DNA of 64,000 nucleotides from Isoetes taiwanensis (Eukaryota; Streptophyta; Lycopodiopsida; Isoetales; Isoetaceae): positions 1,939,995 through 2,003,994 of the forward strand of contig JAJEKV010000025.1 in the NCBI GenBank assembly GCA_021234155.1, given 5' to 3'. The translations under genes were made by a program, and so were the position numbers. The notes beneath the pieces are model-generated. The model did no database searches. It saw only the letters and a list, made by a program, of their open reading frames with translations, and was not told where the DNA came from. How positions within the stretch are numbered: the stretch's first letter is position 1; the number at the start of each line of letters is the position of its first letter. Positions 1 to 64,000 of the stretch are shown one piece after another.

Positions 1-1396
1 TTTTCCAGGAGGTAAGTTACTCTTATGCATCCCAGAGGCATAGCTTCGTTCCTTGAGGAGTAAGGCTTTGCCAGCGGTATTCAATCTCTTCCCACATCTT
101 TGGAGGCCGAAATGTGCATATTGTAACTCCAGCATCTCCCATAATTATTCTGGACCAACAGAGACGATTAGAAGCAGCATGCTTTTGCAAAGTTCACGAA
201 GTTTTATGATGCGACCTGGTATCCATGGTCATATGCAGTTCTGTCCGACCTGCTCCTGTGAGCTTTGATTGCCAAATTTCGTTCGTGCTCTGTAGAGGCT
301 AAGTTACAGGTTCGCTTATCCATCATTCAGTTGTAACCTGGAGCATATTATAAGTCATGGCCACTTTACAGGTGATTATTTTACGTGCCTATTGGTGTCA
401 ATGTGTTTGTGATTTATGAAATTCAGAGGAGACCTCAGTTCCAAAGAGAAATATCCTATAGATGCTGTATAAAAATGCAAAAAACTACAGACAATCATGT
501 TCTAAGTAGCATCACAAGATTCTTTTGTTGGTTTGTTGTTTTGTTGTCCTAAACTATGATCAGTTACTGCATTGACTTTGGCCAGTATTGGCAAACTTTA
601 ATATTTCAGATATTATGGACTGCCATAAGGAAGGGGATATAAGGCTGCTTAGGTGAGAATTCTACAAGGTAATAGGGATGGCGGCTGCTGATATTATTGA
701 TCTATAGCTTCTGCCTTTATTCATTGTATAACAATTCGTATATAGGAACACACATTGCAATGCCACACCATTTTATGATCCCCTCATGATACAATTTTTG
801 GGACTATACAAACAATAGATAGATGTTTCTAAGATGTTTTGCTGGGATGTGAAGAGATTCAGTATGCCATCCTATCCTTTATGTTTTTTTATTGCGAAGC
901 CAAGGCATAAATGAAACCCTGGTGATTCAGATGATTTATTTGGGTGATCGCTTTGTATAAATAAGGTAGTTGGGTGGATTATAAATTGAATTGGTGTTTC
1001 TATCTTTTTATTCAGTTTTACTTCATTGTTGTGACAAAGGCGAGGAATAGAATGAAAAGGAAAACTTTTTTGACAATCTTGAACATCCAATGGAGCGCCA
1101 AGAAAAGCACGAGTTGCGTCAGCAGTGTTGCTATTGCACTTGAACAGAATGAAAGTTATGCTTCCAGGAGTTTCATCTGTTGGGCATTATGCAAATATTC
1201 TGCTATTATACAAATTCAGATCTTTTAAACGACTTTTCATAGTTGTATAGCGTTGATATTTCTAAGGTGAGATGCAACAATGATGCATCTAATTACTATG
1301 GCCATCTCTCGACATATCGCCAAGTGGCATTAGGTTTTGGATGGGCTACGGACAACAAATTTAAAGTTTCAAAGGTGAGTAACTGAAAATTCTTTT
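1..1396. other. Stretch with no recognisable gene
   Basis: AT-rich sequence with no convincing coding signal. A 71-codon frame at 53-268 contains CAYC and, at its end, CPTCSCEL, which recalls the last cysteine pair of a RING finger, but the rest does not fit and no splice pattern supports it. I see no repeat boundaries or RNA genes here. Confidence 0.5.
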
Positions 1397-2199
1397 TCTA
1401 TATACACTATACAGCGCACAATAATTAACCATTAATTTCTACCATTAATATATGATGCTATCCATTTCAATGTCTATGATTGGTTCCTATATGGTGCACA
1501 TGAGCTTTCATTTTATCATACGAGACTATTGTCAAATGAGGTGTCTCATGTGGTTGATAGTTGTAACCCCGTTTTGGCAGTTCGACTGAATGACTACCCC
1601 ACATATTTCACTTTTACATTGGGTATAATATTCTCCGAAGGAGGATTGAGGATCCCATGAAAGTCTTTGTACATATTTAACATTAGGTCATTCGTGCATT
1701 CGGCTATGTGGAGATGCATTGTTGAGCACCCGTTACCATGAAATACTATGAAGTCACACACAAACACACCCCCCCTCCCCCCCCTAAACCAAAAAGAAAG
1801 AAAAAAACCTCCGTCCCCAACACACGCATACCATTCACCTCCCATTTCACATAGACACATGCACACACTATCCAATTTTCTACTTTCAAGCCCAACTGTA
1901 TTGACTACACATTCGATCTACGACTTTTGTAACAATATACTACCACAAGCACGAAACAATACCCTAAATTCCATGCATTCCATTATGTCTACCATTTTGT
2001 TCAACACTATGTTACTATCCATTCTATATGCATATGGTTAATGCAATGCACCCGTTAAACCCTTTACACTTGGGCACCACATTACATTTACAAACAGAAC
2101 TACATTTATAGCTTATTATTTTATCTACAAACTCCACCACTTCTACTCATTCCAAACGTCCATGACTAATGCCCGGCATCGCCGGGCACACGTTTCTAG
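1397..2199 (+). mobile_element. Non-autonomous Helitron (3' end clear, 5' end tentative)
   Basis: The 3' end has the Helitron signature: a perfect GC-rich hairpin GCCCGGC-ATC-GCCGGGC at 2171-2187, eight bases, then CTAG at 2196-2199 followed by T, the usual insertion base. The tentative 5' end is TCTATATACACTATACAG at 1397, which resembles plant Helitron 5' termini; however, the preceding base is T rather than A, so that boundary is inferred. If right, the element is about 0.8 kb and has no Rep/helicase coding. A C-rich tract lies near 1768-1788; a similar tract occurs upstream of the second Helitron end in this window. Confidence 0.6.
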
Positions 2200-2630
2200 T
2201 ATATTTATGCGTTGATATTGTCGTTGGATATTTATTTAGCTAATCTATAGCTATGCCATAAAAGGGTGACTTTATGAATGTTGACACATCACACTACCGC
2301 TCCCCATTTGATTATTTTACGAGCTCACTTGAATATTCTAGTTTATTCTTGTATTTAGTTTTTGTCATATCATTGGTGAGACTAGTCAAATACTTTTTGT
2401 ATTCCTAACCATTAGAGTTGTATTCATGTGCAAATGCATTGTACTCTAGAGTATGTATATATTGTTGTATAGGAGCACAACTCATATATGGGATATGCTT
2501 TGTAAAACCTTTAATTAATTATAAATTGTATGGTAATGGTACGTTATATGCTAGGGCAAATTTTCATCCCTTCATTTTTTATCTATGCAAGGGTGCTTCT
2601 CACACGAGGATTCTAGTTTATGCAAATGAG

Positions 2631-2648
2631 AATTCTTGCTAATGATTT
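2631..2648. repeat. Left target-site duplication of LINE
   Basis: AATTCTTGCTAATGATTT at 2631-2648 recurs exactly at 5087-5104, immediately after the poly(A) of the LINE. The first two As of the right copy cannot be told apart from the tail. Confidence 0.9.
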
Positions 2649-5086
2649 GAGTTGCTGCAATCTTCTCAAATGGATAGGATCTTGAATACCGCATGCATTT
2701 CCTTGATTCCTAAGGTTAAGCAGCCTTCTACTATTAATGATTGGAGGCCTATATCCTTGTTGTCCTCTGTGTACAAGATTATTGCGAAAGCCCTGGCAGA
2801 GAAGTTGAAGCCAGTGTTGACTTCTTCCATTAGTAAGGTGCAGTCTGGGTTTGTTCCTGGGAGGAACATTTTGTCTAATGTTGCCGCAGCTTATGAGGGC
2901 CTTTTATTGGGCGGGAAAAAGCGAGTCAAGGCATTGTCTATCTTAAGCTTGACTTTGCCAAAGCTTACGATAGTGTCCGTTGGGAGTTCTTATGCGCCAT
3001 GATGTTAGCATTGGGTTGTGGTCCACGCTTTCTGAGACAGTCATGAAGTGCATAGGTCGGCCACGGGACTCTACGGTGGTGTGCCGGGGGTGAACCCTCC
3101 GCCTTTTCTCCTTAGGCGGGGGTGCGTCGGGGGTGCCCTTTGGCCCCGTTTTTGTTTAGGATTGTGGCGGAGGCACTATCTCGATTGTTTTTAGGCTGCG
3201 GTGGAGGAGGGGTGGTGGATGGGCTTCGATCTTGCGGATGGTAGTCAGCAGTTATTAACGGTTAAGCGATGACACTTTCCTCTTCTTGGTGGCGAAGAGA
3301 GAATTTCTTGGAATGTGAAGGGTTTTTGGATACTTTCTCCTTGGCCTCGGGCATTCTTGAATTGGGGTAAATGCTTCGCATTATAGGCCCGGTGACTCGC
3401 CCTCCCCTTGTTTGGCTCTATTCCCTTGGAAGGTGCTTCCAGGTAATGTGTGTACTAAGCTGTTGGGTATTCCCTTTGGCGGGGATGTTTCCATGGGGAG
3501 GGTGTGGGATGAGATTTTGCAGGGGTTGCAGAAACACCTCAATTGGTGGAAGGGTAGCAAGTTGTCCATGGCAGGTCGGATCACTATTGCCAAGTCACTA
3601 CTTTGTAGCACTCATGTGTATCTGACATCTGCGATGTTAGCTCCCGAGGGTAAGATCTGAGGCTTTGGATAAGATTGTTGAAATTTTGTGTGGGGCGGAG
3701 ATGATGAAGGGCGGTTGTTAAAGTGGCTTGATGGAAGTGTCTCCACCCCGGGAGGATGGGGGCTTGCCATTACGGATTTGGCCTTTGCATAGTAAGGTGT
3801 TGGTCTCAAGTTTGTTTGGGCGCTCTGCCGAGAATGGAGCATCTTCTCCTGATGCGGCCATTTGTTGTTGCGATCTCTTAGCCATTGTGTGGCATTTGGG
3901 AAGCCGTCGTGCATGTGGAGTTGCCACAGGCACTGTTGTATGGTCTCCGCCTTTCCCACATGCATCCCCTTTTCTCCGCGGGGGTGTTGCGGGCTTGGGA
4001 TCATGTGCATGTGCTCTTCCAGCTAGATTATGCCTCAGTTTATCATCACTCTTCTCCTTTCTTGTGGGTTCCTCTACCCCTCGCGCACTTGCCCTTAGGC
4101 GCCACTTGCATGCTTGACTCGGGCCTTGAGGCCCGTTGGAGGCGAAGCTCTTTGTGCTCCTTGGAGGATTGGTATTGGGGTGGTCGGATTAGCCGTGGGG
4201 AGTTCTTTTCGAGCTCGCTTTTCGCTGAAGAGCGTGGCCAAGCTATCACGGGAACAAGTGGCGGGGGAGTATTCCGCTACACATACCTATAGTCCCTCGG
4301 GATGGTGTGGTGGTGCGGGTTTGGAAGGTTCATCCGGATGTTGTGTCTTCTTGTTTTGTGCGGTCTTGTTCTTGGGTGTTGGCTATTCATGACACTCTGC
4401 CCCCTTCCGGGCAAGTGGTCTCTGCAGCTTCCGGGTTCTCGATGGCTTTCGGTTTGGGCGTGGACATGGAGCTCACTTCCCCACCGAAGGTTAGGGTGCT
4501 ACTGTGGCGGTGGTGCACCGCCTATGTCGGTGAATGTCCTTGTGAGTCGGTTTAGGCTGGGTGTGAGCCCTCTTTGCCCTTGTTGTGGCCTTCATCGTTG
4601 AGGCCGGGAGCATTATGCGGTTTTATGCCCTCACTTGCGGTTGCTGGGATTGGGTCGGGCTCTGTTTTTGGTGAGATTGACTAGCCGGCCGATTCTTTGC
4701 TTCATGTGTATCACGGTGCTTGGCGCTCTTGCGGCGACAAATTGCATCTATCGTGGCTTGGTTGGTGTGGTTGATTTGGAAGTGGCGGTTGTGGATCTTT
4801 CGGGGATTGACTGCGGCCTCTCGATTCCTCGACTTCGGTACAAGCTATTTCAAAGCTTTACGGTGTTCGGGGATTAGTAGAAGCGGAAGTTTGCCATTTG
4901 GCGGGACTTCTTGGGTGTTGTAGATGGTGATGGTCGGTTTGTACAGCAATAGAGTTGCAGTTTTTTTGTGAGCTTGTTGTGGAGTGTCGAGGTATCGCTG
5001 TCTCTTTGGGGCAGTTCTCCTTCCTCCTCACTTGCTTTGTAACATTACCATTCTTTTAATATACTGGCAGTTCTTCAAAAAAAAAA
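2649..5086 (+). mobile_element. 5'-truncated L1-type LINE, decayed
   Basis: This is a non-LTR retrotransposon copy of about 2.4 kb bounded by an 18-bp target duplication and a 3' poly(A). It starts inside ORF2: 2690-2930 encodes reverse-transcriptase signatures (ISLIPK, DWRPISLLSSVYKI, QSGFVPGRNI). After a frameshift near 2945 comes the LDFAKAYDSVRWEFL block with the first catalytic aspartate. Further pieces are the C-terminal RT region (LNWWKGSKLSMAGRI, about 3540) and zf-RVT-like sequence (about 4440-4600). Endonuclease and ORF1 are absent, as expected for incomplete reverse transcription. Many frameshifts and stops show it is dead. The flanks join cleanly if it is removed. Confidence 0.92.
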
Positions 5087-5104
5087 AATTCTTGCTAATG
5101 ATTT
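5087..5104. repeat. Right target-site duplication of LINE
   Basis: Exact copy of 2631-2648, directly after the A tract that ends the LINE. Confidence 0.9.
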
Positions 5105-5184
5105 TTCGTAGAGTTGTATTAAAGAGGTCCAGCAGGCCATTAGAAAATCTAAATGGACCTTAAAATCTGGTGGCAGCATGAAGT

Positions 5185-5390
5185 TTTTGGGTTGCCCCCA
5201 AGGGGGTAAACCCTCGCTTATGTGAGTTTATGGCATATCCTAGATATATGCTAGAATATACCTAAGATATGCTGGTGACTGCCCCAAACCTACTCTTACC
5301 TATAAACTGACGGTCACCATTGTTGCTGGCGGCTGGTATGGAAACTGGCTAACCGGGCACCACCATAGTTGTTCTGTACCTCCCAAGCCT
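5185..5390 (+). repeat. Dispersed repeat, copy 1
   Basis: This stretch (GGGTTGCCCCC, TTTATGGCATAT, CTGGTGACTGCC, AACTGGCTAACCGG) aligns by eye with the reverse complement of about 12950-13140. Both copies may come from the same retroelement or internal repeat. No domain is recognised. Confidence 0.6.
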
Positions 5391-7325
5391 TGGGAGCGTT
5401 TCTGATGTCTGGTGTGCATTGTCATATCCAAAATCATAAGCCTTCCCTTAGAGAAGGGGAAGGTGTTCTTAGAGCGAGGTTCATGAAAATTGGTTATGGA
5501 TGTGTTGGGACATTTTCTCTTTCCAGGAATATCAGACGTATTGTCAATCAGAAGAGATGATAGCAAAAACAGAGAATAAACTGTTTCTGGGCTTTAGTAT
5601 TGGAACCTCGGGAGTTCCAAATGCTAAAATGGTGGCAGACACCAACTTGCGTTATCCTGTAAGATTTACTCACAACTATATATTTACTTTAAGGTAAAAA
5701 TTTTGTATGCGTCACATGGAAAACCATACATTGGTTTGTTGTTAAGCATGCTTCTACTAATGTTTAGGTAGGATGATTCGAGAATGGATATGGCAGAATC
5801 ATGGAAATTTACATTGTTTGCTTTACTGCAAAACCTGTCACCTGAGCTGCGCTCCCATATTTGCTCTGTAAGTTTTAAGAGAATATCTTGAGTGCACAAT
5901 GATGATTGTCAACAGGTACAATTAACATGTGAAAGCAGTAATATTTCTTGTGTGATCTTATGATAATTGCGTGGTAGAACATAAAGGTGTGACTTCCTTT
6001 TTTTTGCCTGTAAGCATGCATTATGAAAGTATTTACCAGGAATATGATCCTTTCAGTTTTAACTCGAACACAGTATGTTTTGCTAGTGAAATAGGGTAGC
6101 AGGATTCATAACATCAACAACTTTAGGATGGAAATTGTGGGCCACCAACTGTTTCGCTATAAATGTTTGCAGTCCTCTGTATGCTTTTGCATTATGCAGT
6201 AGAAGAAGGCTTTGATCATTCTTTCAGAATAATGCAGCGGAAGTAGGTTGTGATGGCATTTGCAGAGGAGATATTTTGCCTCATAGACAAAGAAATAAAA
6301 GAACCAAACACTAATGATTGATATCGTACAATTCTTCTACTTATGATTCAGATGTATAACTCTAGCCTCGCCCCAATCATTCTTGACGAAGGTAGTAATG
6401 TATTAGTTAAAACCAATGACTAGAAATCAATGACTAAAGTTTTATGATGTGTTGATTGAAAAGTCAACATTAAGAACTAGGATTTCATATGCTAACTATC
6501 AGTCAATAGTTAAATGTAAGTAGCGGGATTTGAAAGATTGGTATGAATCATATAAATTTGACCATTGAATTTGGAAATATGCCAAGTCATATTCAGAGTG
6601 GACAAAGCAGGGTGGTTGTTCACTAATGTCTTTAAACCTACTAAAAGGACGTGTGTGAGGTGGATTACATAGGTCGTAGATGATGAGGACATGAACAAAT
6701 GGATGGTAGATGCTCATAGGGCAATGATCTATTACTGTATATATTGTGCATCGATGGTGCAAATCAATGGAGCATGATGCTAAAGTATTTTCCCCACAGC
6801 TTGCAAAATAAAAAATACCCCCGTCACTTGGAAATCAAGATTGGCCTCTCCAATTTCCAGGTCACATTATGATTATTGAACTATAATGCAGAATTCAGTG
6901 ACTTGGCTGCCTGTGACAGCAGGCAACATGCAATACAAAATCAAACACCTGCCACGTTGATTAGAAAGCATGTAAAAGGAAGGAAGCATGGGGATTTCAA
7001 CCCCACCAAATCGGGACTAGAATGCTTCACCCAGTATAATGGACGTTCCCAAAGGACTGCATTATTTGAAGGGTACAGATGGTGATGCAACAGAGGAGAA
7101 ATTCAGATGGTGGGGCAACACAAGGTACAGATTGTCGGCATGTGCTTCATTCATCTTCTCTCGCAAACTATAATTTGCTTCTACTCATCCAATTTAACTG
7201 ACAGGATACTCTCTCGACTTGCAACTTGGGAATCTACATCCTTTCCAACATCAACAAAATCAGTCTCTGCTTCGTCGGCAGCTTTCTCATTTTCACATAG
7301 ATAAGCAACCTTGTTTATCTATTTT
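5391..7325. other. Stretch without recognisable gene
   Basis: Several short frames occur (for example 5500-5697 and 6876-7085), but none shows a known motif or an exon chain. The sequence is AT-rich and ordinary. It may include introns or decayed exons of the kinase relic that follows. Confidence 0.4.
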
Positions 7326-7620
7326 TTGGTCAGAACTGTGCAGGATTTGCATAACATAGACGTGATTCATAGAGATCTCGAGTCCCGAAACATCCTCTGC
7401 ATATGAAGGAAATTCTTCGGAAGCTTGAGTTGGGAAAATATATTGTCTCTACATGTTTGAAATGGAATTCTTTAACAATGTCAGAGGAGGCCAAAGATCT
7501 TATTCTTGGAATGATGTGTCCAGATCCTTAAAGAGGATTGACAATAGCAGATTCTCTGTCATCCTTGGTCTTGGAACATACTGGTTATAGTGTAAGATCT
7601 CCTAGTCCTTCAAACACCAT
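7326..7620 (+). pseudogene. Protein kinase relic (catalytic loop and C-lobe)
   Basis: Around 7345-7392 the translation reads DVIHRDLESRNILC, close to the kinase catalytic loop HRDLKxxNIL, with glutamate replacing the lysine. After a stop, about 7480-7570 reads MSEEAKDLILGMMCPDP, a typical C-lobe segment of CDPK/SnRK-type kinases (SEEAKDLI.KML..DP), followed by a stop where ER(L/I)T would be. The ATP-binding lobe and activation segment are not visible, and the parts are in different frames. This is a decayed fragment, not a working gene. Assignment to the CDPK/SnRK group is inference from the C-lobe wording. Confidence 0.65.
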
Positions 7621-7785
7621 AATCGAGACAACAAATTTATACAGGAAAAGGATCCAACTATAGAGGGTTGATGGGCAGTGGTATGTGAAGCCTAGAGCAA
7701 GCCAAGAAAATGCAAAGAACATTGATGGCGAGCTGAAGCACATAAAGCTCAAAATAAGGATAAAAGGAATGAAAAGGCCTCGTCA

Positions 7786-7793
7786 GTTTGAGG
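7786..7793. repeat. 8-bp target duplication (GTTTGAGG), left
   Basis: GTTTGAGG at 7786-7793 is repeated exactly at 8619-8626, flanking an element that begins CAGGG and ends CCCTG. This is the hAT pattern. Confidence 0.93.
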
Positions 7794-8618
7794 CAGGGAT
7801 AGGTTCAATACTGTATATGTTTTATACTCAATACGTATTATTCAAATAATACGACACAAATTTGAAGTATAATACGTTAAAAATATGGCAAAAAAAGATT
7901 CCGGCGTCGGAAACTTTTCGCGTAAGCGAAACCTCTGTTTCACTAAGCGAAACTGTTTTCGCGTAAGCGAAACAGAGGTTTCGCTTACGTGAAAATTCAA
8001 AAAAAAAAAAAGTTTAAATTTTCACGTAAGCGAAATAGCTGTACTGTTTTCGCGTAGGCGAAACAGCTATTTCTCTTATGTGAAAAAAAAAATCGGTTTT
8101 TTTTCCTTAATTTTCGCATTTGTTTATTTATTTCTTTTTGTCTTTTGCATAACTTCATCTATCTACGAAAATAAGTCTAGCTTCGTCCATAGAACAAGAC
8201 GCTCGCCATTGTCACGCCCCTCGATGGAGTGGGGCAACAGGCAAGGGCCTGACTATAGACTCTACCTAGACCTAGAATAAAGAAATAAAAAACAAAATCT
8301 AACTAAATTTGCCCCCCCTTTTTTTTTTAATTCTCGCGTAAGCAAAATAGCTGTTTCGCTAGCTATTTTGCTTACGCAAAAAATTCGCGTTTTTTTTTTT
8401 TAAACTTGAGGTTTCGCAAGCGAAACAGCTACTTCGCTTACGCGGAAAAAAAATTTTAAATTTTCGCGTAAGCGAAACCTTTGTTTCGATTACACGAATT
8501 TTTTTTTTCCGGCCGGCGAGAGAAAAATACGGGAAATACGGTTTTTTACCTAAAAATACATATTTTTAGACTTTATACGTCCAGAAAAATAATTATGTAC
8601 GTACAGAACCTATCCCTG
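7794..8618. mobile_element. hAT-type MITE with internal hairpin array
   Basis: An 825-bp non-autonomous element with terminal inverted repeats CAGGGATAGGTTC at both ends and an exact 8-bp target duplication, diagnostic of the hAT superfamily. There is no transposase. The interior (about 7905-8500) is an array of inverted repeats built from GTAAGCGAAA and its complement TTTCGCTTAC, joined by A or T tracts, so long snap-back structures could form in single-stranded DNA or RNA. A 66-codon frame at 8080-8280 is not supported as a gene. Confidence 0.92.
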
Positions 8619-8626
8619 GTTTGAGG
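8619..8626. repeat. 8-bp target duplication (GTTTGAGG), right
   Basis: Exact copy of 7786-7793. Confidence 0.93.
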
Positions 8627-9032
8627 ATAGCTCCAACAAACGGTCTTATTTGCAAAGAGTTGATGCAAGATGCCATAAAATAATAATATTGTGGCTACAA
8701 AATGGGTTATGGCGAGTTGTTTCTCCTTGCCTGGAAGTTTCTGATGCGGAGCTGCCTTACGAGGATGGGAGCACAATTTATTTGTCTGAGATAGTCAATC
8801 CAATTGTTGATCAAGAAGGGGGATGCGATGCCATGGAGACATAAATTCAAGATTCTATCCACGAGAACACTAAACTACTCAGTTACATACACAATTTGAT
8901 CGACGGGTACTTGTTTATGGATGAATATAGCGGAACTACAAACTGATTGCAAGAACATGGTAGGGGTCTACTTTAATTTAAATATAGATTGTAAAAACAT
9001 GACCTCATAGTTATATTTAGGCCACTTCACCC

Positions 9033-9240
9033 TCAAGAAACTGGAGGGCAACCCTCTGTGCGCAACACCTTGTTGCATGCTGATATAATTGCAAATTGAG
9101 ATAGGCATAAAAATGGTAGGGCTAGGTGCCAGTTTGCTGGTTTGGTTCCAACCAGACACATAAAAATTTGCAGCAAGCATCGATTTACAGTAGATGATGC
9201 CTCTATGTCCAAGTGAGAATCTATGTTTTCCAAAAGCAAA
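9033..9240 (-). pseudogene. Ty3/gypsy integrase fragment
   Basis: The minus strand reads STVNRCLLQIFMCLVGTKPA followed by NWHLALPF. This matches the gypsy integrase region usually written TEVVNRxLxxLLRxLVGxxPxxWxLxLPxAEFAYN. The expected AEFAYN is degraded and shifted. Neither LTRs nor other pol domains are visible nearby, so this is an isolated relic. Confidence 0.55.
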
Positions 9241-10377
9241 ATATAAGACATGGTAGTTCTGCCCTGTGTTGGTGATTTCGACCTGCTTGACATGGATTCT
9301 TGCTCTTGTTCAGGTATTGCTTTTTTACGATACAAAGAGTTTTTACATTTATAAGATGTCAAAAATAGTTTTGACTTTGGCATTTGATGTTTCTCTAGCA
9401 CCTTCATGCTGTCTTAGTTTATCTGAGGTTAGAACTGCTTCAACTTTAGAGCCAAGATATATTTTTTAACTAGATGTAGACATAAAATCCATAATCATTT
9501 GTTGCTTTATGCTGTGATAAGATACTGTTGGCAGCCCTTATCTATCGATGGGTCATAAAAAGAGGGCTAATGGTGCTGGACAATATGCCTTAATCTGCAG
9601 TATGACATATTTACATATTTCTGCAAATGTCTTGATGCCTTGGCTTGAATGCTTTTACATTTCTTCTTCACCATGGGAATCTATTCCAAGGCATGAATTA
9701 TTTTATGTGAACTTTAGTCTGGTTCATTTTCATCCATTTCATGAAAACAGAGGATAATAATCTAAGAATGCTTGTTTTGAGAATTTGGCAACAGAGAAAC
9801 ACCATAACTAGCACGTACTTGATGCAGATTCTATCCTTGATGCGGATTTTGTCCTATTCTTGATGCGAGTTCAATCCTTGATGCAGATTCCATAGAGTGC
9901 ATTGTTTACATTTACACTTGGAATTGTCTTACTCTAATATTGCAGTTGTTGGGTTAGACGGTTGTAGACTGTGAAATTATAGCTTGGAACATGGATATTT
10001 AAAGGGTTATCTCTTTTAATCCAGCGTTTCTAAGGTAAAAATATTCAGATTGGTATTAGGCTTGCATAAGATTAAGGTTATTTATTCTTATTTGGCATAA
10101 AGTATTGGACATAACGTGCAATCCTACTGAACCTCTTTTCATCTGGGCAGAATCATCAGTAAAGTAAGTTTGTCTGATTACATTTTCTCTGAACTTGTTC
10201 TTTTCTTGGAAGATAAGAAAAATTGGTTATATTTACATAACAAATAACAATGACAAAAATTGCATGATGAGAAAAAGCAATTGTATTTGGTTTGACAGTG
10301 GTTTGAAAAGCTGTGGTAAGTATATAAATCTGCACTATTGTTAATCTGTATGAGAGTTTTACAGGTTAGCCATGATG
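9241..10377. other. Stretch without recognisable gene
   Basis: AT-rich sequence with no convincing coding. A small imperfect direct repeat based on CTTGATGC(A/G)GATTC occurs about four times at 9819-9890. Confidence 0.5.
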
Positions 10378-10385
10378 GATGTATG
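10378..10385. repeat. 8-bp target duplication (GATGTATG), left
   Basis: GATGTATG at 10378-10385 recurs exactly at 11826-11833 on the far side of the hAT element. Confidence 0.93.
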
Positions 10386-11825
10386 CAGTGCTCGAATTTG
10401 ACGGTCTGCCCTTAATTTTCCAGGGACGGGCAAAATAATTTTACACCTTTCACGTGACAGGAAGTTCCTAAATTTAAGCCTTTCGAATGCAATAAAAAAA
10501 TTTAAAATAACAGAAACCAGTTTTTCCCTCGAAAACATAGATAGATACATAAAACAAAGCATATTGCCATTATAAGTTCATCAAATACATAATGAAGTTC
10601 TTACATAGGCTAGATACTACTGAAATAAAAATAATAGTTTAAAGTTTAAAATCAATCACAAAAACTTATTCAAGTGGCATTCCTCTCCTTTGCTTCGCTT
10701 CATACCAATCCTTTATGCTTTCAAATGGTTCATTCCACAATGATACACACATTGTGGCATCAAGAGTTTCTAAGTTCATGCTCGATCTTATAGCACTCTT
10801 AATAGCATTTTGACGGGAGAAACCTCTCTCGCGAGAGGCCCTGCTTCCAGGAATGACCATACAACATTGCCATAATTTCATCAATGCTGAGAAACTGTCC
10901 CACCAACTGTCACACGTTCCATTTTCATCTCTACAAATAGTCCAAGCCACAACCATCCCTTTGTTCTTGGCAGCCTTGAAAAGTGTCTCAACGAAGTCCT
11001 CCCTCTCACTCAAACATCTAGCCATGTCTACTTTTGAAGCAAACTTTGCAAGCAATTTTCCAACCATTCTTTAGTCTCGTCATCCCTTACAACATCATCC
11101 ACAGCATATGCAAACGGATTGAAGAATTTCATGGCATTAAATATCTCACTCACATCCACAAATCTCCTAGCAAGTGCATCCAATACAGCATTAATAAAAG
11201 ATTTTTCAATACGAATACAATATGGAAGTGAACCGCTATCCTCTAGAATCTCATTCAAATCAAGTCCTCCTTCAAAAAGCAAACTCAAGAAAGCAATAAA
11301 CAGAAGCATTGAAGCAAAAGCTTATTCCGGCTCCATGGTTTGCTTGAACTCTGAATCTCTGATTGGGCGTGCGGGCATCAAGATTCCAGGAAAAAATTGT
11401 TTGAATTATTAGCATAGATTTAGGCATCTAATTTTCTTGAATTAGCATAAATTTAGGTTCGTTGGTACTTGGTTGTTAATGATGCATCTATAACTATAAT
11501 GTATAAGAGGTTAAAAACGGGATGGGGGGTCATTGGAAATTTGGGATGTGTAATTGTATCATGTATACTGTATAGAGATATTATAAATTTATAATCAATA
11601 ATAATACAAATGTTTAAAATTTATAAAGATATATAGCAAGAAAAATGACAGGCATTTCTCTATTCCTAGCCTTTCAAATGACGAGTATGTCTTGTAGTTG
11701 CCCTTCTCTATGACAGGCGATTGCCCAACTGCGGCCCTTCATTTGCCATATGAAAAACAATTTCACCTGTTTTGACGGGTAAAAATCCAAAAAACAGGCA
11801 TGAAAGCCGTCAAATTCGAGCCCTG
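10386..11825 (-). mobile_element. Deleted hAT transposon with transposase C-terminal remnant
   Basis: A 1440-bp element with terminal inverted repeats CAG(T/G)GCTCGAATTTGACGG and an exact 8-bp duplication GATGTATG. Both are hAT hallmarks. Its interior encodes on the minus strand the end of a hAT transposase. Most of the protein is gone, so this is an internal-deletion derivative. Three other 8-bp-duplication elements lie in the window. Confidence 0.94.
10666..11309 (-). pseudogene. hAT transposase C-terminal (dimerisation) fragment
   Basis: Two overlapping minus-strand frames, 11309-11028 and 11067-10666, cover the C-terminal part of a hAT transposase. The first reads FINAVLDALARRF and EIFNAMKFFNP. 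The second reads LWQCCMVIPGSRASRERGFS followed by RQNAIKSAIRSSMNLETLDA, the hAT dimerisation region (usually L..v..iP.ss...ERgFS..n.ik...R..l...tLd). A frame change near 11030-11065 separates them. The DDE core upstream is missing. The piece sits wholly inside the element bounded at 10386 and 11825. Confidence 0.88.
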
Positions 11826-11833
11826 GATGTATG
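11826..11833. repeat. 8-bp target duplication (GATGTATG), right
   Basis: Exact copy of 10378-10385. Confidence 0.93.
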
Positions 11834-12899
11834 GTCAGTTGTATTAGGTTTGGGCCAAATCAAACTAACATCTTTAGCATGGGTGCCGATGGGAAGGTAT
11901 GAAATGAATTGAATTAAATCTTGTTCTACTTACAAGACATCGAATATGCTTCCAAGGTATATGAATGGAGTCTGCACAATCAAGAGCAAATTCTTCAAAC
12001 AATTGATGGAAGCAGGCACATTTAACTACTCTAATCACTCAATTTTGTTGAATTTATAAATGCCAGGTTGCTTACTATTCTTGCCTGAGCTGTATGAAAA
12101 GAGCAAGGTGTAGGTGTAAGACTTATTGTGGTTCCAGCTATGTTAGCCTGGATTTGAAATATTTTTGTGAATCGAGTATGTGTGTAAGAGACTTGCTGTG
12201 GATTTCTATCGGGATAAATAGAGCCACTAGGATTTAAGCAGCTTCAAATAAGAATGAACTTTGAATGGGTTTTTATTGAAGGTATGTCTCTTGCGTCCCA
12301 CGTGTTGCATTTGTTTTTTTTCGTCTGATAAGGTAAAAGAGATTAGATAAAGTTCTCATGCATTCCAAAAGAGAAGAGAAGGATTTAGCAACACCAATAG
12401 CTATAAATTGTTGATAGAAAGGAAAGTAGAAACTTCACCTTTTTTGTGATTTCTGATTTTTAAATGTATGAGGATGTGATTTCACCGCCGAATGTGAAGA
12501 ACGTGTTTTGGATCTATGCCAGAGTCTTGACCTAAAACAATTAAGTTCTAGGGAATACCCTTGGCAAATTAGGCTCTTTGTAGATCTCCTTAGTGTAATG
12601 TGTGGGTACTCTGTCGCAGATGTAGGCTGTTTCTTGCTACAATCGACTTACATGCATTTCAGTAGGATCACAAGATATACACCATGGTAAGGAATGTAAC
12701 ATTTTACTCTATAATTTTATGCGAATACAAGTTGCAATTGTTGTTAGATAGCTTTTGAAGGCTGAGTAAGCTTTGCAATTATGAATTCGTGATAAAATCT
12801 TGGCTTTGAATCTGTAGTGTACATTAAGCAACCGATGCAAAATTTTCGCAACAACAAATGGATGTGCTCCTCAAGCTATGCCACTGGAGCAATGGCAAG
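11834..12899. other. Stretch without recognisable gene
   Basis: AT-rich, no domain or exon chain seen on either strand. Confidence 0.45.
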
Positions 12900-13160
12900 A
12901 GACCAAGAAAATGACCCAGAATCACATTTTCCCGTGGAAACCGATTGTGCAACAGCAGACAACAAAGCCAAAGCATCGACCACAAACCGGTTAGCTGATT
13001 TCGAAAGTGGCTGCCCAATAATAGTGGCCACCGCCAGTTTACACCCAATAGCAAGTTTGAAGCAGTCATTGGCATATTCCTGGCATATACCTGGAATATG
13101 CCATAAACCCCCATGGACAAGGGCTGGGGGGCAACCCAAAAAAATAAAATAAAACAAAAC
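12900..13160 (-). repeat. Dispersed repeat, copy 2 (inverted relative to copy 1)
   Basis: The reverse complement matches 5185-5390 over roughly 200 bp, sharing GGGTTGCCCCC, TTTATGGCATAT, a GACTGC segment and CAGCTAACCGG. The minus strand is open for over 100 codons here, but the product is not recognised. Confidence 0.6.
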
Positions 13161-13721
13161 AGCCATACCAACTAGCATCTCGATAACACCTGCTATCATC
13201 TCGACAACAGAGGGAGAGAGAAGGAAGGGTGTTCGAAGGAAATTTTGGGCTATTTTCTAATTTCTAGATCATAGATCTTAAAAGTTCAAGATCTAATGGA
13301 TCAAGTTTAGCTGACGTGTCATGCCAGGTGGATACTTCTACCTTGAAAAAATCAAGACTATAAAAAACCTCCTCTTCTATGCACACTTCAAGGATTACAA
13401 TGATCACCTTTGCTCCATGCACACCCAAAGTTCAAGGATTATTATTTCTTCTATGCACACACAAAATTCACTCAAATAAAATCATCTAGTTTTTTGGGCA
13501 AAATCAAAAGCATGAAAAAGGTCCGGAAATTAAGTTAAATTTGCTTTGGTCGGAGCACGATTTTAGGTTAAGTTTATTTTGCCGGGGAAAAAAATAGCAA
13601 CTGAATAGTTTGATGTCCTTCCGACACTTCAAAATCTCCATAACTCCAAGCTCGACGGATTAGACCTTACGTACGAACTTCGCTAGAAATACCTACTGCA
13701 AAATTCCATCTTGAACTCGGA

Positions 13722-14614
13722 ATGCAGGAAGAGAACGACGACGAGTGGTTTTCTCATCTTTCTCAAGAAGATTTTGAAAACCTAGAAATGGAGGCAAGAC
13801 AAAAACTAGCTGAACGGCGTAATTCTGCATCTGGGACATCCCCATCTACCCCAGCAACAGATTCACCCCTTTCGCCGGCAAAAAAAAGACCCTTTAGCCA
13901 ATGTTCTGAAGGCAGTAGTAGTCAATATGCCTCCTCCAACCTCCCAGTGGTTGTAAAGATGTTTCATGAGGGGCTTGCAAAAGTGGCGTTTCAGATACCA
14001 GATAATCGGGTATGTTTAAATTAAATTCATCACATGTCATGAACGTGTCTGCTTCTCAATGTCTGGTTGTTTTATTGTGCAGGATCTGGTTGCAGCCCTT
14101 AAGACTGTCCCAGATCATGAATGGAGTCATGGGTGGGTTTAATGTGTTTTGGGAAAAACAATTCACTAAAGCAGACGATATTTACTGGATCCACTGTTTT
14201 TTAGGGCGTGGATATTTCCTGAGGATCGTGCCGGGGAAGTTAAAAGAGCCTTAAAGTCCATCCCTAATCTTAAGGTTCAACACACTCTTATCTCCTCCTT
14301 CTTTTTGAATATTTTGAGTTTAGACAGCTTATAAACTCTGAAAATTGATATAGCCTTACTATAACAGGTGCAGCTTGTTCAGGAAGATGGTCTTCACTTA
14401 GGTAGTCTCAAATGATCTTGTTAAGCTATCTCTTGTTTAGACAACTTGATAATTTACTACTCATGCAATGAAGATGCTGTTTCTGCTGTCCACGGTGGTG
14501 ATATTGGTAACACTCCAGCTGCTGAGGATGCTCGTGCCGCCGCCGCCAATGATGATGATGATCCTATTAATGAGGGTCGTGATCCTGCTGATGCCGCCAC
14601 CGCTGCTGCTGCTT

Positions 14615-14653
<39 letters not shown>

Positions 14654-16818
14654 CTGATGATGATCCTACTAATGAGGATTTTGACATGTCTGGTGATGAT
14701 GATCCTACTCATGAGGATTTTGATGCTGCTGATTACGAAGATCATCAGCATGATGACTGTGAATATGATTATGAGTGTGATTGTGATTTTATGCAATTTT
14801 GGTGTTGCAGTCGAGACCCCCGCTTTGTAGTAGTGGTTTTTCAGGATGAAGGGTCTAAAATTGGTACAAGTTCTGTTTTTAATCAGGTACGCCTTTCACT
14901 GTTATTGCTGGCATGTATTATTAAAATGTAAACTTCCTACATAGTTGTAGATGTTGGCCTGCTTGTGTTCTGTAGGAACTTGTTGATGCATGGAAGAGGA
15001 TCCCAGGGCATGAGTGGGTGCCTTCTCGCAAGTTAGTTGTCATGCCCTGCCTTATTTTCAATTCCCAAGTCTCGTTTTGGTTAAAACTTGTATGGCACTT
15101 TTTAGGGTATGGTTGTTTCCTGAGCAGCATCTGAAGGACATTTTGCTGGCTTTGAGATCACTGACTGGAAGAACCGCAGAGGTATGGGGTTATTGGAAGT
15201 GAGATCTGATTTTCTTATTGAACATTCCTATTGAATTGTAGCATTTTATCAACTTAGGTTGAACTTCGTCCTCCACTTACATGGCCAGACTTAGCAGCGG
15301 GTATGGATGTGTATCTAAATTATAGCATTCTAGTTGTTATGGTACCATAATTTTCTTATTATATGAACTTGCTCTCTGAGGCGCTGCAGAAGATGAGCTG
15401 ATGACCATCAAAGTGCTACTTTTTTTGACAGAAGATGCTCGAATTGGTGCCCGTAATCCTTACAACGAGGTGTGTTTTCAAAATGGAGCATATGCTGTCA
15501 ACTTTTGTCTTCTTACTTGATTTTTTACATGAACGTAACAATAAACTGAACTTTCCACTTCAGATGATAAAGAATGCTTGTAGAGCAGTCCCTGGGCGTT
15601 TGTGGAATAAGGAAGAGAAGTATGTTTTCTGACATGATCTTATATTGTTTTTCCTTTCTGTTTTGTTTTCAACAGTAGGTGATGTTAATTAGATGCTTAA
15701 TATACTACATGAATTGCATGCATTGCACAAGCCTGAGTCAGCCAGCCAATGACAGGAAGCAAATAATTTTTTTTTTCTAGAATCTGACACAATGCAATGT
15801 GGATCCATAAATTGGCCTGCTTATATGTGCAGAATGTGGACTTTTCCATTAAGTAGTTTCAAAGAACTTGTACAGGAGTTGCATAAAATCTCATCACCTG
15901 TGGTTCAGGTCAGTTGCAATGAAGGTTGTGATGGCAATTCTCTGCAAAAAGAACTGTGCATAATGTTTCTGTTCTTGTCAGATTGAAGCCAGACCTCCTC
16001 TAGTTTTACCATCTATGGGAGGAGATAATGGTGAGGATTTCATTTTTAGCATTACATCAATGAGGATTTCATTTTCAGCATTATATCAAATATGTCATGG
16101 ATGCATGAATGACGTTTATAGTTTTTGCCATGATAACATATGCTTGAAGGTGGTTAATAGTTTATGTGCCATGACGAAGGAAGGCATCATATACAATCAA
16201 TAGTTCCTTTAAATGATGATTGCTTCTGACATCATAGGTTTCAGCATTTTCAAATTTGTCTCATAAATTTTATGACCCCTTCGTTTTGTTAGGATACAAA
16301 TTGACCGACTGCGTGTTTCCAGCTGATTGGCATGCTTGGTTTCCTGAGGACTTTTTTTCTTCTCTCTCCCTTTTCTGATCTTTAGTAGATGCCATTCATC
16401 TCGCTGCAGATCTCCGTTTATCTCCCAGATGCAATCTTACAGAAAATCCTTCTTCTCTTATTGATTTAACGCCACCTGCCATCGAAGATGATGCTGAATC
16501 CTCTAAAACGAAGGTAAATAAACGATACTTTGCAGACAATTGTGGTCTGGCTTTGTAATACATCCTGACTGTGTCACCAAAAACATGTTTTTGCAGCGAG
16601 CAAAGTCGAACGAAGATTCTCCGATTCCTAAGGTTTCTGCAACGTGTGCAGTTTGTCTAGAAGGCATAAGAGACATGTACATGTACTCCACAACCTGCGG
16701 CCACATTTTCCATGAAGATTGCATTAGAAAGGCAATAAGGAGCCAGCACATGTGTCCTACGTGTCGTTGTAAGTTAACAGATCAAATGGTACACCGTTTG
16801 TACTTCGACGCGGCTTAA
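13722..16818 (+). CDS. HARP-repeat, SIM and RING-H2 protein; putative SUMO-targeted E3 ubiquitin ligase
   Basis: I read 14 exons: 13722-14009, 14083-14132, 14205-14274, 14368-14401, 14474-14886, 14976-15031, 15106-15181, 15258-15300, 15390-15469, 15564-15619, 15833-15908, 15982-16030, 16386-16513, 16597-16818. All introns are GT-AG and phases agree, giving 546 residues. Residues 18-34 (EDFENLEMEARQKLAERRN) resemble the SMARCAL1 RPA-binding motif. Three HARP-like units (about 75-147, 265-345, 347-430) share Y/FNxxLVxAxKxxPxxxWxxxxKxWxFP. An acidic tract with (GAT)n coding follows unit 1. LIDLT at 455-459, with acidic residues after it, fits a SUMO-interacting motif. RING-H2 ligands are C490, C493, C507, H509, H512, C515, C526, C529. 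No SNF2 ATPase is present. Inference: a nuclear E3 acting on SUMOylated proteins at single-stranded DNA or stalled forks. Least certain are the 14474 acceptor and the 16031-16385 intron. Confidence 0.82.
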
Positions 16819-16867
16819 GTGTATATACATGATAAATTGGTTAACTAGTAGCAGTGTTTTGCGACTT

Positions 16868-17560
16868 TAAGTGTATATACATGATCAGTGTTTGTATATA
16901 AACTGGTCAAAGAGCAGCAGTGTATTGTCTCTCAAAAACCTTACTAGGACTGAATGGTATAAGGGTTAGGTTTTTTTCTTTCTCCATGTCATCAAAACCC
17001 AAGACAAAATGGGGTGGCCATTCCCATTGTTGCAAGCCCGAACGCTCAAAAGCACAAGATCAAGATCAGTAACAAACAAATTGGATCAGAAAAGAACAAA
17101 GAAACATTTCATCATTAGAGGCTACTAAACAAGCCAGGCAGGCTTGAGTTTTTTTTAAGGATCTGAAAATTTTCAAGTTGCCTATGGAGAAGTCAACTCT
17201 GCCAGTTTTATCAAACTTTGCCATGTGGTACGCTAAACTAACTCCCTTCCAAAATTAGGCTAGTGGGGTTGTGCTCGAAAACTCGGCCTAGCAAGATTGG
17301 TGCAGTTAAAAATGCTTATGTACTAGGTAATTCCCATCACGAGGGCAATTATGTCTTGTAAAGGCCTGGCGGCTCCGCCAAACGTGGTGGGGCACGAGTG
17401 GCGGAGCCACGAGTGCGCCGTCGAGTTTGGCGGCGTCCTTTACAGGCGTAATGCCCAAATGGTGGGAATTATAGGATGTAATAACCGTTTGCTAAAATTA
17501 CGTCCAGTAATACGTTGCCACGTAAAGACTAAATTCCCTCTAAGCGGCTATGGCGGAGAA
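16868..17560. other. 3' flank of the RING gene, no gene seen
   Basis: AGTGTATATACATGAT occurs just after the stop codon (about 16819) and again at about 16869. There is no obvious polyadenylation cluster to call and no coding. Confidence 0.4.
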
Positions 17561-17564
17561 GCTA

Positions 17565-17660
17565 TAGCAAACGAAAGGGAAGCTATGGCAGACTGGAGCT
17601 ATGGAGGAGAAGCTATGGGAGACTGGAGCTATGGAGGAGAAGCTATGGGAGACTGGAGGG
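17565..17660 (+). repeat. 30-bp tandem repeat
   Basis: A unit containing GAAGCTATGGGAGACTGGAG is repeated between two and three times. In one frame (17351-17689) it encodes WSYGGEAMGD repeats, but there is no other evidence that the frame is a gene. Confidence 0.75.
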
Positions 17661-17699
17661 TAAGATATTTATTCAATCTAACAAGATGAATGCTTCAGC

Positions 17700-18890
17700 T
17701 AACAAAACCCTCTTGTTTGCTTGAAATGTCTTGCGATTGAACTGCAAAAACGGCAAGATTTTAGTTTAAAAGACCAAACGGCATAGAAGAAAATTATAAC
17801 AGAGGATAAAAAAGAGGCGTACCATTGGCAGAATGTAGCTTGCCTCCAGATCAGAGATGGCGAAAGGAATTCCCAAAGTTTCTCCAGATCAGATGCCTCC
17901 AGATCAGAGATGGCCAAAGTTTCTTGTTCGTTTTCAAAATATTTGATAAAGGAGCGACTGCGGCATTCCCATAGATGAATCCTTTCTCGGTCAGAAAATT
18001 TTAAGAAGAAAAAAGCTCTGTTCCTTTCACCAGAATCAATAACAAATAAGCAGAGCAATTACCGGTTTAAAGCTTCAAAAACTTCCATCTCTTCTTTGAT
18101 TTGCCGGATTAAAACTTAAAAACATCCATCTTTGCTCATTTGCGAAATCTGTTGAAGCAATCTTTAGAAATTGCAAAGTCTGGTGCAAAGCAGAGCAAAC
18201 AGTCGACTAGCGGCACCGCTCCGCAAACAACAGAGAAATGTTTACGCCGTATAAAACTAAAGAAAAAACCCAGTAATTTTAAGCAAACGGTTATTACGTC
18301 TGTGTGAGCATATTATATTTGTGGGGGGTCTATCAAATAGTGGATTAAATTAAAATTTCCATTAAAAAAATAGAAATGCTAAATTTTTGCCACAAGACCA
18401 TCATAAAGATTGTATGTTAGGCTATATTGGAAACCTCTTTTTGGAAAGAAATTTGATTTGCAATAGTCAAGTTTTGAGGTAAATTTGTACACCTCAAATG
18501 CACAAGTAATCACAAAAAACTCCATTTGTGGACCACGTGCGAAATGTATCTTATCCAAATAGAGAATTGTGGCAGGTCAAATTACACTGAACATGAACCA
18601 CAATTAGACTTAAAAATTTGGCACCATAGAAAATAGTCTGGTTTAGAAAGGAATTAAACCCTCTCTTTTGGCTCCCATGTTGGCTCCCTATTATGGATCA
18701 AGCTAATAACCTGGACAAAGATAACTTCTATTTGCATAAAAACAAGAATAAATCAGATCTTTATTGGAAGAAGACAAGAAACATTATCAAAAGCTTGTGA
18801 TGAGAAGAAACAAGCAAAAAATATTTTCTCCAATGATTTGTAGGACAAATATTTTTTATTTTCAGTTAAAGCTCTTTAAAACAGAATACA
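17700..18890. other. Stretch without recognisable gene
   Basis: The minus-strand frame 18058-17699 is open for 119 codons but matches nothing I know. The remainder is AT-rich. Confidence 0.4.
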
Positions 18891-18899
18891 ATTTGTGTT

Positions 18900-20712
18900 C
18901 ACAACTCCCTTTTCTCTTCAATTCTTTATTCTTGTTGCTGCTTTTGCTCTAATGGCATCGACCTTCAATTTCTTTTGCTCAACCTTCAAGATCCTTTGCT
19001 TGTGCTGCCAAAACTTTCTTCTTTTCCTTTTCAAGTTCCTTGTGTTGCTTTTGTTCTTCAACTTTCAGCTACCTAACCTCTCTTTCATAGGCTTTTGTTG
19101 ATTGTAATTCTTCTTTTCTTGCGATCTCAACCTTCTTTGCTTCAAGCTTTCTTTTATTCTCATCTATCTTTTCTTTTCTTTTTCTTCAGCCTCCCATCAT
19201 GCTATATTTCCCCTGTCATGATTTGGTCTGTTGCAACAACTAACGAGTCAATGTCTTGCTTGCTTTGTTGTGCTACCTTAAGTCAAATGCAATAAGTTTT
19301 TTTGCATCCAAATGTTTAGAGCTTCCACCAACAATAGTTTCCTCAGCACTTGCATTTCTGAGCTCTTGTTCATCCTCTAAAATTATACCTTCCAAAATGT
19401 GCTTTCAATCTGAACATGTTTTCATTTTCAAATTCATCATAATTAACATCTCGATCTGTTCCACCTTCATCCATCTGCTTCATCCTTCCTTATGTCTTTT
19501 GCAATAAAACACAAAGTTTCATGCAAATCAGTTTCATCTACTCCTTCATAAAGAGAACTTACCGCATACTCATAGAGGCCATAGGCTAAATCTATTCCAA
19601 CCAGCTATGATATTTTGTTGTGTGAGACTACCATCCAAAGTAACTTTGTCCATACTAGCTAACAAATGTTTGAAATCCTACCTGATATATCTAATGTCAC
19701 GAAATCTGCTCGTATCATCTTAAATTGACCCTACAAGAGATGTCAAGAGGTTGAGTTACATGACAGGTATATGGAGGCAAGCGTATGATTTCAATTCCTA
19801 AATCAAAAGCCTTTCTTACCGCTTATGCAGATTTATGGCTGCCATGACCATCTAAAATAAGCATTGCTCTATTACCTTTGTCAATCCCTCCAAAAATATT
19901 GCATGCAAAATGGTCTGACAAACTAGAAATCCTCCATTTGTCATCCAAGCATTTTCTTATAGCATAAAATAGCCCGTTGTTTTTTAATTCTTTGTCCTCT
20001 AAATATAGTGACTAGATATCTATAGGTGATACACATACCATAATTTTTATCCATTCTCTATTCCCTAGAATGGTGGCGTACACTCTTCTTTGACATCTTG
20101 GAGATAGAATTCTCATGGACTCTTCTTTGACCTCTTAAAGATAGAATTCTCATTCCTTGCTGCCTTGTTCCTGCGCAAATTCCTATTTCATCAGCAATTA
20201 TAGATCCTATGAGGAGGTCTTAAATTTTAGGACACCTTTACGTTGGTGTAGAATGGAATTATGGCTGCAGGTCATGCAACAACTGCCCTTACTTTTCCAA
20301 GCTTTCTGGGGTCCTAGACACCAAATCAGGATTTCTCTTCTTGGACAATTCGAACCACTTATTTCCTGGCCTAAACTCTTTGAAGGGCGTCTTTTTACCC
20401 ATAGCAAGCTCAGGAACTTTGGACAATAATATCTCTTGAATTACTCCAATGTCTGAAGCGCTGCACTTAAAAACTAAGCAACAAGTTGGAGCAATTCCAT
20501 CTTCTAAGAGATGAGTAAGTGATCTCATATTTTCTTGCTACTTCCCTTAAAGGTATAATAGTATTCTCAATATCCTGTAAAGCCCTAAGCATATGAACTG
20601 CAGTCCAAGTTCCTCTCAAGTTGACATTTGCCTTTATTGCTTTTTCTTCACGCCGTTGTCCATTTTTTAGCCATTTTAAAAGCAAAGAATAAGGAAAATT
20701 ATGCTTATCCAT
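18900..20712 (-). pseudogene. pogo/Tigger-like (CENP-B/jerky type) transposase relic
   Basis: Read on the minus strand. 20712-20540 encodes a psq-type helix-turn-helix (ALQDIENTIIPLREVARKYE, then ITYSSLRRW). 20430-20290 encodes the CENP-B-like DNA-binding part (KTPFKEFRPGNKWFELSKKR, then NPDLVSRTPESL). 19930-19740 encodes a DDE_1 segment, AMLILDGHGSHKS, followed by GIEIIRLPPYTCHVTQPLD, which supplies the second catalytic aspartate. A stop interrupts the DDE part, and the K/E-rich tail (about 19200-18900) is full of stops. Domain order matches pogo-superfamily transposases. Terminal inverted repeats and a TA duplication were not found. Confidence 0.78.
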
Positions 20713-21332
20713 TGCTTCTTGAATTATCTAGCATTTATCTAGATAGTTACTTTGGAATCAGACTCTCTTCATAAGACTTCAACAATTTCTGAAGTTGTGG
20801 GCCATCATGTGAATATGTTTCCTCTATGGCACATCATTACCAGCTTTTGCTCCTCTAACTTGTCCAAGTGCCATTGGTAGATATGGATTAAATTGATCCA
20901 CTGGGCTTTGTTATTGTTTTTATTGTTAAACCACTCCATTTGTCGCAGAGCTCATCGATGCAGGGATAGATTCCAGACGTTTTTCCAAAACTTCTGTACG
21001 TATTTTTCCAAGAAAAATATATTTTGGAACTATAAAACTTTTTTCTTTCTTTTTGCAGTTTCCTACCCTGACTGGAAAAAATCTTCGTGTGCGCTGCATC
21101 GTCTACATGGCACAAAGTGTATTAATTTGGAATGCAAGCAATCAAGCAAAGAAGCGGATGCTAAATATTGTGGCCGCAAATTTGCAACTTGCAGTTGCGG
21201 GACATCAAAAGCGGACGCATAGAGTCCTTTTGCGAACGCGGGTTGTACTTTATGTGCGACTGTATAGTGGCCTTTTGCAGCCACATTGTGTGCCTAGCGA
21301 GCGCGTGCATCAGAAACGCAGCTGCATGACAC
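20713..21332. other. Stretch without recognisable gene
   Basis: Short frames at 20893-21222 and 21053-21346 carry no recognisable domain. This region could hold the unlocated 5' end of the pogo-like element. Confidence 0.35.
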
Positions 21333-21793
21333 AAACCAACACATAACTATCATTGACATTAATTAACACAAACCATTGGGTCCAACACATTTAAATTAAA
21401 ATCCCCCTTAAACCCCCTTTGGTTTGGGTGCAACGAGAGCTGCTGGATAGGCATATTCACCTCTTATTCCTTAATCTACACCGTACACAAAGTTCCTCAT
21501 TTGTGGGGTATGGATGTACAGAATTTGTTATACTGTACAACAAGATTTACAAAATACTATAAGATTTAAGACAATATACTATATGGTGTTGATTTTGTAC
21601 GTACAAAACATAATTATAAGGGCTCCCGCTGCCCTACGTCAACCCCCGTGTGAATATGCACCCAAACCAAAGGGGGTTTAAGGGGGATTTTAATTTAAAT
21701 GTGTTGGACCCAATGGTTTGTGTTAATTAATGTTAATGATAGTTATGTGTTGGTTGTTATACTAAAAAAAAATTTGGGCCCTTCGGGCCCTAA
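21333..21793. mobile_element. Foldback/MITE-like element, copy 1
   Basis: About 460 bp with long arms: ACCAACACATAACTATCATT ... CCAACACATTTAAATTAAAA ... CCCTTTGGTTTGGGTGCA on the left, mirrored at 21650-21760. The right end carries a further palindrome, GGGCCCTTCGGGCCC (21776-21790). The left arm lacks roughly 25 bp present in the second copy at 49.7 kb, and the far left end seems missing. No coding capacity and no clear target duplication, so its superfamily is undetermined. Confidence 0.8.
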
Positions 21794-23729
21794 CAAAAAC
21801 ATAGGTAAACTTTAAGGATCTATATATTAATTACTAAGAAGCTTGGATATTCTAGTTGAACACATGTATAAGAGGGCATGGTTCATGCTAGAACTTGGAT
21901 TAGTTTCAAGAGGAACATGCAATTTGTCCAGATATAAGGATATCAAGAATATATTTAACATTGAGCTATGAGTGTATGACAGAATATTGGTTAACATATC
22001 TTTTGAAAAGCCTCCAAATGTTCTCTATAGTCGCAAGATAACTGGATAGCAAGATTAAACTTTCATGGATAATCTCGGAAAGGAGAAAAAATAAAAAGGA
22101 TCTACATGGCAAATGAAACATTTGTACAGATCCTGTACCAAGCCTAGTCTGTTGGGATAGGTAAAATCGACATCCCTAAACTCCACATTTCCTTCACATT
22201 TTCAACCGCTACACCATCGGTTTTGCATACATCTATTTCAGAATTCTTTGAATGACTTCAAACATCTTATAAGCGGTTACCGTCAAATCAAATGCATGCA
22301 AGCAAGGGAAGTTTGACCTAAAGCCCCGCCATGATCTTAACACTATTAGTTGAAGCCAACTTGGAATAGATGCTAAAGGGTTTTTGAAAGAGTTCTTACA
22401 TGCCTCCCCGTGGAGAACTGCAAAAATAACGCTTCATTACGCTCCACCGTAAAAATCCCTCATTGAGGACTAGCTTTGATCCATACTAGCACTATAGGCC
22501 TTGTTGTATACCAGCACTATAGGCCTTCTTCAAAGCTTTATCATAGTTTTCTACTGCTCTTTTCTCCCCAGTAAATGAAGCAACCTGTGAAGGTCAAATT
22601 ATATGCTTTCAAGATCATCCTTAGCCATAAGCATATGATGAATTGAACTTACAGTTCTGATTGCAAAGAATAACTTGATCTACAATTGACCCTCGCTTCG
22701 TGATATGCAGCTTGTCCTCCTCGCTAGACATTTTCGTAATTACAACGGAACATCATGGCTCCAAAGAAGAACAATAAGTGGCAAGGTAGAAAGCATGACA
22801 AGTGTAAGCTTCCATCTTCCATCCTGTGATAAAAGCAACAAGGAATCCACCCAAAAATGTTGTCATAAGCTGAGTGAACTTTCCAACCTGGAGCAGAAAG
22901 AAAATAGCAATGTTGAATGACATAATCCTTAAGCTGCTTTTTGCACAATTGAAGTTTGTTCTCGCAGTCCATCTGAAAGAAACTGATTCCTTCTGTAGCC
23001 GTTCCTTGCCTTAGTCCGATGGGGAAGCAGATCCGATGGGGCTCCTGAAAACCTAGAGTTCCAATGCGCTTGCATGTCCCCCTTGGTTTTTTTTTTTGCT
23101 TTTCTAATATTAACCTAATATTTACGTATCCCAAAACCCTGCCTGACGGTTAATCCTATCTCCTCCGCTCCATCCGATGCAGTTCTAGAAGCCCTAAGCT
23201 TGTCATTCTAGTGATTTGCTGTTCCATGGAATGGAAGAGAGAAAGATAAGCATGGAGCTATAGATGAGAACGTTGTTCTATTTTCATTGCAGTCACTGGT
23301 CACTGAAGAAGTCGGGCAGATTGAATCTACTGAACGTAAGCAGATTGAAGCATTAGAATCACAGAAGAAGGTGCAAAGTGTAGAGATTGGGCAGATTGAA
23401 GCAGTTCTATCAGTTGCTGCTTGAAGAAACAAAACAAAGCCATAGCACTGCATGCCGCCTCTGCTCTGTACCTTCCAGAAAGAAGACCGCTGCACCAGCG
23501 CCACCTGCAAGAAAAAATGGGAGGGAAGGAATATGAAAGAGAAAGAAGAGAAGAAAGAAGTAGCAGCTCCATTCCGTCCGCCACCATAGCCGTCTGTTCC
23601 GCCATTTCTTGCCAAAGAAACAAATTTTTTTTTGCCCTACTTTACTTTCTTGCCACGCTATTTTTTGAAACCTAAACTAAAAAACATGCAAACAATAAAA
23701 GCCCCACAACCACACGATTTTCCCTCTTC
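21794..23729. other. Stretch without recognisable gene
   Basis: The minus-strand frame 23134-22724 (136 codons) and frames near 23208-23623 have no recognised domain. Sequence at 23215-23420 is purine-rich. Confidence 0.35.
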
Positions 23730-23730
23730 T

Positions 23731-23880
23731 TTAAAATCAATGGCTAACAAATGGGTGCACTCTAGAAATACCGTTTAGTATGTCCACGTGAATACCCCCG
23801 TGAAATCATATGAAAACCATGCCAAAAAGCGTATAACATCACAAAAAAAAACCCCTGTTATAATGCTAGATATTATGTCT
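23731..23880 (+). repeat. Dispersed repeat, copy 1
   Basis: Matches about 51999-52140 in the same orientation: GGGTGCACTCTAGAAATAC, then ATCATATGAAAACC, an A-rich run and CCCCTGTTAT(A/T)ATGCTA. At the second site this stretch ends right where CACTA coding resumes, so it may be the end of an unnamed element. Confidence 0.75.
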
Positions 23881-25220
23881 TCAATAAATCGTCTACTAAG
23901 TTATGTGCGCCAGTCGATCTTGGTTCCACTGTGACTTATCCAATGTGCCATTAAGCATGGCGGCTTGACCACGTCAACTTAGTGGATAGGATCAGCGGCT
24001 TCAAGATTGAGCTCTATGCTACCTAGCATTATCGTAAGCTGCTTTGGTGATGTTATATGACGTGTGGACATTGCCTTGACGATGCTTTGAAAGGACTTCA
24101 CTCTTATGCCCTCGCTCCCAGTAATCAATCTTGTTAATTTGGAAGTTTCCGGCTGGTGAAAAAAGTTTTGGATTTTTTTTTAAGGGTGATTTCCTAAGAT
24201 TATTGGTTTTTTGGTGGCCGGAAAATTTTGGCGTTCTTTCAAAAATCGGGAATATTTTTTGCTTATGTTTTTTAGCAGGGCTTCTTGAACCCGATCCTTC
24301 ATCTCGGCATGCATGCCACGAATGACTGCAGGAGTGGCTTCTATCTGGTTGATTTTTATCCCACTTCTCGATTCATGAGCCTTATCCTGTGTTATAAGTT
24401 TTTGAGCATTCGGGTTTTACCGACTGTATTTGTTTCTTGGATTATTTGTGGCAGCCCTGATTCTTTGGCGGCCGTATTTCCTCTATCAATCGGCGACGCC
24501 TTTCTTGCAAGATTTCATAGCTTCACGATTCTATTTATTCTGATGCTCTTAGGTTGTCATCATCTCCGTGTAAAAAAATTACATCAAGTTCACATATGCT
24601 TATGCAGCAACGTTTGTAGGCTAGGCAGTGAATAGCATAAATGTTAGATATTTTTTGGTTGTGTTTATTTGCTCGGGTTCTAGGAGGTTATTTGTATCTT
24701 ATAGGAAGCAGTTTGGTTCTAAGCATTTATGTATGGGCTTGGGATGCACAAATTCTTTTATGTGACAAAAAAAAGACCGACCACCCAAACCTTTTATTTT
24801 CGTGCGCTTGCAAAGTTGCAGAGAGCAGATTTACAAGCCTCCATGTTGTTGCATCAAATTCAAATTTGTTGCTTCAGATACAAGCACAAAGTGCAGAGCG
24901 AAGTCTTCTCTTTGAGGTTTATACAAACTAACATTAGCATTAGCGCCCATATCATTTGTGTTAATGAATAAAAGATTTGTGTTGTTTCATGGATATGAAT
25001 TGCATTCTCACCTTTATTGGACTTACTGTCTGCAGAGTAGAAACAGATAAGATTGTACAATTGCTTAGTATATGTTAGTTTTGACCATTTTAATGTTGTG
25101 AAGGGAGAGGTTTCAATAGTAGATGTGAAGTAATAGGTGCATTTTCTTCACTAGATCCACTTTTTTCACCCATGCAATTGTCAACTATTAGCATCCCCGC
25201 GTCAACAACACTTACAAGAC
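23881..25220. other. Stretch without recognisable gene
   Basis: Plus-strand frames at 24131-24325, 24285-24635 and 24641-24931 are open but hydrophobic and unrecognised. Confidence 0.35.
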
Positions 25221-25222
25221 TT

Positions 25223-25334
25223 TCAAGCATTTAGCGTAAAGATATATTGTTTACTTCAATATGCGGCTCGATATGGCATCTCAAGCATTTAGCGTAAAGA
25301 TATATTGTTTACTTCAATATGCGGCTCGATATGG
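25223..25334 (+). repeat. 58-bp tandem duplication
   Basis: The unit starting TCAAGCATTTAGCGTAAAGA at 25223 is repeated at 25281 and runs through GCGGCTCGATATGG. The copies look identical, so the duplication is recent. Confidence 0.9.
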
Positions 25335-26580
25335 ATGCCATGTATGCTGCTTGACTTGACAAGCAACATTTGGCCATGAATCGTGCTCTAGGTCTTCGTC
25401 TTACAGCAAATTCGAAATTACTGAGTTTGCTAGCTCTTGGTTATACTATGTATGCATAGGGTTCTATAGTTCCAATCATTGAGCATGTATTGCTTATGTA
25501 TTCTATTCATCTCATCTCCCTTTTGTCTCAGAAGAAATTGTTTTGCATCCATATATTTCTCATTGTTCCTTCAAGATTTCTAACATCAAATTTATGCGTT
25601 TAATGTTGGCATTTTCTATTGCAGGTGAATGATCAAGTTTGTCTCTTTAGTATAGAGCTCGGATATATGAAATTTTGAATTATTTGATGACAGATTCGGG
25701 ATTGGAAATACTTTTGAGGTTCAACTTGGCTTCCTCATTACTGTTGTATTGCAGGTGATCTTTATATTTTGTGCCAATAATTTGCGTAAGATTTAACTTC
25801 CTTCATTGAGATGTATATTTCTTTGCTTCAAGAGGTAAGGGTCAAAGAAGCTGACTCTTTTTACTTTGCCAAACAGGCCATCATTCGTCCTGGGTTTTGG
25901 AAAAAGGAAGCAATAGGCCATCCGACCGTTATTAATTTTGTTTCTGGGCAAAAAATTTTAATGAAGTACCCGATGAAGCCAAAAATGACCTTCGCATAAT
26001 TTTGACATGGGAAGATCTAGCGGCATGGAAGACATGTGGAGGACCCGCAATGTCTTGGTTATTTTACTTAATGGGCCATGATTTTGCACTCAATTGTTCG
26101 TACTTACCAACAGTGTTTCCTCTCTTCATATAAACTATGATGGTGCCAATGTAATTAATGTTCTAATGCAAATGCTTATTTCTAATGTTGTGTTGTTTTT
26201 GTGCAGTACTCATGATATGAAGAAGGTTTTGCTAGCTGATTATATATTGTGCAACTGTGTCCATTGAGGATTTCCATATCTTGAATCACAGCTACACCAA
26301 CTGAACTCTTTTCAGATTTCTTCTTCATAATGCACCTTCATAACCTGCAATATAATAACATTAGTGCAATAATTGGAGCATGGAATTCTGCAGATGCTAA
26401 TTGCTGTTGATCTAGGGCGTCTTCTTGATTTGTTAGAGCTGAATATCATTAGCACACAGTCTGCTCTGCAGGTAGCCTTTTTCTTTTTCTTTTTACAAAG
26501 TCATTTTCTGCATTGCAGAAGCGATAGAGGGATGTGACAAGACAAAATCTGGAGCGGAGCATTACACGGGGAAGCTATGG
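25335..26580. other. Stretch without recognisable gene
   Basis: The short frame 25811-25999 (VKEADSFYFAKQAIIRPGFW...) is plausible as an exon but unidentified. Confidence 0.35.
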
Positions 26581-26582
26581 AC

Positions 26583-27052
26583 GGACCCGATTGTGAGCCA
26601 AGTGTTATTCCAGACTTGCTGTGTCTATTTTTGCTTTGTCTTTGTACTTTGTTTCTAGAAAATCACTTCATGGTATTTTAAACCATATTTTCTGCAGCGG
26701 GAGGAGAGACATTCATTATTCTTCTATATCCAACATTAGATACATGACGTTCATTAGGTACATGACATTCTCGAGAAGGAAAGTAGTCAGAACAATGGGT
26801 TCTACATATCTATTTCGGACCCGATTGTGAGCCAAGTGTTACTCCAGACTTGCTGTGTTCTATTTTGCTTTGTCTTTGTACTTTGTTTCTAGAAAATCAC
26901 TTCATGGTATTTTAAATCATATTTTCTCGCAAATGAGGAGAGACATTCATTATCCTTCTATATCCAACATTAGGTACATGACGTTCAATAGGTACATGAC
27001 GCGTTACGAGAAGGAAAGTAGTCAACACAATGGGTTCTACATATCTATTTTG
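26583..27052 (+). repeat. Tandem duplication of about 234 bp
   Basis: Two copies beginning CGGACCCGATTGTGAGCCAA (about 26583 and 26816). Both contain TTTGTTTCTAGAAAATCAC and TACATGACGTTCA, with scattered substitutions and small indels. Confidence 0.88.
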
Positions 27053-28800
27053 AAAATCTATCTTACCGTTGTATTGTACGCACAATACAAAGAAATGTTG
27101 CAGTGACACATATGATATATAAATATGTGCCTTTGGCATTCACTTTGTGGCACTAGCCCATTTTCGGAAGACCACCGTTCTAATGCCAACTAAACGTTTG
27201 CATTTTCTAGAAGACCAGAATTCAAGATGTTTAGAAGACCATTGTTTGTGATGCCAACTAATTATCTTTCTGTTCGTGTTGGAATTACCAAACTGTCTGT
27301 AGCCGTAGCCGTTCTTAAATCAATCTCTTGGCTCTCACTTAAATCCAGGGACAACATTACTATTGGTGGAGACATAACTGTTCGTGCCCCTATCTAAACA
27401 GAGGTAGTTATAGCCATGGTTGGCACCTAAGTCTGAAAAAATAGAGGGGCTGCAAAAAAAACTCCTCACTTTGAGCCACTATACTGTTTGTCTTGAAAAT
27501 GTTTAGATGAAAAATTATAGATCAGGCTTAAAAATGCAGGAACATAGAATAACATATTTTGAGTTCAGAATTCCTCATTTGGGCCACTGTCTGTTCTTTG
27601 TCTTTGAAAAATTTTAAGTGGAAAATCATAGATTATAGGGTATACATGCCCTTGGATTGTTTCCTAGACTAAAAATAAATATTAATGATTTTGACCAGCA
27701 ACGCAATTTCTAGCCCAATTACATGCAACCCATGCTATATCCTAAACCATAAAACGTTGATATAGCTTACACAGCTATATATACTTGCCATTTAGGCTAC
27801 ACCAACATAAAAAAGGCATGCCACATCATCCAGAAAAGTTACCATAAATGTGCCAACTGAACCTCTTTGTAATAGTCTCCACTTTTTGTAATGTACACTT
27901 AGGAAACTCAACAATAGGAAATAGAGAAATAAATATTGTATTTGAAATTGAAGACCATTCTGCTTTCATTTGAAAGGTAGTCTTGACTTTTCATGCCAGT
28001 TGCAATTCAACTTAATACCCTACATAACAACTACTTTACATGCCAAATAAGTCATAAATTGCCTGAGCTACTCAATGCATATTTTAAATGATGAAAAAAA
28101 TCCCCCCCCCCTCCCCCCCCAAATGAAACCAATAATTGTACCTCTCAAAGTAAAGAGTTTTAGGAACACACATGCGACGAAAGGTAACATCATCTTCTTC
28201 TTTTTTAAGCATAGGTGAAGATGACAAGGCAAGATGAATTGTCGTTTAATATGCAAAAATTAGTCACAGATGTAGGTTTTCCTTTTGTTGCAACACTTCG
28301 CATGAGATTAGGTAGACCATTCAAAACTCCATTTGGTTGGATAGAAAACTAATGTCTAATATAGTCCATAGTGTCATCTTTGTTCCTTTTAAGAGAATGG
28401 TTTTAAAGATGCAGGTTCTCACTTTCAACATTGCATCTTCATGTCATTATAAAGCGAACAATAATGAAACCCACCAATAAATTCTTTTGTAGGAATGCTT
28501 TATATTGTTGGACGCATACATTCAACAACCCACAACTTCACACATTGTTCTTTCCATAAACCACTATAACCACATAATACACCTTCCAAGTTCCATAATA
28601 GAAAATGTTCAAAATTGTGAGATACAACTTCCTCTATTGTTTTCGTTTCAGTTTCAAAGTAAAAACCAAAGAGGGATATACACAACTTCAACTATAACTA
28701 TTATTGCTTTATTATTGCAAGGAAAATTCCTATAGGCTGTTAAAGCCCGAAAATGCTTCATCGTAAAATCATTTTAGTAAAAGTACACAAAGTAATATCA
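27053..28800. other. Stretch without recognisable gene
   Basis: AT-rich with no domains. A C-rich tract at 28102-28121 is reminiscent of the tract in the first Helitron, so part of this stretch may belong to the second. Confidence 0.35.
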
Positions 28801-28804
28801 CATA

Positions 28805-29673
28805 TCTATAGTACAACATTTGAGATCAGATTCAAAATTTTGGACACAATGGTCTTTTGTCTTCACCGATGAATCTTAAAGAGTTGCTATATATTACTGT
28901 TGCCTGCACTAAGGCACATTGTTTATTCCGGCAAACAATGAAACCAAAAAAAAATATTCTATAGTTATGGACTTTATCGAAACTTGGAGCGATCATAACT
29001 ATCTTACAAAGTTTGTTGCAATATTATTAGCACAAGGTGAAAGAATTACGACATGATCCAAGTTAGACCATGTTGGCAAAGTAATAATGTTGCTCACTAA
29101 AATGGAGATGTCCTATTTGTTGTGATTCTACATGGATGAATGCCTTGATAATTAACATTCTAAAACAATAATATCTTTTGTATCTATACACATTCACCCC
29201 ACACGTCATCCAACATCTCTCTCTCAACCACTAATGACTTTATCATCTATATGACTTCACTTTTTTTTTTTAAATAGCCATTGTTAGTTCATTACATACG
29301 TCTACAAATCCGTAAATTAAAAAATAACACAACTCATTGTTATACTAGGGCAACTCAATACACCTAGCACCTTATTGGATCTACATCTTATGCTCGAAAA
29401 CCTCATCATTCCTTGCAACGAAATCGTACTTCCAAACCAACACATTGGACATACACAACTTCTTATGACTGATATCGTGACAATGCCAGTAGTTGGAGTG
29501 GAAATGCCCAAATTGTTGTATATGAAATATATATTGAGAGAATACAAATTTTGTGCTCCATTGTTGCTCCTACAATCTTCAAATGCAGATTTGCACCAAA
29601 AATCCTATTTTAGCATTAAACAACCACTTCTCAAATTGTTACTACGCCCGACAACGCCGGGCACCATAACTAG
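28805..29673 (+). mobile_element. Helitron 3' end (element 5' boundary uncertain)
   Basis: At 29646-29662 a hairpin GCCCG-ACAACGC-CGGGC is followed by CACCATAA and CTAG at 29670-29673, then T. This is the Helitron 3' signature and is close to the end at 2171-2199. The 5' start is only a guess: TCTATAGTACAAC at 28805 would give about 0.87 kb, but the element could begin farther upstream. No Rep or helicase coding is seen. Confidence 0.5.
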
Positions 29674-29999
29674 TATTTATTGTATACAAATATCCAGTAT
29701 TAATTAAGGAGTTGGAGTATATGGCAGTAAGTACTCGAAAAATTTGTGAGTGACATAGAAACTACTAAACCTTTTTAAAGACCTACTTTTAGCCTAAATG
29801 GTTTGAATGTAGAGTAGAAGTGTTTAGGACCTGTTTATAGCTAAGCTTTTAGACTCTGCTTAGTCAAACTCCTACAAGAGATAATAAAAACTTAGAGAAA
29901 ACTCAAATTTTACATTCTAAAAGAAATGGTCCAGACCAGTGCAAACCCCATTACTGTTGAACTGCAGTTTTATCTTTTTCTATATGTGCTGAATCATGC

Positions 30000-30430
30000 A
30001 AACGAGATTTATTAGAGATTGTTGAATCTCATGTCAGTCATAGGAAAGCTGAATTTGCCAAATTTGAATCTAGATTTCTAGCAACTAGGCATGTTCGAGG
30101 ATCTGGCAAGCCAATTTCAGATCTTGAACTAGAGAAGAAGCTGATATATTTTGGAAACTTTGAACATAGAATGAGGATGCTGGAGGTGCTTCACTGGAGA
30201 AAATTCTATTTAGGTGTGAAACCCCTGTTCGACACTTGGACAAATGGTTAAACATCTTAGGTAGCTCCCAGGTGAAAGATCTACAGCTAGAGGATCTATC
30301 AAAGTTGAAGAAAATGGGAATTAAAATATTTGCTCTTCATCGACTCTTCATGTCTGACTTTGACTCCTGGACCTTAAAAGTTTATTTAATGACTACCATC
30401 ATCAATGATTACATTCATTTTTTGTGAACG
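30000..30430 (+). other. Unidentified coding-like fragment
   Basis: Around 30010-30210 a frame reads through LEIVESHVSHRKAEFAKFES and KPISDLELEKKLIYFGNFEH. Another at 30236-30427 reads LDKWLNILGSSQVKDLQLED. The composition looks protein-like, and the second recalls the start of an F-box/LRR repeat region, but I cannot assign either with confidence. Confidence 0.3.
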
Positions 30431-31254
30431 TGTATCTGTTTGATGTATCTAAGATAGCCCCTGCAGTAAGTTTGCTGGCTCATTGTAGGAAGTTTTCCCG
30501 AGCTTCCTTTACTTTGCCTCTTTGTGTCAATGCTGCTTAGTTACTTTCTAAGCGTCATTGCTTAGAGAGGCAGTGAAACAGAGGCTTGCGGAAATACTGG
30601 TCCTTCTAAAGGTGCTATGACTGGGCTTTCAAGCACTATGGTTGATTACCATTCTAAAAAATGGAAGCTTAATTTCTTGCTAAGGTGAGTCGATTACAAT
30701 ACGTCTCACACTCAATGACATCTGGAACTCTGATCATGCCTTCTTTCCTTTGGACTCTATGGTAGAACCTTGGTGGCCACCGCAAAGAAGGCCACGATGT
30801 CACATGGACAGATGCCACCATAATTGGTTGTGCATGCATCAGACGTTCCCCTAATTTTAAGCCATAATGTTGCTTAGGATTAGCCTATTGTCAGTCTCTT
30901 TGAAGGAGTGGGCTTTTTAATGTCTCTATTCAACCATCTCTCTATGTCAATGTCGCTTAATTACTTGTTAAGCTCCATTACATAAAGAAGCGCTAAGATA
31001 GAGGCAATAGAGACCTCGCTCTCTCTAATGGAAAGAGTCCTGGAAATTCTTGTTACCTCGTCTTGGAAGTAATGAGATTTCCTCTACAGTTTTTTGGTTT
31101 ATGGCTGCAAAACTTCATTGAGTAGACTAGATATTAGATCCATTGCAGGATATAGTGTGCTCAAATATCTTGACAGCCAAGTTGTATATGTGTTAAGGAG
31201 CTTGGGAGAGCCAAAGTTCTTCGTAAAAACCATTACAGACAGAAGTATATTATA

Positions 31255-32000
31255 ATGGCAACTGAAGAGAAGGAAAAATTGAGACTCTTGTATTCTGCTA
31301 TTCAAGACCTTTTTGGATCTTATAAGGCATGTCAACACGCAATTAAGCTGAAGGAAGAAGTTAAGGAGGAAGAGAAGAAGGGCAAACAACAAGCTAAGAA
31401 GGAGAGAGAAGATTATGAGGATGGTTATGATTACAGCTATGCAAGGCAAAAAGAAGGTAAAAATAAGCTAAAGCAGCTATAATACCAAGGTGTCAGGTGA
31501 AAATGGATAGGGATGTTTTTGAATGGCTAAAGAAACTATGTAAAGAGCTAAAACAATCCCATAACATGGTATACTTGCCTTACATTTCCACAGTTCTAGT
31601 TTGTTTGGATTCAGGTTTGCATGCTGTATTAAGTGACCTTCTGCGTAATGATTCCACCCTAGACATTGCAGAGAGAGCTAGTCTCTATTTTGTTGTCTTT
31701 GCTTTGTTCAGGCAAGTTGCAACAAGACCAGAGATCTTTCCTCTAATGTTGTGCCAACATACAATGGATGATTGTTGGAGTGCTATTTCACAAGGTGATG
31801 CTGCATTGATCTCCTTTATGGAGAAACTCTAAGCAAGCATCCTTTATCATGGGGAACTATGTAATCGGAAGTTTTGCAGATCAAGATCAGGAATCTGTTG
31901 TGGAGATGGCACTTGTTGCAGAAGTCAAGCATGTGTTTGAGGAATTGGAACAAGGCATCAACATATAGAGAACATCATTGGCAAACATTCCTTGGTTAAA
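31255..32000 (+). pseudogene. BIRC6-like E2 fragment (region before the UBC domain)
   Basis: At 31497-31832 the frame reads LHAVLSDLLRNDSTLDIAER, ASLYFVVFALFRQVATRPEI and FPLM, ending FMEKL at a stop. This resembles the conserved stretch N-terminal to the UBC domain of BIRC6-type ubiquitin-conjugating enzymes (xLRNDSxLDxxxxxxLYxxxxxLLRxxAxxxxxxPLL). A second frame at 31255-31482 is K/E-rich. The frame changes after 31830. The UBC domain itself with its active cysteine is not found downstream. Assignment is from memory of the family. Confidence 0.45.
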
Positions 32001-32496
32001 GGATGCAGATGTCTTCTTTAGGAACAAGTGGTCGCACATATTCAAGAAGGCAACAATGCATCAATTGCACCAAGTACTTCAACAAGTGGTGATGAGCACA
32101 GAATGCCAGCACTATGCTTACCTTTGGTCCTAGATATTGTTATTCAATGCCATATGAGGTAGGTTGCATTCTGAAGTTGCTGGTCAGGATAGTCTACTTT
32201 CATTTGCATCATATTTGCTTGCAGTCCCGCCATCATTTGTAAATGTACATTTGTCTGAAATCTGCAAAGTTTGTCCCTCTTTTCATTTTAATGTAAAAGA
32301 GTACAAGAACCTAGTTCTAAAACAGAAATTCAGATGCGTTTTAATCTCATAGAAACAACGATGACATTATATTGATACACATTTTAAAAAGACAATTAAC
32401 AGAATCTTGATTCAAGCAAATAAATTAACATGGAACGAGTCATTCCAATATGTATAACATAGAAGTCCTCCACATCAACTTTCCCTAACACAAAAC

Positions 32497-33465
32497 TTAA
32501 TCCTTCGGCAGCTTCTCGAAAAGTCCAGTAAGACTGCGAGACAATTCCTTCAACATGGTGATTTTTTCCTCCTCAGAGCTGCACTTCTTCTTCTCCAGCT
32601 CGAAGCTCTCTTCATGAGCCCTCTTATTAATTTTTGTCATAGCATTAACGACCTTCGCTATCTCTGCTGCAGCATTTTTAACTCTCTTGGATTTCCCGGC
32701 CACTAAACTTGGTTTTTGATCAGATTCCTTTGGTGCATCCTCCGGTGCCTTTCTTTTCTCCCCACCAGCCACATCAACCTCTTCAATCTCATCAAGATCC
32801 TCTGCCATCGGAGTGTTAGCATCGGTTGCACTTTGGTGAGCAGCACACAACATGTGCTCGTTGCTTCATGTACTGATCTATAAGATCATACCACTTGCAT
32901 GTTTCGCTCCTTTCAGAATCAGACACATTATTTTGATTTTTCTTTGTACTCCTTATATACTTCTTGCCATTTCTTCCTGCATGCCTCACTATCCTTGTCC
33001 AAGTCAGGACACCTAGACACCAATTGCACGTACAGATTGTGCCAAATATCAACATCTTGTCTACTAACTTTAGTCAGAAACTCTTCGTGCATCTGTCCAC
33101 GAAGATGAATTAGTGTAACGACCCAATGATCCTTCCAGTGAGTGCCTCTTCCCTTAACAATATCTGCTGCTGGTGTTCGATCTCGCTTTTTTTGTCACAT
33201 GGTTCATGGGAAACACCCTGGAAACTTGCTGCATCATTGTGAAACACAGGTGGACAAATGGTAGGAGTAGGCATTTCAGACATTTCAGAAAAGGCTGAAC
33301 ATAGCGTAAGGATAATATGGACGGCTAACAGGACGATATGGATTGTGAACAGCAAGAGGTGTTGGCATGTCAGGAGTGGAATTCTCATCAATGTCTTGAG
33401 AAAGTGGAACAAAAGAGGAGTAACTTGATTGAGACATTTGGTTGTATAGTTCAAATCTGTCCATG
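32497..33465 (-). pseudogene. Myb/SANT-like (trihelix-type) gene, frameshifted
   Basis: Read from about 33462 (ATGGACAGATTTGAAC after a TTTCTTTCCAG acceptor) to the stop near 32497. A Pro/Ser/Gln-rich N-terminus is followed at about 33180-32960 by a trihelix-like unit: GRGTHWKDHWVVTLIHLRGQ, DIWHNLYVQLVSRCP, EACRKKWQEVYKEYK. Its W-W-W spacing and C..KW motif fit plant Myb/SANT-like DNA-binding proteins. The end is a charged coiled-coil-like segment with KRKAPEDAPK and KKKCSSEEEKITMLKEL. At least three frame changes are needed (near 33300, 33180 and 32860). Its upstream side faces the left end of element A, 33842. Confidence 0.65.
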
Positions 33466-34289
33466 TCTGGAAAGAAAAGCAAGCAAGACGGAAAATTAAA
33501 ATTCAAAACTAAACTTTTCATGATAATAAAATTTACAATTATAATATTTGCAGCTTCTCTAGACTTCTTGCAGAAGAAGTAATTCATCTACAATAGAAAC
33601 AATCTATCAGTTGCAAATTGATGCTCATTCAATTTACATGCATAAAATAAAACAAAAAAAATACAAACATTATGTTCCATCGATGCAGAAATAATCCGAA
33701 AAGCAGTCTCTGAAAGTAATTTAGAAATAATACTAACCTGTCCAAAATCTATGATGATGAAATCTCTGATGATGATGGCGCTCACGAAATGGAGTTTGCT
33801 AAAGAAGAATTTTGATGGAGGAAAAAATTGATTCTGATTTTGGGTGAAAGTATGCTGGTGGGTAGCAAAAAAACGCGACCCCAGCACCAGCACCAGCACC
33901 CAAAATACATTTTTTCCCACCCGTCATACATTTTTTTCCCACCCTTCACCTATATAGTACCACCTATATTCTGCCCGTCTATTCGTCTAGCCGGTACCCG
34001 TTTATACAATCATTACCCGCTTGCCCCCCGGTATGAAAGCGACCCCGCACTGGAACCACTAGACAAACGAACGAACTTTCAATTTGTGTTTTTCCAAATC
34101 TCTCTTCCCCAACTTTCTCTACTCCGCCAAGCAACCCGCGAATTTATTTCGATTTCCACTTTATACAAACAGATCAACCATGGTAAAGAAGGTGATTGAT
34201 CCGCCGCTCAAGCGATAATTCCAACGGAACCCATTATCCCGGGTAAGCAAAAAGCAACAAAACAAAATTTCAATGGGTTTAGGGTTCAA

Positions 34290-36130
34290 CCACGTTAATT
34301 GATTTTCTTGCATTCTTCCGGCCGAAGAAACGTTCCTTTAAGACCGGACCTAGCTGATTGCCGAACCGAAGAAGACTTCCATCGTATGCAAATGCATAAC
34401 GAGGGCGCTTCATCCCTCTCAATTTCGAACAGACCTCATTTCTCGCAGCAGAGTACAATGAAGTTTGGGATACCAACGGGTCATTCCCCGCAAAACTTCC
34501 ATTGACAAGGTGAGGCCGAACGAAGAAGCTCTAATAGAGCTTCGAGCAAAATATACCCGGGCGGGTTGAAGAACGAGAGAAGTTAGAAAGACAAGATCAT
34601 ACCTATTTGCATTCAATAACCGCCTCGAGCAAAGCGGGATCCACGTAAGTTCAAGGTTAATTGGGCGCCAGATTGCAAAGAAAGAGTAGAGCCTACAAAG
34701 AAGAAGGTTAAAAGTGAACCGGCAAGCGGTGCTCCAGAAGCGTGGGCAGAGGCCAGCAAATCTCAAGAAACCACAAAGACCTGAAAGCATAGCGAAAGGC
34801 CGGGCCAGGAGGCACCGGTATTAAATTAGAAGGGAGGCCGTCCATTAGGAGCTTTGCACCGCGGCCCAACAAACTTACACCACGGCTTATGGGGAGAACA
34901 TATCACCGGAAGTCCTATGCAAAGATTTGCAGAAAACCCTAGACACGCAGCAGTTGATTTAGTCTCCAAGAAGGAGCTAGTTGTCCAGTCCCGTGCTAAG
35001 GGAGCTTTCTTCTTGGCTTCGAAGAGAAATTGCGTAAAAATTAAAGACAACATCTCACGCCTTCAAGCAGATCCACAGTCCCGATGTTTGGTGCCTCTGC
35101 CGAGCTACACCGAGCTTGAGAGAGAGAAAGACATGGCGAGTACATGCTCAAAGCCCTTGTTGAAATGGGGGTGGCCCAATAGATGAGGGGATAGTTCAAC
35201 AGTGGCCACTATAGCCGCCGAGGTTGCAAACACCGGTGCAACTTGCAAAAGCCAAGCAAAGATTTACGTAATCTCAACAGGCTTAGGGAACTTACAAGGA
35301 GAGCCGGCCAGCTGTGAGCATCTATCCTGTGACATTCAGGTTGCCAATTGGAGATGAGGAGCGATGCTCCACATGCGGCCGGCATTCCGGATGATTACAC
35401 CCTAAGTCCGTCTGAAATGTGGCCACGTGATATCATGTCACCGCCTCGAGTTTGCTTATGGAGAAGACACACCGCCTCGAATGCTCGTAAAAGTTCAAAG
35501 AAAGAAGCTTAGTGGAGGAATTGGGGAAGACAAAATAAGCAGAACCCTTACATGTTTGGGGCAAAGACACAAACAAATAGTTGAGACAATTGACCTAGAT
35601 GAGGTGGTAGCTACAACTCCGGATATCAACAGAAAAAGGAAGCATGTCAAAACACCTCTTAGTAAAAGGACCCCGGACACAAGTCTACAAGGACTCGAAC
35701 TCCACAAGCAAGAACAGCCAAAAAAGGTACACGCTTGTTTCCCGAGGTGGGTACATTAGAAGCGCTCAGACGAAGCGAACAAAGACGAGGCAAGTCAACA
35801 AGAAGACATTGCGGCACCGAAAAGCACCGTGGCAAAAGACACCAACACGGTCCAAAGCGTATTCCAAAGAGTTCTCGACGATCTTTGAGAAATACAATAT
35901 AGTTCCAAATTCTGCAAAGAACCTCTACAAAGGCCTCCTCTAACACCTTTGTTGATGCGAGGCGCATAAGGATGTTGAAGACCCGAATATAGTGGATAAG
36001 CGGTGAACAAGGTTGTGAGCCGAATCACAAAACTCCTAAGGTCCGGACCAAAAGGTCCCGAGCCCGAGAGTGAGGGTGAGTCGATGATTCGGTTGATGAG
36101 GATGTGCCTATAGACGTGGCACTAGGAAAA
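34290..36130 (+). pseudogene. Unidentified decayed coding region in element A
   Basis: The plus strand changes frame repeatedly but has protein-like blocks: SSLSISNRPHFSQQSTMKFG (34.4 kb), NITGSPMQRFAENP and DLVSKKELVVQSRAKGAFFL (34.9-35.0 kb), IVETIDLDEVVATTPDINRK (35.6 kb), and a K/R-rich block near 35.65-35.87 kb. I do not recognise the product. It may be the N-terminal part of the gene ending in the FCP1-like domain, or a separate cargo gene. Confidence 0.4.
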
Positions 36131-36813
36131 AAAAAACAGTCTAATGTAATTTATATGTACTGCTTTCAGGCCAATTTTGTTTGCACAAGACTTGGCAAAA
36201 CGATCGATTAAAAGGTTTTTGTGTAATACCATAATATATGTTTTTCCCCATTGTGTCCTTGTAAAATTTGTTTCGAAGTTTCAACCTAGGGATCAATATG
36301 CATTTGCATGCGAAGGAGAAGGCAGCCACAAGTGGTGCTTCTACTTAATCAACTGAGGCTGAAGATAGTGAGAGAACCCGCATGGATAATGAAGAAACCA
36401 AAGTGCAAAACAAACTCTTACATATAAAAGGTGCAATCCAATATTTAAGTTCAAGCGGTTATTTTACTTGTCTTATTTCACTTGGCATAATGTCCCGCCG
36501 GTTTAGGTTGGTAATTGTAGCACCACTTTTGATTTTGCGGAGACCAAGGACCCTAAGCCACCACTTGGTACGGGTTCGCGATAGCCGTGAAACACCCATA
36601 CATTGGGGACGAGGAGATACTAGTAAGGATGTATCTAGCTATGGCTATCGGCCTCTCCATCACCGGTAGCAAAGATAAACCAGAGTCCAAAGTGTCGCAA
36701 AGAACTTCAAAGACGCCCGGATAGCACTTCCCAAAGACAGTCCAAAGACGTCCGGATAGCACTTCCCAAAGATCCCAAAGACAGACAAAGCACGATCGCA
36801 AGAGCCATCGGCG

Positions 36814-37560
36814 GTGGTTGCAAACGTCGAGGATGGACACCCGCATCGGAAGTGCATGGTGCTTGACATAAATGGTGTACTGGCACAGACACAACAGAGG
36901 AGAATGAATCAAAAAATCTTGCATCCACCACAAACGAACCATGTTGTAAAAGAAACTGCAAGTAAGTACCTCATTTGCAGACCAGGGTATCATGAGTTTG
37001 TGGAGTGGGCACTGCAGAGGTTTGATGTTGTGATTTGGAGTGCTTCTCTGCTTCGAATACAAGGGATATGGTGGATGCATTGTTCCCTCTGATCTGCACC
37101 CCCATTCTTGAAGATATATGGTCAAGAGCATTGCTATGTATGCGAGCATCCAACCAAAGACAAAAGCAACTATTTTTCAAGGAGTTGAAGGTTGTTCTTG
37201 AGGATTTTCCTCAATATCATGGTATGAATTTCTTGGTTGATGACAGCCTGCACAAAGGGTTTCTAAACCCTGCACACACAACCGTTCCTGTTATGCCTTT
37301 CAAGGGGCAAGAAGAGGACAATTTTTTGCAGAAGTTTGTGTGTCCGGCTTTGGAATACTTGGCCTCTCATACAGTACAGGAAACGATCTCACAAATTGAT
37401 TTCACTGATGCATGGTTGGCCCCGAGACGATTTCTTGATCTTTGGATTACTGTCTCAACAACTACCTTGTCTCAGCCTACTATATCCTCAATGCTCCTAT
37501 TGAAGTACAAAGGCAAATCTTTGGGCACCCTTCCCTCGGCGACGAGCATAGATTTGAGGA
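36814..37560 (+). pseudogene. FCP1/NIF-like HAD phosphatase, frameshifted
   Basis: HAD-fold phosphatase of the FCP1/NLI-interacting-factor type. HAD motif I is MVLDINGVLA near 36857, with the D-x-N variant seen in some plant members in place of DxDxT. Next come YLICRPGYHEFVEWALQRFD and VVIWSAS (37.0 kb). After a frame change come NTRDMVDALFP and FLVDDSLHKGFLNP (motif III/IV region). The chain ends near LASHTVQETI. The frame change coincides with an 8-bp near-duplication, TGCTTCTC|TGCTTCGA at 37041-37056: removing one unit restores SASNTRDMV. It lies upstream of the minus-strand transposase in element A, tail to tail. Confidence 0.75.
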
Positions 37561-37983
37561 CTTCGATGACTTATGAAGTAACCATTGTACACTACTTTTT
37601 TGTAATATATGCAGATTACTTTGTGTTATATCTTGAGTATTGAGTGATCTTGTAAGATGTCTCAAATGTTGAGTGCACAATTTTCTCGTAATATATATCA
37701 AGCTTACTCGCAATACTACAAGCATTGTTTCCAAAGACTAAAATACTCCAATACAAAGACTACTACAAGCATTGTTTCCTATACTAAAAGACTCCAATAC
37801 TCACAAGCATTGTCTCCAATATAATGATCAAAATTTGAGACAAGTACACAAGTAACTACTGAGACTGTTAAAATGATAAAACAACTAGGTCAAAGCATAT
37901 TCAACCTTCATATGGCGTGATTGTCAAGGATCATCCGTGAGTAGCCCGATCAAGGGAAAATCTGTTAGTGCCGTGAATCTGAT

Positions 37984-40900
37984 TCATCTCAAACTTGATG
38001 GTGATACGTGATGATCAGATTTGGAAGGTCGGACCTTTGTCTTCAAGTAGCTCCCAAGTACCATCGGGCCGACAAAGATAGTACAAACCAGCCAACACAT
38101 GTTCATCGACATTGAAGGTTCGACCCCAATATCCTTGACAATTACATCAAGGATATGCCTCGACTTAACACATTTGACCACATAGAAATCTGCATTCTCC
38201 TCGATTTCCTCCTCTGGCCTACAAACAAAGTTATCACCTTCCTCTATGTTTCCACTAAGCCATTCTCCATCACCTTCAAAAATGCCTCATCGATTTCGTC
38301 TTGATGCCTTCACCAAATGAGACTTTTACGGCTTTAGAGTAACATATTTCCAATTCTTTAACCTCTGCTTGTTCACACAAGATGACCAGTTTCCTTTCAA
38401 ACAGTTACCACAGAAACAACTTAAACCTCTATGAGCCACCCTTGTGCTTGATTTGGCCAAGTATGTCCTGATGCTGTGTATTTCCTTCGTCCCTTCTACC
38501 CTGGCACAGTCCAGCCGGGTTCATTCCTATCAACATCATCCTTTCCAATGAACCAAAAGTGCACGCAAAAAGCCGGCCAACAACTATTGCGGTTCACATA
38601 CAAAGATGAGGCACATTACAGCATTACACAGCAGATAAAAGCAGATAAAAGCACTTTGTGAAGCAGATGAAAGCACGTTAAAAGCAGATGAATGCAGATG
38701 AAAGCATATTACCTCTTGATGTCCCCGTTGCTGGCACCTTCATTCCAACTCATAGCGAATTCATTGCATCAAGCTGAAGACCCTAAATCTCACTCCATCA
38801 TACTTGAGCTGCTCTCTAGTGAATGCCCCTTTGAGGACTGCCCCTTGCCCATCGTGCTCTCCCTTACCATGGGCTGTCCCAAAGAAATTCCATATTATTT
38901 CCTTCCCTAGCTCGTGGTGATATCTTGGTAGGAAATAGAATGGTCGGGCAGATTTGAATTGGCTAGAACAACCATCCCGACCAAACTATATGCCCGGAGA
39001 ATTCTACACCATTTGATACTAGCCATGAATTGTGCTTTCTAAGACAGTGTTGCACAAAAAGAGTGTCATGAATCTTGTCATCACTCAAGTAAAAATGGGT
39101 TTCCTTCAATAGCTTTTCGATCCCGAGAGTTGTCCATCCTATACATGATGTGGACGAGAATTGTTATTTGGTCATTGTGCCCATGCTGGCTTTGAACCTC
39201 CCTTTGTATTTTGATGCTGTAATTCTCAGCAAAATCAATTACAGAAACAATGGTGCCATCTTGGATATTGTCCAAGCACCTCTTGAATTGCATGGCCTGC
39301 CACCTAGCCCTGTAATTGTGTGACACGAATATCTTCAACGTGGAACACAGATATGAAATGAAAGCCTTCACTGCCGTTCTCTTGTAAGACAATCTAAGAA
39401 CTGGCTTTGGTCCTTTCTTTTTTTTCCCCTTGCCATTTGAGGTCTCATCTTGTGCTGCAGCTTCAGGCTGTGTCCCACCAGCTGCCTTGGATTTCTTACT
39501 TTTGTTTCCCTTCTTCTCAACTTGTCTCGCAGCCTTCAGTCGGGTCCTACCAAATACCTTGGATTTCTTACTTTTGTTTCCATTCTTCTCAGCTTGTGCT
39601 GCAGCTTCAGGGAGTGTCCCACCAGCTACCTTGGACTTCTTACTTTGGTTTCCCTTCTTGGTGGCATTAGATCTTTTCTTTCTGCTGCCACCTGGCACTT
39701 CCTTGGTAACGCAGGCTGCAACTCCATCAGCTTCTTCTGTCTCCACCGAATCAGAACAAGGTCCAGTAGCATAAAAAAGAAGATCGGTATAAGTTGAAAG
39801 CACAAAAGCGATGGTCGGCGATGACAAGACACATATCGGCATGCTTCAAAGAAACAATAAAGAGAGTATTACCTTTTCAAACGTCTTCCATTCAAGCAAG
39901 AACTCGTGATTCTCTCTTTCTCTTGGACATATAGGAAGACTTTTCGTGCCACACTTCTGACATGTCTGCATCAAGCGAATATGTTTATACCATTCTTCAC
40001 CCTCGCTCTTGTTGCAAACCACGACCCTCCGTGAGCTCATTGGTTGAGTCATAATGTATGTTGGTGGCGGACACTTCTCACCGTGTCCACGGACCTCGCA
40101 GTGCACTTGCACTCTTCACCATGGAATCCGGTTTTTGGCGACCTTAATGCATTCGGTGCTACCCGCATACTCCAACTTCATATGGTATATGCAACAACGG
40201 GTTTCCTTTACGATACTTTCTTCACATAAATAGGCTTCAACTTCTCGAAAGCCTTTAAGCAAACGGTGTTCGGGATGTCCCTTTTGTATTGTTGATATAG
40301 TCTGCGGTTAATGGTGGCCTTTGGTTAGAAATAGCGTAAAAAAAAAAAAGTTTGTATGGAAACTTATACATGTGACCTCCGGAAGGTGCAAGGGATAAGA
40401 AATTCGAAGCCCCGACTCTCCAACGATGTTCACAACATCTTTCTTGCAAGGAGAGACTCTAGCTGTTTTCTTTCCAGAATTACATTTATGCTTTGCTTGC
40501 AAGCGGGGGTGAGAGAATCGCACCTCAACCTCTTTTTGGAAAAGCGGACCACGGACCATTTCCAAGGAAGGCTTCCCGATTTCCTTAATGCGGCCGTTGC
40601 AATTGTTGACCTCATGCAACCTATCATAAGAAATATTGCACATGTATCAATGAACATATCCCAAACAAAGATCACTCAAAGCAGATACAAGCACTTGAAA
40701 GCATGAAGAAGCACGTGCATGAAGACAAGAAATAGATGTACCTAACAGCCCCGCCATAGTGGAATTGCATCTCGAATTTGTGGAAGAAGCCATCACAAGT
40801 GTTGAGGTTCCGCTCTCCAAATATCATGGTTCCTTAGCCTCTTTGTGGCTGCCATTGTCTCTGTTTCAAGTTGTTGAGCAAAGCACTCCCTTGCCTTTGC

Positions 40901-41030
40901 ACTCCTTTGGATTTGGCAAAAAAGTCCGGTTCCGAGATTTCCATTTTAGGGTGATGAACCACCCTCTTCATCACATCGACCTTGAGTTACGTGAATGCTT
41001 TTTGGTGAGCTTATTGAAGTAATCAACTAC
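37984..41030 (-). pseudogene. DFAENY-type transposase-like gene in element A
   Basis: Minus strand, N to C. Upstream pieces lie at about 41.0-39.85 kb, including CNKSEGEEWYKHIRLMQTCQ and a CxxC (MQTCQKCGTKS). The longest frame is 39842-39081 (253 codons). It holds three 24-residue Lys-rich repeats (residues 64-135, GN(Q/K)SKKSK...), then FVSHNYRARWQAMQFKRCL and VIDFAENYSIKIQREVQ, with H..NDQITILVH. Then come SDDKIHDTLFVQHCL (about 39.08 kb), HIVWSGW (expected SDG), WNFFGTAHGKGEHDGQGAVL (about 38.85 kb) and YVVKCVKSRHILDVIVKDIG near the end. Acidic residues in DFAENY, SDG and the HGKG block could form an RNase-H-like centre; that is inference. Frameshifts and stops make it inactive. It is homologous to the element B gene. 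Confidence 0.7.
38621..38705 (+). repeat. Short tandem repeat of GCAGAT(A/G)AAAGCA
   Basis: About six imperfect units in 85 bp, probably inside an intron of the minus-strand transposase-like gene. A related scatter is at about 40678-40730. Confidence 0.7.
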
Positions 41031-41485
41031 TTGCTTGGCTATTTCTTGCCCGTCTCATGCTCGGATCCTCCCGCTCAACCGCTCTTTTCATCTTATTCCT
41101 TAATCAGTATTCTCTCTTTCTCTCGCATCCAATTTCTTGTAAATTGCGAGAGGAACCTGGATCTTCACGTGATATTTCACGTGTTGGATTGACATCCAAC
41201 AAATTTGGAACATCTTGTATTGGGATTCATCGGTAAAAATCCAATGCTAAACGCTTGATTGCCTCCAGTAGGTGTCGGGGGGCCATGAAATTCCGAGAGA
41301 GGGAGGATAATTGAATTGGAGGGAGAATTTTTTGCGCCCATGACGAAGTAATCCAATTTGCGTGCGTGACACCACACCACTCGCTACGAAAATCCAGCCA
41401 AAACCCACAATCATTATCCTAACGGTTCATTCGTGAGGTGGACGTGTTAGTACATGAAGGGCGTAAAAAAAATGACGGGCAGTTA

Positions 41486-41531
41486 CGCTTAAAGCACCCC
41501 AAATTAAGCAAAAGCAGGGGTGCTTTAAGCG
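41486..41531. repeat. 15-bp perfect stem hairpin near the right end of element A
   Basis: CGCTTAAAGCACCCC at 41486-41500 is the exact reverse complement of 41517-41531, with a 16-base loop. Confidence 0.9.
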
Positions 41532-41550
41532 GGCTAAAACCCTGCTATAA

Positions 41551-41570
41551 GCATGCGTCCGGACGCATGC
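41551..41570. repeat. Perfect 20-bp palindrome abutting the right inverted repeat
   Basis: GCATGCGTCCGGACGCATGC lies immediately inside the right terminal repeat of element A (41571-41599). It could be a transposase or regulatory binding site; that role is inference. Confidence 0.9.
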
Positions 41571-41599
41571 TTTTGCTACCCACCAGCATACTTTCACCC

Positions 41600-42288
41600 T
41601 TTTGGCAAGATGTTGTCCCGCTTTCAGGCTTGCAAAGTTTTCGGACACCAACGCTTCCTATTGGTTATGTCTTCCAGTCGCATTCTCTTCCGGGGGATCT
41701 CCCCCGGAATAAAATAAGAGTATAAATTTGTACGGAAAAGGGTTGCGCCATGTCGCTTTTGACACAGTGGAAAAAACGTCTTATTTTTTTTTTTTTCTAA
41801 TGTGGACAGATCTTAGTGGCCAAAAAATAAGACATCCACGTAGTGGAAAATCACCCTAAGACACCTTTTATAATGAAGTCATGGAAAACCACATCACAAG
41901 AATGACATGGCACCTCAAATGCTATTATGAGACAGCTATATTTTAAGCCAACCATGGAAAAAGAGGCTTACTTAGAATCGATGTTGTTGTGTTTTGCCTC
42001 ATTTTGACCCTGTAGAAGATTTCACTCTAATTTATCGCTGTATAAAATGTTGATCTTGAATTAGAAGAGAAGGGCGATGCATGTTTTGACAGGCCGATGC
42101 ATGTTTTCTATTCTTCAGTTTCTATCTATTTGTCAATTAAATCAGTGATTGCAGCAATACATGAGGATTAAGACTGACATAAACTAGATTAAAAACTGAT
42201 ATGCATTGGCCCATAAAAGCCAAAATTTATTACTCATTAGTTCGGCAGTAACAGCAATTGATGTCAAAATTTGATAATAAAAATGGCT
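41600..42288. other. Stretch without recognisable gene
   Basis: Sequence between element A and the small membrane-protein gene, on the gene's 3' side. It probably contains that gene's 3'UTR at its right edge. No coding seen. Confidence 0.5.
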
Positions 42289-42807
42289 CTAGAACATGGC
42301 TTTTCTAGAATGGTACATATGGCTATAGAGAGGAATTCTGTTACCTGGAAGTTTTGATCCAACCAGAGCTTCCACACTTCTCTTTCGATCCAATCCGGCA
42401 CGCATAACAGAAGGAGCTCCCCTTTCCGGCCGACCTTGTGAAGAAATGCTTTGATCCTTTCTGTTTGATCTAGGATGGCGCCTGTATTCCTGATTATTTC
42501 CTTTTGGTGAGACCACATCCTCTGCAAACCTAACTTTTTTCTTCTTTTTCTTGCATTCCGGTGCTTCACCAGCAAGAAATGTTTTCGAAACAGTATTAAT
42601 TTCTTTCCTTTCCTCCTTACTCTGTTTTTTGGAGCTTGAGCCTTTCTTAGAATCATTTTTACTGCCGGATTCCTCTTCAGCATGTGAGGATTTAGATAAA
42701 TGCATGCTCTGCAAAAGGGATCCGTGATCTTTTCTCAGAGCAAGGTAAATAACACCTCCGGCGAGTATGGCTGCCATGCCAATTCCGCCGGAAGCGAGAT
42801 TTGCCAT
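42289..42807 (-). CDS. Small single-pass membrane protein with a KVRF motif
   Basis: A 172-residue intact frame. I chose the ATG at 42807 because TTTGTGAAATTCAG just upstream is a good splice acceptor three bases before it, implying a 5'UTR intron and making the in-frame ATG at 42831 intronic. Residues about 5-24 (ASGGIGMAAILAGGVIYLAL) form one hydrophobic segment. A Ser/Lys/Glu-rich linker follows (40-85), then a run of six lysines and KVRFAEDVV (91-99). The C-terminus is LPGNRIPLYSHMY. I recall uncharacterised plant proteins with the same layout, ending in a (M/L)PxNRxxLY motif. KVRF fits the RVxF docking consensus for protein phosphatase 1, so a membrane-anchored PP1 partner is possible but unproven. 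Confidence 0.78.
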   Translation of the reverse strand: MANLASGGIGMAAILAGGVIYLALRKDHGSLLQSMHLSKSSHAEEESGSKNDSKKGSSSKKQSKEERKEINTVSKTFLAGEAPECKKKKKKVRFAEDVVSPKGNNQEYRRHPRSNRKDQSISSQGRPERGAPSVMRAGLDRKRSVEALVGSKLPGNRIPLYSHMYHSRKAMF

Positions 42808-43400
42808 GCCCTGAATTTCACAAAGGGCCACAAGAATTAAATGATCTGATCTTCAAGAACCGCTGCACAAATTCCTGGATTTCAACAAAAATCACGAATG
42901 AACCTTTAAACTGGCAAATCTCCCAATTCTCGATCTTTACAACCAAGAAGAAACAGAGCCGAGTACAATCTTCAAAGATTGCTCTTACAATCACAAGATT
43001 TTGCACTTCTTGAATCAAAATCGCAAACTAAATACGATATGACCAGAATCAAAAGAAATTACCACGATGAAACACGATTTGAACCACGAAATTTCGCAAG
43101 AAGCCCCCCTTTGCAGTAGATTATACCTTCTTAAACTGCCAAGAGGCAATGTGACAAAGAAGCAAGGGCCAGAAATAGATTACAAAGATGGACCTAGGAA
43201 TCGCCTGGACTGCTGAAAGCGGCGCCGCAGGCGATGAAACGACAAATTCTGCGAACAAAATATTAGATTCCGGTGCACCCCACCATAGGCGGATTTAGAA
43301 GCTCCGATTTAAGCCGTCTGGCAATTAAAAGACTGCGCCGTAGAAGAAATCAAAGCTTCATCAAAATTGGCCAAACCCAATCGCTTCTGTTCTTCTTTTA
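42808..43400 (-). other. Probable 5'UTR and leader intron of the KVRF gene
   Basis: Upstream on the minus strand, 43400-43200 is more GC-rich and reads like a 5' leader. A donor probably lies near 43200 and the acceptor is just before the ATG at 42807. I cannot fix the transcription start. Confidence 0.4.
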
Positions 43401-44742
43401 GCTAATACAGTAATATAAATATTATTATATGGCCTTTTACCATTTAGGGCAAAGAGTGCACTTTAGTAATTCCCTATTCTTTTTCAAAAAAAAAACCTAC
43501 TTTTTCTAACTTTAGGCTTTTAGTCCCTACAAGTAGCAATTGTCAACATTTTTACCTAACTTTAGTTAGAAACCCAGACCGTGTGTTTGTTATGCAGAAA
43601 TCCCGTGTATCATTATCAGGGGTTCACACATAATATCACAATTGGGTGGCTTAAATTTCCATGGCGCAATTTCAAACTTCCATGTTGTCTATGCAAATAA
43701 TAACAGGCCAATACTAATAGACAATATGATTCCATGTTGTTGTTGCTGAAAGTAAAAATACTATCTATCTATCTATCTATCTAAGAACCAAGGTATACGA
43801 TTTCACATCGTCAATGCCAATGATAACAAGCAATACAATTCTAGAGAATATGATTCTGCAGGGCACAAGTAAAGAGGTAAATAAAATTTCCGTTGTAGTT
43901 TGCTCTCCAAGCTTAGATCTATTTCGTTTGTTTGCTATGGCATGTCTTCCATGGTTCATGAGAGTAGACCATACTCATACATGATTCAAAGCTCCACAAT
44001 TCCACCCCTTTGTTATAGCAATACTTGGCTCAAATTTTGCCTTTCCAAGCTCTTCTAGATATACAAGCTCAAGCTCTTACAAATATAACAGCTACTCTGG
44101 GCTCATAGTAGCTCTTTCAAATATACTCCTGGCTTGACACATACTTGTATATGGCTAGCAATATCAAGTACATATCAAGTTTGTATGAAGATTGATACGC
44201 ATGCTTTCACAAACATACATAAACATTTCACAATGTAAATATTTGTATGTTCTAAATATAGATTTCTTTCAGATCCATAAAGATTTTGTCCGGCCAGCCT
44301 TATCTACTATGATGGCATTGAAGAGATTCCCATATGGTGTCTCCACCTTATTGGTTGTCCAAGCTTTCTTATCTTGGCCATATATCTTGATTCATACAGT
44401 ATGAGTGGTCCATGTTGGGACGTGCCTCCTCCTATGACATATTAGGGCAAATATTGTGGTCCTTAAATGTTACATACTTGTCTTGAACCTAAGATGATTC
44501 GATAAAATTGGTACATAACATCATCACATCCACATATATTATTCGTCATATACAACAACATCAAAAACTCTTCCTTGGTCGGGGTGTCTTTTGCTAATGC
44601 CAGTTGGACGAGTACATCTTTGATCGATTATCCATATTGTCTTGATTAGGAAATATGAATTTTCTATAGTTATAAGTTGGTATACTAGACTTTGTAAACA
44701 TATTTGACCGAGTGTCTATGAAATTTAATTAACTTGAGTGAA
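43401..44742. other. Stretch without recognisable gene; contains an ATCT microsatellite
   Basis: A CTAT/ATCT tetranucleotide run of about five units lies at 43761-43784. The frame at 44192-44404 is not recognised. The stretch may contain the promoter of the KVRF gene at its left edge. Confidence 0.4.
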
Positions 44743-44752
44743 ATGGAAGTTT
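44743..44752. repeat. Target-site duplication of LINE 2, left
   Basis: ATGGAAGTTT here recurs at 45469-45478. The last bases merge with the T tract. Confidence 0.75.
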
Positions 44753-45468
44753 TTTTTTTTTGAAGGATCAAATTAATTAATATTAATACAGAGCAAGTAT
44801 AAGAAGAGCGAAACTGGGGTACTCCTGCCCAAGCAACCACGCTCGAGCGAGAACCTAAACTGCACGTAGACCTACCTACGACTCAGGAAACAAACTTGCC
44901 ATTACTGTCTACAATGAGGAGGGTCCTTTTCCAGACAGCTGCCTTGAACTGCTCTTTCCGAGGGGACGCCAAGTAGGAAAGATATAATTTGTACCTCACT
45001 GCGGGATCAAACACTAGGTTGCACCTCTTCATTCCTGAACACCTTCATGCGCCGCCGCTTCCAAATGAGCCACAGTAGCCAAGCCTTACACAAATGGAAG
45101 GCCAGACTCTGAACCTGGGACCACCCATGAGAACCTCTTGACTACGGAGAGAGATGTGAAAGAGGCACTGGGCCCACTGCCATGCGGGCTGGATCTTCGT
45201 GCAGAGAAACATACAGTGTTCCAGGGTCTCAACACAGGCACCACACATTGGACACCGGTCGCTGATCAACAGATTGATCCTGTGAACCCAAGTATTCGCC
45301 CTCAGGGATCGGCGCACTATCTGCCACAACAACACCCGAATCTTTTTTTTTTTTTTTTTTTTTTTTTTGGAGATTGGGTTCCACACCCATCTCCAGATGT
45401 TGCCCCAGTCATCTCCCGGTACCTGGAGACTCCAGCCGTCTGAGGGAGGCAGCTTATCCTGAATTGCC
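44753..45468 (-). mobile_element. 5'-truncated LINE on the minus strand
   Basis: A T tract at its left edge is the poly(A) of a minus-strand copy, and ATGGAAGTTT flanks both sides. The coding part, 45468-45045, is the zf-RVT end of an L1-type ORF2: IRVLLWQIVRRSLRANTWVH, RCPMCGACVETLEHC. A run of 26 T (45343-45368) splits the WxWVWNPxxKIRVLLWQ block and inserts a string of lysines. The 3' end sequence CTTCAAAA before the tail resembles that of the first LINE. Confidence 0.85.
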
Positions 45469-45478
45469 ATGGAAGTTT

Positions 45479-46754
45479 AACATCCATGGACACTATAATC
45501 CATACAATACAGAGCATTACGATGCAAGATGCACTAGGAACATATTATCTGGATCTAACCTAGGTTTTTGAGAGAAAAACAGTAAACTAAGGTTGCAAAA
45601 TGTTAATGCTAAAATTCTGTCTTCAATATGACATTTCAATGGGCCAAGACAACGCTTTAGAAAAAAAAAGAGCATGGACAGGCTAAAGGTCATTCAATAA
45701 CGTCCAGGAAGAACATAAACCAATGCATTGAGCTCTTATATTCAGACCCACCTATAGCGTTATTGCACATGTAGCCATTCATAAGCAAAGGCCCTCACCC
45801 TTGGCTATGAGGACATGTGTATGCCATTGCACCAACCACAAACTTCTCGTCCATTGATTATGTGGCTTAGCTAGTTTTGAACGCTACCACTTTATCCATT
45901 GTTTAGATTCAAGTGCTTAAAGTGCATGTGGCATATGCTTCAACATGCTTGTTTAGAGTTATGCATAAAGCATTCAAACGCAAATGCCAATACTTAGTTA
46001 GATCTAAATACCTTAGACAGATTATATCTTTTCACCATAGATATTCATTTAAGTTTGACAAATATTATGAGCATTTTACTGGAGAATATCTGAAGAGAAT
46101 ATACAAAGTTCGAGGTATTATTTTTCATTGTTTCATGCTCTGAAGTATCCTACATGTGGAAAGTTAGAGAAACTTTTTTTTTTTTAAAGCATGCTTGCCT
46201 AAACTCCCCTATAACAATCTCTGGAATTCTAGCCTATCCAAGTCGTCTGCCACATCATATCTTTTTGATCTGTCATTACTTTAACCATGCGATCTACTTA
46301 CTAATTTATAATCTAATGGTCATAGAAATTAGAAAATCCCTTGAGGTTTAGTTTCCTCTTCCCGACCCGACCTCGATCAAGCTCTTTTTATTTCCAGCAA
46401 AAAATTAGTTCTATAAAACTCTCCATGAAACTCCCAAAGAACTATGCAGTTTCTAAATATTTAAAGAAAGAATTGGATCCTTCTGCATTATTACTGGCAC
46501 AAAGTTTTCCCTTCTAGTCTATCCCTGCAACAAGTGAAGGAACCCATATGTCCTAAAAGCTCGAACCTGCTTCCATCTCTTTATTCTAACAATGCTTGAC
46601 AATGATAAAAGAGCAAACAGAACCAGTAAACAGTGATATATTGATCAGTGACTTGATACAATATATATAACAACAAATAACGGTGATTTGCATCCTAAAT
46701 CAGGCCCAAGATCAAGCCAGGATCTCAGGCCAGAGGCGAAACCATAACATTTTT
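45479..46754. other. Stretch without recognisable gene
   Basis: No coding. This interval should include the 3' LTR of the copia relic that follows on the minus strand, but I could not delimit one. Confidence 0.35.
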
Positions 46755-47136
46755 TCTTCAATGAGGACAGACACCCAGAGAAAGAATAAATTGATGGAAT
46801 TTATCATATTCAACAGCTTTGTTCAATAAATCTGCAATCATGTTTTGAGTGGGAAGATTGAAAAGTTCCACAAAACCAATATCCACTTGTTGACAAACAT
46901 AATGATAATGTATAATGTGATGAGTATGTCAGTGATATGTAGGATAGCCAGATATTCTACTTCAGCCGACGAAAGAGCAGCTGTGGCTTGCTTGTGATAG
47001 AGCCAGCCAACCACACCACTATGGAAAAAATAACATCAACCTGTGGTAGACTACAAAGAAGCATTAGTGCCATGACTTGCATCAACAAAATCAACCAAGG
47101 AAGAAGGCTGATTTCTGGAGTACTAAATGCCCGAGG
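46755..47136 (-). pseudogene. Ty1/copia RNase H and pol C-terminus relic
   Basis: The minus strand reads YSRNQPSSLVDFVDASHG (cf. YSRxxxxxLxGFxDADxAG), then GWLYHKQATAALSSAEVEYL (cf. SWxSKKQxxVALSSxEAEY), and ends FILSLGV, the usual copia pol terminus. Frames change between pieces. Its upstream part is cut off at 47137 by the CACTA end, so the copia copy is older than the CACTA insertion. Confidence 0.78.
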
Positions 47137-47520
47137 CACTACAAGAGAATGACTACTAAGAGTCAGATAATTCGTCAGAGGCTCGAAAACTATCTGTGAA
47201 ATGTCTATCTGCCGAATATAGTGACTATTCATATGACGAAAAAACCCGACGTTTAATTCTGACTAATAAAATGACTAAAACTATGACTAAAAGCATAGTG
47301 ACGTTTTACCTGACGAATATTTTGACTAAAATCATGACTAAACAATTGTTTATTGTTGTGACCATGACTAATTGGTTGACGAAGTATCTAACTAAAAATT
47401 TGACTATAGTTAATGACTAATAGTTAAACTAAACAAGTGACTAAAAAGGTGACGAATATTGTTACTAAGATTATGAGTAATTGATTGACTTATATGGTGA
47501 TTAACATTGTATACTCGTCA
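47137..47520 (-). mobile_element. CACTA terminus and subterminal repeat array
   Basis: CACTACAAGAGAA at 47137 is the canonical CACTA end. The next roughly 350 bp hold about 20 copies of TGAC(T/G)A(A) spaced mostly 10-20 bp apart (for example 47214-47420), as expected for subterminal TNPA-type binding motifs. The other terminus (TTCTTGTAGTG-like) was not found in the window. Confidence 0.85.
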
Positions 47521-47859
47521 TATATGATATCAATTGTCCAATATCATGTCAACTTTATCCAATATCATGAACACTTATCCCAAGTGTGTTTTCTAGTGTG
47601 AAAACATGTTCAACAACTCCATTGTAAGGAACTTTGCTTTTTTTCTCCTATCAATGTAACTTTAAACATGAAAACAATTAGGAATAAAAATAATTCGAGC
47701 ACTGTATGAAATACATACTTCAAAAAAAAAAAAAAAGTTAATTGTGATACATATAGAACACAATAGTGTGAAATATGATCTCTAGTCTTTTGTCATATGA
47801 AATCCTCATCCAAGATATCATCTTGTATATCATTCCATTCATCATCGTCTAGTTGTAAA

Positions 47860-49735
47860 AGCAACCTTCGTCGTATATTTGGCATTTGAAGGTCAACGTC
47901 TTCCTCCTCTTCAATATAATCTTCTGCCATTGGGGAGTGCATTGGTATCTCAATTCTTCATTGGTGGTTTGCCCTTGAGCTTCATAATCTTCTAGATTTT
48001 GTGTCTCCAAAAATTCTAATTCTTGCCCATGCTCTATATCTTCCTCACATTCCATAAATTCCAATTCTTGGCCATGCTCTAAATCTTCCTCGTGTTCCTC
48101 CTCTTCTTCCTCAAGGCTTATATTAGGAACGTGTCGACGTGATGTTGGTTCTGTAGGGATTACGATCTACCATGTAGTGTTTTGAGGGTTGACATGGAAA
48201 AATACTTGCTGAACTTGTTGTGGATACACAAACGGCGCACTTACATCTACTAATACATGCGTGGAATCAACTTCAAAAAAACCAGATGAATGTGGCCGCA
48301 CTGTTTGATTTCTTCCGCGGTATAGAGGCTTGAACCATTTCGCTTTTAGGATGGTTTGTCGAAATGAACGAAAATCCACATCAATAATATCAGTAATAAC
48401 TCTGACATATTCAAGCTCTCCATCAACAGGATTATCATCTCTAGCGCTTGCTCGACTTTTTTGGTCAAATGAGGCAATTATTCCAGAATAGGCCCACATT
48501 GAATTATGGAACCTAGCCTGCAAATTGAATAAAAACTCAAGTGTCACATATTATGAATGCAATAACAATAACAATAACAAATTCAGACGTACTGATCTAT
48601 TACACCCAATTGCAATGTTGAGATCATCTTCTTGTAGTTTTTCTCCATTGTCTTCGGCCTCCCAAAGCTTTTCAGATAGCCACCAAGAGGGGGGATTATC
48701 AGGGAGGGGCCTTAGTTCTGGAGGATACTGTACTCTTCTATGACGTCCTCGACGATTCCTTGCAGCATATGCTTTTCTATCATTATCTCTTTGTGCCTTC
48801 TCAACTTTATAGAGTTCCACCTTGTGAGACCATCTGCATTGTCCAATACGAATTTGTTGATGCCTTCAAACATCTCGTCACTTAACCTTCACTGCTTACC
48901 CTGACCTTGTAAAACTTCACCTTCTAACCAATCAGGAGCCTCCTTCTTCCAAATCTTTGGTGCATTTGGATCTATTGATGTTGTGGCATCTATTAAGAAA
49001 AATAATGTCTCTTGAACAAGGTGTCCTTCTGCCATACATCCCTCAGGCCAAGCCATCTGGCGCACAAAGCCTTTTAATACCTTCATATATCTCTCCAGAA
49101 CATCCATCTAGAGGGGTTTGGACCCACGAGCAAAATCTCTTGTGGCAAATGCACCAACAAGTGTACCTGATGATCACATTTAATATGTGTAATTGCCAAT
49201 GTGTAACTTATTCAACTAGCTACGTACCTGAAGATCAAAAAAGCTAGTTGGAAATAAGTGTTCTAACTGGCATAATATCTCTGCAATCTCTATTTCCATA
49301 GTGGGAATATCCGCAGCTACAATCTCTTTAGAAGACACCCACCTAGAAAAGCTAGCGAGTCTATAGATGACCTTCCGGATAGAAGGCGTGAGGCAATTCT
49401 CTAAGACACATGGGAGAATATACTGTAACGAGACAAAAGAAAAATTAATTAGTCGTACATACAAGTTGTCAATATTGTTTATCCTATAGTATAAATACCT
49501 GTAGAAAGTTGTGCCAATCATGCGACTTTAAGCCGGTGAGATCTCCATCTTTTGTGAATGCCCTTCTTAGGGAGGAGCCATGACCAGTTGGAGTGCGAAG
49601 AGTTTTAATAGAGTTTTTCACTTGTTTCAGTTCATCTCTTTTCAATACCCAAGGACCTCGACGAAAGCGAGGAGCTTTGCCTTCTTCTACGATTGGCCAC
49701 AATTCTGTTTTGATGTTGTTATCCTTTAGATCATT
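47860..49735 (-). pseudogene. CACTA transposase TNP2 (DUF4218, DUF4216), 3' half
   Basis: Minus strand, N to C. 49735-49500: KTELWPIVEEGKAPRFRRGP and FTKDGDLTGLKSHDWHNFLQ, the join between Transposase_21 and DUF4218. 49500-48890: LPCVLENCLTPSIRKVIYRL, AEILCQLEHLFPTSFFDLQ and LERYMKVLKGFVRQMAWPEG with SMAEG-like CMAEGHLVQE, which is DUF4218. 48547-48167: DIIDVDFRSFRQTILKAKWF and PFVYPQQVQQVFFHVNP, which is DUF4216. An acidic tail follows near 48.0 kb. Some parts could be linked by introns. The gene points toward the CACTA end at 47137, as in intact elements. Confidence 0.87.
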
Positions 49736-49736
49736 T

Positions 49737-50206
49737 CTACCATTAACATTAATTAACACAACCATTGGGTCCAACACATTTAAATTAAAATCCCCCTTAG
49801 ACCCCCTTTGGTTTGGGTGCATATTCACATGGGGGTGACTCCGAGCAACGAGAGCTGTTGGATAGGCATATTCACCCCTTATTCCTTAATCTACACCGTA
49901 CGTAAAGTTCCTCGTTTGTGGGGTATGCAAGTACAAAATTTGCTATACTGTATAACAAGATTTGCAAGATACTATAAGATTTGAACCAAAATACTATATG
50001 GTGTTGATTTTTTACGTGCAAAATATAATTATAAGGACTCTCGCTGCCCGGAGTCACCCCCGTGTGAATATGCACCCAAACCAAAGGGGGTCTAAGGGGG
50101 ATTTTAATTTAAATGTGTTGGACCCAATGGTTGTGTTAATTAATGTTAATGGTAGTTATGTGTTGGTTGTTATACTAAAAAAAAAAATTGGGCCCTTCGG
50201 GCCCTA
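49737..50206. mobile_element. Foldback/MITE-like element, copy 2, nested in CACTA
   Basis: Arms of more than 100 bp: CATTAACATTAATTAACACA ... CACATTTAAATTAAAATCCC ... TGGTTTGGGTGCATATTCAC ... GGGGTGACTCCG on the left, mirrored at 50050-50160. Its right end has GGGCCCTTCGGGCCC as in copy 1 (21333-21793). It lies in the TNP2 coding region of the CACTA element. Confidence 0.85.
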
Positions 50207-52140
50207 AAAAAAGCAAACATACGTAAAAACATGTAAAACATGCAAAACTCCTATGATTTTCTTTCTAACCTTCAACCTCTCTCACTCTTGCAACAATGTT
50301 AGCAGTCTAACTCCTGCAACTATATGTAGCAATCTAGAAACATATACCATGGAATTAAAAAGAGGGAATATTTTGTTATGCAAGCCATGAGAACACCTTG
50401 GACAACTCAAGCCACTCACATTGCAGAATGTGACATGTCTCACATTGCAGAATGTGACATGTGAATCCTGCTGCAGTAACACTATACACAAAGAACTCGA
50501 GTAACATCAAGCAATAAACCCATTCGATCATTGGTACATAAATGACTCAATTTATAGTGCTTCTAAATAAAATGCAGAGAATGCAGCATTAAATCTTATA
50601 GAGGCTACATTGTGCAAAGGCCAATATAAAGCCTGCAATTTACAAGCAAAGGAATGATAGTTCAGTAACAAAAAATAGAAATGCACATTCCTTGCATTTG
50701 CTTTCAACAACAAAGCTTCAAATTTTAGAAGCTCAAATGCAATACGGCTGCAATTCTGTGCCACAACCTATAAAAAGGGGCTGCCGTGTTTATAAATCAT
50801 GCTCTTGCGAAAGAGTTATCTTGTTGCCAAATTTTGTTCATGCCCAGTCATGAAACTGAATATGTGCTCTGGTTTACAGTTCATTGCTAAAATTACCAAC
50901 TGCAATCAATGCTAACCTAACCTAGTGAATGACGAGCGCATGGGGCTGCAATTGAGTTCCCATCAGTTACTGGTGCAGACTGTTAGTGGAAAACCTGCAA
51001 ATGAGCCAATGAATTAGGCCAAGTAATTTCTGAATGCACATCAGCCAGTTGACGATTTACCTGGGTTTGTCCACACGGACATTTGAAACATCTTGCAAAC
51101 AATCGGAATCTGAATGATGGCATATTTCATAAATTAACGCCTGAGGATAGCTTGGGAATGGAAATTCAGAGCTTCAAATAAAACCATGGCCCTAGAGAGA
51201 TCTTTCTTCTACGTGAATCAACCCGTAGCCAAGAGAGCTCCTCCGTCTGTTTCAATCGTAGAACTCTTTGCAAGAAAGAAAGAAAGACAGAAACAAATGG
51301 CGGGGCTAACCTATTTCATGCTTTAATGCTCTGATACACCTACAAAATCCGTGCTTCAGCATAGCCTAGATGGATTTCCCGCTTTCTCCCGAGCTTCCCT
51401 ATGGAACTATCTCTGCTGTGATCTGCTCTACTCTCTGATTGGGGCGACATAACCTTACCTAAAAATTGGCCAAAAGGCAATAGTTGCACAGGTCTTTGAT
51501 TTGGTCCAACCGGGGCATACTAACATGTAGCAACAACCAGCAACCAACGAGCCTTAAACTGCGACCAGCGAACCCTAAAATATGTAGCTTCAATACTTCA
51601 TGCCTCTGCTGTTCTGAAGCTTCCACATGCCATAGCCATAGCTGCCTAGCCTGCCAAAGCCATCATCGAGAACTGAAGAGGAGATATGAAATCGTGGCCG
51701 CCTTGAAGCCAGCATCGAGAGGAGATGCTAAATCATATGATCGAGAGTTGAAGAGGAGATGTGACATCGTGGTCATCAAAATTTTAGAGCAAAACATTCT
51801 GTTCCTGGAATTCTAATTGGAATGGCCCGATGATTGCCATGGCTGCGACATGCTCGTGCAAAATAGGGAAAAAGGATTTTTAGTTTTAGGGTAGCCATCT
51901 GGATCGTCCAATTTTTAAGTCATATCTCAACCATCCGATTTAGGGTGCGACAAAAAAAGAAGCCTCCACCACAAAAAAGCCTCCACCACAGGATTTGCCC
52001 CCTTTTCTAAAATCAACGGCTGACAAAAGGGTGCACTCTAGAAATACTATTTAGTACACCTGGATGAATACGGCCACCAAATCATATGAAAACCTTAGAG
52101 AAAACAGTATAAAAACAGAAAAAAAAACCCCTGTTATTAT
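50207..52140. other. Unidentified inserted sequence inside CACTA TNP2
   Basis: About 1.9 kb with no recognised domain, lying between the two halves of TNP2. Its right end (51999-52140) is the dispersed repeat shared with 23731-23880. A partial duplication with GAAGAGGAGAT(A/G)TGA occurs at 51666-51698 and 51741-51775, and a short TTGCAGAATGTGACATGT duplication is at about 50423-50461. This may be one or more unnamed elements. Confidence 0.45.
51999..52140 (+). repeat. Dispersed repeat, copy 2
   Basis: Second copy of 23731-23880, ending CCCCTGTTATTATGCTA just before TNP2 coding resumes. Confidence 0.75.
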
Positions 52141-52533
52141 GCTACATATGAGTCGCCCAATCTCCTGTAAGATGTCGCCAAAGTGATTGGCTTACATTCT
52201 TACAAATATGCATTGGGTCCAAAAGATGTGCGCAATCTTCAAATTAGACCAGTATTCCAACTTGTAAAGTATGGATAGTCTCTTCATGCCAGGTGGAGGT
52301 GCAGAACTGTTTAGGTCACGATCATTCCATGTTTGCAACCAATCATGTGAAGTTCTTCTTCTAGGCACAGGTGATGTATCACCATGACGAAGCTCATGAT
52401 CCATTGGTAGATATTTTTTATGGTTTGTGTATATTATCTTTGATAGGTGTTTTGATCTATAAGATGTTAATTCTTGGCCACATGATGGACATCCACATTT
52501 TCCACTAGTTTGCAATCCTGCAAAGTAATTCAA
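52141..52533 (-). pseudogene. CACTA transposase TNP2 (Transposase_21), 5' part
   Basis: The minus strand reads CGCPSCGQELTSYRSKHLSK, YTNHKKYLPMDHELR, and KLEYWSNLKIAHIFWTQCI; another frame gives LLDPMHICKNV. This matches Transposase_21 (CPxCxxxTxxxxLxxxxKxxYxGHRRFLPxxHxxR ... YWxxLxxxHxLDxMHIxKNV). Coding would continue at 49735, so about 2.4 kb has been inserted between. Confidence 0.85.
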
Positions 52534-52595
52534 TCTTATAATAAAGTTCTAAAATTCATTTAAAACAAGAACATGATTGACATCATTATACCTAA

Positions 52596-52900
52596 CGCAA
52601 ACGCGTAGTTGGTATTGCTCATGAATTTTTGAGCCTCACACTAGAGAAAAGAGCATTAGTAGACCACATTTCGCATTGTAAAAGAGAGTTCAATTTGCCT
52701 GGACGAGTTGAGGCCTTGTTGGATCTTTACCCTTTTATTTTCTATGTCTCACCCAAAGGGGATCGCCACACTGTATTTTTAAGAGAGGCATATAAAGGTG
52801 ATATATTGTTAGATAGGACTATGCTTGCAATCAAAGATAGGATATCTAAGTTTCAAAAAGCAGGGCATAGACGGGACAGTATCCAGCCAGCTAGAGTAAA
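52596..52900 (+). pseudogene. PORR-domain (plant organelle RNA recognition) gene fragment
   Basis: An open frame after a stop at 52593 reads GIAHEFLSLTLEKRALVDHI, FNLPGRVEALLDLYPFIFYV and SPKGDRHTVFLREAYKGDIL. This is the C-terminal part of a PORR domain, normally SLTxEKRxLVxHLxHFRKEFxxPxKLxxMLxxHPxxFYVSxKGxRxxVFLxEAY. PORR proteins splice introns in plastids and mitochondria. The N-terminal half and start are absent, and the frame soon loses similarity (after about 52890). It sits opposite and next to the CACTA TNP2 start, suggesting a captured or stranded host fragment. Confidence 0.8.
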
Positions 52901-53170
52901 CACTAACAACAACATGACCAAGGGGCTCAATGATCAGAGCAGTAACCAAGGGACATGTCCATTTTTATGATAAGAAGACTGAGTATTATACTTCGCGAGT
53001 GCAAAGATTTACCATGTCATGTTCAATCAGTTGCAATCTGGTTTATCATTTGCACATTGTTTCCATCCTTTGGCCACGAAATAGCAGTAACCATTGTAGA
53101 GGAGGAGGACCACTCGTATATTATATCATGCCGGATATAATACCAGTTTGAAAAGTAATTATAATAATAA

Positions 53171-53178
53171 GAAATGAC
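53171..53178. repeat. 8-bp target duplication (GAAATGAC), left
   Basis: GAAATGAC recurs exactly at 53632-53639. Confidence 0.93.
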
Positions 53179-53631
53179 CAGTGTTGTATAAATACGCGTA
53201 TTTTACATATACCAAACGTATTTTACGAAACAAACGTATTATACATATGTATGATAAAAATGTTGGTCAAAAATTTAGTAGTTTTTTTATCCTTGCTTTT
53301 TTTTTAATATAACATATTATATCTTAGTTAATATTATATTTGTTAATATCTTGTTAATATTATATTTGCTAAATGAAGACATGAATTTATGTTACAAAAC
53401 TTATAACTTCATAATTTAAGTTTACTTTATGACTTTCTGTTCTGATAATTTGACCTTCTAAGCATTTTGTCAGCTGAATGTCTGAGTAATTTAGAACCCT
53501 TCACACACACACACAAAAAAAAGGAGAGAAAAAAAAAGTCTTTGTAAAATACGTTTGTATTGATACATACTTGTAAAAAACATATGCATACGTATTTTTT
53601 ACATACGTACAAAACGTTTGGGACAACATTG
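53179..53631. mobile_element. hAT-type MITE
   Basis: A 453-bp element starting CAGTGTTGT and ending ACAACATTG (reverse complement CAATGTTGT), with an exact 8-bp duplication GAAATGAC. The subterminal parts are rich in TACGTATT-like motifs on both arms, recalling the interior edges of the hAT MITE at 7794-8618. No coding. Confidence 0.93.
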
Positions 53632-53639
53632 GAAATGAC
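53632..53639. repeat. 8-bp target duplication (GAAATGAC), right
   Basis: Exact copy of 53171-53178. Confidence 0.93.
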
Positions 53640-54096
53640 ATTCGTCGTTGGTCAATACGGTTTTAATATCAGGGTTTCAGTTTGCATATCAATAAGGTTG
53701 CATATATTTGGTCAATAAGGTGTTTAATATCAGGGTTTTAGGGTTTAATATCATTGTTCTTGCATAGCGGCAGGTCCACCAATTCTTCCTAGAAAGAACG
53801 AGGTTAGATTTGTTTATGGAATACTTGTGAACTTGCTCCAGCACTTAATATCATATGCTGCCTGTGGAACCATATCTGACACCATATCTGACACAGCTCT
53901 TGAAATCCTGCTTTCACAAGGTGCTCACATGGCCTTAAATTCATATACAAAATTCTCAAGCTCAAAGATGCAACGATTGCACTCATATTGAGATTCTCCT
54001 TAGGCAGCGAGATTCAAAATCTGAAAAAGCTTTGATATCTCATGACAGCATGGTGAAAACCCAAGATTAGCAAAGTAGTATCTGTTTGAGGGTAAA
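53640..54096. other. Stretch without recognisable gene
   Basis: A short direct repeat containing GTTTAATATCA(G/T)... and TCAATA(A/C)GG recurs several times at about 53648-53760. No coding. Confidence 0.5.
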
Positions 54097-54497
54097 AGCA
54101 CATTAGGGTGATAAAATATTGGGTCATTTTAATACATATACATTTTTAGAAATGTATAATAAGTACCGTGAATTTTGGTTTTTTTTTTTCGACCGAAAAT
54201 AGGCAATGGAAAATTCCCTCCAATTCTTTCTTCCTCGTTCTTGTTTCTTTGTCCTTTGATCTCTCTGCTTTTACCCTGCGATCCAGCACCTCGATCTCTT
54301 GCAAGCGACTAAAGCACGCTCTTCCGAAGTCGCTTGGTCATTCTCAACAAATCAAAGGTACAATCGTCTTCTTCCCTAGTTTTCTTCTTTCTGTTTTTAA
54401 TTTATTACTTTAGGTTTTTGTTTACATGTGCAAGCTCAGATTGTTGCACCTTTAGGACAATTAAAAGATATTTGTTGTTGCATTGCAGGTATAGACA

Positions 54498-55515
54498 ATG
54501 GAAAAGACACCAAAGAAGAGTGCTGCCCCTCCATCAGTCCGAAAATATCCCAGGGCTTCCAAAGCAGGGACACATTTGAAGTCTGGAAGTCCTGGCTGTA
54601 GCAAGGAGAACCGAAATGAGGACACAGTATTTTCTGCAAGGGATCTGGTGAATATGAAATTCAAGGAAAAATTTGCAGAATACAACTCTTTAGTGACAGA
54701 ATTTTGGGGATCTAAGGAACCTACCGATCTGGTATAAGGATGGTGGTGAAGTTGGAAGACGGTGCAGAATTTTTCAAGTGGTACGAGTTTGCATTCGGTA
54801 GGAAAGATGTACAGAGTCACTATGTTCCACTGTATTTTGCTCGAGCATTTGCCTTACACTTAAAAGGTAAATCAGTTGATTGGGATGATGTGAAAAAAAT
54901 AGCCACAGCTAAAAGCAAGGTCAAAGAATCCGAGGTTTTGACTGAAGTTGTAACAGTTAAGTCGAGCAATGCCAAGGGCCACAAGTCCTATGATAATTTC
55001 TACAAAAAGAAGATCCGGGCCGGTTTGAATGTATTTCTTGAGAGCGGATCCTCTTTGAAGGAAAAGCATATGTAAGGAGATCACGAAATTCTGAGGAGAC
55101 GAGGCTGCGGCTATATGAGACTTTGAAGCACGAGGGAAGGGGAAAGGGCGTTATATTCTAAGCTAGTCCATGAGGCGAGACTAATTACTTGAATCGATGT
55201 CGAGTTGCGGGAATTTCAACGGCCGATGGATGAAAGTGACGGTAGTGCTATGAAGTTTGAGCACTAAAATGGAAGGTGGAGGATGCAATTCTTGAGAGAA
55301 GAGCAAGCGGGCGGGATCTAGCTGAGCTTAGCAAGGAAGTGGAAGCAAAAGCATCTGAGTTGAGGCAGCTAGATTCTGAACTTAATTTAAGGTCTTCAAA
55401 AAAGAAATCAATTGAGGAGGGGGACACAAAGATTTTGGAGTGGAGAGAGTTCTTAGATCACTCCTCTGTCCTTAGCTTGCAGCCTCCTCCTCTTTCTTTG
55501 GTTTCATTTGCTTGA
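54498..55515 (+). pseudogene. Unidentified charged protein gene in element B
   Basis: 54498-54736 encodes a basic, Ser/Pro-rich start (MEKTPKKSAAPPSVRKYPRA) after a TTGTTGTTGCATTGCAG-like acceptor. 54740-55072 continues in a shifted frame with WYEFAFGRKDVQSHYVPLYF and KGKSVDWDDVKKIATAKS. 55276-55512 encodes a coiled-coil-like segment (ELSKEVEAKASELRQLDSEL). I recognise no domain. The parts may be exons of one gene running toward the Ulp1-like domain at 57.5-58.8 kb. Confidence 0.45.
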
Positions 55516-57480
55516 GCGACCAAATCTGATTTTCATCCTGCACAAATTGCGGCGTGTTTTGGTTCCTCCCGATGGTATTGGCATCTTGCAGACATCCTTA
55601 CTGCCTATTATGTATCTCCTATCTTGCTAGCACAAGGAACAACTATGCGGAACCAGGCTGCACATGGGATGTGAATCTACCTCGTGCATTGGGGCTGATT
55701 GGAAAAGGTAAGCATGCATAATCGATTTCTTTCATGTCTTTCTTTATTAGTTCAGGTGTAAGATTGGTAGATGGACATTAGTTAGAAGTTGTGCATTGGT
55801 TGTGCATTAATTGTTCTGTAGTATATTAATTACATTTGGGTTTTAAAATGTAGGTTGAAGTGAAGATTTGTAGGGTTGGATCGTTTTGCTTTTCTAGGCT
55901 GGTGTAAACATCATGTTAGTACATGCATATTATTAATGTGCATGATGTACAGTGTTGCCAGATATTATTGAGGAGTTACGTTTATGTACTAAGAAAATAG
56001 GATAAGTAGGTAGCGCACATGTGTGTATATTTGTATAACATGTGGTCTTCTCTTGGGGACATTTTGATACATCTTTGTACTCTATGATACATTTTAATGC
56101 AATTACAATTTTCCAGTAAGCTTTTCTACACTTGGCTCCAAATACATATATCTAATATATCTAATACAGCTACATGGAATGCATTTATGAATTCTTTTTT
56201 CTAGGAAGCTTTCTACATTTGGATGTGGGTACATAAAAGCGTACATAGTTACTGTCTGATACATGGAGTACATTTGGAATTGGATTGTACATTGCTTTTC
56301 TGGATTGTACATTTCTTTCAGTCATCTAGTTACTATTGGTAATGCTTTCATTCTTGCAGGTGACATGGGTAGTATAAAGAAGCCAGAGAAAGGTATGTGA
56401 TATGTGGTTATGGTCTCTTCATATGTATTTCAATTTCACCTCATTATCTGCAGGATGCTTGGAGGCAAGAAACAGTAGATCCTCTGCAAAAGACACTTGA
56501 TTTTTCAAGTTGTGTAGATGATTATTATGGAGGGAAGCATGATAAGTCAACCCGAGTCCACATCTAGGTCACCTCTGAACACATTGAACACATTTGTAGC
56601 GAGCATGAGAGGGAGGAAAAGGAACATCAAGTAAGTAATTAGTTTTAAATGAATTTCTTTGGATTTTATAAGGAAGCAAATTGAGCTCATTTTTTTTAAT
56701 AGCAGTCTGATTGTCACAAGGAAAGCTACAATTGTAGCTTCATATGCACAACAAATTGAGCTCATGAAGCAAAGGGCTGAATGTGGCAACACATGTGTGT
56801 GTCCATATTAGTTTAATTTCTACATTTTCTTGATGTTTATCTTTAGCTTTGTTGACAATGAGTTATCTTGTAATCTTTGGAACCAGTGGCGAGGAGAACA
56901 ATGAAGCCGTCTCGACACTCTAAAGAAAAAAAAGATATTATTGTAGAGGTCTTGACACTCCAAAGAAAATAGTTGTAGACAAGGTGCGAGAAGGTACCAA
57001 TTCTAAAGCCAATGCCACATCATCGACCGAACTTGAAATCTTTGTTTTCAAATGGTAAGTCAAAAACTACTTATTGCATTTATTTATTGCATGTTCATAC
57101 ATTTTATTATTCAAGCGAAATAGAGGAAACTAGTGGATCTATGGCCTCAGTTGGAAACTACAATCGAAAAGATTGAAGAATCATGTAAAACGCAGAACAT
57201 ATACAAGTAATGCTTGAAGAAATTTTAGTGGAGAATGTGGCTACATATATGAAGCGGTGGTTGTGGTGAAGCAAGAGAAGGAGGAATCGAGGATAGAAAC
57301 GGTCTGGATAGTGGTGTGAGCGAGAAAGAGTCAAGAAAAAAAAAAAGATACAAAGGTGTCGCGGCCCAGCTAAAGAGAACTAGAAGCCAGACATCAGTTG
57401 AGCAACTGTAAGTGTAATTGGATTAGTAAATATGTGTTTTATGCTAGTTACCATTGATGCTTGGTTTGCAGTGACATGGA
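55516..57480 (+). other. Probable introns and short decayed exons upstream of the Ulp1-like domain
   Basis: Short K/E-rich pieces occur (for example near 56590, 56900-57010 and 57240-57360), but I cannot build a secure exon chain. Confidence 0.3.
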
Positions 57481-58076
57481 TAACCTTTAGACAATGGTTC
57501 CATTCTATCCGTTCCAAGCTGAACCTCTGATTAAGGTCACGAAATATTGTGTGGAGACATTGTTTAAAGATAGGCACATGTCTAACAGACATTTAGACAT
57601 ATTCGGAAGGTATGTGAGCAGCACATAACCATCCAAATGGCGAGATGTCTTCTTTTTCTTCCCTTCAGAAAACTTTTTGACTTATCGGGCAGCATTTAAA
57701 AGATTGGCCCTGGATGCTAATAGTATGGGACAGTCAGGCAGGAGTGCAGTTGAGAAAGGGCTACAAGCCATTGTTGTTAGTAAATGCCAGTATATTATGG
57801 TTCCAGTTCAAGTTGAGGACCCTGCCCATCATGTTTTGGTGATTTTTGTTTTAGAGTCTGCAAAAAATTGCAGTACCACCTCAATGGCTTCTCCTGCAAT
57901 TATTGTGTTGAACTCCATGACTGGTATAACAGTGGATAGCAAACTCCTAAATATGTGAGCATTTTCTTTCAGTATATGTACTCGTGCTTGCTTAAATCTT
58001 AGTTGCATGTTCTCATTTGTGTGTGCAGGCTTCATAAGGATGTCATCACATATCTAACCAACTCTAGCTGGGTGGA

Positions 58077-58084
58077 AGCATGCT
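58077..58084. repeat. 8-bp palindromic target duplication (AGCATGCT), left
   Basis: AGCATGCT recurs at 58377-58384. Because the site is itself a palindrome, the edges could shift by a base or two. Confidence 0.85.
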
Positions 58085-58376
58085 AGGGTGTACCATCTAA
58101 AGTTCTTTTTAGGGAGTGCAAAACTACCCAAAAAAGTACCCAACACTGGGTAATGGAAACTTGCATAAATGTCTCAATAAACAATAAGTTTGAGGGTTGT
58201 TTCATTCATTTTAGTCTCTAATAGTGTTGTTATCCTCTACTACTATAGATTGACATGTTATTGACCTTCAATTCAAAAAATTTGGATTGATTTTAATGGG
58301 AATAAAAAATAGAAAGTACCAGTTTTAAAAATACCCAGTGTAGGTACTTTTGAGGGTTCCAAAAGTGGTACACCGT
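58085..58376. mobile_element. Small hAT-like MITE inside the Ulp1-like gene
   Basis: A 292-bp element with ends AGGGTGTACCA and TGGTACACCGT, further matching internal arms (CCCAACACTGGG/CCCAGTGTAGG), and AGCATGCT on both sides. If the edge is read one base out, the ends become TAGGGTGTACCA, the TAGGG start seen in Ac-like hATs. There is no coding capacity. It splits Ulp1 coding sequence. Confidence 0.88.
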
Positions 58377-58384
58377 AGCATGCT
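58377..58384. repeat. 8-bp palindromic target duplication (AGCATGCT), right
   Basis: Exact copy of 58077-58084. Confidence 0.85.
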
Positions 58385-59059
58385 TTCACCCAGCTCACGT
58401 AGAGTTGAATTATATGTGAAGAATGCAGTGAAGAAGGAAACTATTCCAAAGGTTCCACAACAACCAGATAATGTAAGCTGCGGTCTTTATGTGATGGCCT
58501 TTATGCAAGCTTTTGTGGATGCCCAAGTGAATTCTAAAAGCATGGTGAGTTGTTCTTATATTTCATATAAATCCTTTGGGATGTTTTATTGTAGCGGATG
58601 TTAATTCTTGTGTTTGTTGCAGTTTTCATCAACATGGTTCGACAAGGATTTTGCACTTGGCAGAAGAAATGTATTAATAAAAGCCATGATTGAATATGGT
58701 TTGAGAAGAAGAGATGAGACAAAACAAGTTGTCACTAGGCAGAAGAGTGGTAGTTAAACTCATTCCAACTTATGGAATTTAAAGCTAATTGACTATTGTA
58801 CTTTGAAATTTATTTGAATAAGAAATTGTTTGCAACGCTTTAATTTCTATCAAGGGTTACAAACTAGAATTAGTTTAGACTTTCTGTCTTATCCTTAGGC
58901 TTGGTCCGGTTAGATGTATGGCTAACCTAACTGCCCTGGATTACTTACAGGGCTTATTATATTTGATCTCCAAGGCATTTTGGGTTACTATTGTCAATCA
59001 GCACCCAGTGACTATAATGGCACTCAAGTGCCAATCCAATTACCTGATGGAGTCTTCTT

Positions 59060-60259
59060 TTGTCGTCAGATCTTCCCTTGGATGTTCTGACAGCCATTGT
59101 AGACAAGTTGTATGAGCAAGGCATACCAAGATTTAAATTCATTTATGGTGGCAATAGATGTTGGACCCTCTTCTTAGAGGTCAATGATGGAGACGGACAT
59201 ATTTCTTTTCCCTTTGGATATTCCACTCCTCAAGTATCGAGAATCTGAAAATAGATGTGTTATGATTCTTGACCTTCCTTTCAAATGTATCTTCAATGAG
59301 GGTTGCTCTTCTTGCATACCCGATATGGCATCCATCGAGGCTAAGCTGGTGAAGACAAAGATTTGTGTTGGCTATTTGACTGGTTTGTAGGCTTGAAGAA
59401 TGCAAATGACTTTACCACTTATGTCCAAGAGCATCAATTTGATACTTCTCGTGCATACAATGACACAGTAGTTCAATGCATAAAATCTCAATATGGTGAA
59501 GACATTGATAGTTTATGGAGCTTTTGCAATAGAGGTTGCTTGCTAATTAAGAAGCCTAGCATCACAGTGAAGAGATTCACAATAATAGAAGAATCTAGTG
59601 AAGATGATGAAGGTGGAGTACAAGATGAGTGTGCTGGTACATCAGATAGCAAATAAGTCGAGGACACGGGCACATCTTCGTGTATGTATCTAACTTAGGT
59701 AATACAATTATGCTTAGATGTTGTATGTTGTAGAGCTTTTGCAATACAGGTTGTATGTACATAACTTAGATAATACAGTTATGCTTTCACATGATATACT
59801 AATAATTTTGTATGCATTGTAGATGTAAGGAATGATTTACAAAACAAATATCAAATTCTTTAACCAGCTGAAGTAGATCTTCAACCAACTGATATAGAAG
59901 AAACAAATCTAAGTTCCCAATATGTTGGCCGGGGAACTAATCCAAGGTCGAATACCATGCTTCCTGAGCTTTGGGAAATGGTTGAGAGAATCAGTGATTC
60001 AGATACTCGAAGCAATTTGCTAAATCTACTTGCAGTCCAAGGTTTACTACACAATCCTTGGGGGAGACCATCCTTTGCAGAAGTAGTGGATCAGCCAATA
60101 GGGTGGACCGGCCTTCCAATAGCCAGAGAATGCCCAACAGCAAGTGCTACTGCTATAGCACATGTAAATCCTGAAAACCGTTGGAAGAAAGGCTTGCATG
60201 ATGCAATAGTACTGAGATATTATGTTCCAAATGACATAGTGATTAGGCCTGCTTCTTAA
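59060..60259 (+). pseudogene. Unidentified coding region in element B
   Basis: Frames at 59060-59248 (LPLDVLTAIVDKLYEQGIPR), 59184-59390 (ENRCVMILDLPFKCIFNEGC), 59363-59656 (KNANDFTTYVQEHQFDTSRA, then an acidic SSEDDEGG tail) and 59957-60259 (PELWEMVERISDSDTRSNLL; GLLHNPWGRPSFAEVVDQPI) look protein-like and lie in order on one strand. They probably are exons of one gene with small frame defects. No family is recognised. The gene converges on the minus-strand transposase-like gene. Confidence 0.45.
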
Positions 60260-60539
60260 GTTATTAAGTGTGTACACTGTACTATTTGCTTCAGAAATAT
60301 AATTATGTGTACCTTTTGCACTTGTCTACAATTTGAACTTCAACATGTTCCATGCTATATTTTACAAACCAGGTAGTTCACACAGTACAAACCACTGCAA
60401 ATTCAATTCAATTCAAAAAGTAACACAATAAAAAGCACTGCAAATTCAAAGCCTTCACCTAATCCAAGGCATCCACCATTTCGGGAAGACTTCCTAGCAA
60501 CATCTCATGCACATCATCAGACAATGCAAAAGCTGCACT

Positions 60540-63500
60540 AGCATCTTTAACCACAATGATTTATCTTCTTCATGGGAAATTTAGCTCCAATAACGGACTC
60601 TCTTGGTACCAATACTTCTCTATCATCCAACGGCTTATATTTGTTATGGCAACTTGGCAATTTCGATAATAGAAGCTGATATGATACGTGTCACACTGCA
60701 TAATGCTCATTCTTGTAATCATCAATGACTGTTTGATCCAATACATGCTTTTCTCTAGTGCAAGCAAGAACATAGTATGGCACATCTTCCTCATTACCAG
60801 GAAGAGCAAAAGAAGCAAAATTATCACCAAACTGTATCACATTATGTAACTCCTCTACCTCATTTGCAAACATTGCAGTTTCTGATTCCAATTCTATACC
60901 TTCAGCATATGCACATGGGACTTTCTTCAATGTCCACTTTCCACAGTGTTGAATAGACTCACATGCCTGCCATTCAAAGTTTATGCAGGCACTGCAAAAA
61001 CAAGATAGTGGTCTAACCATCAGTAAGATTGGGTCCTCCGGACTTACGGAAGATACCGATGCCCGACTTTGGACACCGGGGAAGGGATTGCACATCAAAT
61101 GGCTTTGACCTGTCAATCTCAGCCTCCTTCACTTCCCAATACACTCTACGAACTTGAGATTTCTTGTTTCTCAAAACAACACAGGCATCATGAGCACTAT
61201 TTCAATCCCATGCTCTCTTCTTTGCTCACTGGCCAAGAGTTGCTTGGCCTTGGCAGCCTCTCTATCATGTTCCCCCTTCATGCCCTGATCCGAAGAAATT
61301 CCATTGTACACGAATGCCATGCTGACAATGGTACCTGCATATGAAGTAGAATGATCTTACGGATTTGAACCGAAAGCGGCACAACCATCGACCACACGAG
61401 ATGATACATGTGAGATCCTCCATTCTCTTTCAACCACTTTGAAGATGAAGTTGAAATGCATCTTTGTACAAAATGTGTGTCATGACTTCTATCATCGAAA
61501 ACATATAAGTGAGCAGGTCTTACGCAACTTACCATTTACCTTGAAGAGAGTGATGTGTACCAAAATAGTGATCTGGTCCACGCATTCCAATGTTCGTACA
61601 CTTCTTTGAAGGGCTGCAATGTGTAATTTTCTGCAAAGTCTACTACGATATCCGAGGAATCATCTCTTAGACTCACGAATGCTTCTCCTAAATTCCTTGC
61701 TCTGCCAATGAGCTGCAAAGTTGTGATGCACAAACTTTTTCATGTGATCAAACATGGCAGATAGCATGAAAGGAGCATCTGTTTGCTTCTCCACCAATCT
61801 TAGTCTTCTAGAAGTGCCCTTCTTTGACTTGTCGTCCATATAACGATAAGCACGCCATTTAACATCATCTTCATTATTACGATCGGTCTCTTTTGGAAAT
61901 AAGGGCATCTTTTTGCTTACCACATTTTTCACAATCCCCCCTTATGCACTTCAGATTATGCCACTCTTCCCTTTCCTCTTTTTGGCAAACCATTTCTCTC
62001 CAAAGAGTGCTAACATTACAAAATGTAAGCTTTTGTGTCTGACAAACCCCATCGTGTGTACCAATAGCACATACATCACAATTGCAACTGCAATTTATGT
62101 GAAACTTCAGCCTCATAGAGTTGAAAGCTTTTCTGAAATTCTCTGCTTGTTCATGCTTGACACAACGATGAAGTGTTTCTCTCCTTCAATTTCCTTATGC
62201 AACTTGGTTTCGGTATTGAACATTCTAATACCAACATCGCATCTGGATTCTCCTCCACAAAGTGCTCATACTGACTCGGCACGCACATTGCAAAAAGAAA
62301 ATAGGTAAGTTGGAGAAGGCATTGCATTGAATACCTTACATATCCGATTACATAAGTAAGAAATACTATGTATACCGATTACATATCGGTTGTACATGTA
62401 AAAGATTTGATTGAATCTATACATACTCGGTACATATATACGATAGATTATGTATAGTATCAATTTATAGCACATTTAATCCTACATCCTTACACTATGT
62501 ACATATATATCACATAATATACATGAAATACTTCCAAGAGCAAGTAGATGATCCCATAAAACCTCTTTTACATGTATAATACATTAAGCAAAAAGCAGAA
62601 TAAAAGGCTACATCAAAGCAAGTAAACTAAGATTGGCAAAGGAGTTCACTTCGGCACATTTAATCTTACATCCTTACACTATGTACATATATATCACATA
62701 ATATACATGAAATACTTCTAAGAGCAAGTAGATGATCCCATAAACCTCATTTACATGTATAATCTGATAAAGCAAAAGCAGAATAAAAAGGCTACATCAA
62801 AGCAAGTAAACTAAGATTGGTAGAGGAGTTCACATATGTGAATGAAAATGTACATGAAAACAAAAAAAAAACTGAAATGTAATAGTTTCTTTGACAAAAG
62901 CTTTAATACACGAGGAATGTCAAGATCTTGGATTGCATCGCTTCTTTTTCCTCACATCCACATGTACTTTGGTGAAACCTTGGTGTTGTTAAGCCAGGCC
63001 CGGATGACTTTTAGCTTGGTTTCTTCATCCAAGCGATCAAATCTAGCCTTCTGCTTTTGCTAATGCCCAAATGTTTGAACCAAAGAATTGCTATTCACTT
63101 TCTTACGCTAGCGACATATGAAAGATTTCGGGATGGCATTTGAGCATCTTGCAAGCAATTCCCTTTTGCTTCAAATCACCATTTTTCCCCACAACGATTG
63201 ATAAAAACGAGTGCTTGGCAGCCAATTTATCACCACTATTAGAGCATTTTACCTCTTCCAATCCATCTTTAAGGTTTTCTAAAATTGCATGCTTGACCAC
63301 TTTGCTTGTGAAGGCAACCCAATCACGAGGTTCAAAAAGCTCCAATAGCACACGATCTTGCAAGAATCTAGAAGCAAATAAGTACCTTTGATTAGGAGCG
63401 GAGATTCAGCTTCTTTTCTCATAACAGTAACAGCATTTTGCACAATGGTCCTTATTTTTTTGGTAACATACCTTGAGGATGTACTACCCTTTTCAATTTC

Positions 63501-63563
63501 GCTATCATGCTCTGCCATCTTCTTTTTCCCTTTCTCATCTCTCCCACTTTCGAAATTACGCAT
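60540..63563 (-). pseudogene. DFAENY-type transposase-like gene in element B
   Basis: Minus strand, N to C. Start MRNFESGRDEKGKKKMAEHD at 63563. Then ELFEPRDWVAFTSKVVKHAI and KQKGIACKMLKCHPEIFHMS (63.3-63.1 kb). After a repeat-filled gap come EWHNLKCIRGDCEKCGKQKD (61.95 kb), FVHHNFAAHWQSKEFRRSI (61.7 kb), DDSSDIVVDFAENYTLQPFK (61.63 kb), FDDRSHDTHFVQRC (61.49 kb) and, after frame changes, a GEHDREAAKAKQLLASEQRR block (61.23 kb; cf. GKGEHDGxG in element A). The C-terminus has LSCFCSACINFEWQACES and YYVLACTREKHVLDQTVIDD. Block order matches the element A gene, so they are homologous. Several frameshifts. Confidence 0.7.
62471..62836 (+). repeat. Tandem duplication of about 185 bp
   Basis: Two copies starting GCACATTTAATC(C/T)TACATC at about 62471 and 62656, over 90% alike by eye. 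They lie within the probable intron region of the transposase-like gene in element B. Confidence 0.9.
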
Positions 63564-63603
63564 GCCACCATTGTTTACTCTTCACAATTTTGAATTCACG
63601 GGA

Positions 63604-63702
63604 TGCCATCGATGTTTGCCACATTCGGTTTCAAAATCACCCGGTTGCATGTTTTCTCTGATCGCCACATTCGGTTTCAAAATCACCCGGTTGCATGTTT
63701 TC
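63604..63702 (+). repeat. Short direct repeat near the right end of element B
   Basis: GCCACATTCGGTTTCAAAAT followed by CACCCGGTTGCATGTTTTC occurs at about 63617 and again at 63664, a 47-bp period. Confidence 0.85.
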
Positions 63703-64000
63703 ACGATCCCGGAAAAAATTCAAATTGTGTTCTACTTGCTTGGTTCGATCTGGGAATTTTCTTGGAAGGAAAGTTTTCTGGAGGGAATTTTCCTGGAGGA
63801 AATTGGAGGGAGGAATTTCCTCCAGGAGTTTCGCATCAACCGCCGGCCTCTACTCGTCATAATTACAAACAAACGGGAATTTTGCCCCTTTTTAAATATA
63901 TAAGACAAAATTTATACATGAAATAAGTACATTTAAAATTCAGCAACCCGTTCAAAAGTTTACATGAATTGCCCCCTAATGTATGACACCCTAACGTGCT

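Follow-up and report, generated by a model that had tools for sequence, protein, structure and literature searches.

SMARCAL1, the HARP helicase for which the initial annotation of this locus gave the plant name CHR18, is recruited to stalled forks through RPA. The animal protein is described as having one HARP domain in invertebrates or two in vertebrates; in the human protein annealing does not depend on the N-proximal HARP, and the part from the motor-proximal second HARP through the SNF2 end suffices for it (plant units may not correspond to these) (PMC4035279). SUMO-targeted ubiquitin ligases (STUbLs) are characterised by SIMs together with a RING E3, and RNF4 is described as carrying four SIMs (PMC8161396). 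How STUbLs pick their substrates among the many SUMOylated chromatin proteins is described as an open question (PMC6545562). An E3 RING and a DNA-reading domain occur together in single fork-related proteins: HLTF contains HIRAN, RING and SWI/SNF domains (PMC4666394), and a DNA-reading domain with an E3 RING is also described for SHPRH (PMC6702750). The protein predicted here resembles both in this pairing. Unlike HLTF, with its SWI/SNF motor, and the ATPase SHPRH, however, the present protein has HARP as its reader, and no motor was found in it.

The stretch of DNA analysed, hereafter the window, is 64,000 nucleotides long. The predicted gene at 13722-16818 on its plus strand consists of 14 exons, with GT-AG at every intron and consistent phases, and encodes 538 residues with one terminal stop. 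The initial annotation had read an open 14-exon frame of 546 residues; the open frame stands, whereas the length is 538 residues with the exon 13 acceptor at 16410 and becomes 546 only with the acceptor at 16386, 24 nt earlier, as read by eye. Splice alignment of the model protein to the window DNA returned the identical 14 exons, which is not independent evidence for them. In order, the predicted product comprises an RPA-motif-like N-terminus, three HARP units, a SIM-like LIDLT and a RING-H2 finger, with an acidic linker after unit 1 (Table 1). A trinucleotide array at 14615-14664 encodes the poly-Asp stretch of this linker and is likely a site of length variation. An acidic stretch resembling the linker is also found in L025, a paralog described below.

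No SNF2 family was detected in a Pfam scan of the 538-residue product, and the same scan gave neither a HIRAN domain nor a SWI/SNF motor at E<=1; NCBIfam returned nothing above its cut-offs. In the six frames of the 64 kb, regular expressions, which intron-split motifs would escape, found no DEMGLGKT-like or HRxGQ string. The product scan and the motif scan both support the initial annotation in placing no SNF2 ATPase beside the HARP units. Four DExH-type strings in the 64 kb (DEAH twice, DECH and DEGH) were judged from their context to be unrelated.

Table 1. Features of the predicted HARP-RING gene (positions in the window).
Feature	Position	Strand	Basis
Exon 1: start codon, residues 1-96, start of HARP unit 1	13722..14009	+	gene model
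RPA32-binding-motif-like helix, residues 13-33	13758-13820	+	match to 4mqv SMARCAL1 peptide
HARP unit 1, residues 74-147, exons 1-4, degenerate	13941..14400	+	score against SMARCAL1 unit 1
Acidic low-complexity linker, residues 148-259, mostly exon 5	14401..14808	+	sequence
HARP unit 2, residues 261-342, exons 5-8	14812..15296	+	Pfam below cut-off; SMARCAL1 unit 1 match
HARP unit 3, residues 344-428, exons 8-12	15300..16023	+	Pfam HARP over cut-off
Exon 13, SIM exon; alternative acceptor 16386	16410..16513	+	gene model
LIDLT and acidic residues, residues 446-459	16454-16495	+	pattern scan
Exon 14: RING-H2 residues 481-526, C-terminal HRLYF tail, stop codon	16597..16818	+	Pfam zf-RING_2

Searched against Pfam, the spliced product matched HARP at 36.9 bits (gathering cut-off 25) and zf-RING_2 at 41.6 bits (cut-off 27.3), both over cut-off, and the RING-H2 finger read from the letters alone was thereby confirmed. 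Taken singly, unit 3 matched HARP with 27.6 bits and unit 2 with 15.6 bits (E 0.012, under the cut-off), while unit 1 alone gave no Pfam HARP match and is recognisable only through its relatives, with a score of 118 to unit 1 of the SMARCAL1 gene described below against 49 for the best of 200 shuffles. An alignment of 15 units was made from the three window units and twelve units of five other loci (L025, L024, L023, L029 and SMARCAL1 on C1059), omitting L028, a near-copy of L029, the broken L031 and unit 1 of L029. Two tryptophans and one proline are invariant across the 15 units, with the spacing W-x6-W-x2-P in window unit 3, and nine of them reach E<=1 against Pfam HARP. When the 15-unit profile was compared with the PDB, the sole match below E 0.01 was the SMARCAL1 HARP domain 4o66 (E 0.0011; next 0.83). 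The Pfam and profile results therefore identify the window units as HARP, with unit 1 degenerate; of the three HARP-like repeats originally claimed, the second and third are upheld by Pfam or profile and by their relatives, whereas the first is degenerate and unmatched on its own. A genome search with Pfam HARP gave six weak matches (L001-L006, best E 1.18), none of them over cut-off; four are copies of a single repeat, and a HARP gene could be read at none of the six. This search does not show absence, because the window gene itself, with its HARP units split by introns, was missed.

A SMARCAL1 gene of the same genome (L030/L040) is located on the minus strand of C1059, at about 8418470-8430170. 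Its SNF2 exons (C1059:8423778-8424216), near a weak HARP match, were found when the genome was searched with a fragment of an SNF2 sequence. The gene reads MENDDEW..., followed by three HARP units ahead of the SNF2 motifs, compared with the one or two described for animals (PMC4035279), and motifs of the kinds scanned for in the window are readable at this locus. Its spliced part matched Pfam HARP with 49.4 bits and SNF2 with 40.0 bits, seven residues having been dropped from unit 3 and from the protein searched, on the unproven assumption that an exon aligned at 101 nt is shorter.

The 56- and 76-nt exons of SMARCAL1 units 1 and 2, the only units for which this match is claimed, are found again, in identical phases, in window units 2 and 3; the corresponding exons of window unit 1 are 50 and 70 nt. 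The matches between units are specific: by score, the best partner of window unit 3 is SMARCAL1 unit 2 (224, z 48.8) and that of window unit 2 is SMARCAL1 unit 1 (168, z 34.6), to which window unit 1 is also closest (z 20.6). SMARCAL1 unit 3, which adjoins the motor, scored 70, 88 and 85 against window units 1, 2 and 3, and by these comparisons the motor-proximal unit is without a clear counterpart in the window gene. The RPA-motif-like N-terminus of the initial annotation proved homologous to the N-terminus of the genome's own SMARCAL1, with 43% identity. Within it, the helix LSQEDFENLEMEARQKLAERR is similar to the RPA-bound SMARCAL1 peptide in PDB entry 4mqv; the best ungapped match is weak (shuffle P=0.005), compared with a shuffle P of 0.0002 for the C1059 protein, and that peptide was not recovered when the window N-terminus was searched against the PDB. 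The window gene is thus like SMARCAL1 in its N-terminus, its HARP units and the lengths and phases of their exons, and unlike it in ending with a SIM exon and a RING instead of the SNF2 ATPase. A second SNF2 gene, on C922 (L041 4029-4720), has a clearly RPA-binding-like N-terminus, MAITDEQRRRMEANRAAALSRLK, close to the 4mqv SMARCAL1 peptide; it is possibly ZRANB3-like, and it is not among the 22 matches of a second genome search for HARP. Of these 22, one match each on C1053, C1036 and C290 led to no convincing HARP exons.

Searched against the PDB, the RING exon has RNF4 chains as its top five matches. The first of these chains carries the RING twice and scored E 6e-20, or 2.2e-9 when its better copy alone is counted; single-copy RNF4 was matched at E 1.5e-10 to 3.9e-9, and AMFR came next at 2.3e-7. 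In a control search with L021, a RING-H2 of general type from this genome, none of the 27 PDB matches at E<=1e-6 was RNF4. A fold of the RING exon modelled without an alignment was poor (pLDDT 62.5); of the 125 matches that a search with it gave at E<=10, none reached E<=0.001, and the 50 listed did not include RNF4. In a genome RING search (82 matches at E<=0.01; 150 of 257 candidates scored), the RING of the window family was found at five loci, the window, C8, two more on C1029 and C479, with E<=9.5e-23. Among the 150 candidates scored, the nearest RING outside the family is on C1045 (L027; E 2.8e-14; next 1.3e-7). At this locus, open frames with VVLDDDDEVQV and IDLTSINDDCE lie upstream of a RING exon. 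Like its counterpart in the window gene, this exon starts with an acceptor in phase 0; the donor between the IDLT frame and the RING exon is predicted only, and weak. The best PDB match of C1045 is the two-copy RNF4 chain (6.1e-20); by single RING, RING2 (8.7e-10) and RNF4 (2.2e-9) are level, and its tail to residue 73 or beyond is matched only by RNF4 chains and three BRE1-type chains. RNF4-like is therefore the best label for C1045, although it is less clear-cut than that of the window RING.

The window gene shares with the RNF4-type C1045 gene the RNF4-type RING, a C-terminal H-x-x-Y tail and an IDLT upstream of the RING exon. It differs in that the fifth RING ligand is His, whereas it is Cys in both RNF4 and C1045, and in that the SMARCAL1 half replaces the RNF4 N-terminus. 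There is also a single LIDL core, compared with the four SIMs described for RNF4 (PMC8161396). The bare pattern [VIL][VIL]x[VIL] occurs as five strings in the product, four of them within HARP units 2 and 3; the fifth, LIDL at residue 447, lies outside all the HARP units and has three acidic neighbours, a number equalled by VVVV at residue 266 in HARP unit 2. Of the SIM originally proposed, the SIM-like LIDLT is thus present, but it is a single core and is altered in several of the copies described below.

Four further RING-bearing copies were identified in the genome, three of which have HARP exons before the RING exon. L025, on C479, contains three HARP units and the RING, and its SIM core is changed to LIDS. 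L024, on the minus strand of C1029, has two HARP units, LIDLA and the RING, and L023, also on C1029, has two HARP units, an altered SIM and the RING; no convincing N-terminus was found in the first 2.4 kb of L023 or in the 6 kb upstream (L035). The fourth copy, L026 on C8, consists of the SIM and RING exons only, within the 6 kb read. In addition, L028 and L029 (on C176 and C954) have HARP units and the SIM exon with no recognisable RING in the 8 kb read, and L031 on C1070 is a broken relative. Three copies, those in the window, on C8 and at L024, preserve the LIDL core, which is altered in L025, L023 and the RING-less copies on C176 and C954. Because three other loci keep HARP exons ahead of the RING exon, the HARP-RING arrangement is not a matter of chance, and, the splice phases being continuous as well, the initial annotation's treatment of the locus as one gene is supported.

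The homology and exon match with SMARCAL1 on the one side, and an RNF4-type RING with C1045 as its nearest outside relative on the other, together point to a fusion of both gene types; judged from sequence, the gene is almost certainly a SMARCAL1 5' half joined to an RNF4-type 3' end of SIM exon and RING exon. The sequences themselves show that both halves are homologous to these genes, in which order they stand, and that paralogs have kept this order. The initial annotation proposed a SUMO-targeted ligase directed to forks or single-stranded DNA, and the origin of one half from SMARCAL1 and of the other from an RNF4-type gene strengthens that proposal. In the mechanism we propose, the SMARCAL1 part would bring the protein to RPA-coated single-stranded DNA and branched DNA at stalled forks, the SIM would select SUMOylated proteins there, and the RING would ubiquitinate them. 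A ligase would stand in the place of the helicase motor, so that fork proteins would be marked or cleared rather than DNA annealed. A fork-targeted STUbL is the simplest reading, in which we infer recruitment, SUMO reading and ligase activity from the parts of the predicted protein. Counting against this mechanism are the weak RPA motif, the degenerate unit 1 and a unit 2 that alone stays under the Pfam cut-off, the copies with altered LIDL, the copies on C176 and C954 with no recognisable RING, and the rival SIM-pattern string in unit 2. On the same side stand the omega values for L025 and the C8 fragment given below, the level single-RING matches of C1045 to RING2 and RNF4, the poor fold of the RING exon and the maize homologue MPEL1, also discussed below. 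On balance, we regard the fusion and the fork-directed SUMO-targeted ligase, taken jointly, as marginally probable. The alternatives considered below overlap with each other, and the probabilities assigned to them need not sum to one.

The fusion may be real and the family nevertheless decaying or relaxed, consisting of duplicated, drifting fragments, and several observations would fit this view: the copy on C8 is reduced to two exons, those on C176 and C954 are without a RING, HARP unit 1 is degenerate and the linker contains a trinucleotide array. In the substitution rates that follow, whole-gene omega (dN/dS) refers to the window gene against each paralog with the linker excluded. The N-terminal and HARP part compared with L025 gave an omega of 0.82 (95% 0.59-1.21), indistinguishable from 1, and on the L025 branch the HARP part gave 1.10 and 1.28. 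The C8 fragment shows no sign of constraint against the window gene, with an omega of 1.33 for the SIM exon and, for the RING, no synonymous difference and a pN of 0.03, in both cases from few changes. However, the window copy has an open frame with GT-AG at every intron, and its whole-gene omega is 0.33 (95% 0.23-0.44) to L024, 0.48 (95% 0.35-0.67) to L023 and 0.69 (95% 0.51-0.92) to L025. The SIM and RING exons together gave 0.26 (L024), 0.40 (L023) and 0.42 (L025). According to the branch estimates, much of the relaxation falls on the L025 branch, and the window branch has point estimates of 0.44, 0.58 and 0.56 in three trios for the aligned gene without the linker; the branch estimate for SIM and RING with L023 and L024 is meaningless, since dS is negative. 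We regard a decaying or relaxed family as unlikely.

It is distinctly unlikely, in our judgement, that the SMARCAL1-derived half works while the RING end is a SUMO ligase or a SUMO-independent ubiquitin ligase. A precedent is found in MPEL1, a maize STUbL homologue described as a SUMO ligase and not a ubiquitin ligase (PMC13324008), and the single LIDL core, altered in some copies, would be compatible with such a function. The RNF4-type RING is, however, preceded by an IDLT-bearing exon as in the RNF4-like gene, and the SIM exon, at 33-35 codons in each comparison, gave an omega of 0.21 to L024, 0.33 to L025 and 0.52 to L023, but 1.33 to the C8 fragment.

The protein might also act mainly as a competitor of SMARCAL1, either by occupying RPA and fork DNA without a motor or by ubiquitinating SMARCAL1, and so tune fork reversal. 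Retention of the SMARCAL1 N-terminus and the motor-distal HARPs, together with the lack of a clear counterpart of the motor-proximal HARP and of the SNF2 domain, would suit such a role. A pure competitor would have no need of a constrained RING, whereas the RING omega is 0.29 to L024, 0.34 to L023 and 0.50 to L025; we consider the competitor role quite improbable. That the locus holds two adjacent genes, one a HARP fragment and the other a RING gene of its own, is highly improbable, and this reading is rejected because the paralogs at three other loci keep HARP exons with, and ahead of, the RING exon, and splice phases run through the window gene.

The fork-targeted STUbL, if true, would have its substrates chosen by place, a way that is without description in the literature searched; the STUbL end would apparently have been hard-wired by evolution to the fork-recognition half of SMARCAL1. 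No protein with HARP and RING but without SNF2 was found in the literature searched, which covered titles and abstract openings, with most subscription papers lying outside the search, and the main text of the Isoetes genome paper makes no mention of SMARCAL1, ubiquitin ligase, DNA repair or SUMO (PMC8566536). A more tentative extension, possible though short of probable, is that the lineage kept SMARCAL1 and also built, out of its recruitment half, a motor-less, fork-reading STUbL in which HARP units would serve as DNA-junction readers. This gene makes two questions testable. One is whether HARP units are able to direct anything besides a helicase motor to its site; the other is whether a single polypeptide can confine SUMO-dependent ubiquitination to stalled forks.

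Elsewhere in the window, a lysine-rich open frame at 39081-39845 on the minus strand, with no Pfam match at E<=0.01, contains a 72-base tandem repeat in three copies at 39443-39659. An open frame at 37026-37643 on the plus strand matches Pfam NIF (NLI interacting factor-like phosphatase) exactly at the cut-off, with 21.8 bits.
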